Positions 1-48,765 of a stretch of 48,765 nt of DNA are shown here, piece by piece. Positions within the stretch are counted from its first letter, which is position 1. Each line of letters begins with the position of its first letter. The stretch spans positions 1 to 48,765 of IMG/VR virus record IMGVR_UViG_3300050343_000170; one strand, written 5' to 3'. The position numbers and the translations under genes are program-made. Source of the DNA: a virus. The notes beneath the pieces were generated by a model. The model saw nothing but the letters and a program-made list of their open reading frames with translations, was not told where the DNA came from and ran no database searches.

Positions 1-1
1 T

Positions 2-286
2 ACTAAGCATGACTACAAGGTTATGTTTATTGACTTGAAGGGCTACTTGTTCTGCGAAAGATGTGGTATAAATGGTGAAGGATTGGCAGCATCTCATATT
101 GTATCTGTAAAATATGCACAAGAGGTTGGAATGTCAGAACTATGTTGGGATATAAAAAACCTAGAGATACTGTGCAATAAATGCCACATGAGTTTTGAAG
201 AGTTAAAAAACTGGATAAGATTTAAGTGGTATTCAAGTAGACTAGAAGGTGATGATTTCAAAGAATTTATAGATCAGGTAAAATGA
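2..286 (+). CDS. HNH endonuclease, 3' part of a gene cut by the window ends
   Basis: The reading frame is open from base 2, so the ATG at 23 is probably internal. The protein has a CxxC pair (C-E-R-C), then a histidine in 'ASHIVSVK', an asparagine in 'DIKNLEILC' and a second CxxCH, which is the zinc-bound HNH nuclease layout. Such phage proteins make nicks or double-strand breaks and often act in recombination or packaging. The last 68 bases of the window continue into this frame without a break and supply the N-terminus (MNTYQTSIGERVTKRAIDKK). The full product would be about 117 residues. It overlaps the next gene by 4 bases (ATGA). I am confident of the fold; the exact role is inferred. Confidence 0.85.
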   Translation, partial: TKHDYKVMFIDLKGYLFCERCGINGEGLAASHIVSVKYAQEVGMSELCWDIKNLEILCNKCHMSFEELKNWIRFKWYSSRLEGDDFKEFIDQVK

Positions 287-678
287 AGTGGAGTAAGAAA
301 GACGTAGAAAAACTAAAGAACAGAGGCGTTAGAGTAAAAGGTGCTGAAGACTTGGTTGACAACAGACCAGTTGGATTGATCAATATTATTAATATACTTG
401 ATGAGATGTCAATAGAATACGTTGAAGAACATAGATTTCATAAGACTAGAAGATGGAGGTTTGATGTGGCAATACTAAGCATTAATGTTGCTATAGAATA
501 CGAGGGTATAGTAGGGCATAAAAGCAGACATACTTCTATAACAGGATATACAAAAGATTGCGAAAAATATAATAATGCTGCTATTTTAGGTTGGAAAGTA
601 TTAAGGTATACTGCACTAAATTATGAGGATTTAAAAAAGGATTTAGTAAAAGTACTTAGTCAAGACATCGACTCTTAG
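283..678 (+). CDS. PD-(D/E)XK-type (DUF559/Vsr-like) nuclease
   Basis: 131 residues. The core reads 'RRWRFDVAILSINVAIEYEG', then a conserved H, 'GYTKDCEKYNNAA' and 'GWKVLRYT'. This D...E-x-E-G...GWxVLR order matches small phage and bacterial nucleases of the DUF559/Vsr group, which use a metal-bound Asp/Glu pair to cut DNA, for example as Holliday-junction or repair nucleases. It is translationally coupled to the HNH gene by an ATGA overlap, so the two nucleases likely form one recombination or DNA-processing unit. A short hairpin (stem CGACTC/GAGTCG, 669-686) straddles its stop codon without a U tract. The substrate is unknown. Confidence 0.7.
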   Translation: MKWSKKDVEKLKNRGVRVKGAEDLVDNRPVGLINIINILDEMSIEYVEEHRFHKTRRWRFDVAILSINVAIEYEGIVGHKSRHTSITGYTKDCEKYNNAAILGWKVLRYTALNYEDLKKDLVKVLSQDIDS

Positions 679-895
679 TTGAGTCGCTGCTGTCGTTGCA
701 TCATTTGATGTTCTGGACTCGCTACCTAAAGGCGGCTTTTATTTGGGGTGGAATGATATGGTTTTGGTAAAATATAAAGTTCCACCTCATTTAAAAGTGA
801 AAAAATAAAAATTTAAGGTATGTTGCACTTTTTGTTTATAAGTAATATTTTAATTTGGCTGTCTATATTGAAGATATCAAGTAAATTTCACAATA

Positions 896-1291
896 ATGAT
901 CAGTAACTTAATACCTATAGTTCTTTCTATAATATCGATTGTAGAAAGCAATAATAATGTTTGCGCTATGGGTGACTGGAATAAATACAGTTGTGACTTC
1001 GATGCTATAGGTGCATTTCAAATACACAAAGCCGCACTACAAGACGTTAATGATGTTTACGGATACTGTTACCATCATGAAGAAATGTTGGAGTACAACA
1101 AGGCTTACAGAGTTGCTGGTGGGTATTTAAAAATACTTATAAGTAGGTTTGTTAAAAAGTATGGAGAAAATCCTAGTGAGAGTGAGTTGGTAATGATGTA
1201 TAATGGTGGATCTGCAACTAATTTTAATAATATAAATTATCTAAACAGATATAACAACTTTAAAACAAGTATTTATGAGGAAGAGAATTAA
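896..1291 (+). CDS. Lysozyme-like (lytic transglycosylase fold) putative endolysin
   Basis: 131 residues. The pattern 'VESNNN' (Glu17 as likely general acid), then 'AIGAFQIHKAALQDVN', then 'SELVMMYNGG' near the end is that of goose-type or SLT lysozyme-like domains, which cleave the glycan strands of peptidoglycan. The hydrophobic first 16 residues could be helix 1 of the domain rather than a signal peptide, because the catalytic Glu follows directly. It sits far (about 40 kb in window terms, 8.7 kb around a circle) from the holin candidate at 41.3 kb. It could be the endolysin or a virion-associated lysozyme. Confidence 0.7.
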   Translation: MISNLIPIVLSIISIVESNNNVCAMGDWNKYSCDFDAIGAFQIHKAALQDVNDVYGYCYHHEEMLEYNKAYRVAGGYLKILISRFVKKYGENPSESELVMMYNGGSATNFNNINYLNRYNNFKTSIYEEEN

Positions 1292-1418
1292 ATATTTTAA
1301 TGGAATACCTCACGCATTAGTTCGTTTTGTTGACCATGATCAAGAGGTTCTTGTCTTAGATAACTCTGAAAAGATTATTGTTAAAAAAGTAAATAAAATT
1401 CAATCCGATAATGAGTAA
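1275..1418 (+). CDS. Small basic hypothetical protein (47 aa)
   Basis: Starts MRKRIKYFNGIPHALVRF and ends before TAA at 1416. It overlaps the end of the lysozyme-like gene by 17 bases in another frame, typical of tight phage operons. The composition (KR-rich start, 'VLVLDNSEKIIVKKVNKI') looks like a small beta-rich folded protein. I do not recognise a family. Confidence 0.6.
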   Translation: MRKRIKYFNGIPHALVRFVDHDQEVLVLDNSEKIIVKKVNKIQSDNE

Positions 1419-1459
1419 TTATAGTTTAGTATAATGTGTTTAATATAAAAAACAATGCT

Positions 1460-2695
1460 ATGAAAATAAGGACTAGACTAAAGCCAGAACAAGCTAGTTT
1501 GCTTGGACTTAATGTTAAAAAGTGTGATGATGGTAGGGATACTGCTAGATATTATTTGAATCCTAAACAAAGAGAGGCTTTGGGAATGTCTTCTACTCCT
1601 AATAAAAAGAAGCCTATAGATCCTATTAATAAAAAGGAATTGGTTAATGATCCAAAGCCATTTGTTCTTAGTGCATGGAATTTTATAACAGGTAGAATGC
1701 TTGACATTGATGAATATTGCGAGTTTTACGGCTTACCTAGAGATGATGTAAAGAGTTATAAATTAGTATCTCATACTGGAACTCCATTTTTTAATATTTT
1801 ATTTAAAGAGCAATCTTCTGAATCTAATTTTAATTTAGAAGAAGTTAAGGATTTGCTAAAAAAGCAAACTGACAAAAGCTACACTTATAAGAGTAGACGT
1901 TATTCTTTTGATAGAGAAAACGTACTGAAATGGTCTGATCTGCATTTTGGAGCATATATCAAAAACTTACTTAATGTAAATGACTTTGATACAGACATAT
2001 TGCTGGATGGCTTACTAGAATCAATTAATGTAATTAATGGGTTTGGATTTAGAAAGAATCACATTCATATTAATGGTGACTTAATAGAAAGCTTTAGTGG
2101 ACTTAATCATATTAACTCTTGGCAATCAATGGACTCAGAGATGATAGGTGCTACTGCTGTAAAAATGTGCGCTAAAATGCTAGACAAAGCACTTCAGAAG
2201 GTAGATAATCTAGGTTGCATAAAGATAGTAGCTGGAAATCATGATAGATTAAGTAAGGCAAATGATGAAGATGTAAAAGGTGGGGCAGCAGAGTTAATTG
2301 CTTATTGCTTAGAGTTGATGGGTTACGATGTAGAATTTCATCCTTATGTAATAACTCATTTTGTGGATGGAATAAATCACATAAATCTTCATGGGGACAA
2401 AGGTATAAGTAGAAAAAGTACGGAGAAGATAATATTAGACTATGGTATACAAGGTGAATACAACTTGATTAACGAAGGTCATTTGCATTCTGTTATTGAA
2501 AAGCTATCAATAAAGCAAAGGGAAAAATTTGAAATAGTAAAGGATGATAGCATTAATCATAGAAGATTTTATTTACCTTCATTTTTCACTGGTAATTACT
2601 ATAGTGCAACATTAGGTTATACCACAAATTCTGGTTATTTTTCTATATGGAATAACGGAAAAAACAAACCACAATTTTTTAACGGATCAATCTAA
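1460..2695 (+). CDS. Calcineurin-like metallophosphoesterase
   Basis: 411 residues from the ATG at 1460; a GTG at 1436 would add 8 residues. The second half holds the metallophosphoesterase motifs in order: 'DLHFG', 'NGDLIE', 'GNHDR', 'LHGDKG' and 'EGHLHS'. These ligate two metal ions that hydrolyse phosphate esters. Large phage members of this family resemble DNA-repair nucleases and phosphatases and often sit near packaging or recombination genes. The first ~150 residues look like a separate N-terminal domain ('KPEQASLLGLN', 'KQREALGMS', 'YGLPRDDVKSYKLVSHTGTPFFN'), possibly substrate binding. The substrate cannot be told from sequence. Confidence 0.9.
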   Translation: MKIRTRLKPEQASLLGLNVKKCDDGRDTARYYLNPKQREALGMSSTPNKKKPIDPINKKELVNDPKPFVLSAWNFITGRMLDIDEYCEFYGLPRDDVKSYKLVSHTGTPFFNILFKEQSSESNFNLEEVKDLLKKQTDKSYTYKSRRYSFDRENVLKWSDLHFGAYIKNLLNVNDFDTDILLDGLLESINVINGFGFRKNHIHINGDLIESFSGLNHINSWQSMDSEMIGATAVKMCAKMLDKALQKVDNLGCIKIVAGNHDRLSKANDEDVKGGAAELIAYCLELMGYDVEFHPYVITHFVDGINHINLHGDKGISRKSTEKIILDYGIQGEYNLINEGHLHSVIEKLSIKQREKFEIVKDDSINHRRFYLPSFFTGNYYSATLGYTTNSGYFSIWNNGKNKPQFFNGSI

Positions 2696-2700
2696 AGCAA

Positions 2701-3051
2701 ATGAAGAAAAGAAAGCTAAAACAACTTAGAGAAATTGCAGATGCAATGCCATTAGATATTACTATAGATAAAAATGGATTTCCTACAGCCAATTGCAGGT
2801 ATAGGCAAATGAAAAAAATATACAGGATAGAGGGCGAAGATGCTGTAATTGATTACTGCAAAAGTGTAATGGATAATATTGACAAAATAAACGCTGACAA
2901 TTTAGAGATAAATAAGATTGTATCTGAGAATCTTACTATAGCTCAGAAAAATAATGAAAAATACCTTCTCAGATCTAGATCTAAACAAAACAGTTTTGGT
3001 GGTTCTGTGGCAAAAAGAATGTGGAAATGGTTGACAAGGATTTTAAAATAG
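2701..3051 (+). CDS. Hypothetical protein (116 aa)
   Basis: Starts 5 bases after the metallophosphoesterase stop. It is basic at both ends (MKKRKLKQLREIAD... and ...AKRMWKWLTRILK) with a helical middle. No recognisable domain; the amphipathic, Trp-containing C-terminus could contact membrane or nucleic acid. The next gene overlaps its 3' end in another frame. Confidence 0.65.
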   Translation: MKKRKLKQLREIADAMPLDITIDKNGFPTANCRYRQMKKIYRIEGEDAVIDYCKSVMDNIDKINADNLEINKIVSENLTIAQKNNEKYLLRSRSKQNSFGGSVAKRMWKWLTRILK

Positions 3052-3245
3052 ATTCTAGCAAAATATGGTTAGATAGGTATACTATATCTGAATTTAAGAT
3101 GTCTTTTAGGGGATTGCCTTGCAAAACTAAATGTGACTGTTGTGAAAAGCTGTGGAACGATACAGGTACTAAAACAGTAAGTTACGCTATATCTACATCT
3201 GGTAAAGGTGTAAATATATGCCAATCTTGTGTAATTGATTTATAA
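3027..3245 (+). CDS. Small zinc-finger-like protein
   Basis: About 72 residues from the ATG at 3027 (GTG at 3021 is an alternative). It contains 'CKTKCDCCEKLW' and, about 25 residues later, 'CQSC', which would form a four-cysteine zinc knuckle. Such small zinc proteins are common in phage accessory operons and may bind nucleic acid or protein. It overlaps the preceding gene by about 25 bases. Confidence 0.6.
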   Translation: MVDKDFKIDSSKIWLDRYTISEFKMSFRGLPCKTKCDCCEKLWNDTGTKTVSYAISTSGKGVNICQSCVIDL

Positions 3246-3253
3246 TTTGTATG

Positions 3254-3277
3254 TTTACGGAACAAAAGTGCCGTAAA
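3254..3277 (+). promoter_or_regulatory. Hairpin directly before the DUF5675 start codon
   Basis: TTTACGG (3254-3260) and CCGTAAA (3271-3277) form a perfect 7-bp inverted repeat with a 10-base loop. The right arm ends exactly at the ATG at 3278. In mRNA it could control initiation or processing between the zinc-finger gene and the DUF5675 gene. Confidence 0.4.
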
Positions 3278-3706
3278 ATGGAAATAACACAATTTTTATT
3301 AGTTAGATCTGAAGATCATCCACATCAAAAGCTGGGTAACTTATTTATAATGCATGGAGCTAACATTCTTTTTAAATGCAAGACTTTAGAGTTGGCTTGG
3401 AGGAACAACAGAAGGGATATATCCTGTGTTCCAGAAGGAACTTATCCTATTGAGTTGGAATATTCACCTAAATTTGGCTATTCTTGGGAATTAAAACAAG
3501 TGCCTAACAGGTCAGAAGTAAAGATACATCAAGGTAATTTCTTTAGGCAAATAGAGGGATGTATACTTGTTGGTGATATGCACATTAAAATAGATGAAGA
3601 TGAAGAGCCAGATTTAAGAAACTCTATGGCTACCAAAGTGAGGATGCAGAAAATAATGGAGGATCTAAATGTTAATAAAACAGTAATAACAATAATTGAA
3701 ATATGA
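3278..3706 (+). CDS. DUF5675 family protein
   Basis: 142 residues from the ATG at 3278 (MEITQFLLVRSE). A longer form from 3251 is possible but would place the inverted repeat 3254-3277 inside the coding region. The conserved core 'LELAWRNNRRDISCVPEGTYP', then 'VPNRSEVKIHQGNF' and 'GCILVGD', is diagnostic of DUF5675, a phage-encoded domain of unknown function often found near lysis or tail genes. The conserved His and Cys suggest an enzyme-like site related to L,D-transpeptidase folds, but that is inference. It overlaps the next gene by 4 bases. Confidence 0.85.
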   Translation: MEITQFLLVRSEDHPHQKLGNLFIMHGANILFKCKTLELAWRNNRRDISCVPEGTYPIELEYSPKFGYSWELKQVPNRSEVKIHQGNFFRQIEGCILVGDMHIKIDEDEEPDLRNSMATKVRMQKIMEDLNVNKTVITIIEI

Positions 3707-3909
3707 AAGATAAGTTAGTAATTAATAAAATGTCTGTCCTAGAGAAAGAAACATTACTTATCTTGGTATTAAATATAGTTATGGAAGGTATAAATATAGT
3801 CTTTCCTGCTGGCAAGTATGTTCCAGTAAGGTGGTTTAGTATTTCTAAGTGGGTGGGATTAGGTAAACTAATGTTAAAGATTATAAAATTATTTCGTTCA
3901 GATAAATAA
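3703..3909 (+). CDS. Small hypothetical, possibly membrane-associated protein (68 aa)
   Basis: ATGA overlap with the DUF5675 gene shows translational coupling. It has a hydrophobic stretch ('ETLLILVLNIVMEGINIVF') and a basic C-terminus. A membrane role in lysis is possible from context but not shown. Confidence 0.55.
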   Translation: MKDKLVINKMSVLEKETLLILVLNIVMEGINIVFPAGKYVPVRWFSISKWVGLGKLMLKIIKLFRSDK

Positions 3910-3914
3910 TAAGC

Positions 3915-4172
3915 ATGGTAATAGAAGTGGTTAACATGAGTTGGGATGACATGAATAATGTATATGCAAATAATTTGGTTATTCATATGTCTGAAGTAAT
4001 GAGTTTACAGCAATATATGCCATCTATAAATATGCCATTATCTGATGAATTGGAGTATTGCAAGATTGAACTTAGGAATGATACCGTAATGATAGTTAAT
4101 GAAGATTACGACAGACTTTCATCACTTTACAAAATTTATTATGATGGTGGAGTGACTTATAGTGTGAATTAA
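3915..4172 (+). CDS. Hypothetical protein (85 aa)
   Basis: An 85-codon gene between the small membrane-like protein and the small terminase, on the same strand with short gaps. It is acidic with no recognisable domain. A later in-frame ATG (MSWDD) could be the real start. Confidence 0.55.
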   Translation: MVIEVVNMSWDDMNNVYANNLVIHMSEVMSLQQYMPSINMPLSDELEYCKIELRNDTVMIVNEDYDRLSSLYKIYYDGGVTYSVN

Positions 4173-4188
4173 AAAAAGCTTTAAGTGT

Positions 4189-4797
4189 ATGGCTAAATAT
4201 AAGAGAAAAACAGTAAGAAGATATACTGTAAAGGTACCATCTTTAGACAAGGAAGGTTTGCCAACTACTGAATCTGTACGAATACCTATGCCCACCAAAG
4301 GGGTTACTCTATCTCATGATCATAAAAAAGAAGTTGTAGAAGCATTCGTATCTATATATTTAATGGATGGAGAAAGCATGGATTCTGCTGCTTCAAAAAT
4401 GAATTTCCAAAGATCTACCTTACATCATTGGAAGCGTGGTAGTGAAGAGATAGCAAAAATAGTAGAAGATGCTCAAATTCAAAAGAAAGAACAAAGAATT
4501 AGTGTTGAACGAAACTTAGCAAGAAGTACTGCTCAACGTCTCATGGAAGGTTATACCGTAGATCTTGAATCTAAGAAGATGGTAAAGATTCTTAATGTAA
4601 ATGGTGAGGAAGAGTGGGTAGCGCAGGAAGTAAAGATTGCACAGCAGTATATAAAGCCATCTGAGGGTCTTGTTTTGCGCAGGTTAGAGAATGATGACGA
4701 ACATTGGAGAAAAGATGCTGGAGAGCTTACAAAAGGCAAGCAAAGTATTCCACTGATTGCATGGGTTGGCGGAGATGATAAAGAAGAAGAAGAGTAA
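4189..4797 (+). CDS. Putative terminase small subunit
   Basis: 202 residues. It has a basic N-terminus, then a helix-turn-helix-like segment 'DSAASKMNFQRSTLHHWKRG', a helical region with conserved Arg/Leu, and an acidic tail (GGDDKEEEE). The gene ends at the first base of the large terminase gene. Small terminases bind phage DNA through an N-terminal HTH, form rings and recruit the large subunit. The call rests on the HTH, size and position directly before terL. Confidence 0.75.
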   Translation: MAKYKRKTVRRYTVKVPSLDKEGLPTTESVRIPMPTKGVTLSHDHKKEVVEAFVSIYLMDGESMDSAASKMNFQRSTLHHWKRGSEEIAKIVEDAQIQKKEQRISVERNLARSTAQRLMEGYTVDLESKKMVKILNVNGEEEWVAQEVKIAQQYIKPSEGLVLRRLENDDEHWRKDAGELTKGKQSIPLIAWVGGDDKEEEE

Positions 4798-6137
4798 TGG
4801 ATACACTGCTTACAAAAGAGAATGATGTAAAAACTATACCAATACATATAGCATTCAAAGCTATGTATACTACCAGGCGCAGATACATCTTACTTACAGG
4901 TGGTAGAGGTAGTTTAAAGTCTTCTACAACACATGATTTTGTTGTCCGATTATCATATGAGTCTGGTCATGGTATATTATTTACGAGATATATACTTAGA
5001 TCAGCAAACGATTCCATTATACCAGAATTTAGAGCCTGCGTACAGAGGTTAGGAGTGGAGGGAGATTTCCATATAACGGCAGATAGAGCTACCAATAAGA
5101 CTAACGGATCTTTTATTTTGTTTAGGGGTATCAATACTTCTAGTGGAGATCAGACTGCAAACTTAAAGTCTATTCATGGTATAACAACTTGGGTAGTTGA
5201 GGAAGGAGAAGATTTTCAGGATGAAGCTAAGTTCAACATTATTGATGATTCAGTTCGTTCTTCAGAAAAACAGAACAGAGTTATTTGGATAATGAATCCA
5301 ACGACCAAAGAGCATTTTGTATATCAAAAGTGGATAAGACCAAAGAGTAAGCAAAAAGTTATACATGGATTTAATGTAACTATGTCTAATGATGATGAAG
5401 TAGAACACATTCATACCACCTACCACATAGCTGAAGAACTTAAATATCTGCCAAAGGATTGGCTTAGTAAGGCTAACAGGTATTTACAGGATCTAAATGA
5501 AGAGATAGCTAAATGCATTGAAAACTGGACAAGAAGTGAGATTGAGTTAGCTAATGAATTAAATATCATACGCCACGACAGTCACTACTACAAGAATTAC
5601 ATAGGAGGGTGGAGAGAAAGAGCTGAAGGAGTTATATTTGACAATTGGATAGAAGGTAAGTTTAATGAAAGATTGCCATCTGTATACGGCTTAGATTGGG
5701 GTTATGCTCCAGATCCTTTAGGAGTAGTCAGAGTTGCTGTAGATCGCAAACAAAGAAAGATCTATCTAAAAGAATATATATACGAGACAGAATTGGATGA
5801 TGTAGAGAATCAACTTAATAAAGTAGGCATTAGCAAGACTGCACTAATTGTATGTGACACAAATGAAGGTAGGACTATAAAAAGACTCCAGAAGAACGGA
5901 TATAACTTACAGAAGGCGGTCAAGAACATTATATCTGAGGACATTCGAGAGATAAAACAATATTTAATCATTGTAGATCCAAACTCTGACAATCTGAAGT
6001 CAGAATTGAACAATTATGAGTGGAATGACAAGAAAAGTGACGTTCCCATTGACTCCTGGAATCATTTGCTGGATGCATTTAGGTATGGATTTAGAAGATT
6101 AGTGAAGCGAAAAGTAGGTCTAAGAAGAAGAAATTGA
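4797..6137 (+). CDS. terL: Terminase large subunit
   Basis: 446 residues, the usual size for the PBSX/Terminase_3 type. The N-terminal ATPase has Walker A 'GGRGSLKSS' at residues 35-43 and Walker B 'TTWVVEEGED' around 130-139. The C-terminal RNase H-like nuclease carries its acidic residues in 'GLDWGY' (Asp300), 'VCDTNE' (Asp354) and 'DSWNHLLDAFRYG' (Asp419, Asp426). The protein pumps DNA into the prohead and cuts it. It overlaps the small-subunit gene by 1 base. The portal gene does not follow directly but lies about 8 kb downstream after an accessory region, which is unusual. Confidence 0.95.
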   Translation: MDTLLTKENDVKTIPIHIAFKAMYTTRRRYILLTGGRGSLKSSTTHDFVVRLSYESGHGILFTRYILRSANDSIIPEFRACVQRLGVEGDFHITADRATNKTNGSFILFRGINTSSGDQTANLKSIHGITTWVVEEGEDFQDEAKFNIIDDSVRSSEKQNRVIWIMNPTTKEHFVYQKWIRPKSKQKVIHGFNVTMSNDDEVEHIHTTYHIAEELKYLPKDWLSKANRYLQDLNEEIAKCIENWTRSEIELANELNIIRHDSHYYKNYIGGWRERAEGVIFDNWIEGKFNERLPSVYGLDWGYAPDPLGVVRVAVDRKQRKIYLKEYIYETELDDVENQLNKVGISKTALIVCDTNEGRTIKRLQKNGYNLQKAVKNIISEDIREIKQYLIIVDPNSDNLKSELNNYEWNDKKSDVPIDSWNHLLDAFRYGFRRLVKRKVGLRRRN

Positions 6138-6165
6138 TGTATTTTATCTGTTTTTTTATCTAGAA

Positions 6166-6197
6166 TTAGGATAAAGCTTAAAATTATTATATATTTA
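6166..6197 (+). promoter_or_regulatory. Weak candidate promoter
   Basis: TATATTTA at 6190-6197 is one base off the Bacteroidota -7 element TAnnTTTG, with TTA 21 bases upstream. It lies in the 83-base gap after terL and before the 6221 gene. The same TATATTTAC sequence lies upstream of the 9799 gene. Confidence 0.3.
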
Positions 6198-6220
6198 CAA
6201 CTCACTAAACAACTAAATAG

Positions 6221-6634
6221 ATGAAAAAAACAATTAGAGATCAATTACTAGAATTACCAAACGGAGTAGGAGAATTAGCAATATCATATGCAGAAGGAAA
6301 TGGAACGCTAGATGCTCCAGTATTTTGCAGTGATCCAACTCGTGCATTAAATGGGGCATTTAAATGGGAAGAGACTTTAGAGGGATTTACTTATTGGTAT
6401 AATATAGCAAATGGCATTAAGCAGGAATTAGTAAATATACAAACATATTCAAGTGCCAAGTTAATTTTCCAAAAAAGAAAGCAGGCAGATAAGTTTTGCA
6501 AGGCATGGTCTAGAAAGACTCAAAAAGGTCATACAGTTGGAGCAGGATCTGAACAAGTAGAAGTTTCACTATACAATGTAAACGATTCGGAAAAAGCTTG
6601 GATTAATAAGTATGTAAGCGATATTAACTCTTAA
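6221..6634 (+). CDS. Hypothetical phage protein (137 aa)
   Basis: Contains 'LNGAFKWEETLEGFTYWYNIANGI', a W/Y-rich pattern I associate with short conserved proteins of Bacteroidota phages of unknown function. A basic middle ('IFQKRKQADKFCKAWSRKTQKGH') could bind nucleic acid. It is preceded by a gap with a weak promoter-like element and an A-rich leader. Confidence 0.65.
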   Translation: MKKTIRDQLLELPNGVGELAISYAEGNGTLDAPVFCSDPTRALNGAFKWEETLEGFTYWYNIANGIKQELVNIQTYSSAKLIFQKRKQADKFCKAWSRKTQKGHTVGAGSEQVEVSLYNVNDSEKAWINKYVSDINS

Positions 6635-6679
6635 CTTTATATATAAATAAATTAATTAACAATCAAAAACTAAAATAAA

Positions 6680-6841
6680 ATGGCATCAAATTCAAAAATG
6701 AAAGTATACACAAATGAGGTTCATGTTCATAAATTATGTCAGGCTCATGACATGACATACGAAGCTGTTTATAAAAAATATGGTCATTTAATAGATGATA
6801 AGGGCATGGTTTTGTCTGAAAACTTAAAATTGCAAAGATAA
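6680..6841 (+). CDS. Small hypothetical protein (53 aa)
   Basis: Starts MASNSKMKVYTNEVHVHKLC behind an A-rich leader (taaaataaaATG) and ends at TAA 6839-6841. 'LCQAHDMTYEAVYKKYG' looks like a short helical motif. No family recognised. Confidence 0.5.
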   Translation: MASNSKMKVYTNEVHVHKLCQAHDMTYEAVYKKYGHLIDDKGMVLSENLKLQR

Positions 6842-6908
6842 AAAGTATAAATTATCATGTTTTTACTAAATTTACATTTTAAACAATACTATAAAATAAT
6901 TTTACAAA

Positions 6909-7106
6909 ATGGAAGATACTGAACCAAAGATACATGGCAAGTACTGGTATAAAGCTAAAGAATGGTGGAATACATTAACGCCTAAAGGAAAAGCAATTGA
7001 AATATGTATATTTAACGATATAGGCATAGATCATGCAATGTTTATGGATGATTTTGAAGTATCAGACATTATGGTAGAAGATTATTATAAAGCAAAGAAT
7101 TACTAA
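6909..7106 (+). CDS. Hypothetical acidic protein (65 aa)
   Basis: A 65-residue protein with 'WYKAKEWWNTLTPKGKAIEICIFNDIGIDH'. The 'W-x-LTPxGKAxEICIFN' stretch suggests a small folded protein, but I cannot name it. Its stop codon shares one base with the ATG of the next small gene (TAATG), so the two are coupled. Confidence 0.6.
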   Translation: MEDTEPKIHGKYWYKAKEWWNTLTPKGKAIEICIFNDIGIDHAMFMDDFEVSDIMVEDYYKAKNY

Positions 7107-7189
7107 TGTTTGTTCAGCTAATACAGATAATATTTATAATTGGATTCTTTATAATGTTTTTTGATGATTTAGAAGAACAGGATACGTAA
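7106..7189 (+). CDS. Membrane micropeptide (27 aa)
   Basis: Begins at the TAATG junction with the previous gene and ends at TAA 7187-7189. It has one hydrophobic segment ('VQLIQIIFIIGFFIMFF') followed by an acidic tail ('DDLEEQDT'). Such single-span micropeptides can be lysis regulators or membrane anchors. The coupling to an apparently real gene is the main support. Confidence 0.45.
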   Translation: MFVQLIQIIFIIGFFIMFFDDLEEQDT

Positions 7190-7219
7190 TAATTAATAGA
7201 ATTTAAATAATATATAAAA

Positions 7220-7729
7220 ATGAAATCAATTCTATTAATATTAATTACTATACCAATTGTTTCTTTTGGTCAATTAAACAAAAATTTATGGAAGGTTTCA
7301 TTAATGCAAGGGATAGCTGGGTTTTCTGATGGAGCTAATCAAGCATATTTATTCCACTATAGTAATAGCGGCAAATTTGAGAAGTGGGGTATAGCTCCTA
7401 ACGAAATAGCTTGGAAAAATAAATGGGCTAAAGATGCGGCAGGAAATGTACTTGTAGGTAAAGAAAAGTTTTGGCTCTCTAGTAGATCGCTGGTTTTCTT
7501 AACAGACTTTCATCATGCTACAAGATTTGTAAAACATAGATTTAATGAAGTATCGGTATTGTATTACGCTACAGGTCATAGAAATATTAAATTATATTGG
7601 AGTGATGTTAGTGGATATTCAAGGAAGATAAAAAAGAAAGAATGGTATTGGTATGTAGCGGATATGGGAATATCATTTATTGCGAGAAGCATAGGATTCT
7701 ATCTTAGTTATGACCTAATTTTCAAGTAA
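7220..7729 (+). CDS. Exported protein of Bacteroidota phages (169 aa)
   Basis: An N-terminal signal peptide (MKSILLILITIPIVSFGQ) is followed by a Trp/Tyr/His-rich domain ('GFSDGANQAYLFHYS', 'WGIAPNEIAWKNKWAKD', 'FLTDFHHATR'). It resembles a family I recall from Bacteroidota phages, predicted to act in the periplasm or outer envelope, function unknown. A near-terminal hydrophobic stretch ('ISFIARSIGFYLSYDLIF') could be a membrane helix. A strong terminator follows. A role in superinfection exclusion or envelope change is possible but is inference. Confidence 0.7.
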   Translation: MKSILLILITIPIVSFGQLNKNLWKVSLMQGIAGFSDGANQAYLFHYSNSGKFEKWGIAPNEIAWKNKWAKDAAGNVLVGKEKFWLSSRSLVFLTDFHHATRFVKHRFNEVSVLYYATGHRNIKLYWSDVSGYSRKIKKKEWYWYVADMGISFIARSIGFYLSYDLIFK

Positions 7730-7780
7730 GTTATATATATATAAAGATTTTTAATCATTTAGATTGAATAGTGTAGTTTC

Positions 7781-7825
7781 AGAGGGAGTGGCTGGAGGGT
7801 CGAAACTCCGACTCCCTCTTTTTAT
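7781..7825 (+). terminator. Rho-independent terminator after the exported protein gene
   Basis: AGAGGGAGT (7781-7789) pairs perfectly with ACTCCCTCT (7811-7819), followed by TTTTTATT. The 21-base loop can form a second small hairpin (GGAG/CTCC). Confidence 0.85.
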
Positions 7826-7851
7826 TAAAAATAATCTTCAAACTATATCTT

Positions 7852-8085
7852 GTGGATGATGTAGAATTTAACTTGGGAGAAATTGTTACATTTAGAGAAA
7901 GTGAAGAACATGATCCTGTACAGGGAATTGTAAGGGAGATAAATCAAAACGGAATAATATTTTACAAACTAGAATATCTTACCTTATTTAATTTGCAAAA
8001 CAGAAAAACAACAGAGCATAGCTCATGTATAAGTGTTAGTGCAGAGCATATAATTAATTCAAAGTATTATTTAAAAAAACAATAA
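7852..8085 (+). CDS. Small hypothetical protein (77 aa), GTG start
   Basis: Begins with GTG at 7852, 27 bases after the terminator; no in-frame ATG is available. The sequence 'FNLGEIVTFRESEEHDPVQGIVREI' reads like a small SH3-like or Tudor-like beta barrel ('G-x-I-V-x-x-I'), which is inference. No family is named. Confidence 0.55.
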   Translation: MDDVEFNLGEIVTFRESEEHDPVQGIVREINQNGIIFYKLEYLTLFNLQNRKTTEHSSCISVSAEHIINSKYYLKKQ

Positions 8086-8091
8086 ACTGAA

Positions 8092-8304
8092 ATGAAAAGA
8101 GTAACAGTAAGAGAAGAATCTTTAGAAAATCTATTTAAAGAGATCTCAGAATGTGGTGCAAAGAATGACTATGTACACATAAAGACACCTATAAAGCAGT
8201 TCTGTAAGACTTGGCTTGATAGGTTAGATCCAAAACCAATTGAAGACAATTCAGGTAGGACTATGCCCAAAAGTGTATCTGATGATGGATACTGGGATTT
8301 CTAG
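8092..8304 (+). CDS. Small hypothetical protein (70 aa)
   Basis: Lies 6 bases after the preceding gene. The start MKRVTVREESLENLFKEISE is helical; the C-terminus ('DDGYWDF') is acidic and aromatic. The last codons (actgggatttctag) resemble the core of the repeat units at 8327-8405 and 8993-9095, so the 3' end may be derived from or merged with that repeat. Confidence 0.6.
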   Translation: MKRVTVREESLENLFKEISECGAKNDYVHIKTPIKQFCKTWLDRLDPKPIEDNSGRTMPKSVSDDGYWDF

Positions 8305-8326
8305 TATAAACTAATTTTCAAATTAG

Positions 8327-8405
8327 AAATGCAAACTAGGAAAAATTTGAAAACTGAAAAAAATTTGCAAACTGGAAAAAATTTGCAAACTGGATTTTCT
8401 GGAGA
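8327..8405 (+). repeat. Degenerate direct repeats, cluster 1 (TTTGCAAACTGG units)
   Basis: Four tandem, partly decayed copies of 'aaaaaTTTGCAAACTGG', the last extended by 'attttctggagaa'. That last unit aligns with the cluster at 8993-9095 (TTTGCCCAACGG + attttctggggaa), so the two clusters are related. They flank the minus-strand gene 8592-8891. No spacers of constant length are present, so this is not a CRISPR. Confidence 0.7.
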
Positions 8406-8503
8406 AGTCACAATTTGTGGTACATTGCTTAAACTGAATACAATAGTACAGTAAAGAAAACAGAACCAATCACAGTTGTTATCCATTTACACAATAACCA
8501 AGA

Positions 8504-8536
8504 AAAAGCCTCTTAGAACGAATCTGAGGGGCTTTT
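8504..8536 (+). terminator. Bidirectional rho-independent terminator
   Basis: AAAAGCCTCTTAGA (8504-8517) pairs with TCTGAGGGGCTTTT (8523-8536) over 14 bp with two G-T wobbles and a 5-base loop. The A tract and T tract make it usable on both strands. It lies between converging genes 8092-8304 (+) and 8592-8891 (-). Confidence 0.85.
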
Positions 8537-8591
8537 CTATGTTTATCAACACAACACATCGCTTCTAGACTAAACGCCCTGTACGGACTCT

Positions 8592-8891
8592 CTAAGACGT
8601 TAGAATTAAATGCTGATGTTCGTTTAAGTATTCAGACAAAACAAATTCATCAAAAGTCTCACATAAATACTCTCGAAGCGTGACATTTGATTCGTAATTT
8701 GAAGGTTCGCCATCGGAATCACAGAAGTCAACTGTAATTGAACCGATCAAACCTTTTTGATTTAACCAAACTTCGAGATCTGCCAACTCAACACTGAAAC
8801 TTATCGGAACTTTGTAGTTCTCGTTTCTATAACAAATTCCTGTAAGTTGGTCAAAAGTTTCGTAATATTCTACTGTGATTCTGTCTTCCAT
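8592..8891 (-). CDS. Hypothetical acidic protein (99 aa) on the minus strand
   Basis: 99 residues starting MEDRITVEYYETFDQLTG, rich in D/E, with no recognised domain. It has its own well-formed promoter (8917-8947, minus) and ends at the bidirectional terminator 8504-8536, so it is a single-gene unit. It is flanked on both sides by related repeat clusters, which suggests a cargo gene or a regulator. The acidic character would fit a DNA mimic or inhibitor, which is inference only. Confidence 0.75.
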   Translation of the reverse strand: MEDRITVEYYETFDQLTGICYRNENYKVPISFSVELADLEVWLNQKGLIGSITVDFCDSDGEPSNYESNVTLREYLCETFDEFVLSEYLNEHQHLILTS

Positions 8892-8916
8892 TTTAATTTA
8901 GTTTTATTGTTGAACT

Positions 8917-8948
8917 CAAATATAATAAAAAACAATAGAAATAACAAA
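8917..8948 (-). promoter_or_regulatory. Bacteroidota-type promoter for the 8592-8891 gene
   Basis: On the minus strand, TTTG (8945-8948) is followed by 20 bases and then TATATTTG (8924-8917), a full match to the TAnnTTTG -7 element with the expected -33 TTG. The start codon follows about 25 bases downstream. Confidence 0.75.
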
Positions 8949-8992
8949 AATAATTTAATAAAATAAATAAAATAAATAAATAAAATAAATAA

Positions 8993-9095
8993 TTTGCCCA
9001 ACGGATTTTCTGGGGAAATTTGCCCAACGGATTTTCTAGGAAAATTGCCCAATGGGATTTCTAGGGAATTGCCCAACGGACTTTCTAGGGAAAAA
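8993..9095 (+). repeat. Four direct repeats of ~25 bp (TTGCCCAACGGATTTTCT units)
   Basis: Units start at 8994, 9020, 9045 and 9069 (spacing 26, 25 and 24). Each reads TTGCCCAACGGATTTTCT with 'gggaa' endings and a few changes. Head-to-tail repeats of this size next to an AT-rich tract and palindromes resemble iterons or a partition/regulator site. They relate to the cluster at 8327-8405. Confidence 0.8.
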
Positions 9096-9136
9096 GTTGC
9101 TGCATTTTGTGACGATAGAGATCCTAGAGTAAAATA

Positions 9137-9187
9137 CTTAGTGTAAGATGTACACTAAGATCCAGTTAGTGTAAAATATACACTAAG
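9137..9187. promoter_or_regulatory. Two palindromic operator-like sites
   Basis: Site 1 is CTTAGTGTA-N5-TACACTAAG (9137-9159). Site 2 is TTAGTGTA-N5-TACACTAA (9166-9186). The half-sites are the same, spacers are both 5 bases, and centres are 28 bases apart. This is what a dimeric DNA-binding protein would recognise cooperatively. The binding protein is unknown; the phage encodes several HTH candidates. Confidence 0.7.
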
Positions 9188-9340
9188 TAATATTTTTTAT
9201 ATATGTAAAATTGTAATATGTTAAAGTGTAAAATTAATTTATTAAATGTTTGAATATGTAATTTTTTTTTATACGCGCGCGCTCGTTCATTTAGTATAGT
9301 CTTTTTTTATCATAACATATTACAAATAAAAAAATGTGTT

Positions 9341-9348
9341 TATATTTG
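9341..9348 (+). promoter_or_regulatory. -7 element of a candidate promoter for the 9441 operon
   Basis: TATATTTG matches TAnnTTTG exactly, about 90 bases before the 9441 start. No clear -33 TTG at the usual distance, so it may need an activator; the palindromes lie about 155 bases upstream. Confidence 0.45.
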
Positions 9349-9440
9349 ATATTTATTTATGATAATAGTATGATATATAATAATAATGATTACATTTATG
9401 CATGATTAGCAATGAAGCTATTTATTAAAACTTAAAAAAA

Positions 9441-9683
9441 ATGAAAAAGTATAACGATCAAAACATTAAAGAAATTTTAAAATTAATCAATAGACCAGGT
9501 CTAGCAACAATAGAAAGAATTATCAGGCTGGCAAATAAAAAATTTACAATTGATAAAAACGAGGTAATCAAATCTATTGAATTGCTAATAGATTTGAAGG
9601 TCATAAAACAAACGAGTAAAAATGTAGGTGATGGCTGGAATACTAACAGAACGTGTAAATTTTATGAATTATTAAATAAATAA
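9441..9683 (+). CDS. Small winged-helix-like protein (80 aa)
   Basis: Basic 80-residue protein. 'IKEILKLINRPGLATIERIIRLANKKFTID...VIKSIELLIDLKVIKQ' reads like an HTH followed by a recognition helix and short wing ('LKVIKQTSKNVGDGW...FYELL'), similar to small MarR/PadR-like folds. It is the first gene after the control region with operator-like palindromes and could be their binder, which is inference. Confidence 0.6.
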   Translation: MKKYNDQNIKEILKLINRPGLATIERIIRLANKKFTIDKNEVIKSIELLIDLKVIKQTSKNVGDGWNTNRTCKFYELLNK

Positions 9684-9780
9684 TAAACTTTACGAAATAA
9701 AATAAAATAAAACAAAAGTATAATAATTCAGAAATAAAGTATATATTTACATTATCAAATTAATCATTAATCATTTAACT

Positions 9781-9801
9781 TTTAAAAATTACCACATTAT
9801 G
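9781..9801 (+). repeat. Conserved leader motif, copy 1
   Basis: AAAAATTACCACATTATG ends at the start codon of the 9799 gene. An identical copy is fused to the start of the 10191 gene, and AAAAATTACCACA recurs at 11458-11470 before the 11482 gene. It is not a Shine-Dalgarno sequence. Confidence 0.65.
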
Positions 9802-10149
9802 AAAAATTTATTTTTAATTATCGCTCTTTCTTTTATCTCTTTTCTTGGATTGTCTCAAAATTCAAATAGTCAAATTTGCCAGAATTCACATGATACTTTT
9901 ATTTATCAAGATGGTGAAAATCCGATTGCATTATATGAAATAAGAGCCGTAAAATTTGACGGTGAAGTAGGACATATCGAATTACGTAAAGCAAATAGTT
10001 ATGATGTATATTTAATTATCAAGCGATTAGATAGAGATAACAACGTAGAATATTATTTTTACGATCAGCAAATAGAAACATTAAAAAGTGTATGGATAAA
10101 TATATTAGATGGTGACATGATAAGTCACATAGATGATATATTAGGATAA
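9799..10149 (+). CDS. Secreted hypothetical protein (116 aa)
   Basis: A clear signal peptide (MKNLFLIIALSFISFLGLSQ) is followed by a short mature domain of about 95 residues with two cysteine-free beta-rich stretches ('FDGEVGHIELRKANSYDVYLIIKRLD'). Most likely periplasmic or surface exposed. A TATATTTAC element lies at 9742-9750 and the conserved leader motif directly precedes the ATG. Function unknown; phage-encoded exported proteins are often superinfection or envelope modifiers. Confidence 0.65.
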   Translation: MKNLFLIIALSFISFLGLSQNSNSQICQNSHDTFIYQDGENPIALYEIRAVKFDGEVGHIELRKANSYDVYLIIKRLDRDNNVEYYFYDQQIETLKSVWINILDGDMISHIDDILG

Positions 10150-10172
10150 AAAAAATTAATTAATATTATAAA

Positions 10173-10193
10173 TTTAAAAATTACCACATTATG
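10173..10193 (+). repeat. Conserved leader motif, copy 2
   Basis: Same 21-base sequence as at 9781-9801, including the start codon; both genes continue with AAA. The repeat covers only the leader, so the two coding regions are unrelated. Confidence 0.65.
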
Positions 10194-10940
10194 AAATTAA
10201 AATTATTAAGTAGCGGAAAGGCTAACACAAAACTAGGTAAGAACGGAATTAATAAAATAGACATTTATAGTCTAAATTTAAGACCACACAAAACAATAAT
10301 AGACGGAAATTCCTTTAATGTTTGCCCTTTTGCGAATTCATGCGCTAAAAATTGCGTGGGTGATAATGGGCACTTTGGAATGATAAACGGATCCGCATAT
10401 AAGGCACAATTAAGAAAAACACAACAATATTTTCGAGATCCTAAGCAATTTTACAAAGACTTATATAGTGATATCTCAATAGCTAATAAAAAGGCTATAA
10501 AGAAAGGTAATAAGTTAGTTTTGAGGCTTAACGCCTATAGCGATATAAATCATTATAAGCAAAGTTTACGATATATGGATAAGGATATATACAGTACTTT
10601 CAGCGACGTGATATTTTACGACTATTCGAAAGATTATAAAAAGGCTATAAATAACGACATATTAAATTATAGCGTGTCATTTTCATACGATGAAGTAACG
10701 ACGGACAAACAATTTTTTGAAATTGTGAATGCTGGAAAGAGTATATCTGTAGTTTTTGAAAAATTGCCGAAAACGTATAAAGGTATAAAGGTAAATGACG
10801 GTGATCTAGATGATAATAGGTTTCTAGATGAGAAAAATACTGTTACAGGGTTAAAGTTCAAAGGAAGTAAAGCGAAGTTATTGCAAGCAATTGCAAACGG
10901 TTTTTGCATTCCTGCACTATCTAATCAATTAACATATTAA
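10191..10940 (+). CDS. Phage Gp88-like protein
   Basis: 249 residues. The N-terminal pattern 'SGKANTKLGKNG...YSLNLRPHK', then 'VCPFANSCAKNCVGDNG' with clustered cysteines, 'AQLRKTQQYFRDPKQFYKDLYSDI' and 'LVLRLNAYSDI', is that of the Gp88 domain found in diverse phages and mobile elements. The clustered cysteines suggest a metal site or iron-sulphur cluster. Biochemical role is not established to my knowledge. Codon choice (acg, cga, cgc) looks less typical than the structural genes, hinting at transfer. Confidence 0.8.
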   Translation: MKLKLLSSGKANTKLGKNGINKIDIYSLNLRPHKTIIDGNSFNVCPFANSCAKNCVGDNGHFGMINGSAYKAQLRKTQQYFRDPKQFYKDLYSDISIANKKAIKKGNKLVLRLNAYSDINHYKQSLRYMDKDIYSTFSDVIFYDYSKDYKKAINNDILNYSVSFSYDEVTTDKQFFEIVNAGKSISVVFEKLPKTYKGIKVNDGDLDDNRFLDEKNTVTGLKFKGSKAKLLQAIANGFCIPALSNQLTY

Positions 10941-10943
10941 AAC

Positions 10944-11003
10944 ATGGACATAATACTTTTTTTTATTCTTTTACCGATTTATTTAATAATTTCAAAAAAC
11001 TAA
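10944..11003 (+). CDS. Possible membrane micropeptide (19 aa)
   Basis: ATG at 10944, stop at 11001-11003, between the Gp88-like gene and the 11008 gene with only 3 and 4 bases between them. The product is almost entirely hydrophobic with a KN end. The tight spacing is the only support. Confidence 0.3.
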   Translation: MDIILFFILLPIYLIISKN

Positions 11004-11007
11004 AATC

Positions 11008-11217
11008 ATGACTAAAATACAAATATTAGAGTCTGGTATAATTATAGAGCGTGCAAATATACAGCGCATTAATGCGGAAATTTTAAAACTAGAAACCGAA
11101 AAACTCGAAAGATTACAACAAATTTCAAACAATTACAACGAAATAGATGAAATCGAGCGCAAAAAGAAAGAAAAGGAAGAAAAAAGAATGTACAAAGCCT
11201 ATAAGATAAGGCAATAA
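11008..11217 (+). CDS. Short coiled-coil protein (69 aa)
   Basis: Almost entirely charged heptads ('INAEILKLETEKLERLQQISNNYNEIDEIERKKKEKEEKR'), predicted as a coiled coil with a basic tail. No domain name. It is followed within 30 bases by a perfect 14-bp hairpin, an arrangement repeated at the 11482 gene. Confidence 0.55.
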   Translation: MTKIQILESGIIIERANIQRINAEILKLETEKLERLQQISNNYNEIDEIERKKKEKEEKRMYKAYKIRQ

Positions 11218-11244
11218 AGCCAGGCAATAAATAAAAGCCATTAT

Positions 11245-11286
11245 ACAAGGCTTTAGATGATAATTAAATACTATCTAAAGCCTTGT
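11245..11286 (+). other. Perfect 14-bp hairpin after the 11008 gene
   Basis: ACAAGGCTTTAGAT (11245-11258) and ATCTAAAGCCTTGT (11273-11286) with a 14-base loop. No U tract follows, so it is not a standard terminator. It may be an mRNA-stabilising structure, an ncRNA or a protein-binding site. Confidence 0.7.
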
Positions 11287-11481
11287 TAAATCCAACGAAC
11301 GCAACAAAGCCCATATAACGCACGTACTGAATGACAAGGTACAGTAACATACTAAAGAGATAATAAGACCAGGATAACGCTTTAAATAGTCTTATAATCA
11401 AATATATTGAAGGGGTTTGTTTGCTTTTTTTCAACAGAAATAAAAATTTCATTTTTCAAAAATTACCACAAACATAAAGAC

Positions 11482-11742
11482 ATGAGTATAATAAAGCAAG
11501 TGATCGAAGAATTAACCAACATAAGACAAAAAATTAACGAAGTAGAGCAAAAAAATAATGCTTTGCAGCTATCAAACGACATATTGAGCGATGACTTACA
11601 CAATTTAGAGCGAGAAAATGAACGCCTAAAAAAAGGATTGATATTTGAAGGTAACGACCAGCAAATAAGATTGTTAAATGATGAATTTAAAATGCTAGTT
11701 ATAGAACATGGAGCAGATAAAATGCCTACAATAGCACGTTAA
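11482..11742 (+). CDS. Short coiled-coil protein (86 aa)
   Basis: Starts at ATG 11482, behind 'AAAAATTACCACA' and an A-rich stretch; an upstream TTG at 11407 would add an unlikely 25-residue tail. The product is a coiled coil ('IRQKINEVEQKNNALQLSNDIL', 'LHNLERENERLKKG') with a short globular end. Function unknown. Hairpin 11766-11800 follows. Confidence 0.6.
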   Translation: MSIIKQVIEELTNIRQKINEVEQKNNALQLSNDILSDDLHNLERENERLKKGLIFEGNDQQIRLLNDEFKMLVIEHGADKMPTIAR

Positions 11743-12078
11743 GCCAGCCAAACAGCCATAAATAAAGGGAATAGGTGAGAAAATGCCGCATCTATTCCCT
11801 AATAGCTAATAAAGGGATATAAAAAAGGGCTATAAAATAACCTTATTACTATTATTTTGAAGAGTTAATACCTCAAGAAAAGCCACATCGCCCTTTACCC
11901 CATCCTGAAATTTTTTTCGATTCATTTCCAAAAAGGGTAGGGTAAAAAAACGCTATATGTGGTGGTTGTACTGCTATATTCAGTATATTTAGAATATAAT
12001 ACTGTGTATTAGGTAGTATTGCGAACGATATATTTTTCATTGCATTTGTCAGGAATTGCTATATATTGGAATTTGGTC
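11743..12078. other. Non-coding stretch with pairing elements
   Basis: No convincing gene. It holds the hairpin 11766-11800, a possible AAAGGGC/GCCCTTT long-range pairing (around 11825 and 11890), and TTTACCC/GGGTAAA flanking a T-rich segment at about 11895-11946. The right part is AT-rich with tandem short palindromes near 11975-12005. I see nothing I can name. Confidence 0.4.
11766..11800 (+). other. 9-bp hairpin after the 11482 gene
   Basis: AGGGAATAG (11766-11774) and CTATTCCCT (11792-11800), 17-base loop, no U tract. Its position just after a coiled-coil gene mirrors the 11245-11286 hairpin. Confidence 0.55.
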
Positions 12079-12261
12079 TTAATATTGCGAGGGTTGTATA
12101 AAAAAGCCCCACCAAATATTATTCGGTAGGGCATCTGAAATTTTTTGCATTTCATTTTTGAATTCGGTATTTATACACCCATTTTTTTTATCTCTTTCAT
12201 TGATAGCTATTAGTTCTTCAAGAGTATTTGCTGCAATCTTCAAGGTAATCAAGGTATTCAT
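12079..12261 (-). CDS. Doubtful small ORF (60 aa)
   Basis: Starts inside the 12218-12391 gene in another frame (44-base overlap). Its last 10 or so codons run through the minus-strand terminator hairpin 12106-12132, which argues that it is not a full gene. The helical first half ('TLEELIAINERDKKNG') could still be translated. Confidence 0.25.
   Translation of the reverse strand: MNTLITLKIAANTLEELIAINERDKKNGCINTEFKNEMQKISDALPNNIWWGFFIQPSQY
12098..12132 (-). terminator. Minus-strand terminator
   Basis: Read on the minus strand, GCCCTACCGAAT pairs with ATTTGGTGGGGC over 12 bp with two G-U wobbles and a 3-base loop, then six T. On the plus strand the wobbles become mismatches, so it works leftward only. 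It closes the minus-strand unit 12391/12921. Confidence 0.8.
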
Positions 12262-12391
12262 CTATCTCTACCTTTATAGAATCTATACTATCACCGCATA
12301 GTTGATTGTGGTTATCGCAATCATTTAAATCCCAAGCAACGTAATTGCCTTTAAACCATTCTTCTTCTATCTTCCATCCTTTATATACCAT
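12218..12391 (-). CDS. Small acidic hypothetical protein (57 aa)
   Basis: Starts MVYKGWKIEEEWFKGNYVAW and ends TGA at 12218-12220. Rich in W, D and E ('DLNDCDNHNQLCGDSIDSIKVEIDEYLDYLED'), with an order typical of a small folded domain. It lies just downstream of the HTH gene 12433-12921 and upstream of the minus-strand terminator. No family recognised. Confidence 0.6.
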   Translation of the reverse strand: MVYKGWKIEEEWFKGNYVAWDLNDCDNHNQLCGDSIDSIKVEIDEYLDYLEDCSKYS

Positions 12392-12432
12392 AATATTGTA
12401 TTTAATTTATTGTTTTAGTAATTATATGTTTT

Positions 12433-12921
12433 TCAGAATATAGAGTTATACTTCTTGATTGGCTGGTGTATCATATCCATCCTAGATCCTTTAATTATTC
12501 CTTGTGGCTTTATATACTTCCGCTCTTTGCTTTCTGCCCTAGTCTTTATTTGTGGGACTATGAATTTAGGTAGTGGTTTCAGTTTTCTGATTTTCTCAGC
12601 TACAGTTTTTGTTTTGATAAATCTGTACTTTCCGCAGATGTAACTTACTCGCTTTCTTGAAATGCCTAGATGTTTTGCTATTTGAGGATTGGTTTGTGTT
12701 TGGTAGTTTTTTGCTATGTAGTCCACCTCCTCTTCTGATAGCCTTTTGGAATCTCCTGTACTTCCTAGCTTATACTCTAGTCCTTCTCTAGCAATGAATG
12801 ATCTTACTTTACCTATGGATAATTTTGTGTGCTCTACTATTTGTTTTACTGTCAGTTTCATGCAGTTTTTTCTGATAAACACTTCATTCTCTTTACTTAA
12901 TATATTTTTTTTTGATTTCAT
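12433..12921 (-). CDS. DNA-binding protein with two HTH-like segments
   Basis: 162 residues, strongly basic. The first HTH-like segment is 'LTVKQIVEHTKLSIGKVRSFIA' (residues ~23-44). The second is 'NPQIAKHLGISRKRVSYICG' (~78-97). The C-terminus is extended and basic. The layout fits a phage transcription regulator or a transposase-like DNA binder. It is on the strand opposite to the structural genes, between the accessory region and the late promoter, and could regulate both sides. Target unknown. Confidence 0.7.
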   Translation of the reverse strand: MKSKKNILSKENEVFIRKNCMKLTVKQIVEHTKLSIGKVRSFIAREGLEYKLGSTGDSKRLSEEEVDYIAKNYQTQTNPQIAKHLGISRKRVSYICGKYRFIKTKTVAEKIRKLKPLPKFIVPQIKTRAESKERKYIKPQGIIKGSRMDMIHQPIKKYNSIF

Positions 12922-12957
12922 ATTTGGTTATTGTTTTTCACTTTATTATATTCGTGT

Positions 12958-13110
12958 ATGTATTTAATAATTATAATTCTATCGTTTGCTGGCGCAATGT
13001 TGTCTGCCATATTTTCAATTTCTAAATCAGCCTCTGATTCTTTTAATGAATACGAAGTAACTGAAGATGCTCTCGAAGAGTACTACAGGACTGATTTTAG
13101 GAACTACTAG
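12958..13110 (+). CDS. Small single-span membrane protein (50 aa)
   Basis: Hydrophobic start (MYLIIIILSFAGAMLSAIFS) then a Ser/acidic tail ending 'EEYYRTDFRNY'. It lies in the gap between two minus-strand genes and ends convergently with 13107-13340 (4-base overlap). Codon choice is like the neighbours. The competing minus-strand 30-residue ORF in the same gap is weaker. Confidence 0.45.
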   Translation: MYLIIIILSFAGAMLSAIFSISKSASDSFNEYEVTEDALEEYYRTDFRNY

Positions 13111-13340
13111 TACTTATCTATTTTATTTAAGGAATACAATAGACATTCTAAATTATTCCGAGTCAATACAATGTAAGTACTGTCTTCTGTATCTATTTCT
13201 ACACAATCACCGCCATGAAACTTGCATACGAATGGGTCTGCTTCAGCATCTAGTAGGTTCATTTCCCATCCATCATAAACTTTTCTAAGAGAACCCTCTC
13301 CTGGACATATCATTTCAAAAAAATCTTTTTGCTTTTTCAT
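13107..13340 (-). CDS. Hypothetical acidic protein (77 aa)
   Basis: 77 residues (MKKQKDFFEMICPGEGSLRK...), beta-rich ('DCVEIDTEDSTYIVLTRNNLECLL'), no named domain. It has its own strong minus-strand promoter (13371-13401) divergent from the late promoter at 13476. It may therefore be an early regulator or host-takeover protein; this rests on position only. Confidence 0.65.
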   Translation of the reverse strand: MKKQKDFFEMICPGEGSLRKVYDGWEMNLLDAEADPFVCKFHGGDCVEIDTEDSTYIVLTRNNLECLLYSLNKIDKY

Positions 13341-13370
13341 AATTAATGTTTTGATTTAGTTAATATAAAA

Positions 13371-13401
13371 CAAATATATGATAAAATTTCCAAAATTTCA
13401 A
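13371..13401 (-). promoter_or_regulatory. Bacteroidota-type promoter for the 13107-13340 gene
   Basis: Minus strand: TTG (13401-13399), 20 bases, TATATTTG (13378-13371). Full match to TTG-N20-TAnnTTTG, 31 bases before the start codon. Confidence 0.75.
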
Positions 13402-13458
13402 GCATAAAACTAATTATATTATTATTCAAAATAAGATTCTGTATCTAAGATCATTTTA

Positions 13459-13483
13459 AGTGTAAAATATTGTTATACCTTTG
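13459..13483 (+). promoter_or_regulatory. Candidate late promoter for the structural genes
   Basis: TACCTTTG (13476-13483) matches TAnnTTTG. The -33 position lacks TTG, but AGTGTAAAATAT at 13459-13470 repeats 12 bases of the second palindrome at 9166-9186, so a phage protein could act here. The next gene starts 57 bases downstream. Confidence 0.55.
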
Positions 13484-13539
13484 TATTTAAGTCGATGGGT
13501 AGACTTTAATTATTTATAAAAAATTAAATTTTACTTACG

Positions 13540-14196
13540 ATGATTAATTTCAGTACATTAATACTTTGCGGAGCTGACAACGGCACTGCTATTCCAGCTA
13601 TACCTTCGGCTACCTGTGAACATTTCGGAAAAGTGCAGCGTATTTTCTTTCAAAGACTTAAAAAAGAAGATGGAACACTAAATAGCATGACTTTGGCTGA
13701 ATCTAAGCTACTTGCTACATACACTCCATTACTTACTGAGGAGACTTTAGGTACTAAGCTACAGGCTACTCCATTCACAGAATCACCAGCATTTACAGAT
13801 GGTACAGTTAGAACTGCAAGAGGAGGAAATGATTCTTACGGTGGTATACCAATTAGTTTAGGTTACGAGCCAACAGAGTTTGAAGCTCAAATATTGAGTG
13901 CTAACCAAGCAGTAATAAAGGCATTAAAAAGTTACAGAAACGAAGCTTCAGACAATCTTGGAGTAATATTGGTTTCAGCAGAGGGTAAGTTAATGATAAA
14001 TACTGATGACAGTGCTAATCCTACTACTGTATATCCTATTCCAATTCAGCAGTTTAACGTAGGAAATAAAGTAGCTGGAGGTTACGATGATGTAGATTAT
14101 AATTCTATCTCATTTCAACTTGAGGATAACTGGTCTAATGATACTACAGTAATAAATAGAGCAGATCTTGATTTTGATCCATTAACTGCATTCTAA
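13540..14196 (+). CDS. Putative structural protein (218 aa)
   Basis: First gene after the late promoter and just upstream of the portal. The sequence is beta-rich with many Asp/Asn/Thr and few charges ('GADNGTAIPAIPSATCEHFG', 'VGNKVAGGYDDVDYNSISFQLEDNW'), typical of a tail-tube or head-decoration protein. I cannot name the family; assignment to the virion is by position and composition. Confidence 0.6.
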   Translation: MINFSTLILCGADNGTAIPAIPSATCEHFGKVQRIFFQRLKKEDGTLNSMTLAESKLLATYTPLLTEETLGTKLQATPFTESPAFTDGTVRTARGGNDSYGGIPISLGYEPTEFEAQILSANQAVIKALKSYRNEASDNLGVILVSAEGKLMINTDDSANPTTVYPIPIQQFNVGNKVAGGYDDVDYNSISFQLEDNWSNDTTVINRADLDFDPLTAF

Positions 14197-14197
14197 G

Positions 14198-14407
14198 ATG
14201 GCAAAGAACACAAAATATTATTTAACCCATCCGATACTAGGGGATAGTATCACCGATAAAGATCATGCAGCTAGGGTTATGGCTATGAAAAATAACGGAG
14301 GATGGTCATGGATTCAACCAAAAGCTAAGAAAGATGGTAACAGTAAATCAACTCAAGGCGAAACTGGAGAGTCCAAAGAACAAACTGGCTCTTCAGAGAG
14401 CAGCTAG
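14198..14407 (+). CDS. Small hypothetical protein (69 aa)
   Basis: Starts one base after the previous stop. 'KYYLTHPILGDSITDKDHAARVM' precedes a low-complexity S/T/G/E tail (GETGESKEQTGSSESS). The portal gene starts inside it (74-base overlap) in another frame. Possibly a linker or head accessory protein. Confidence 0.55.
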   Translation: MAKNTKYYLTHPILGDSITDKDHAARVMAMKNNGGWSWIQPKAKKDGNSKSTQGETGESKEQTGSSESS

Positions 14408-16103
14408 ACACGAAGAACGAATAAGGTTTCATGTAGACGCACATCAAGGAGCTACTCAGAGTCATGCTTTGAAGAGCTTCTTGAAGAGCGTAGACAGAAG
14501 ACTTCCGAAAGATAAGGCTCAAAACTTTAGGTCTTACTTAGATTTCCCTATAGATACTGTTTCACTTACAGGTGAATCATTTAATCTATTGGAGAAAGTC
14601 TATGATGGGAGAGATCCTGTTTACCATTGCCATTTTACGGACAATGATATTGAGGAGGATTGGATGAGGTATCGCATTGATACTTTAGACAGTAAGACGT
14701 TCTGGCGTAGAGATGCATGGAGTAAACTGAAAAGTAGGCACAATAGCGTAATGGTTGTTGATTTGCCTGCGGAGCAAGAAGGTTTGCGACCAGAGCCATA
14801 TGTTTATTTTGTTGATGTTACGAGTGTTATAGATTACGCAGGAGCAGACGATCAATTTGATTGGTTAGTATACAGCATAGGAGATTCAAAGTATGTCCAT
14901 GTAGATGATACTCACTTTCAAGTTTTCGAGATGTTTGTTGGGGACTTATATGCTAAAGAGCTATCAAGTTCAGAGCATGGATTAGGCAGGTGTCCTGCTA
15001 GATTCTTCCTTACTGATCATTTGAAAGACGGAGAAAAAGGCGTTATGCGTTCACCTATTAGTGGTGAGGTAGGCAATTTGGACTACTTACAGTTTATTAT
15101 GACTAGCAAGAAGATTGCAGATAGTCATGGTAGCTTCCCTATTTATTGGCAGTATACACAAGAGTGTGACTTTACTAGGGAGCATCACAACGGTGGAAAT
15201 GTAAGTTGTAGCGGTGGATACTTAGTTACAAGCGAAGGCATTAATGTAATGAGAGGAGATTCGCCAGAGCAATGTCCAGTATGTGTTGAAAGTAGCCTTA
15301 CAGGTGCAGGTAGTCTTATAGAGGTTGATCCACCTAGCAGTAAAGATGATCCTTTAATTACACCACCAGCAGGAATTATTCAGACTGATGTACTTACATT
15401 AAAGTATCTTGTTGAAGAGGAGACAAGGAGGCGCAGGCATTTTATAACTGCCGTTACAGGGAATCCAATAGAGGTTACAAGTGACCAGGCGGTTAATGTT
15501 ACTCAGGTAATGAGTTTGATGGAGCAAGGTAAAGCTGCTATATTGAAGGTTAAGCGTTCTTTAGAGCAAGCACATCAATGGGTTGACACTACTATATGCG
15601 AACTTAGATACGGAAACTTCTTTACCAATTGCAGTGTAAATTATGGTACAGAGTTCTTTATGGTAAGTGCAGACATGATGCTAAATCTTTACATAGAGGC
15701 ACGAGCTAAAAAACTTGATGGTACTATACTAGATGGTTTGTTAGATCAGTATTATGAGACTAAGCATAGACACGCTCCAGAGAAGATACAGAGAGAAAAG
15801 GTTATTAGCCATATTGATCCTTTCAGGCACTTATGGGAAGATGCTGTCACAAAGATGTATTCTTCTGGATACATAGATTTCAAGGACTACATGACAAAGG
15901 TTAATTTGACAAGTTATATAAAAAGGTTTGAGAGAGAAAATGGTGACATAACGCACTTTGCTAGTCAAGCATATGACGATTACGGAATTAAATTATCTTT
16001 TGATAGAAAAATAGCTAGGATTAGAGATGTAATTAAAACATACATTGATGATCCTAAACAAATCATTATTGAAGAACCATTAAATAACACAGAAAATGAG
16101 TGA
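14334..16103 (+). CDS. Portal protein
   Basis: 589 residues, in the usual portal size range and placed between the structural gene at 13540 and scaffold/capsid genes. The central part follows a portal-like pattern ('SKKIADSHGSFPIYWQY...GAGSLIEVDPPSSKD', then 'LTLKYLVEEETRRRR', 'VTSDQAVNVTQVMSLMEQG'). Cysteines (C...C...CPVC) between ~280 and ~325 suggest a zinc ribbon, as I recall for some Bacteroidota-phage portals. The portal forms the dodecamer through which terminase packages DNA. The ATG at 14334 is inside the preceding gene; no other early ATG exists. Confidence 0.75.
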   Translation: MVTVNQLKAKLESPKNKLALQRAARHEERIRFHVDAHQGATQSHALKSFLKSVDRRLPKDKAQNFRSYLDFPIDTVSLTGESFNLLEKVYDGRDPVYHCHFTDNDIEEDWMRYRIDTLDSKTFWRRDAWSKLKSRHNSVMVVDLPAEQEGLRPEPYVYFVDVTSVIDYAGADDQFDWLVYSIGDSKYVHVDDTHFQVFEMFVGDLYAKELSSSEHGLGRCPARFFLTDHLKDGEKGVMRSPISGEVGNLDYLQFIMTSKKIADSHGSFPIYWQYTQECDFTREHHNGGNVSCSGGYLVTSEGINVMRGDSPEQCPVCVESSLTGAGSLIEVDPPSSKDDPLITPPAGIIQTDVLTLKYLVEEETRRRRHFITAVTGNPIEVTSDQAVNVTQVMSLMEQGKAAILKVKRSLEQAHQWVDTTICELRYGNFFTNCSVNYGTEFFMVSADMMLNLYIEARAKKLDGTILDGLLDQYYETKHRHAPEKIQREKVISHIDPFRHLWEDAVTKMYSSGYIDFKDYMTKVNLTSYIKRFERENGDITHFASQAYDDYGIKLSFDRKIARIRDVIKTYIDDPKQIIIEEPLNNTENE

Positions 16104-16389
16104 TGAAAAAGTTGTAAAAAAACCAATCAAAAAGGCTGAGCCTGTAGTAGTTAAAAAAACTACAGACAAGGTTATACTTGAGATTGAAAGAATTGAATAT
16201 GCACCAGCCACTGGTACTCAACCACCAAAAAAGAAGTCAAATCCTTACAGGTACATTACTGATTCAAGATCATTTGAAACTAACTTTTTAAAGTACCACC
16301 GTACGCAAGGTCTTACGATTACAAAAGTAATTTCTATGCCAGATCGAATCAAATTTGATCACAAGAAGTACTTATCTGATCTAAACTAG
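16096..16389 (+). CDS. Hypothetical virion-associated protein (97 aa)
   Basis: Overlaps the portal gene by 8 bases. Lys/Val/Pro-rich N-terminus (KKPIKKAEPVVVKKTTDK) then 'NPYRYITDSRSFETNFLKYHRTQG'. Located between portal and scaffold, so likely a head accessory protein, but I recognise no family. Confidence 0.55.
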   Translation: MSDEKVVKKPIKKAEPVVVKKTTDKVILEIERIEYAPATGTQPPKKKSNPYRYITDSRSFETNFLKYHRTQGLTITKVISMPDRIKFDHKKYLSDLN

Positions 16390-16415
16390 TATTATTAATT
16401 AAACATAAAGAGTCA

Positions 16416-17330
16416 ATGTTAAAAAAAGATATCATATTACAGCAGGAAGTATTAAAAGATCTTACTGCTGAACAAGTTCAGGCGATTGAGACATTATCTA
16501 AGAATGATGAAAATATAGTTTTAGGTGAAAAAACTGGAAGAGATGCACAAGGTATAGAGACTGACGTTCTTGAAGCGACAGGAATACCAAAGAATCAAGG
16601 GGAGAAGTATTACGACTACATGAAAAGAGCGTTTGCTGACTATAAAAATCAGATAGACACACTTTCTAGTACAAATGATACTTTAACAACACAGTTAGCT
16701 GATGGAGGAAATAATAAAGTTTCTTCTTCTCAATTGGATGCTGCAAAACAAGAGTTAATTGATGCTAACACAAGAATAGAGGCATTTAACACTCAGATTT
16801 CTAATCTTGAATCTGATTTTGCAGCTCAACTTGCTGAGAGGGACAAGGCATCATTAATGATAGGACTAAAAAGTGAGATAAGTAGTGCAACTGCTGGATT
16901 GAAGCCTAAGTCTGGTTATGGACAGGATGAGTTCCTTGACATAGTGCATATGAAAACAGACAGGCTACTTCAAACGCATGAAGTAGAAAACATTGGAACG
17001 GCAACAGAGCCTATATACCAATGGAGAGACAAAGCAGGTAAGTTACTTGTTAATCCACAGAATGCCAACAACCCATATTCGACTAAAGAGTTGATAATGA
17101 GAGAAGTGGGCAACTATGTAGATGCAGGAAAAAAGAGTAGTGGTACTGGATTGAAAGGAGCAGAGTCAAAGAATCAAAGCATTGGATCTGCTAGCACTAA
17201 GGATGAGGCAAGAATAGCTATTGAATCTGATTTAGCTAGTAGAGGTATTGCTAAAGGAACAGATAAGTACCAAGCAGCATTTGCTGAAATGTATAATACA
17301 CCAGAAGTGAGAGCTTTACCAATGGGATAA
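16416..17330 (+). CDS. Putative prohead scaffold protein
   Basis: 304 residues between portal and major capsid genes. The middle is a long, charged coiled coil ('KNQIDTLSSTNDTLTTQLADGG', 'ELIDANTRIEAFNTQISNLES') and the C-terminal half ends in a Ser/Lys-rich linker and 'MYNTPEVRALPMG'. A coiled-coil scaffold in this slot guides capsid assembly and is later removed. No protease motif is visible. Confidence 0.65.
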   Translation: MLKKDIILQQEVLKDLTAEQVQAIETLSKNDENIVLGEKTGRDAQGIETDVLEATGIPKNQGEKYYDYMKRAFADYKNQIDTLSSTNDTLTTQLADGGNNKVSSSQLDAAKQELIDANTRIEAFNTQISNLESDFAAQLAERDKASLMIGLKSEISSATAGLKPKSGYGQDEFLDIVHMKTDRLLQTHEVENIGTATEPIYQWRDKAGKLLVNPQNANNPYSTKELIMREVGNYVDAGKKSSGTGLKGAESKNQSIGSASTKDEARIAIESDLASRGIAKGTDKYQAAFAEMYNTPEVRALPMG

Positions 17331-17404
17331 ACGATGAAAACGCAACAAGTAAAAGGGGTCATTACTGCGAAATATTTTTTTTTAATCAATAAATACTTGA
17401 TACT

Positions 17405-18499
17405 ATGTTATTAGCAACATTATCACAAGAATTTCGATCAATGAACCCTGAATTTGATAGCAACGAAATTAGAATTACTAGAGCAGGGGCTTTTAATACA
17501 TTTGCAAGACAGTCACAAGGAGCAATGTCATTTATCACTGAAGACTTACGCCAAAAGGCATCAGTTAGCATGGGTAGATCATTGAAGATGCCAGTTCTTA
17601 ATTACAAGGATGTGACAATTAGGTCTACTAGACCAATCACTATCGCTGCTGACGAGAATACTTCAGCATTCTACACTGTTTCGTTTACAACTTTAGCTTA
17701 TGGTTTTAAGATGTATCCAAGACAGCACTTTAACAATGATATTGACTATCAAATGGACTTTAACCACAAGATGAGAGCATTCATCTCTAAGTTAATGTCT
17801 ACTCTTGATGGAATGGCAGTTACTGCATTAGATGCAGGTAAAACTCAGGTTATTGGTGGAGTTGAAGGAGGTGCAAACGGTTCTGGAGTAACTACTATTG
17901 GTGGTCACGAATGGGAAGAAGATGTAGTTTCTGAGACAGGTGTAGGAGCTAAACTAAAAGATTCAGTTATACTTCATGACTTAGGATCAATCATGATTGC
18001 TAACGATTTTGAGCCAAACAGAATGGACATCGTAGGTAATCAAGGTATGAGATCTATAGCTAGTAGAATGGAAGGTTTTGGTGCTTTAAACAGTGAAAAC
18101 AGAGCATTCATTCTTGATGGTTACAACTGGTCATTCTCTAATGCCATTTCAAATGCAACAGGAAAAGCTGCAACAGCTTATGCTATAGAAGATGGAACAT
18201 TAGGTATGCTTACTAGAGTTGAGCCAGATGCAATCTTCGGAACTACTACAGGAGACGGTCACAGATGGGGTCAAGTAAACCTTGCTGGATTAAACTTTAA
18301 CGTAGGTACTTACGAGTACGATGAAGTAGTATCTTTAGCAGACGGTGAGGCAAATGATCTAGGAGCAGGTACTGAGTACTTAACTAGAACTAAAATGGAG
18401 GTAGTTGACTTCGCATTTGACATTGCTTTATTCGCAAAGTACAATAGTGCGCCAGCTACTATACCATCTGGAATTGTTAAGTTTGATATTGCAGTTTAA
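17405..18499 (+). CDS. Major capsid protein
   Basis: 364 residues, a typical size for an HK97-fold shell protein, placed after the scaffold and before a strong terminator. Beta-rich with 'FNTFARQSQGAMSFITEDLRQ', 'YGFKMYPRQHFNNDIDY', and long G/T/S-rich segments. No cleavage site can be assigned. The gap 17331-17404 contains no gene. The terminator directly after it would allow high-level expression of the portal-capsid transcript. Confidence 0.75.
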   Translation: MLLATLSQEFRSMNPEFDSNEIRITRAGAFNTFARQSQGAMSFITEDLRQKASVSMGRSLKMPVLNYKDVTIRSTRPITIAADENTSAFYTVSFTTLAYGFKMYPRQHFNNDIDYQMDFNHKMRAFISKLMSTLDGMAVTALDAGKTQVIGGVEGGANGSGVTTIGGHEWEEDVVSETGVGAKLKDSVILHDLGSIMIANDFEPNRMDIVGNQGMRSIASRMEGFGALNSENRAFILDGYNWSFSNAISNATGKAATAYAIEDGTLGMLTRVEPDAIFGTTTGDGHRWGQVNLAGLNFNVGTYEYDEVVSLADGEANDLGAGTEYLTRTKMEVVDFAFDIALFAKYNSAPATIPSGIVKFDIAV

Positions 18500-18535
18500 G
18501 ACTGATATTCTTTTTCAATTTTGATATTTAAGGTG

Positions 18536-18572
18536 AAGGGGCAAGCCTAGTTATAGGTTAGCCCCTTTTTTA
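18536..18572 (+). terminator. Terminator after the major capsid gene
   Basis: AAGGGGC (18536-18542) and GCCCCTT (18561-18567) plus an inner AGCCT/AGGTT pairing, followed by six T. Separates the head module from the connector-tail module. Confidence 0.85.
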
Positions 18573-18585
18573 ATTTAACAACATC

Positions 18586-19797
18586 ATGGACATAACACAA
18601 CTCAAAAAAGACTTCCTATCGGTAAACGGATGGAAGCAAAACAGAAATCCTAGTGGGATGCAGATTACTGATATGCTTACTAGCGATAGTGGGTTGTGGT
18701 TTAATGACATTCATCCAATGTTGACTTACTCTAATATAGAGTGCTTGATTGATGATGATAGTGAATATGTATACCCAGCGTTTGATGCATCAAAATTGGA
18801 TTATGCAATAGGAAACTTAGTTAGTGACGGAGGTTCTTTATTTAGGCGTATAGCTGTGTCTGCTATCTCAAAGCCAACAACCGATACATTATATTGGGAA
18901 GCTTATGATCATGCAACAGCGTGGCTCAGAGAGAAGACTGAAGGTGCTATTGGTGATGTTATATCTGACTGGAAGACACTTAGGGCTACAACATTGGGAG
19001 CAAGGAATTTATTGGGCAATGGTAGACTATTTACTAATATAATGATTGGAGATCCTTACGTTCTTAGCAATAAGGTGGTAGGTCATTACTTTAGCTTACC
19101 TTATAGCAGTGGATTGAAAACTTCTATAAATAAAATAGCTACTCACTTTACGGAGGCTCAAGTATTAACTTTGAAGTTATTTAAGTTTGGTAACTTATAC
19201 CCAATTCAAACTATAAGTCTAAATTATACTACTCCAAATCAAGAGCAGTGGCATGACATAACATTAAATTTAGAATCTGATTCCAAGTATTATTTAGTTT
19301 ATGACGAAACAGCAATAAGTGGAGTTCCTGTAACTAGTCACTTTGGTGGCACTTGGAGTATGGGGAAATATGTAAAAGTTACTGGATTTAAGGCTGATCA
19401 AGGTTTTAATGAGACATGGGACACTGACTTTAACGACTGGACTAACGAGAGTAACTTTGGTCTAAACTTTGACTTCAATGTAACTTGCGATCCTACAGAT
19501 TTTCTTGTAGAACAAAAAATTCTATTTGCTGACTGTTTATACTACAGAATGGGTGTAAATATGCTAAAAGAGATGGCTTATAATGCAGGAGTAAAGATTA
19601 GCCGACATACTAGAAATATGGAATGGAATAAGAATGAGATCCTGTTTGCTATAGAAGGTAATCCAGACGGACATAAGAACGGAATTGTATATGAGTACAA
19701 TCGTAGACTCAGTACATTGAATGTTGATTTGAGTGGCATGGACAGAGTTTGTCAAGGCTGCGTTAAGCAAAAAGTGAGAAACAGTGCAATCAAGTGA
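18586..19797 (+). CDS. Head-tail region structural protein (403 aa)
   Basis: First gene after the capsid terminator. No recognised domain; the middle contains aromatic, beta-rich stretches ('YFSLPYSSGLKTSINK', 'HDITLNLESDSKYYLVYDE') like a carbohydrate-binding or jelly-roll domain, flanked by 'DLVEQKILFADCLYYRMGVNML'-like helical parts. Its position suggests a head-tail adaptor or head decoration protein. It overlaps the next gene by 14 bases. Confidence 0.55.
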   Translation: MDITQLKKDFLSVNGWKQNRNPSGMQITDMLTSDSGLWFNDIHPMLTYSNIECLIDDDSEYVYPAFDASKLDYAIGNLVSDGGSLFRRIAVSAISKPTTDTLYWEAYDHATAWLREKTEGAIGDVISDWKTLRATTLGARNLLGNGRLFTNIMIGDPYVLSNKVVGHYFSLPYSSGLKTSINKIATHFTEAQVLTLKLFKFGNLYPIQTISLNYTTPNQEQWHDITLNLESDSKYYLVYDETAISGVPVTSHFGGTWSMGKYVKVTGFKADQGFNETWDTDFNDWTNESNFGLNFDFNVTCDPTDFLVEQKILFADCLYYRMGVNMLKEMAYNAGVKISRHTRNMEWNKNEILFAIEGNPDGHKNGIVYEYNRRLSTLNVDLSGMDRVCQGCVKQKVRNSAIK

Positions 19798-20245
19798 TCC
19801 ATTAGCTAAAATAGACTCTTTAATTGAGTCAATTGAGGACTTCAGTCCAGAAGCTACTGTACTTACCGTAGTCATGGATAACTTTTACGAGGAGGTAAAG
19901 AAGATGAACTCTGAACGTATAAGTGAGAAAAGTATGTATGTTTCTGGTAGGACTATTACTCCAAAGTATCATCCATACACTGCTGCTAGAAAAAAAACTT
20001 ATACTCCAGACTTGTATGAAACAGGAGCATTCTCAAGATCGGTTGAATTAGTTCATGATAATCAACAATCTTTAGATGGAGGTTCAATTGAAATATTCAA
20101 TACTGATAGTAAGTATCAATCAGGACTGTTATCTAAGTATGAGGATGATGGGGAATTATTTGGACTTACGGAAAATGACAAAGCTTTATTATCAGAAATG
20201 GTTAAGCCTATATTAATTAATAAGTTTAGAAAAACAGTAGTATGA
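19784..20245 (+). CDS. Head-tail connector-like protein (153 aa), GTG start
   Basis: Starts at GTG 19784 inside the previous gene; the next ATG (19874) is downstream. 'TYTPDLYETGAFSRSVELVHDN' resembles the 'LYxTGxFxxS' motif of head-tail joining proteins. It stands between the capsid region and tail genes, ATGA-coupled to the next gene. Probably a connector or neck protein. Confidence 0.55.
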   Translation: MQSSDPLAKIDSLIESIEDFSPEATVLTVVMDNFYEEVKKMNSERISEKSMYVSGRTITPKYHPYTAARKKTYTPDLYETGAFSRSVELVHDNQQSLDGGSIEIFNTDSKYQSGLLSKYEDDGELFGLTENDKALLSEMVKPILINKFRKTVV

Positions 20246-20817
20246 TGATGAATATAGTAGAACCTAAACTAGCAGATTTAATTTGCTTTGAGGTTGCAGA
20301 AGCATTTAAGTGCGAACTTACTTGGCTAACAACTTCTTATGGTAAAGTTGAAAAGAGGGAGCGTGGATTTGGATCTAATAAGTACATAGAGAGAACTAAG
20401 AGAAGGTTCTATCCTGCTGTACCATTAGACAATTATAAGTACTTAGAGCTGTTTCCAAACTCAGATCTTGGCAATTTTATGTACATGGATTTTAAGAGGC
20501 AGTATATTAAAGATATAGGTTCTAATATGTTAAAAGGAACTTATGAAATAGGTATGGTATTTTGGTTTGATTTTACAGATATTTATGGATCTGATTCTGA
20601 AATAAAGACTAAGGAAAACGTAAAGTACGAGGTTTTATCTGCGATAAAGAATTACTCGTGGAAAAACTTAAAGATAAAAATATTAGGCTTTCAAGATAGA
20701 GTAGAGGACATTTACAATGGATATTTTTATGAAGAATTAGAGGAACAGTCGTATATGAGACCTTATGGTGGATTTAGGCTGAACATAGAAGTAGAGACAT
20801 CAACTTTCTGCATTTAA
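20242..20817 (+). CDS. Putative tail completion or connector protein (191 aa)
   Basis: ATGA overlap with the preceding gene. 'CFEVAEAFKCELTWLTTSYGKV' and 'YEIGMVFWFDFTDIYG' are aromatic, mixed alpha/beta, with no named domain. Position and coupling suggest a head-tail closure protein. Assignment is weak. Confidence 0.5.
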   Translation: MMMNIVEPKLADLICFEVAEAFKCELTWLTTSYGKVEKRERGFGSNKYIERTKRRFYPAVPLDNYKYLELFPNSDLGNFMYMDFKRQYIKDIGSNMLKGTYEIGMVFWFDFTDIYGSDSEIKTKENVKYEVLSAIKNYSWKNLKIKILGFQDRVEDIYNGYFYEELEEQSYMRPYGGFRLNIEVETSTFCI

Positions 20818-20851
20818 TTTAATAATGGGCTTTTATAAAACATGAATAATC

Positions 20852-21142
20852 ATGGATAATAGTGTAATAGTAGGAGGGTTAAGTGCATTAGGTACTTTTA
20901 TAGCGACAATATGGGGTAAGGAAGGTTGGAATTTCTTAATAAAAAAACAAGAGATTGAGGCAGAAGTTAGCTGTAAAGAAAAGATAGCAAAGCTAGAGAT
21001 GGAGATAGCTAATGAGCGGCATAGAACATCTCAAATAGTAACTGGTGTAGATATGATGTTGACTATGTTTGAAGATGAATTTGGAAGTGATAGCAGATAT
21101 ACAAATGTTATTTTAAAGGTTAGGGAATTTATAAAAGAATAA
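20852..21142 (+). CDS. Membrane-anchored coiled-coil protein (96 aa), holin-like candidate
   Basis: An N-terminal hydrophobic segment ('SVIVGGLSALGTFIATIWG') then a charged coiled coil ('KEKIAKLEMEIANERHRT'). This layout is seen in small phage membrane proteins and some holins or spanins, but it sits in the tail module, so it may be a tail or ejection component. The gene 41293-41499 is the better holin candidate. Confidence 0.5.
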   Translation: MDNSVIVGGLSALGTFIATIWGKEGWNFLIKKQEIEAEVSCKEKIAKLEMEIANERHRTSQIVTGVDMMLTMFEDEFGSDSRYTNVILKVREFIKE

Positions 21143-21181
21143 ATAGAATTAGTATCTTAGCAACAAATAAAATTGTTTAGC

Positions 21182-21622
21182 ATGAGAAAGGAAAAGCACA
21201 ATGGGTTAGTGATTGAAATTTATGACAGTATAGAGGAAAGACCTGCGTATCGCCACATGAACTTCAATAAAAATCTCATGATAGAAGCTGGAGTGGGATC
21301 TGACTTAAATGCTTACTATGCTAAACAGGCTAATATAATTGCTCATATAGAGAAAGGAAATAAGGTAGAGGCTAGGCAAGAGATGGAGAATTTAAGGCAG
21401 AACCTTGCATTTATAATGCAGAATGTATCACCTAAAATGATTGCGTTTTGTTATATTATACATTCTATAAATGGAAAGAAGGTTGGTTTTATGACTGACG
21501 ATAAGGCTCAAGAATTAATAGATAATGTTTTAAATAAGGTGAAGGTTGGATTTATAGATAGAATACTTGCTGCTGTTAAAAAAAAAACGAATTTGAGTTC
21601 TCTCATTACTTCCCAGAGTTAG
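21182..21622 (+). CDS. Tail assembly chaperone, short form (gpG-like)
   Basis: 146 residues from ATG 21182; a TTG at 21173 is an alternative. It is helical and polar. It ends 36 bases before the next ORF and the two lie directly upstream of the tape measure gene, the classical gpG/gpGT position. At its 3' end is an A10 run (21578-21587) where the -1 frame opens into the downstream ORF, so the longer product is likely made by frameshifting. Chaperones of this kind keep the tape measure soluble during tail assembly. Confidence 0.7.
   Translation: MRKEKHNGLVIEIYDSIEERPAYRHMNFNKNLMIEAGVGSDLNAYYAKQANIIAHIEKGNKVEARQEMENLRQNLAFIMQNVSPKMIAFCYIIHSINGKKVGFMTDDKAQELIDNVLNKVKVGFIDRILAAVKKKTNLSSLITSQS
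21577..21588 (+). promoter_or_regulatory. Probable -1 frameshift site (A10 run)
   Basis: Ten consecutive A (21578-21587) follow gctgctgtt. The -1 frame has a stop at 21577-21579 and stays open after it, so a shift must happen inside the run, giving '...KKK-NEFEFSHYFPELGSS...' in frame with the downstream ORF. A sequencing length error in the A run is the main alternative. Confidence 0.65.
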
Positions 21623-21933
21623 GATCTAGTACAAAGAACTTAGAATATTTAAGTAACTTGAAGAAAAGGGCTATGCTTCAACTAGATAAGATACAAGGTG
21701 GTCTTGTAGATGAAGAGATAGAGAAAATTGAGGATTATCTATTTATGCTTTTTAAGCCAAAAAAATACTCTGGATCTGATGGATTAGAGGTTAAAGCGGT
21801 TAATGCGTTTGAGGATATGTGTTTCATCATAGGGAAAGAGATGCCTCGTGATCCAAGACTCGTAACGACACTTACTTTTTACAGAACACTGGAGAACATT
21901 AAGAAACAAAACGCTCCTTTAAAAAAGAAATAG
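21589..21933 (+). CDS. Tail assembly chaperone, frameshift extension (gpGT-like T domain)
   Basis: Open in the -1 frame from 21580 to 21933; a stand-alone TTG start at 21658 or ATG at 21673 exists but is poor. The extension reads 'NEFEFSHYFPELGSSTKN' then 'LQLDKIQGGLVDEEIEKIEDYLFMLFKPKKYSGSDG'. It ends one base before the tape measure ATG. In the lambda system the T domain of gpGT recruits the tail tube protein; the same role is inferred here. Confidence 0.65.
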   Translation, partial: EFEFSHYFPELGSSTKNLEYLSNLKKRAMLQLDKIQGGLVDEEIEKIEDYLFMLFKPKKYSGSDGLEVKAVNAFEDMCFIIGKEMPRDPRLVTTLTFYRTLENIKKQNAPLKKK

Positions 21934-21934
21934 T

Positions 21935-26039
<4,105 letters not shown>

Positions 26040-26047
<8 letters not shown>

Positions 26048-28136
26048 TCAGTTAAAGTTTAATGGCAATACATATGAAACGCATCCTCTTTATGGTACTA
26101 AAACTATAAAGAGAGATGTGTCATTTAACTATGAAACTACATTAGATAAGGTAGAGTTTTCTAATGGAGATGCTGACTTAATTATTAACGCAGATTATGA
26201 GACTGAGTTTGTATTGTGGGATGGAACTACAAGGTATAAATTTTATAAAAATGATTGTGTAGTAAGACCATTGGACAGAATAGTAACAGTAAATGTTAAA
26301 GTTATTGGAGAATATTCTGACGTAAAGGGTAAGTTGGATACACAAGTAAACATAGCGGATAACAAATATATTAAAAGAGAATTAACTATACCTTATGCAC
26401 CTATATTGCAGTTTTATCTAGGTGGTGGTAGAATAACTAGCATAATTAACGATATAATTTTTGATACTAGCTTTTCTGGTATATTAAGTGGAGTAAATGA
26501 TCAAGGAGGTAACAATGGATGGTACAATGCAAGAAACTCAGCAATTTCAGGTATAAATACAATAATACAAGTACAGTCTACTGATTCAGAAATAAATGGA
26601 TATTACTCGCCAGATAATGTAGGTACTTTTCAAGCCAATAAGTGGAACAATGGAGTTTTACAAGTACCTAATAGGTCTATAAGGTGGATAAATGATACAG
26701 GTAGCGGAGATGCTAATACATATGTATTGGTAGATCCTGCAACTCCGAACACTTGGCTGTACAGAACTGATGCTACATATAACTATCCGACAAACCCTAT
26801 GTGGGATGCAAGCACTGCATTTGGAGATCCAATTATAATGTACGATCCTAACAATATATCAGATGAAATATTGGTATATTCTATTGCCAATCCTAAATTT
26901 AGAATAATTGTGGCAAAGGATAGTATAGATGGGTGGGATGTTAATGAGTTGGGCGATGATGATATAGTACCAAATAGTGCATATACACACGCACTCGTAC
27001 ATAGCAATCCACAACAATATAATTTACTATACGACCTTTTTGGCTACAACGGAGAGGAAACTAATCAGAATTGGATTTTTTCTAGTTTATTTAATAGTGA
27101 ACGTGGATCATTCGGTAAATCTTCTGATCAATCCATATTGTATCCAGAAGAGTACTTTGAAAAACCATATCAAAATAGTGATCAATTTGGAATAATGATT
27201 AACTATTGGAAATATGACTCTATATGGTTTACCCTTACTCAAGATGCTAGAGACATACTTCTTATTGCTAAAGGCAAGCAAACGGCACTATTTTATGATT
27301 TTGAGGATGTATTGTCAGAAATGTCAGGACTAACTATTAACTCAAGTTTTTTAAATGGACTAACTCCCTTTAAAAACAATAAAAAATTGTATTTATCGCC
27401 ATTGTCTAATTTAAAGGTTAGGAATTACGACGAGCCTGCAACTAAGCAGATTTTGACTCTTTCTGATATGTTCCTATTTTTAGAGCGAGTATATAATTGC
27501 TACTGGGATATTTATGGAGGAGAAATAAGGATAGAGCATTACTCATTCTTTGACGATGGTTCTAGTTACATGGGAGATAGAGTAGTGGTAGACCTTGTAA
27601 ATGAAACTAACTCATGGAACGGTAAAGGTATTTATGGAGATGAGTATGCATTCATAAAAGAAAAAAGTAAGAAAAATAAAATATGGAAATTCCAAAATAA
27701 ACATAACGAATTGTACGAAGCTACTGTTACTACTACTAGCCCTTATGTAGAAGATGGTAATGACGATAAGAATGTAGGTAAAATGAATGTAGATTTAATC
27801 ACAATATTACTAGAGGATGTTTCAAACGATGGAGTTTTAGTCATTGAAGTGGATCAGAATGATGATATTATATTTGAAGATAAATTAATCAATGGTGGGC
27901 TTGCAATGACCAAAGCTATACCAAAGTACCACTTGTATGGTGAAGGTGGCTCAAGCACGAACTATGGGGCTGCTAAGAGCAGATCTAGGCTTAAAGAAGA
28001 GACGATAACACATAGTATACCATTAGATGACGTTCATGGTCTTATTAGAACTAGAGAGGGAAATGGTAAAATTGATTCTGTAACTATAGACAATGATAAT
28101 ATCGTTGTAATAAAACTGAGACATGACAAATATTAA
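26040..28136 (+). CDS. Distal tail or baseplate protein (698 aa)
   Basis: Directly follows the tape measure, the usual place of the distal tail protein. N-terminus 'MASQLKFNGNTYETHPLYGTKTIKRDVSF' and middle 'KYIKRELTIPYAPILQFYLGG' suggest a beta-rich adaptor. Later parts are Asn/Asp/Tyr rich and look like carbohydrate-binding folds. Family not recognised; overlaps the next gene by 14 bases. Confidence 0.6.
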
Positions 28137-29466
28137 TCCAATAGTATTTCAAGAAGATAATTCAGACGGCATAGGCTGCATTACTACAGGCGTAAAGATA
28201 TTGCCAATAGTTAATAATAATCTATTCCCATTCCAAATAAACTGCAATGTAGATTCATCAGGAGTTGCTTTATCATCACCTGTCGGAATATTAATAGACA
28301 ACACTGCTACTACAGAGGATATTGTTGATAATACTGATGTATCGTCTATATTACATACTAGGCAAGTTATATTTTTGGATAAATACTCTGGTACGCAAAT
28401 GACTGATTCTGAGCATTCAACTTTAGGAACTACTTATGGATATGGATTTGCAATTGGTTCAGAATCAAATACAATTTCTCATGTAGAACTTTTGATTCAG
28501 GGTGTTTACGGATATACTCCAAGTTCATTTACTTTAGAAGTATTGTCTGATAACGTAGGTACTGTTGAAAGAACAGTGACTAAATCATTTATAATTTCAA
28601 GTAGTAGTCCAACTAAGGTAGTTTTTGAACTTCCTACCGCATATAATTCTTCAAATCAGAAATATATAAGAATATATAGTACCGATGGGCAATTTAATTT
28701 AATCGGTAGTACTAAAGCTGATTATGATAACACATCAGGAGTGCAGACTCCTCCAGAGAGATACACAAAACAAGTTATTCAAGGTGCAGACGTATATAGT
28801 TGGGCTGATGACACAAGTGATCAATCTCATGGTGCTGTTAAATTATATGGAGTTTTTGATGGTAGAAGATATAACAGTTTAAAATATGACGGATTAGATT
28901 CATTAAATATAGCTAATGGAACTTATAGATTAAAAATTATATGGGGTTCTCAATATTGGTATAGTGAGTGGTTCAGTGTCAAAAATAATTTAGATGGATT
29001 TTCAAAGATAACATATTGGCATAATGAACCTATATCGTATAATGACAGAAGAAAACCTAGACATATAGATTTTTCTGGTGGGTTTAAGTATTGGTGGTAT
29101 CTTAATAACGATGTAGGTGGAGAAGAAGTTGAGTATGTGTTTAGAGAAAACAGAAATGATGGATACAGGTATGTTCAGAGAATTGACTCAGAAATATTTC
29201 ACAGACACTTTACTGTTCTTAGAAAAGAAGAGTTTAAAGCATTTAGACTTATTCCTATACATCACAACGTAGAAGTTATTACTCAAGATGGAGATTTGAT
29301 ATATGTAGATAAGATGACTATGGGTAACGAATGGAACGATATAAATTACACTGAAGTTGAAATAGAGTATTACTCTGATACAGTATTCAGTACTACTAAT
29401 AAAACAATAGAATCGTCACTCAGAGGTGAGTATAGCGATGATTATTCAGCAGACTATAATATATAA
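28123..29466 (+). CDS. Tail-associated structural protein (447 aa)
   Basis: Beta-rich with many Ser/Thr/Asn ('SSGVALSSPVGILIDNT', 'GYGFAIGSESNTISHVELLIQG') and a C-terminal part with 'GGFKYWWYLNNDVGGEEVEYVFREN' and 'TYRLKIIWGSQYWYSEWF'. It probably belongs to the baseplate or tail tip. The next gene starts 4 bases after the stop (29471). No enzyme motif is visible. Confidence 0.6.
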   Translation: MTNINPIVFQEDNSDGIGCITTGVKILPIVNNNLFPFQINCNVDSSGVALSSPVGILIDNTATTEDIVDNTDVSSILHTRQVIFLDKYSGTQMTDSEHSTLGTTYGYGFAIGSESNTISHVELLIQGVYGYTPSSFTLEVLSDNVGTVERTVTKSFIISSSSPTKVVFELPTAYNSSNQKYIRIYSTDGQFNLIGSTKADYDNTSGVQTPPERYTKQVIQGADVYSWADDTSDQSHGAVKLYGVFDGRRYNSLKYDGLDSLNIANGTYRLKIIWGSQYWYSEWFSVKNNLDGFSKITYWHNEPISYNDRRKPRHIDFSGGFKYWWYLNNDVGGEEVEYVFRENRNDGYRYVQRIDSEIFHRHFTVLRKEEFKAFRLIPIHHNVEVITQDGDLIYVDKMTMGNEWNDINYTEVEIEYYSDTVFSTTNKTIESSLRGEYSDDYSADYNI

Positions 29467-29470
29467 GACT

Positions 29471-30235
29471 ATGTGGACAGCATTAAAAACTACAGTTGGC
29501 AATACTATAAAGACCAACAATAATAACGAGATTACTGCCGAACAGGATCAGTTACTTAGAAAGTCTATAATAGACCAAATAGGAACTTATGAATTTGGTG
29601 GTGTATTAACTAGCCCTATTACTTTAGCTAGCCCAAGCTATGCAACTGACACGCCTAGTGCACTAGATAGAAAGAAGTATTGGTTTAATACGGCAGGTAC
29701 TTGGACTAACTTTGGAGGTGTAACTACATTGCTTGATGAGGTAGGTTTCTTATATAATCCAGCAGGAACTTGGCTAAAGGTAGTTTTGTTTAGCAATGAT
29801 TCATCTGCATCAACTAAAGTTGCAGGAGCTTGCAGTCTTATTGTTTTAGGTGATGTTGGAGCTTCACAAAGTTATACTGACACTTCATTGTTAACTATAC
29901 CTTTGAATACTACAGAGTCTAATCCACTTAATGTAGATTATGTTCAAACTAATACTGATGCAGTAAATATGCCAAGAGTATTAATTGCTGGGTATGTAAC
30001 TATTGTTGGATCTGTAACAATAAATGCATTAGAATTTCCTACTTCTGCCACACTGAGTATTATTGGTAGCAATGGTAACTCATTAAATAAACTAGTAGAT
30101 TTAAATAATCCAATGACAATTGACTTTAGTTATATTGTGAAAGCAGATATACAAGAAACATTCCATATGGTGTTGGAACTTAGTGATTCGCAAGATTTCT
30201 CAGTTATAACGGCAAATTTAGGTATCTTGGCGTAA
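29471..30235 (+). CDS. Tail tip or fibre-associated protein (254 aa)
   Basis: From ATG 29471; a GTG at 29426 inside the preceding gene would add 15 residues. It starts MWTALKTTVGNTIKTNNNNE, then 'SIIDQIGTYEFGGVLTSPITLASPS', followed by Thr/Ser/Gly-rich beta-strand segments. I recall this N-terminal pattern from tail genes of Bacteroidota prophages, but no family is named. Confidence 0.55.
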   Translation: MWTALKTTVGNTIKTNNNNEITAEQDQLLRKSIIDQIGTYEFGGVLTSPITLASPSYATDTPSALDRKKYWFNTAGTWTNFGGVTTLLDEVGFLYNPAGTWLKVVLFSNDSSASTKVAGACSLIVLGDVGASQSYTDTSLLTIPLNTTESNPLNVDYVQTNTDAVNMPRVLIAGYVTIVGSVTINALEFPTSATLSIIGSNGNSLNKLVDLNNPMTIDFSYIVKADIQETFHMVLELSDSQDFSVITANLGILA

Positions 30236-30279
30236 TATACTTCTTTAAAAACTTACTAATAAAAAATATAATACTGATT

Positions 30280-30918
30280 ATGACACTTATTTCAACTATA
30301 TTAGGAACTAATGATGGACAAAGTACTCCTATTTATTATAATGACGGAAATCCAAATGGTGACGTTACTTCAAAACCACGATTAAAAGTTGTTTATGATT
30401 ACACCAACGATTTAATATATACTTGTTCTGAGGCAAATATTGGCACAAATAATAATTGGGCTGAAGTATCTGCGGCTCAGAGCTTTCAGTATTCCCTGTC
30501 TAGTGGAGTTACTAATGTTGAAGTATGGGCTACAGGTACAGGAGTTACTATAACCGAAAATGCCTCTGGAGGAGAGCTTACTATTGCAATACCAACAGCA
30601 GTAGATCTTATTGATATACAAATAAAAATAACTTCAGCAGCATTGGATGTAAACAATAGCTACTACATATTATTAGATTATGCTGGAGACAGAGGATTTA
30701 ATTCTTCTATAGATGACTTGCTTCTTCCTAATGTGTCTGTTGGTAGCGGTGTAACAACTTCAATGAGTAGAAGTGCTCCATTACTTTATAGTACAGATGG
30801 GTACGCTAATGTAGATGTTGGTGTCAGTGCATTTGGTGGTGGAGATGGTAGTGATTTAGAGATTGCAATAAAAGATTTTTTGATAGCAAGTACTCAGCAA
30901 GTACATTTAAAGTTTTAG
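30280..30918 (+). CDS. Tail fibre-associated protein (212 aa)
   Basis: Beta-rich protein with 'RLKVVYDYTNDLIYTCSEANIG' and a Gly/Ser-rich C-terminus. It lies between tail-tip and fibre genes, so it likely forms part of the adhesion apparatus. No recognised domain. Confidence 0.5.
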   Translation: MTLISTILGTNDGQSTPIYYNDGNPNGDVTSKPRLKVVYDYTNDLIYTCSEANIGTNNNWAEVSAAQSFQYSLSSGVTNVEVWATGTGVTITENASGGELTIAIPTAVDLIDIQIKITSAALDVNNSYYILLDYAGDRGFNSSIDDLLLPNVSVGSGVTTSMSRSAPLLYSTDGYANVDVGVSAFGGGDGSDLEIAIKDFLIASTQQVHLKF

Positions 30919-30950
30919 ATAATTTATAACCAAGATAATATATAAAAAAG

Positions 30951-31286
30951 ATGAGCATAGGAAAATACAACTTTAAAGATATTACAAGAGGTGATACAAC
31001 TCCATCAACAGGTTTTACTGTAAAAACAGTTTCACCAGATGCTCCTGTAGACTTGACTGGTGCTGCCATAAAGGTAGCATTTAAGAGAGGTAAAACATTA
31101 ATTGAAAAAACAATAGGCAACGGAATTGTTGTATCTGCTCCTACTACTGGTGTTTTTATATTGCAACCCTTTCAATTTAGTATAGCAGGATGTTATGTAT
31201 ATGACATAGAAATAACTTATTCCAATGGATCTATATCAACAATAGTCAATGGTGAAATCAATGTAATAAACGATGTAAGCATATGA
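30951..31286 (+). CDS. BppU-like N-terminal domain protein (111 aa)
   Basis: 'FKDITRGDTTPSTGFTVKTVSPDAP', 'DLTGAAIKVAFKRG', 'IEKTIGNGIVVSAPTTGVFILQP' and 'YDIEITYSNGSISTIVNGEI' resemble the BppU-type baseplate Ig-like domain that plugs fibre proteins into the baseplate. It overlaps the next gene by 4 bases, so it probably anchors the collagen-like fibre. Confidence 0.6.
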   Translation: MSIGKYNFKDITRGDTTPSTGFTVKTVSPDAPVDLTGAAIKVAFKRGKTLIEKTIGNGIVVSAPTTGVFILQPFQFSIAGCYVYDIEITYSNGSISTIVNGEINVINDVSI

Positions 31287-34200
31287 GTGATTTAATAGTA
31301 ATAATAGAAGAAGTAAATCAAGATGTATTAGTTTCAGTTTCTGAAGTTACTAGTGATGTAAATGTTACTATTGGTGACAACACTCAAGAAGTAATGGTTA
31401 CTGTTGGAGATGTTAGTGGTATAGGTACAGGTGCTGCTGGAGCTGACGGTGCTGACGGAGCACAAGGCATACAAGGTATACAAGGTGAGACAGGTGCTGC
31501 TGGAGCTGACGGTGCTGACGGAGCACAAGGTATACAAGGTATACAAGGTGAGACAGGTGCTGCTGGAGCTGACGGTGCTGACGGAGCACAAGGTATACAA
31601 GGTATACAAGGTGAGACAGGTGCTGCTGGAGCTGACGGTGCTGACGGAGCACAAGGCATACAAGGTATACAAGGTGAGACAGGTGCTGCTGGAGCTGACG
31701 GTGCTGACGGAGCACAAGGCATACAAGGTATACAAGGTGAGACAGGTGCTGCTGGAGCTGACGGTGCTGACGGAGCACAAGGCATACAAGGTATACAAGG
31801 TGAGACAGGTGCTGCTGGAGCTGACGGTGCTGATGGAGCAAACGGAGTTGACGGTGCTGACGGAGCACAAGGCATTCAAGGCATACAAGGAATTCAAGGA
31901 ATTCAAGGAGAAACTGGAGCTGATGGTGAAGATGGAATAGATGGGTCACTTTATGATGATACGGCTATCCAAGCGGAAGTGGATTTAAATACTGCGAAAG
32001 TTGGTTATACAGACGGTGCATCACGCAATGCAATTAGTTTAACATCTGATTCTTCATCATTAAATTATAATAATTCAACTGGTGTTTTCACATACACAGA
32101 TCCAACTGGGTCACCAATAGCAGCAAGTCATATAGAAATTGAAGTACGTAATACAACTGGTTCAACTATTCCAGCTAATAGCGCAGTATACATTAGTGGA
32201 GTTAGTGGAAACAATGACTTAATAGCATTAGCAGTTAATACTGGAACAAACCCTGCAATGGGTGTAACAACCTCTAGCATTAATCATAACTCAAATGGTG
32301 TAATGATTGTTGGTGGTGAAATTGGCAGTTTTAACACAAGTGCGTATTCAGAAAACGATACATTGTATCTTAGTAATACGGCAGGACAACTAACTAATGT
32401 TAGACCAAGTGCAGAAACGCAGTTTGTTCAAAATATTGGTAGAGTAGTTAGAAGCGATAACAATGGAACAATAATTATTCAAGGTGCTGGTCGTGCAAAT
32501 GATATTCCAAACTTAGATTTACTTCATGTATTTATTGGTAATACTACTGCTCCAGACAGAAGGCAATTAACTTATACAGACATATTAAATACACCAACTG
32601 ATACAGATGATTTATCAGAAGGTACTACTAATTTATATTACACAGAAGCTAGGGTATCAGCTAATACTGATGTAGTTGCTAATACTGCAAAGGTTGGAAT
32701 CACTACTCAGCAAGCTAGCGATATTACCGCTAACAATGCAAAAGTATCCAATGTATCTACTAACATTACAATTGCTGAATCTGCTTCAACTGTAGAAGTT
32801 CAATCTAGTGACGGATCAAATGATTCTATAGCAGGAGCAACTACATCTTTAGCAGGTGTAATGACTGCATCAGATAAATCAAAACTAAATGGCATACAAT
32901 CTGGGGCGCAAGTAAACATAGCAGAAACTGTAACTAGTATTGCTGTTGCATCAAACATACTTACATATACAGATGAAAATGGTACTGATACTGATATAGA
33001 TTTATCTTTGTATCTAGATGATACAAACCTAGCTAGACTAACTAGTGGTTCATTAAATGGCTCAACAGGTGTAGCTACGTTTACAAGAGACGATGCAAGT
33101 ACATTTACTATTGATATGTCTGCATTTTTAGATGCAATTACATTAAACAATACTTTAACAAGTACATCTACAACAGAAGGATTAACAGCAGCACAAGGCA
33201 AAGTTTTAAAAGACTTAGTAGATGCTATTCCAAATAATAAATTTGTAGATGGAACAACTACTACAGATGCAGTATACACTACAGGAAATGTAGGAATAGG
33301 TACTACAAGTCCTGATTACGAATTAGATGTAACTGGAGACATTCAATATAGTGGCACTTTATTTAATGGTACAAGACAAGAGTACAGTAGGTCTAATTTT
33401 ATTAGTGCCAATCAAGCATATAGTGGGAACTTAGTAGGCTCTTACTTTGTAGGTGGAGATTACCAAAAAGTTGTTACTATTATTCCAAGTGGTGCTTCTC
33501 AGAACTATCAAATTGTTGGAAAACTTTATGCTCAGAGTGCACAGCAGGTTCAAGTAATAGACGTTGACGTTGTTCTTAGATCTGGGACTTTGCCAGATTT
33601 AGCATGGGAAATATATTACAAAGAGGACAATAATGGGAATAGGTTTATTAAGCCTGTACTCTGGACAAAGGAAACAACTACCGCAGGTTTTATATTTGCC
33701 TTTGAAGTACTAGCGGGGATAACTATATATGGATCGGTAACGGCAGATTTAATGATCAACTCCAGGAGTTCTGCTGACAAAGCCAACGTTTCAATCAATA
33801 CAGTTACAGCTAGTGATCAATTAACTATAGACACTGGGTATACACAACGAGAATTTAACCAAAGATCTACTTGGAAGGATGAAAAGTTAGGTATAGGAAC
33901 TACAAGCCCTATACATAAATTAGACGTACAAGGTAACGCTAGAATAACAGGTGGTTACTATGACTCAAGCAATTCACCAGGAACAAGCGGTCAAGTATTA
34001 TCTTCTACCGCAACTGGTACAGATTGGATAGATGCTGCTAGTGGAGGAGGAGGTAAGTTCGTAGATGGTACAGACACTAACGATGCAGTATACACTACAG
34101 GTAACGTAGGTATTGGAGATGACGATCCAGATGGAACGTTATCAGTAAAAGGAGTTGGAGCGCAAGTAATTATTGATGATACAGACTCAACAGATAATCC

Positions 34201-37165
34201 AAGACTAAGATTTAGAGAAAGTGGAGGAACTAGCGCAAGTATTTATACAGATGCAAGTGAACTAATATTTGACTCAGGCACATCTGAAAAGATGCGTATT
34301 GATTCATCAGGTTATTTAGGTATAGGAACTACAAATCCTGGTCATCTTCTTGATGTACAAGCTGTTACTGATCCTTCTATTAGAGTACGTTCTTCAGGCA
34401 CAGGAACTTCAGATGATGCTTTAGTTAGAATACAAATTGGAGGAACTACTGCTAATAGCTATATTCTTTTTGGAGATTCCGCATCCTCTACTTCAGGTCA
34501 AATTATATATTCACATAGTACTGATGCTATGCGTTTATATACAGCAGGAGCGGAAAAAGTACGGATCTCATCAACTGGTAATGTAGGTATAGGGACTACA
34601 AATCCCATAGCTAAATTATATGTAGATGGTGGAGCATTAGGAGGTACCGCAGGAAATGAGGTAGCTTTGCTTAGTTTAAAAACTACAATGGGTAACACTG
34701 ATACCTTACAATTTACATCTGAGAGATTAACCACAGGAACAGATTGGACTCATGCAGCACAAAGAATACAGAGAAAGGTAGATACTACCTTAATGGGTTA
34801 TATGCAGTTTGGATCTATGAATGATGATCTGATTACGTTTGGTGAGGGTAATACTGAACGAATGCGTATTAATGGGGATGGTAAAGTCGGAATAGGAACT
34901 ACAAGCCCATCAGAAAAACTAGAAGTAGTTGGAAATGTAGAAATATCAAATAACTTATTGACAGGTAATAATATTACTGCAAGAGCTGCTACTACACAAT
35001 CATCTATACTAGAATTAGGATCAGGCAGAACAGGAAATGGTTATGCTTATATAGATTTAGTAGGAGATGCTACTTATTCAGATTATGGACTTAGGATTAT
35101 TAGAGCTAATACTGGAGCTAACACATCTAGTACAATTAACCACAGAGGAACAGGTAATTTTAAATTAAAAAATTCAGAAGCTGCTCCTATTACCTTTGAG
35201 ACTACTAATACAGAAAAGATGCGTATTACCGCAGCTGGTAATGTAGGGATAGGGACTACAAGTCCTTCACAAGCACTAGACGTAAATGGAAACGCTAGGG
35301 TCACAGGTGCTTATTATGATTCAAATAATTCTCCAGGAACAAGCGGTCAAGTATTATCTTCTACCGCAACTGGTACAGATTGGATAGATGCTGCTAGTGG
35401 AGGTGGTGGAGGCTCTGCTCTATCTTATGGATCGTACCACTTAACGGCAAATGGTACAAGTAATACCAATTTATTTATTACTGGAACTTTATCGGAACAT
35501 ATCACGCCAGTAGACATTTCATTTAGTTCATCAAATGGGCGGTTTACATTTAGTAAGGCTGGAAAATATAAAATTGACCTGGCACTGATACTAGAAGGTA
35601 GTGGCACCAAAACAGTTACTGTAGTAAAAAATAGTACTACTACTGTCCATACAATGGATTTTTATATTCACTCTGCCGTTGATCCAGTTGAAAGATCGGC
35701 TTTTATGGTTTTAGATATTGCACTCAATGATTACATAGATGTTAATATAAATTCTGCCGTAGTTGCTAAAATAGGAACATCTATTAGTATTGTTGAATTA
35801 GCTGGTGGAGTTGGTGCAACTGGTGCAACTGGTGCAACTGGAGCAACTGGAGCAGATGGTGCAGACGGTGCAGACGGTGCAGACGGTGCAACTGGTGCAA
35901 GTGGAGATGGTAGTGGGGATATGGTAGCATCGGTATATGATCCTATTATAAATGCAAATACTGCCAAAGTTTCTTTTATAGATGCACCTAGTAACGGCAG
36001 CAAATATATAAGAAAGGATGCGGCTTGGGAAGTATTAACATCTAGCGGTGTAACAAGTCTAAATGGATTGAGCGATGTATTGATAGACGGCACATCTTCT
36101 TATTTTGTTAATATACCAACTACATTAAGCGGCAATCCAGCAGACAATTTAATCATAGGTAATGATGCGGGTAATTCATTAACGAGTGGTAACAAAAATG
36201 TATTCTTGGGAATAAAGGCTGGAGAAAGTGCAACAACTTTATCTTATTCAGTTATGATCGGATGGAAAGCTGGATCGAGTTCTCGTTCAAATTATGAATC
36301 TGTAATTATTGGATCGCAAGCGGCACAACAAAGTCTTGGGATGGCGAGCAGTATATCTATTGGAACAAAAACATTATATAATATAGGAGGATATCATGGA
36401 TCAGAATCTACAGTAGTAGGTCATCAAGCGTGTTATCTTACATCACAAAATAATAATCATACTGCATTCGGTGGTAAAGCCTTGTGGTGGCAAACAACTG
36501 GATCATTGAATACTGCAATTGGTTATAGGTCATTATATAGTGGAAGTACATTCACAGATAATGTTGCTTTAGGTTTCTATTCTGGTTATAATGTAACTGG
36601 GAGCGGCAATACCTTAATTGGAACTAATAGCGGAAATACTGGTACAAATAATCTAACATCTGGATCTAACAATACATTAATAGGAAATGATTCAGCGGCA
36701 AGTTCAGCAACTGTGTCAAATGAATTTACATTAGGAAATTCAAGTATAAGTACTTTAAGGTGTGCAGTCACATCTATTACATCATTATCAGATGAAAGAG
36801 ACAAATCAAATATTAAAGACTTAACTTATGGTTTAGATTTTATTAACAGTTTAAAACCAAGAGAATTTGTTTGGGACAATCGCTTAGAAATAAAAAGACA
36901 ACAAGTTAAAGACGAAAATGGTAATGATGTATATAATGAAAATGATGAACCAGTTTATGAAGAAATAGAATTTCATTCCAGTAATAAGGGCAAAAAAGAT
37001 TTTGGATTTGTAGCTCAAGAGGTTCAAGAATTAGATGACGATACTTTAAGACTTGTATACAATTCAAATCCAGATAAACTAGAAATGAGTTATGGTAAAT
37101 TAGTTCCTATATTAGTAAAAGCAATACAAGAATTAAAAGCAGAAATAGAAACATTAAAATCTTAA
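31283..37165 (+). CDS. Collagen-like tail fibre with S74 intramolecular chaperone
   Basis: 1960 residues. N-terminus is a beta-rich domain; then residues ~50-215 are a Gly-X-Y collagen-like shaft. After that come many 'VGIGTTSPS/N' blocks with 'SEKMRIDSSG'-like strands, a second shaft ('GATGATGATGADGADGADG', ~1510-1545) and adhesin-head-like repeats ('GNDAGNSLTSGNKNVFLGIKAG'). The C-terminal ~120 residues ('TSLSDERDKSNIKDL', 'PREFVWDN', 'DFGFVAQEVQEL') are the peptidase S74 chaperone, which trims itself off after trimer folding. The fibre likely binds the host surface. Confidence 0.9.
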   Translation: MSDLIVIIEEVNQDVLVSVSEVTSDVNVTIGDNTQEVMVTVGDVSGIGTGAAGADGADGAQGIQGIQGETGAAGADGADGAQGIQGIQGETGAAGADGADGAQGIQGIQGETGAAGADGADGAQGIQGIQGETGAAGADGADGAQGIQGIQGETGAAGADGADGAQGIQGIQGETGAAGADGADGANGVDGADGAQGIQGIQGIQGIQGETGADGEDGIDGSLYDDTAIQAEVDLNTAKVGYTDGASRNAISLTSDSSSLNYNNSTGVFTYTDPTGSPIAASHIEIEVRNTTGSTIPANSAVYISGVSGNNDLIALAVNTGTNPAMGVTTSSINHNSNGVMIVGGEIGSFNTSAYSENDTLYLSNTAGQLTNVRPSAETQFVQNIGRVVRSDNNGTIIIQGAGRANDIPNLDLLHVFIGNTTAPDRRQLTYTDILNTPTDTDDLSEGTTNLYYTEARVSANTDVVANTAKVGITTQQASDITANNAKVSNVSTNITIAESASTVEVQSSDGSNDSIAGATTSLAGVMTASDKSKLNGIQSGAQVNIAETVTSIAVASNILTYTDENGTDTDIDLSLYLDDTNLARLTSGSLNGSTGVATFTRDDASTFTIDMSAFLDAITLNNTLTSTSTTEGLTAAQGKVLKDLVDAIPNNKFVDGTTTTDAVYTTGNVGIGTTSPDYELDVTGDIQYSGTLFNGTRQEYSRSNFISANQAYSGNLVGSYFVGGDYQKVVTIIPSGASQNYQIVGKLYAQSAQQVQVIDVDVVLRSGTLPDLAWEIYYKEDNNGNRFIKPVLWTKETTTAGFIFAFEVLAGITIYGSVTADLMINSRSSADKANVSINTVTASDQLTIDTGYTQREFNQRSTWKDEKLGIGTTSPIHKLDVQGNARITGGYYDSSNSPGTSGQVLSSTATGTDWIDAASGGGGKFVDGTDTNDAVYTTGNVGIGDDDPDGTLSVKGVGAQVIIDDTDSTDNPRLRFRESGGTSASIYTDASELIFDSGTSEKMRIDSSGYLGIGTTNPGHLLDVQAVTDPSIRVRSSGTGTSDDALVRIQIGGTTANSYILFGDSASSTSGQIIYSHSTDAMRLYTAGAEKVRISSTGNVGIGTTNPIAKLYVDGGALGGTAGNEVALLSLKTTMGNTDTLQFTSERLTTGTDWTHAAQRIQRKVDTTLMGYMQFGSMNDDLITFGEGNTERMRINGDGKVGIGTTSPSEKLEVVGNVEISNNLLTGNNITARAATTQSSILELGSGRTGNGYAYIDLVGDATYSDYGLRIIRANTGANTSSTINHRGTGNFKLKNSEAAPITFETTNTEKMRITAAGNVGIGTTSPSQALDVNGNARVTGAYYDSNNSPGTSGQVLSSTATGTDWIDAASGGGGGSALSYGSYHLTANGTSNTNLFITGTLSEHITPVDISFSSSNGRFTFSKAGKYKIDLALILEGSGTKTVTVVKNSTTTVHTMDFYIHSAVDPVERSAFMVLDIALNDYIDVNINSAVVAKIGTSISIVELAGGVGATGATGATGATGADGADGADGADGATGASGDGSGDMVASVYDPIINANTAKVSFIDAPSNGSKYIRKDAAWEVLTSSGVTSLNGLSDVLIDGTSSYFVNIPTTLSGNPADNLIIGNDAGNSLTSGNKNVFLGIKAGESATTLSYSVMIGWKAGSSSRSNYESVIIGSQAAQQSLGMASSISIGTKTLYNIGGYHGSESTVVGHQACYLTSQNNNHTAFGGKALWWQTTGSLNTAIGYRSLYSGSTFTDNVALGFYSGYNVTGSGNTLIGTNSGNTGTNNLTSGSNNTLIGNDSAASSATVSNEFTLGNSSISTLRCAVTSITSLSDERDKSNIKDLTYGLDFINSLKPREFVWDNRLEIKRQQVKDENGNDVYNENDEPVYEEIEFHSSNKGKKDFGFVAQEVQELDDDTLRLVYNSNPDKLEMSYGKLVPILVKAIQELKAEIETLKS
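31430..31836 (+). repeat. 63-bp collagen-like direct repeats
   Basis: Six near-identical 63-base units at 31430, 31493, 31556, 31619, 31682 and 31745, plus a partial seventh from 31808. Each encodes GAAGADGADGAQGIQGIQGE plus T. They differ at single silent positions such as ggc/ggt. They make a variable-length shaft by slippage or recombination. Confidence 0.9.
33977..34047 (+). repeat. 71-bp exact direct repeat, copy 1
   Basis: Identical to 35333-35403, 1356 bases downstream in the same fibre gene. Encodes the 'SGQVLSSTATGTDWIDAASG' block. Confidence 0.85.
35333..35403 (+). repeat. 71-bp exact direct repeat, copy 2
   Basis: Second copy of the 33977-34047 repeat, including synonymous positions, which shows recent duplication or gene conversion inside the fibre. 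Confidence 0.85.
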
Positions 37166-37196
37166 TATATTTAATAATTAACAAAATATACATAAA

Positions 37197-37436
37197 ATGT
37201 CCAAAATAACAAAAGATGAATTAACATTGCTTAAAGAACAAGATAAAAATAAAATAGCAATTTTACATGATATTGGTTTATTGCAAACACAGATACACAC
37301 ATTAAGCCATTTATTTGCAAAACTTAATGAAGAAATTGAAGATAATAAAAAGGTTCTTGAAGATAAATATGGTAAAATTAATATTCAATTATCTGATGGT
37401 AGTATAGAAGAAATAGAGGAGTCTGAAAATAATTAA
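37197..37436 (+). CDS. Small coiled-coil protein between fibre genes (79 aa)
   Basis: 79 residues, helical ('LGLLQTQIHTLSHLFAKLNEEIEDNKKVLEDKYG'-like heptads) with an acidic end. It sits between the two fibre genes and may be a fibre-assembly or trimer-bundle protein. No family name. Confidence 0.55.
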   Translation: MSKITKDELTLLKEQDKNKIAILHDIGLLQTQIHTLSHLFAKLNEEIEDNKKVLEDKYGKINIQLSDGSIEEIEESENN

Positions 37437-37462
37437 ATTTTAGAAATATTTAAAAATAAAAT

Positions 37463-40400
37463 ATGAATAAAATATTATTAACAATAACAATATTACTGAC
37501 AAGTAATTTATATTCTTTCTCTCAGACAATAATACCATTAGCAGGTTTTCAAGGTGAAATCATTGGTTCGCCTACAGAATCCAATGATACTATTACTGCT
37601 TTATTATTAATTAATGATTTTAGCAATAATTTTACTGGATTGGATTTGTCTGATACAATGAATATAGTATTATGGAAAAATTGTCAAAGGTATGAAGTTA
37701 CAGAGTTTGTATCGTTATTTGCTAATCAAGTTACGATTAAACTTTATAAAGGAGGCAATAATACATTGCACAGAGGATTTTGTGCTTTACTTCAAGAAAA
37801 TGAATCTTTGATATCTCATTTAATTAGCGGTATAACTGATAGTGATAAGCAGTGTATAGACTCTTACTACAGAAATATAGTTTCATCAGGAGGATCAGGC
37901 GGTAAGTTTGTAGATGGTACAGATACAGACGATGCGGTTTATATGGATGGAAAAGTGGGTATTGGGACAAATTCACCGAGTGCAGGTCTTCACGTATTAG
38001 CACCTTCTGTAGACTTGGCAATATTTGAGGATAATTATGGCGGAACTGCACCTGCCATAGTTTTGGACAATCTAAATGGAGGAGCATCAGCGGGAGGTCG
38101 TTTATCGTTCAGAGATTCAGGAACGGAAAGAGCCTATGTAGAATATCAGAAGGGTACAGGTACAACTCCTAGTATTAGACTTGGAGCTGCTGGATCGGAA
38201 GTTATGAGGATTAAGTCTGACGGAAAGGTGGGAATTGGAATTACTAATCCTAACCATAAACTACAAGTATACGAAGAGACTAATTTAGGCTCTAATGCAG
38301 GAGATACGAATGATATGTTTTCACTTAAGTCTGAAACTTCCAATGCTGATTTCTTAAACTTTACAACACGTAGAGATGTAGCGGGTTCAAATTGGGAAAC
38401 TGCAAAACATAGAATACAAAGGAAGGTAGATAATAGTTTAATGGGGTATATGCAATTTGGATCACCATTTGGAAGTTATGATGATATGATAACATTTGGG
38501 TACAATAACACTGAGTTGGTTAAGATAAAGTCAAATGGGGATACTGAGATTAATGGAGATGCTGAAATTAAGGGAGAATTAACGGCAGAGAATCAGATAC
38601 AAGTGAAAGGCTCTAATAATGCATCTACTAAGATAGAAATTGGAGTAAATAGGACTTCTGACAATTATTCTTGGATAGACCTAATCGGAGATAATACTTA
38701 TACTGATTATGGACTTAGAATTGTTAGAAATAACACAGGAGCAAATACAAGTAGCGATATTCACCATAGAGGTACAGGTAATTTAAACATAAAGACAAGA
38801 GAGGCTGCGCCTATTGTTTTCTCAACTACCAATGCAGAGCGAATGAGAATAAAATCTGATGGAAAAGTGGGGATTGGAATTGCAAATCCTGATAAACTAT
38901 TAGTAGTGTCAGGAGATGGTGCTGAAATAGTTATTAATGATACAGATACTACAGATAATCCAAGAATAAGACTAAGAGAAAGCGGAGCAACTAGCGGAAG
39001 TATTTATACGGATGCAGGTGAGCTAATATTTGACTCAGGCACATCTGAAAAGATGCGTATAGATTCAGATGGAAATATAGGTATAAATAATACAAATCCA
39101 CAGGCTAAGATACATTTAGATGGTCAGCAAATAATTACTAATTCTAATGGTACAGATGGAGCTAGTATGTTTATAGGTAGAGGTGGTAACGTATCACAAG
39201 CGGCTGAGATTAACTTCGTAGAAAATAGTAGCGCATCATATGCCTATGGATTTAGATTCAGACTAGATGGTGTAGGTAACAAGTTATATCTTGAGGCTAA
39301 CAATGGATCTGTAGGTGCTCCTTTACCGTTCGACCTTATGGCATTCAATAGAACAGGAGGAGTAGAAGTTGAAAATTCTTTATCAGTAAATGGAACTTAC
39401 TCAGGAGAATATCCAAAAGATAGCGGATGGAATAACGTAGTTTTCGGAAGCACTAACTTTAGTGATATGACTAGTGGCTTACAAAATTTCGTATCAGGAG
39501 AGCGTAACGGAGAAACTGCAACGAGTATAAATAGGTCTACATTATTTGGTCTTAATAATGCTAGATATTCTAGTGGTATAAATTATACATTTTCAGCAGG
39601 AGCATATAATAATGAAAATAACTTAACAGGATGTAGTTATAATTTTATGAATGGATATCTAAATGCTAGAGAGGCGCAGGGTATGTCATACTCTTTCTTT
39701 AACGGAAGAGAGAACGCAGAGTCTGCAAGTCAAGCAGGTTATTCATTTTATAATGGTCTTCAGAACTTGCACTCTAGTGCAGCAGCAACCAACTACAATT
39801 TTATGGTAGGCAGAGAGAACGCAAAGGCTGCATTCGACTCTGATTACTCATTTTTAGCAGGTTATAGAAATGTATTCTTAGGAGCAGCCAATTTAGACTT
39901 CTCATTTATAGCAGGATTAGAAAATGCTTATAACTCAGCAGGAGCTATTACTTCTACGACACTGATAGGATCTAGGAATGGATACACAACTACAGGAACA
40001 CTTAGTCACTCTACTATGATAGGATTCGAGAATGGTAAACTTCCTACAGTGGCACTGAACAATACTATATTGCTAGGATTTAGACAGGGTTACTCTATAG
40101 GGTCAGAAGGTGCAGCGGCTTTCAGGTTAGCCATTGGGATGATTCAAGATAATCCTCTAATATATGGAGAGTTTGATAATGCGGTATTGAAAGTTAACGG
40201 AAGCCTAACAGTAACAGATCGTATTGGCGGTATTGCTACAAAAGGTGCAGCATTTGACGATACTGGACAGATTGTTGAAACTGATAGTTTATCTATAAGT
40301 AATTCTAATCAAAACATATTAGATGGAGTAAATAGATTAATAGATGTTGATGGAAAATTAAGTATAGCTGCTGGAACTGTAACCAATGCTGGATTAATTG

Positions 40401-40885
40401 TAAGCGATGACGGTCTAATTAATGGAGATAAATATGTAGCAATAAATGCAAATGTAAATTCTACTACTGCCGATGGCTTTTATGCCATAGAAAATGAAGG
40501 AATAAGGATAAGAGTAGGAGACGAGGATGAGGGCAGGATACTGTACTCTAGTGATGGTAATGGGGATGCAGTATGGGGTCAAGCGGATAACGTAGGAAGG
40601 ATAACTACAACATTAGGTTTATGGAGCGATGAACGTCAGGTGCTTTTGGCAGGTACTGCATATGGGTCTTTTGGTGCATTTACTTTCCCACCTTCAGGAT
40701 GGACTACGTCTCAGCAACACGATGGAGATGTATTAACTCTTATTAATAGGTCGGGAGGTACAAGACAATTAACAGGAGACATAGAAGGCACGTTATCATT
40801 AACAGTAGACGTATTAGATGACGATACAATAAGGTTAGTATACTACGAAGGTGGTGACTATTGGATAGTATTAAGTAACAATTAA
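37463..40885 (+). CDS. Fibre-like protein with N-terminal signal peptide
   Basis: 1140 residues. It begins with a bacterial signal peptide (MNKILLTITILLTSNLYSFS), odd for a virion fibre. After ~140 unique residues it carries the same fibre blocks as 31283-37165: 'KVGIGTNSPSAGLHV', 'SEKMRIDSDGNIG', 'NTGANTSSDIHHRGTGNL'. A later segment has adhesin-like repeats ('SYNFMNGYLNAREAQ', 'YSFFNGRENAES'). No S74 end. It may be a virion fibre, an exported envelope protein or a decoy; sequence alone cannot decide. Confidence 0.7.
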   Translation: MNKILLTITILLTSNLYSFSQTIIPLAGFQGEIIGSPTESNDTITALLLINDFSNNFTGLDLSDTMNIVLWKNCQRYEVTEFVSLFANQVTIKLYKGGNNTLHRGFCALLQENESLISHLISGITDSDKQCIDSYYRNIVSSGGSGGKFVDGTDTDDAVYMDGKVGIGTNSPSAGLHVLAPSVDLAIFEDNYGGTAPAIVLDNLNGGASAGGRLSFRDSGTERAYVEYQKGTGTTPSIRLGAAGSEVMRIKSDGKVGIGITNPNHKLQVYEETNLGSNAGDTNDMFSLKSETSNADFLNFTTRRDVAGSNWETAKHRIQRKVDNSLMGYMQFGSPFGSYDDMITFGYNNTELVKIKSNGDTEINGDAEIKGELTAENQIQVKGSNNASTKIEIGVNRTSDNYSWIDLIGDNTYTDYGLRIVRNNTGANTSSDIHHRGTGNLNIKTREAAPIVFSTTNAERMRIKSDGKVGIGIANPDKLLVVSGDGAEIVINDTDTTDNPRIRLRESGATSGSIYTDAGELIFDSGTSEKMRIDSDGNIGINNTNPQAKIHLDGQQIITNSNGTDGASMFIGRGGNVSQAAEINFVENSSASYAYGFRFRLDGVGNKLYLEANNGSVGAPLPFDLMAFNRTGGVEVENSLSVNGTYSGEYPKDSGWNNVVFGSTNFSDMTSGLQNFVSGERNGETATSINRSTLFGLNNARYSSGINYTFSAGAYNNENNLTGCSYNFMNGYLNAREAQGMSYSFFNGRENAESASQAGYSFYNGLQNLHSSAAATNYNFMVGRENAKAAFDSDYSFLAGYRNVFLGAANLDFSFIAGLENAYNSAGAITSTTLIGSRNGYTTTGTLSHSTMIGFENGKLPTVALNNTILLGFRQGYSIGSEGAAAFRLAIGMIQDNPLIYGEFDNAVLKVNGSLTVTDRIGGIATKGAAFDDTGQIVETDSLSISNSNQNILDGVNRLIDVDGKLSIAAGTVTNAGLIVSDDGLINGDKYVAINANVNSTTADGFYAIENEGIRIRVGDEDEGRILYSSDGNGDAVWGQADNVGRITTTLGLWSDERQVLLAGTAYGSFGAFTFPPSGWTTSQQHDGDVLTLINRSGGTRQLTGDIEGTLSLTVDVLDDDTIRLVYYEGGDYWIVLSNN

Positions 40886-40897
40886 ATAAACAAACAA

Positions 40898-41263
40898 ATG
40901 AATAAAATTAAATTACTTGCAATAATCTTAGGTCTGTATAGTTCAAATTTGGCAGCGCAATGGGATACTAAAATAATACAAAAAGACTCGCTATATGAAG
41001 TTAAGTTTACAGAAACTTCTGATGCTTATTCTATTGTGATTGTCTATGATGGCATGATAAAAGAAAAAGCTGAAGAGATAAAAGATAGCTTGGATTTAAT
41101 TTACAATTCTAAGAACAATCAACTTGAAGAAGATTTGGAAATGTATAATCAAGAAGTTGAAATGTTGTCGCAGCAATTAAAGGAAGCTAAAGCAGGAAAA
41201 CGTAAAATAGAAAGAAGAATAAAAAGAAGAGACGAAAAAAAGGTGGCAAAAGCAAATAAATAA
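40898..41263 (+). CDS. Secreted coiled-coil protein (121 aa), spanin-like candidate
   Basis: A signal peptide (MNKIKLLAIILGLYSSNLAA) is followed by a small domain and a long charged coiled coil ('EEDLEMYNQEVEMLSQQLKEA'). It lies directly before the holin candidate, which fits a lysis cassette, where spanin proteins bridge membranes with coiled coils. This is inference; no spanin motif is known. Confidence 0.5.
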   Translation: MNKIKLLAIILGLYSSNLAAQWDTKIIQKDSLYEVKFTETSDAYSIVIVYDGMIKEKAEEIKDSLDLIYNSKNNQLEEDLEMYNQEVEMLSQQLKEAKAGKRKIERRIKRRDEKKVAKANK

Positions 41264-41292
41264 TTTTTTATAATTTTTAAATAAACAAACAC

Positions 41293-41499
41293 ATGACAAG
41301 ATCAGCAATTAGACACATTCTTACAGCAGTTGGTACAGTACTAACTTTGTTTGGATTAGACAACTTTGTAGACATTTTTGATTTTGCTAATCAAAACTTG
41401 GATAGTATCTGGGCAGCAGTAGAAACTTTAGTGGGTTTTGCACTTGCTATTTATGGATTTACAAAGAATCCAGAAAGACACGAAGTAGAGGAGTCTTAA
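41293..41499 (+). CDS. Putative holin (68 aa)
   Basis: Two hydrophobic segments ('HILTAVGTVLTLFGLDNF' and 'AAVETLVGFALAIYGFT') linked by a short polar loop, with a charged tail (NPERHEVEES). This is a two-span holin layout, and the genes to its left are fibre and secreted coiled-coil genes. The leader 'AAATAAACAAACACATG' is nearly the same as that of the 40898 gene. Confidence 0.6.
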   Translation: MTRSAIRHILTAVGTVLTLFGLDNFVDIFDFANQNLDSIWAAVETLVGFALAIYGFTKNPERHEVEES

Positions 41500-41505
41500 A
41501 ATATT

Positions 41506-41559
41506 TACAAAAAGTATTGTAGTAGGCTTAATTATAGCTTTATTGCAATACTTTTTGTA
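41506..41559 (+). other. 14-bp perfect hairpin with internal extension
   Basis: TACAAAAAGTATTG (41506-41519) and CAATACTTTTTGTA (41546-41559) pair perfectly, and the inner bases extend the stem. TATATTTG (41558-41565) overlaps the right arm. Either a transcription control site or a processing structure between the holin and 41592 genes. Confidence 0.65.
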
Positions 41560-41591
41560 TATTTGTTCTTTAATAACGAAATTAAAAAACA

Positions 41592-41915
41592 ATGATATCA
41601 GTATCTTTTAAAGAAAACAAAGACGAAACTTACGACTTAATAATTAGTTCGTACAGGAAAGAGGATGGAGCAACAACTGAAACCAGGTGGGAGGGAAAGA
41701 ATAAAGATGTAGCATTAAGAACGGCACATTCTCACTTGAATGATTTTAAGAATGCACTAGACAAACAGCAGGAAAGTTGGAATGACTTAGAAAAAAGGAT
41801 TCCAAAAATGAGAGATGCACAGAATGAGATATTGGAAGTAGCAATACCAAACTTAAAATTGGCAATAGAGCAGCTAGAAGAAATAGTGCCTGAAGACTAC
41901 GATCCTACAAAATAA
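41592..41915 (+). CDS. Hypothetical helical protein (107 aa)
   Basis: 'MISVSFKENKDETYDLIISS' beta start, then a long helical part ending 'LEVAIPNLKLAIEQLEEIVPED'. It lies between the hairpin 41506-41559 and the terminator 41941. Function unknown; it may belong to the late operon or be an independent gene. Confidence 0.6.
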   Translation: MISVSFKENKDETYDLIISSYRKEDGATTETRWEGKNKDVALRTAHSHLNDFKNALDKQQESWNDLEKRIPKMRDAQNEILEVAIPNLKLAIEQLEEIVPEDYDPTK

Positions 41916-41940
41916 ATTGATGTTTTAATTTCCATTTTTA

Positions 41941-41974
41941 CCACTTACTGTTAATTCAGTAGGTGGTTTTTTTA
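41941..41974 (+). terminator. Terminator closing the late region
   Basis: CCACTTACTG (41941-41950) and CAGTAGGTGG (41957-41966) pair over 10 bp with one wobble, 6-base loop, then eight T interrupted only later. It separates the late/lysis unit from the replication unit. Confidence 0.9.
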
Positions 41975-42002
41975 TTTTATTTTATAAGTATTTAATAAAA
42001 AC

Positions 42003-42034
42003 TTGCAATAAAGAATAATTAATTCGTATATTTG
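42003..42034 (+). promoter_or_regulatory. Promoter of the replication and recombination operon
   Basis: TTG (42003-42005), 21 bases, TATATTTG (42027-42034); both elements match the Bacteroidota consensus. It starts 33 bases before the 42067 ATG, directly after a strong terminator. Confidence 0.85.
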
Positions 42035-42066
42035 AGTTCTATTATTTAACTAAACAATTATATATC

Positions 42067-42318
42067 ATGAGTGAATTAAGAATGAGTAATTTTAAAGAAG
42101 GCGAGTCTAAAAGAATGACAATCCTAATGCCAAAAGGTCTTTTAAGTTTTTGTGACAGATACAAGGTTGCATACGACAGTATATCTGATGGTCTTATACA
42201 CAAAAATCAAGTATATCTACTTATGGTAGATCTTGGTGTAAAAGAATTTTGTACTAAGGTGGAAGAACTTGAGTCAATTGTAACACATAATCTTGAACTA
42301 TTAAAAAACGTAAAGTAA
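42067..42318 (+). CDS. Hypothetical protein (83 aa), first gene of the replication operon
   Basis: Starts MSELRMSNFKEGESKRMTIL. It contains 'PKGLLSFCDRYKVAYDSISDG' and a helical end, reminiscent of ribbon-helix-helix-like or small regulator proteins, but not assignable. It directly follows the operon promoter, so it may regulate the operon. Confidence 0.6.
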   Translation: MSELRMSNFKEGESKRMTILMPKGLLSFCDRYKVAYDSISDGLIHKNQVYLLMVDLGVKEFCTKVEELESIVTHNLELLKNVK

Positions 42319-42319
42319 T

Positions 42320-42895
42320 ATGGAATTAAAAGAATATAGAGGGCAAGTAGTGCCTTATGAGTTGTTTCCTCAGAGGAAAATAACAAACGAAGATGGCAGC
42401 GTTGAAATGATTGCTAAATACAATACAAATGAAGAACTTAAATCACTTATAGCTCACCCTCCAAAGCCAGAGTGGATAAAAGAAAAGTCGTTTGGTCAGA
42501 AGATTAAGTACGTTCCAATTAGAGTTGGGGAATCTTTATTAAGAGAATTATTCCCAGCGCATCAAGTAATTCAACAAGGAGAGCCTAAGATACTTGGCAA
42601 TAGTATAGTAGTTAGCGTAGAGGTGAAGGTATTGCATCCTTTCTTTGGGTGGATGTCTTATTGTGGAGTAGGTGCTGCACCAATACAGCTTGAGAAGCCC
42701 TTATATGATAAGGTAACAAAAGAACAAATTGGAGGCGCAAGAAGTGCTATTGACTTTGAAAGAATAAATGCAACAGGTCTGCACAAGGTTACACCAGCGG
42801 CAATGGGATTTGCTTTTTCTAATGCAATTAAGAAAATTGGTAGAATTTTTGGAAGCGAATTAAATAACTCTAAAGACGAAGTATATGGACAATAA
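42320..42895 (+). CDS. Putative single-strand annealing recombinase
   Basis: 191 residues. 'RELFPAHQVIQQGEPKILG', 'VSVEVKVLHPFFGWMSYCGVGAAPIQL' and 'TPAAMGFAFSNAIKKIGRIFGSEL' follow a Rad52/Sak-type or related SSAP layout (beta sheet core plus a conserved 'A...SNAIKKIGxxFG' helix). It is followed by an exonuclease gene, the usual SSAP-exonuclease pair that anneals homologous single strands during phage recombination. The family within the SSAPs is not certain. Confidence 0.55.
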   Translation: MELKEYRGQVVPYELFPQRKITNEDGSVEMIAKYNTNEELKSLIAHPPKPEWIKEKSFGQKIKYVPIRVGESLLRELFPAHQVIQQGEPKILGNSIVVSVEVKVLHPFFGWMSYCGVGAAPIQLEKPLYDKVTKEQIGGARSAIDFERINATGLHKVTPAAMGFAFSNAIKKIGRIFGSELNNSKDEVYGQ

Positions 42896-43880
42896 TAAAG
42901 AATTAAGTTGGATGGACAATATTGATGGTCTTGGTTTTGATGGTGGAATGGATGATGTTTTTATTGAACTAGAAGCAAAGGAACCTAAGTCATCTGAAAT
43001 AAAAGATGGATCTTATACTGAAGATATCTCTGAAATGGATGTTTTTGTACACGCCTCATCTTCAAGTAAATTTATGAGCGGCAAGTTTGGATTAAGTAAT
43101 GTTCAAGAAAAAAAATTAGATGTTTTGCTTGAACGTAAATATGGGGAATCCATTGCTGCTTCTGATGAAAACGGTAAACCATATAAACCATTGACATCTA
43201 AGATGAAATCTGAATTACAGGATCTTTTAGATAGGGCAAAAGATCCTAAGTTAGGAAAGACAGTAATCAGTTCCATAGAAGAGTCTCTTACTGCTCAGTC
43301 ATACAGAATAGAAAAAAACACTAATAATAAGTTCACAAATCATGGAATAGCAAACGAGCCATTTAGTATTACTCAGTTAAATTCTGTTACAGGAAGAAAC
43401 TTTAAGAAGTGTGAAGATACTAAGACTGACTATGATTTATTACTAAGGGGAACTCCAGACATAGTGTGCGATGAAATTGATGCTATTATAGATATCAAAA
43501 ATCCTTATGATGCATTTACATTTGATAAGCAAAGATCATTTGAGTTAACTGAAAGGACAACTGGTGATCCAAATTTAGATGCAGCACAAAAAGAATACTA
43601 CCACCAAATGCAGTCTTACATGGTATTATTCGACAAGCCTGTGGCATATTTAGTATTTACTCTTAACGAGAATGACTACATGGTAGGAGATGAGTATGAT
43701 GAGTTTGGAACATTAGATAGGATTATTATTAAAAAAGTATTAAGAGATCCAGAGTGGATTGTAGAATACAAAAGAAGATTAGATGCCTATAAAGAGGCTA
43801 TATTAGATGCAAAGATCAGTAGAAAAGAGAGTATGATTGCTACTGGAAATTATTTAAGTGAATTAAAAAAAAATAAATGA
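42885..43880 (+). CDS. YqaJ-like (PD-(D/E)XK) exonuclease
   Basis: 331 residues, overlapping the SSAP gene by 11 bases. The catalytic block 'LLRGTPDIVCDEIDAIIDIKNPYD' gives the PD...DxK motif of Mg-dependent nucleases, followed by 'YYHQMQSYMVLFDKPVAYLV', the downstream Gln/Tyr motif of YqaJ/lambda-exo-type enzymes. The first ~110 residues are polar and may be a separate domain. With the SSAP it likely resects double-strand ends. The pair could also support concatemer formation. Confidence 0.85.
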   Translation: MDNNKELSWMDNIDGLGFDGGMDDVFIELEAKEPKSSEIKDGSYTEDISEMDVFVHASSSSKFMSGKFGLSNVQEKKLDVLLERKYGESIAASDENGKPYKPLTSKMKSELQDLLDRAKDPKLGKTVISSIEESLTAQSYRIEKNTNNKFTNHGIANEPFSITQLNSVTGRNFKKCEDTKTDYDLLLRGTPDIVCDEIDAIIDIKNPYDAFTFDKQRSFELTERTTGDPNLDAAQKEYYHQMQSYMVLFDKPVAYLVFTLNENDYMVGDEYDEFGTLDRIIIKKVLRDPEWIVEYKRRLDAYKEAILDAKISRKESMIATGNYLSELKKNK

Positions 43881-44182
43881 TACAATATAACACAGTAGAC
43901 GATGTATTTTTAAAAAGAAGAAAGATTAAAAGAATGGAGATGATAGGCAAAGCTTTATCTCATCCTACTATAAGATCTATGTACTTAAGGCTGTCACAAA
44001 CTCCTCAAACAGTTACAGAGCTGTATTGCAATCTTAGAATTGAACAAACAGTATGTTCTCAGTTTCTTGCAAAAATGAGAGATTTAAAATTAGTTAAATA
44101 TAGAAGAGAAGGTAAAAACGTAAGGTATTCTATAAATAAGAATACTGAAGAAACTGTTTTTTTAATATTAAAAATGCTTTAA
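43877..44182 (+). CDS. ArsR-like winged-helix regulator (101 aa)
   Basis: 'IGKALSHPTIRSMYLRLSQTPQ' then HTH 'TVTELYCNLRIEQTVCSQFLAKM' and a wing 'LVKYRREGKNVRYSI' are characteristic of the ArsR/SmtB fold. A cysteine lies in the recognition region, but the classical metal site is not complete. It overlaps the exonuclease gene by 4 bases, so it may autoregulate or act on late promoters. Confidence 0.75.
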   Translation: MIQYNTVDDVFLKRRKIKRMEMIGKALSHPTIRSMYLRLSQTPQTVTELYCNLRIEQTVCSQFLAKMRDLKLVKYRREGKNVRYSINKNTEETVFLILKML

Positions 44183-44646
44183 TGAAAATAGGAGATGAAA
44201 TACTACTTAAAAGATACGGTGAAATAAGAGATTTATTTAAGGCGAGAAAGTTTTACAAAAACATGAATCAAAGAAGATCTATTGCTGCATTATTAGCAGA
44301 GAAGATAACTACGATTGTAATGATAGATGGAGAAGCGAGCACTGTATATGTTGAAATTCCAGAGGACAAGTCAGAAGAGAAACTAGTATATGCTATACCG
44401 ATTGAATGTGTAGAAAATACTAGTGATCCTGATTATTTTAAAAAAAGGCTAAAGATATTAGAGAAAAATCACGCAAAGCAATTAGCTAAACTTCGTAGAA
44501 AGATTAGAAATGCAGACAAATCTCTTATATCTTTAATTGTTAGCCTAAACGACTTAGTTGCTCAATATGTGTCAAAAGCCTCTCAAGACGGATCAAATGA
44601 TGATTTAGAGCAATTTGAAGAACAATTTAATAACATCTTAAATTAA
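44182..44646 (+). CDS. Hypothetical protein (154 aa)
   Basis: Starts at the stop of the ArsR-like gene (1-base overlap). N-terminal beta segment then helices, including a coiled-coil ('LKILEKNHAKQLAKLRRKIRNADK') and an acidic tail ('DDLEQFEEQFNNILN'). Probably a DNA-metabolism accessory; no family recognised. Confidence 0.55.
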   Translation: MKIGDEILLKRYGEIRDLFKARKFYKNMNQRRSIAALLAEKITTIVMIDGEASTVYVEIPEDKSEEKLVYAIPIECVENTSDPDYFKKRLKILEKNHAKQLAKLRRKIRNADKSLISLIVSLNDLVAQYVSKASQDGSNDDLEQFEEQFNNILN

Positions 44647-44650
44647 ATAT

Positions 44651-44875
44651 ATGAGTACAGAAGAATCAACGGAGCATGAATGCTCTAAGTGTAAATTAGT
44701 AAAGCCTAGTAATTTAAAATTCTTTAGTAAAGAGCCAAGAAATAAAACTGGATGGCGAGGAATATGTAAGCAATGTGTCAATATCAGTATTAATTCAAGG
44801 TGGAAGTCTTTCAACCCAATAATAGACAATAGGGGTTCTGAAAATTTTGTACTAATTAAAAAAAATTACACATGA
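44651..44875 (+). CDS. Small zinc-ribbon protein (74 aa)
   Basis: 'ECSKCKLVKPSNLKFFSKEPRN' then 'RGICKQCVN' give a CxxC...CxxC zinc ribbon like the recognition finger of HNH homing enzymes, here without an HNH domain. It ends in a 4-base ATGA overlap with the next small gene. Confidence 0.6.
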   Translation: MSTEESTEHECSKCKLVKPSNLKFFSKEPRNKTGWRGICKQCVNISINSRWKSFNPIIDNRGSENFVLIKKNYT

Positions 44876-45045
44876 TAGATCAATTAACAAACATTGAAAG
44901 AAGGAATATATTTAACAGGTGGTTTAGAGATGTCAGAGACAATGATCCAAGTAAAATAGACTGTGTTTATGATAAGATCAAAAATATTGATCATAATAAT
45001 TTAGTAATACCATTTAAAATTATTAATAAGTATAAAAATTATTAA
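44872..45045 (+). CDS. Small hypothetical protein (57 aa)
   Basis: ATGA overlap with the zinc-ribbon gene; ends TAA at 45043-45045, 1 base before the next ATG. 'NIERRNIFNRWFRDVRDNDP' is basic and aromatic. No family named. Coupling to both neighbours supports it as real. Confidence 0.6.
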   Translation: MIDQLTNIERRNIFNRWFRDVRDNDPSKIDCVYDKIKNIDHNNLVIPFKIINKYKNY

Positions 45046-45046
45046 T

Positions 45047-45343
45047 ATGAGATCAAAGGACTTAACTAAAGATCAAATACAATTTATCTTAGATAACAGA
45101 TTATTAATACCTATTTCCGAAATGGCTTTAATTACTGGTTGTTCTCGCATCACAGTTAGAAAACAATATAACAAAAAGCAATTGTCGTATTTAAATGATA
45201 AAGGTAAAATTAGACAGTTTAAAACTAAGGGAAAGATGGATATTGACGATCCTAGATATAAAGGGTATAAACCTAAAAACTTAACAAATGGTGAGAAAAA
45301 ACACATAAATCAACAAATAAAACCACCAGAAAGTTTTTTTTAA
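45047..45343 (+). CDS. HTH DNA-binding protein (98 aa)
   Basis: The segment 'IPISEMALITGCSRITVRKQYN' (residues ~22-43) reads as an HTH; the rest is basic and unstructured. It sits one gene before the structured RNA and the DUF6291 replication protein and could regulate that promoter. Its stop is directly followed by the TATATTTG element at 45345. Confidence 0.6.
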   Translation: MRSKDLTKDQIQFILDNRLLIPISEMALITGCSRITVRKQYNKKQLSYLNDKGKIRQFKTKGKMDIDDPRYKGYKPKNLTNGEKKHINQQIKPPESFF

Positions 45344-45344
45344 T

Positions 45345-45352
45345 TATATTTG
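45345..45352 (+). promoter_or_regulatory. -7 element for the structured RNA and replication genes
   Basis: TATATTTG, immediately after the stop codon of the preceding gene. Transcription would begin about 45357-45360, exactly at the first paired base of the RNA below. No clear -33 TTG is present. Confidence 0.5.
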
Positions 45353-45357
45353 CTAAA

Positions 45358-45498
45358 TAATTGTACGTCTGACTGCAAGTACAACCAAGAAAACAAAAGC
45401 TCAATTGAGTGGTAAGTGTCAGACCTTACTGCTTGGTTGGGCTTTCCCTATTTTAAACGCATAACAATTACAATAACGGTTATTACAGGGTTTTTTTT
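45358..45498 (+). ncRNA. Candidate structured RNA with kissing loops (unnamed)
   Basis: Hairpin 1: TTGTAC (45361-45366) with GTACAA (45379-45384); its loop starts GTCTGAC. Hairpin 3: GTAAG (45412-45416) with CTTAC (45425-45429), extendable by G-T and G-C pairs; its loop contains GTCAGAC (45418-45424), fully complementary to loop 1. CCAAG (45385-45389) pairs with CTTGG (45432-45436), and AAAGC (45396-45400) with GCTTT (45441-45445), crossing it. The 3' part has CCCT/AGGG and AATAA/TTATT pairings followed by eight T (45491-45498), like a terminator. The next ATG is at 45521. Confidence 0.55.
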
Positions 45499-45520
45499 AA
45501 AAATAAAACAAACAAACATT

Positions 45521-46465
45521 ATGGCAAAAGACAAAAAAAGCTTTGTTCTGTACGCTGATATGATATATTCTATAGAGTACTTAACCAATGAAGAAAAGGG
45601 TATACTTTTTCAGCATATTTTGGAATATGTAAATGACATGAACCCTGTTATGGAGGATCGGTTGATACTTACAGCATGGAAACCTATAGAAAACCAACTT
45701 AAAAGAGACCTAGATAAGTGGGAAAATAAAAAATGTAAATTTAGTCAAGCAGGATTAATGAGTGCTAAATCTAAAAGATTGCAAAAAGGTAGGCAATTGT
45801 ACATATTAAAGGTTTCAAATAATGAAGAGTTTTTTATCAAGGTAGGCATTACTGATAGTTCTGTTGGCAGAAGATTTAGTTCAAAAGATACTTTTAAAGG
45901 AACTGATTATAAATTTGAAATAGCTTATCAATTTTTTATAGAAAACCCTCTAAAGTTAGAGGAATCTATTAAAGAGAATTATGGCACTTTAAGATATAGT
46001 CCATTACAAAAATTTGGTGGGCATACCGAGTGTTTCTGTTTAGATGCGCTTAACGATATTGTACAATATTCAACAAAGTTTAACGATGTTGAGAATCGTT
46101 CAACGAAATTAACTGTAAATGTTAATGATAATGTTAATGATAATGTTAATGATATAAATAAAGAAAAAGATAAAAAGAAAATTGTCGCTAATGCTCCTAA
46201 ATCCAAATCTTTTAAAAGCAAAACTTACAAGCAATGGACAAATGAGGACTTTAAGAAAGTACTGAGTTTATTTAGAGGTGAACATAACGATCAAACTCTT
46301 AAAGATTTTTACAGCTACTGGAGTGAACCTACTGCAAGTGGTAAAATGAGACTTACTACAAATAAATCTTGGGATACTAGTCGCAGGTTAAAAACTTGGA
46401 CACGAAACAATTTTAATAACAATAGTGCGACAATAGATAAAAAAAATTACAATGCAAGAAGATAA
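45521..46465 (+). CDS. DUF6291 replication protein with inserted GIY-YIG-like domain
   Basis: 314 residues from ATG 45521 (a GTG at 45416 lies inside the RNA structure). Residues 1-85 match DUF6291 ('KKSFVLYADMIYSIEYLTNEEKG', 'AWKPIENQLKRDLDKWE'). Residues 90-175 read 'GRQLYILKVSNNEEFFIKVGIT...GRRFSSKDTF...ECFCLDAL', a GIY-YIG/T5orf172-like nuclease fold with Tyr94-Ile95 and Val108-Gly109-Ile110. The C-terminus ('FKKVLSLFRG', 'FYSYWSEPTASGKMR', 'DTSRRLKTWTRN') is the usual end of Bacteroidota-phage replication initiators. The linker has a 12-base repeat (VNDNVNDNVND). It overlaps the helicase gene by 14 bases. Confidence 0.75.
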   Translation: MAKDKKSFVLYADMIYSIEYLTNEEKGILFQHILEYVNDMNPVMEDRLILTAWKPIENQLKRDLDKWENKKCKFSQAGLMSAKSKRLQKGRQLYILKVSNNEEFFIKVGITDSSVGRRFSSKDTFKGTDYKFEIAYQFFIENPLKLEESIKENYGTLRYSPLQKFGGHTECFCLDALNDIVQYSTKFNDVENRSTKLTVNVNDNVNDNVNDINKEKDKKKIVANAPKSKSFKSKTYKQWTNEDFKKVLSLFRGEHNDQTLKDFYSYWSEPTASGKMRLTTNKSWDTSRRLKTWTRNNFNNNSATIDKKNYNARR

Positions 46466-47819
46466 AGAGCCAAAAGCAATAGAGTCTGAAGAGATTGTTA
46501 TAGGTAACTTGATAAATACAGGATCTTTATTTATTGTGTATGAGTCTAGGCTTACACCTAAATGCTTTTACTTAAATGAGCATAAAGAGATATACGCTTC
46601 AATGAAGAGGTTGTTTAAAGCAGGTTCTGCTATTGATATGATAACGATAATGGAAGATCTAAAGAAAGCTAATTTATTTGAATCTATTGGGGGTATAAAC
46701 ATCATGCTAAAGCTATCAAACCCTACTACATCTCTTGGTATAGAAAGTCATGTTTCGATTATTGTCGACAGATTTAAAACAAGGGAAATTATAAGACTTA
46801 GCCACCAGGCATTGAGTGAATCTTACAAGGGCAATAAACTGAATGCTGAGATAATAGCTAATCTTGAGCGAGGTTTAAATGAATCTGTAGATACCACTCC
46901 TGTTATGTCACTAGCAGATATACAAAGGCAATTTTTGGATGAGGTTCAAGGAAAAACTGAGTCTGGAGTAAGTATTACAGGAATAAAGTCAATAGACAAG
47001 ATGGCTACCGTTAGAAAAGGCAATTTAGTAGTGATTGGTGCTAGACCTTCTATGGGTAAATCTATGTTTGCTACTACAATACAGAATAATTTAGCTAATC
47101 AAAATATGGCTGGCTTATTTCAAAATTTGGAAATGACTACTGTGGAAGGATGGAAGAGGACTGCTGCTTGTAGGTATTCAATAGATTTCTCTAAACTTAC
47201 AGATGGTCAAATAGTGCTAGGAGAGTATAATGCATCTCAATTTGACGAGCTATTTAGCATGATGGATAATTTATTTTTCTTTGATGACAAGACTGGAATA
47301 AACGCTTTATCCTTAAAAAGCAAATTAATGAGTATAATGGTTAAGACTCCATTGCAGTATTTAATTATTGATCATGGAAAGCTTATGAAACACAATATGC
47401 TGGCAGGTAATAAAAGATCTGACGAGGAGATTGGAGCTACCTGTAATGCATTAAAGGAGATTGCAAAGGATTTAAATATTTTTGTCATTCTGCTTTGGCA
47501 ACTAAAGCGACCAACTGGAGACGTTGTTCGTATTCCATCATTATCAGACCTTAGAGGATCTGGAGAAATAGAGGAATCTGCGGATATAGTGATGTTCTTA
47601 CATAGAGATGAATACTACGGAATAGAAGGGGCGGTAAATGGTAAAACTGATGTGGTAATTGCCAAGAACAGGAATGGAGACACTGGAGTAGTAGAATGCA
47701 CCTTTGTTCCAAATTACTCTAGGTTTGAAGATTTGCACGATGAAAACGATTGGATGGGAGTGTCAAAAGACGTTGTTGAAAATAAAATTGAAAAAAATAC
47801 TTCAAATATACTTTTTTAA
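46452..47819 (+). CDS. dnaB: DnaB-type replicative helicase
   Basis: 455 residues. The N-terminal domain ('IVIGNLINTGSLFIVYESRLTPKCFYL') is followed by a RecA-type ATPase with Walker A 'GARPSMGKS' (196-204), 'LEMT', Walker B 'YLIIDH', 'LWQLKRP' and 'GSGEIEESADIVMFLHRD'. It unwinds DNA at the phage fork and is normally loaded by a partner; the DUF6291 protein just upstream is the likely loader or initiator. Confidence 0.92.
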   Translation: MQEDKEPKAIESEEIVIGNLINTGSLFIVYESRLTPKCFYLNEHKEIYASMKRLFKAGSAIDMITIMEDLKKANLFESIGGINIMLKLSNPTTSLGIESHVSIIVDRFKTREIIRLSHQALSESYKGNKLNAEIIANLERGLNESVDTTPVMSLADIQRQFLDEVQGKTESGVSITGIKSIDKMATVRKGNLVVIGARPSMGKSMFATTIQNNLANQNMAGLFQNLEMTTVEGWKRTAACRYSIDFSKLTDGQIVLGEYNASQFDELFSMMDNLFFFDDKTGINALSLKSKLMSIMVKTPLQYLIIDHGKLMKHNMLAGNKRSDEEIGATCNALKEIAKDLNIFVILLWQLKRPTGDVVRIPSLSDLRGSGEIEESADIVMFLHRDEYYGIEGAVNGKTDVVIAKNRNGDTGVVECTFVPNYSRFEDLHDENDWMGVSKDVVENKIEKNTSNILF

Positions 47820-47831
47820 GTAAAAGTTTAA

Positions 47832-47839
47832 TATATTTG
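47832..47839 (+). promoter_or_regulatory. -7 element before the structured leader
   Basis: TATATTTG, just downstream of the helicase stop. It would start a transcript at about 47845, at the leader described next. No clear -33 TTG. Confidence 0.45.
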
Positions 47840-47842
47840 TAT

Positions 47843-47955
47843 CAGCGAGGCAATAAAAAAATATATAGAAGAAGCTTCGGATGATCGACATAGCCATATG
47901 CTCGAAATGCTTCGCTGCCATCCGAACTTCTTCTTTTAAAAAAAAAGACAGCGAA
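47843..47955 (+). promoter_or_regulatory. Structured leader of the 47956 gene
   Basis: AGAAGAAG-TTCGGATG type arm (47867-47883) pairs with CATCCGAACTTCTTCT (47919-47934) with one bulge. TTCGCTG (47911-47917) can pair with CAGCGA at 47843-47848 or with CAGCGAA at 47949-47955, which touches the ATG at 47956. These choices exclude each other and could hide or free the start codon. Confidence 0.5.
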
Positions 47956-48243
47956 ATGGATAATCTAACAATAGATTTTGTACTAAAAGAAATCTGCGAT
48001 CTTACAGAAATTGAAATAGAAAGAGATGCTAAAAATTTAAGCAATGAAGATCTAGATTGTATTAGTAGTATAGTTGCTGCAATATACAATGTAAGCAACA
48101 ACACAAAAGAATCAAAGTGGCATTCAGAAATACTATGTGACCTAATAGAAGATTCTTTTTTATTAAAAGGCAATTGTAACCTTAAGCAACTTTCTGATTT
48201 TGCCATTGGAGAATGGCAGAAGTTAGAAGCTGTTTATTATTAA
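47956..48243 (+). CDS. Hypothetical acidic helical protein (95 aa)
   Basis: From ATG 47956; an earlier in-frame ATG at 47881 is buried in the leader hairpin and is unlikely. Helical ('LTIDFVLKEICDLTEIEIERDAKN', 'DLIEDSFLLKGNCNLKQLSD'). It is followed by a strong terminator, so it may be expressed as a single gene from the TATATTTG element at 47832, under leader control. No family named. Confidence 0.55.
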   Translation: MDNLTIDFVLKEICDLTEIEIERDAKNLSNEDLDCISSIVAAIYNVSNNTKESKWHSEILCDLIEDSFLLKGNCNLKQLSDFAIGEWQKLEAVYY

Positions 48244-48278
48244 GATAATTTCATACAGTTTTAGTTTTTAGTTTATGT

Positions 48279-48317
48279 TGGGGAAGGTTTTGTGGTAATT
48301 CCTTCCCCATTTTTTTT
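48279..48317 (+). terminator. Terminator before the SSB-like gene
   Basis: TGGGGAAGG (48279-48287) and CCTTCCCCA (48301-48309), 13-base loop, then eight T. Strong rho-independent terminator. Confidence 0.9.
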
Positions 48318-48337
48318 AACAATTTAAAGTGCATAAT

Positions 48338-48697
48338 ATGCCAAATTACAATATTACAGGAAAAATTATTTCTATATCAGATAAAATGTCATTTGACTCT
48401 GGAGCAGAAAAGCTATCATTCAGAATTGATACTGGAGAAGCTTGGAGCAATATAGTAGAATTTGAATTGTTCAAAGGAAAAGATTATATTGAACACCTAG
48501 ATAAATTTATTGAATTCAATAAGATTGGAGATATGGTTGACGTAGAGTTCCAGTTAAAATGCAACCATTACACTAAAGATGGCGCAGATAAAGTATTTAC
48601 TAGCCTGTCTTGTTGGAGAGTAAACAAAGTAGGTATTGAAGGTGCTACTGCACCACCAAAAGCAGAAATTGAAGATTTTGACAATCTGCCTTTTTAA
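48338..48697 (+). CDS. DUF3127 (SSB-like) protein
   Basis: 119 residues from ATG 48338; GTG 48329 would add three. 'GKIISISDKMSF...EKLSFRIDTGE', 'FEFDKFIEFNKIGDMVDVEFQL'-type strands and 'TSLSCWRVNKV' match DUF3127, an OB-fold-like family. It ends 'EIEDFDNLPF', like the acidic tip of single-stranded DNA-binding proteins. It probably coats single strands for replication and recombination. It ends at the start of the HNH gene (48698). Confidence 0.75.
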   Translation: MPNYNITGKIISISDKMSFDSGAEKLSFRIDTGEAWSNIVEFELFKGKDYIEHLDKFIEFNKIGDMVDVEFQLKCNHYTKDGADKVFTSLSCWRVNKVGIEGATAPPKAEIEDFDNLPF

Positions 48698-48765
48698 ATG
48701 AATACATACCAAACATCAATCGGAGAGCGAGTAACCAAGCGAGCAATAGACAAGAAAACTGCTGC
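48698..48765 (+). CDS. HNH endonuclease, 5' part (continues at base 1)
   Basis: ATG 48698, 'MNTYQTSIGERVTKRAIDKK' and the first two bases of a further codon; base 1 completes it and the frame continues as ACT AAG CAT to the HNH gene at 2-286. The N-terminal 'TSIGERVTK' pattern is typical for these small HNH enzymes. See the entry at base 2. Confidence 0.85.
   Translation, partial: MNTYQTSIGERVTKRAIDKKTA

Follow-up and report, generated by a model that had tools for sequence, protein, structure and literature searches.

Phage HK022 begins its early transcripts with the put antiterminator RNA, which consists of two RNA hairpins of conserved sequence and, to our knowledge, has neither a kissing-loop contact nor a terminator U run. 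Two leader hairpins whose loops are in contact also form the guanidine-II riboswitch (mini-ykkC), which is in Rfam and has a fixed ligand-binding loop sequence, and the retroviral DIS and the kissing loops of ColE1/plasmid copy control are intermolecular, with a loop-loop helix of six to nine bases. The element described here resembles put in having two hairpins at its predicted transcript start, but it also has a kiss and a U run; unlike guanidine-II its loops change sequence, with complementarity alone being kept. It shares with the DIS and ColE1 loops the size of the loop-loop helix and the purines flanking the kiss in the loop of the second hairpin (GAA-GTCAGACC), although here the kiss is predicted to be intramolecular and to lie within a terminated leader. 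Judged by analogy, the nearest functional counterparts in phages would be P4 CI RNA and IsrK, as they are presented in PMC4825925. P4 CI RNA, a product of leader processing, is a trans-acting antisense RNA; IsrK of prophage Gifsy-1 acts in trans on the translation of its own read-through transcript (PMC4825925). The arrangement described below is like P4 CI in placing a structured leader RNA with complementary segments, and predicted premature transcription termination, before phage replication genes, but its complementary loops lie in cis and the second hairpin would itself be the terminator. It is like IsrK in that one phage promoter would give both a short terminated RNA and a read-through mRNA, and unlike it in the kissing double hairpin, none being described for IsrK in the parts of PMC4825925 that deal with it.

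The window analysed is the whole of IMG/VR virus record IMGVR_UViG_3300050343_000170 (48,765 nt, positions 1 to 48,765), and this 48.8 kb encodes tail, portal, recombination and replication genes. An upstream ORF ends at 45343 and is followed on the + strand by the window copy of the kissing-hairpin element (45345-45445), formed of a promoter box, a 5' hairpin (H1), a linker and a second hairpin (H2). The box, TATATTTG (45345..45352), is a putative -7 promoter element of the Bacteroidota type, and 8 nt 3' of it H1, TTGTAC(GTCTGACTGCAA)GTACAA (45361..45384), begins at about the position where transcription would be expected to start. An A-rich single-stranded linker of 11 nt (45385..45395) leads into H2 (45396..45445), in which AAAGCTCAATTGAGTGGTAAG and CTTACTGCTTGGTTGGGCTTT form an uninterrupted 21-bp stem around the 8-nt loop TGTCAGAC; RNAfold predicted this stem to be perfect, including six G-U pairs, at -25 kcal/mol for H2 alone. 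Within the H1 loop lies GTCTGAC (45367..45373) and within the H2 loop GTCAGAC (45418..45424), which are exactly complementary over 7 bases. The tail (45446..45498) has a poor T tract, CCCTATTTT, directly 3' of H2, then an AT-rich spacer and last a T8 run (45491-45498), 45 nt beyond H2. Downstream on the same strand are a DUF6291 gene for a phage replication protein (45521..46465; PF19808, Pfam 6e-17, PHROG 19415) and a gene for a DnaB-like replicative helicase (46452..47819; Pfam 1.1e-55).

The kissing-hairpin score of 46.5 for 45345-45500 was not reached by any of 3000 dinucleotide shuffles (best 34.0), and the fold z-score of the element region was -2.66. The preliminary description had reported the box, H1 and H2 with kissing loops complementary over 7 bases, the T8 and a replication-type gene, and this core held up. 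It had also proposed a CCAAG/CTTGG pairing and a crossing AAAGC/GCTTT helix, both of which we dropped: AAAGC/GCTTT is simply the base of the H2 stem, and CCAAG/CTTGG competes with the 21-bp H2, which it would have to break. The T8 of its terminator-like end is present, but in relatives the terminator is H2 itself and not a later T8. We regard an in-frame GTG ORF that crosses the H2 loop (45416) as incidental.

In BLASTN comparisons with cultured phages neither the window leader nor either of two canonical elements had a match. Near-identical contigs were all that came back from DNA searches with the window leader and from single-protein searches started from the genes downstream and upstream of it. 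Using an alignment of the DUF6291 domain (A2) we obtained 80 viral and 26 genomic loci, many of which, by eye and then with a hairpin-pair scan, showed the same anatomy in a different sequence just 5' of the gene. The scan, which looks for two hairpins with complementary loops, was run over the 700 nt upstream of 109 DUF6291 genes and gave scores of at least 36 at 26 of these loci, while the reverse strand and the shuffles each yielded a single one; many DUF6291 phages have no recognisable element. A promoter is not required by the scan, and a promoter-like box accompanied 15 of the 32 real hits scoring at least 34 and none of the 8 shuffled hits. A DNA pattern made of the promoter box and the two kiss segments only, with no condition on genes, then recovered 48 viral contigs, 46 of them clear members; the pattern hits L138 and L153, and a model hit at L157:2498, were discarded as chance. 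The covariance model R1, built from 25 relatives with the window excluded, found the window at 46 bits (E=6e-8). In individual phage records we found between one and four elements, and weaker model or scan matches were present in the cultured Flavobacterium phage 11b, Olleya phage Harreka_1 and Cellulophaga phage phi13:2. The Harreka_1 element is at 30070-30174 of its record, and that of phi13:2 lies upstream of the DUF6291 gene at 3089-3191, on the minus strand. Non-exhaustive searches of hosts with strict filters detected none by pattern in 199 Flavobacteriaceae genomes and, with model R2, one copy in 149 such genomes, on the small contig L213 before an ORF reading like a phage replication initiator. 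Because this was the only copy in the 149 host genomes, and precedes such an ORF, the family looks phage-borne.

The pairing of the element is retained in relatives while its sequence changes. In an unfitted MAFFT alignment of 25 relatives (A4), 89.9% of stem cells were paired, compared with 67.6% after shuffling, two-sided changes occurred in 16 of 18 stem pairs, and H2 was predicted de novo from the relatives' alignment. In a 66-member alignment, which is fitted in that members were aligned to the model, 95.7% of cells were paired (62% when shuffled, with no shuffle reaching 95.7%), there were 422 two-sided changes against 118 in shuffles, and sliding the partner by one column reduced pairing to about 46%. 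These changes affect 25 of the 26 pairs, including all 5 pairs of the H1 stem, which was 93% paired; the outer and inner stems of H2 both covary in the relatives. The kiss helix was 97.6% paired with 7 of its 8 columns changed on both sides, a figure for which 20-22 of 64 rows were set aside, because alignment of the kiss columns was incomplete among weaker members. Covarying pairs were what the preliminary description had proposed to seek in related phages, and far from keeping the position and losing the pairing, the relatives keep the pairing as the kiss sequence changes.

Among 37 non-training R1 hits, 35 had loops complementary over 6 bases or more, representing about 30 different sequences, and 24 over 7 bases or more, whereas swapping partners between hits left at least 6 bases in 11% and at least 7 bases in 3%. 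A natural experiment is provided by L041, which is near-identical in DNA to L042, L044, L045, L046 and L048 and differs from them by two compensated swaps in the kiss, the H1 loop going from ATGCAG to CTGCAT while the H2 loop goes from CTGCAT to ATGCAG. Across the family there were 102 G-U against 9 A-C combinations, and therefore the + strand RNA is the constrained molecule. Where one phage carries two elements these have different kiss sequences, as expected for a contact made in cis. We consider the fold and the family to be well supported.

Members of the family have in order a promoter box, H1 starting about 5-8 nt after it and so near the expected transcription start, a linker of about 8-29 nt that is A-rich and then U-rich, H2 and usually 4-8 U. 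In H2 a symmetric purine-rich internal loop separates an outer stem of 8 bp from an inner one of 5 bp, and in the hairpin loop purines stand ahead of the kiss segment; in most members the U run makes H2 an intrinsic terminator in form. The internal loop, about five pairs below the kiss, is mostly UGAA/GGAU and sometimes reversed; each of its strands has GA in 46 of 64 members, and we do not treat it as strictly required for membership of the family. In L128, L143, L158 and L160 it is GGAU on the 5' side and UGAA on the 3' side. This suggests selection on the local shape of the tandem G-A loop rather than on its sequence. The window H2 is the counterpart of the relatives' terminator hairpin, but it has continuous, partly G-U pairing in place of the G-A loop, and only a poor T tract directly 3' of H2 where relatives have their T run. 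Judging by its sequence, then, the window copy is a divergent, atypical member with a displaced U run. Since it has no G-A loop and its T8 lies so far past H2, termination at this copy may be weak or relocated.

A same-strand start codon follows the element at a median of 16 nt, and the distance is no more than 26 nt for 50 of the 61 distinct genes; in the pattern-selected contigs the latter spacing held for 23 of 37 elements compared with 3 of 24 other terminators. The genes are varied and mainly concern DNA replication and nucleotides, the list comprising DUF6291, DUF1376, Prim-Pol, BT4734-like primase N-domain, thymidylate synthase, DEAD/SNF2 helicase, N6/N4 DNA methylase, NUMOD4-HNH and DUF6378 genes together with small unknown proteins. 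The DEAD/SNF2-type helicase genes headed by an element are in L060 (from 427), L067 (from 344) and L028 (from 268); in all three phages a DUF6291 gene lies further on, and L028 has a second element there. Many viruses of Bacteroidota-type bacteria appear to begin their replication-gene messages with the same small folded RNA. The window element is best explained as belonging to a new structured-RNA family and forming the 5' leader of a phage replication operon.

From the promoter box, the fold, the covariation of stems and kiss, the terminator form of the relatives and the start-codon spacing, all of which are read in the sequences themselves, we infer that the family RNA is transcribed, terminated and read through in a regulated manner, so that the family probably acts as a switch. 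In a specific form of this, which in our estimate has about an even chance of being correct, the element is a promoter-proximal attenuator of transcription: H2 would be an intrinsic terminator and the kiss would tie it to H1. Transcription would start at the TATATTTG promoter so that the RNA begins at H1 or a few nt before it, the emerging H2 loop would pair with the H1 loop, and H2 would then zip up. In typical members H2 and the U run would act as an intrinsic terminator, most transcripts would end as an RNA of ~100 nt with hairpins at both ends, and only read-through transcripts would carry the gene that starts a few nt later. How often RNA polymerase reads through would be set by the kiss with help from the tandem G-A internal loop, and replication and nucleotide genes would thereby be switched in their timing or dosage. 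A promoter of its own and a terminator just before a start codon are the anatomy of an attenuator, with read-through the route to the gene from that promoter, and the U run is so near the start codon that a second promoter would not fit between them, which makes the gene dependent on read-through. The consensus structure of RNA truncated at the H2 loop is the kiss helix itself; since the kiss can form before the 3' arm of H2 is made, it could affect H2 folding. Apart from this helix forming first in the nascent RNA, we found no conserved antiterminator or alternative helix in the family. The kiss is compatible with the terminator stem, which counts against an attenuator in that it leaves the effect of the kiss on read-through unexplained. 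Further points against it are the displaced T run and missing G-A loop of the window copy and the many DUF6291 phages in which no element is recognisable.

The same anatomy, with its own promoter, hairpins at both ends, strong T runs and a compact tertiary contact, would also suit a stand-alone small RNA, a terminated product of ~100 nt that would act in trans, either on targets in phage or host or on a protein, with the downstream genes expressed only via leaky read-through or read-in. We think this unlikely, as the element is almost always just 5' of a same-strand start codon, in front of unrelated genes, and the loops that would have to recognise targets are already engaged with one another and vary freely in sequence. 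A location at the transcript start, at the head of early or replication operons, and a structure that is kept more than its sequence, with the G-A internal loop in 46 of 64 members, would fit a cis antitermination RNA in the manner of HK022 put, which would stay with RNA polymerase and resist its own and later terminators. That H2 with its U run is a terminator in its own right, and that the sequences which could contact polymerase vary, make it a rather improbable reading.

The mutual complementarity of the H1 and H2 loops means that two molecules can also pair in trans, and the kisses diversify strongly, even within one phage, as specificity codes would. Each phage leader could on this basis have its own loop-loop code, with the terminated short RNA pairing with nascent leaders of the same code and promoting their termination, which would give copy control or superinfection immunity like that of P4 CI or plasmid copy-control RNAs. 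If true, the kiss would serve as a tag of specificity that is free to evolve, for the timing of replication, for copy control or for the exclusion of related phages. We hold both the coding and the autoregulation to be quite improbable, since the intramolecular kiss should outcompete pairing in trans and the diversification fits simple drift of a cis contact as well. The preliminary description had itself offered an undescribed kissing-loop leader, for which the covariation and the tight start-codon placement now speak, and a decoy, of which we found no sign. A chance fold, or a DNA-level element such as replication-origin hairpins with no RNA function, gains something from the adjoining replication genes, but it is already contradicted by the kiss complementarity, the shuffles (0 of 3000), the two-sided changes in 25 of 26 pairs and the excess of G-U over A-C. 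The strict placement between promoter and start codon, and the occurrence before non-initiator genes, also argue against it, and we give it hardly any weight.

Consistent with the earlier statement that no known family matches, the window had no match in Rfam 15 above the gathering threshold, with chance-level matches only at relaxed E-value, and none was found at the element in 29 relatives' loci, guanidine-II, c4 antisense RNA, 6S-Flavo and Flavo-1 included. In the open-access literature we found no paper on DUF6291 and none combining kissing loop, phage and Bacteroidetes. A large human-microbiome candidate-RNA set includes Bacteroidetes terminator-type motifs (PMC8040213), and while we call the kissing double hairpin a new RNA family, and the system a new form of phage leader control, it may overlap an unnamed candidate among the motifs of that set. 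A widespread and strongly covarying family of this kind, sitting where replication operons begin, would add a new class of leader RNA to Bacteroidota-type phages, and would give a handle on the timing of DNA replication in these poorly studied phages. As the kiss varies yet stays complementary, the family is also a ready-made natural collection of orthogonal loop-loop interactions, each coupled to a terminator, and the elements in the cultured, sequenced phages Harreka_1, 11b and phi13:2 make attenuation testable.

Three further observations were made in the relatives and the window. At L029 2845-3000 and L033 2290-2428 a different arrangement follows the promoter before DUF6291, in which GGAGAGG.../CCTCTC comes before an AACTC stem and a clear terminator of the H2 type is lacking, and this is possibly a degenerate or alternative leader. 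At 9173-9261 of the window there is an AT-rich hairpin tandem with 6-base loop complementarity and a long T run, but no promoter box; it is weaker and may be of chance origin. The window DUF6291 protein has a T5orf172-type (GIY-YIG-like) domain inserted after residue ~90 (within 45521..46465; Pfam 4.5e-4, endonuclease PHROG 681), which is absent from the aligned DUF6291 relatives (Harreka_1, 11b, phi13:2 and elemoC) and may be a homing-endonuclease-like insertion in a replication gene.
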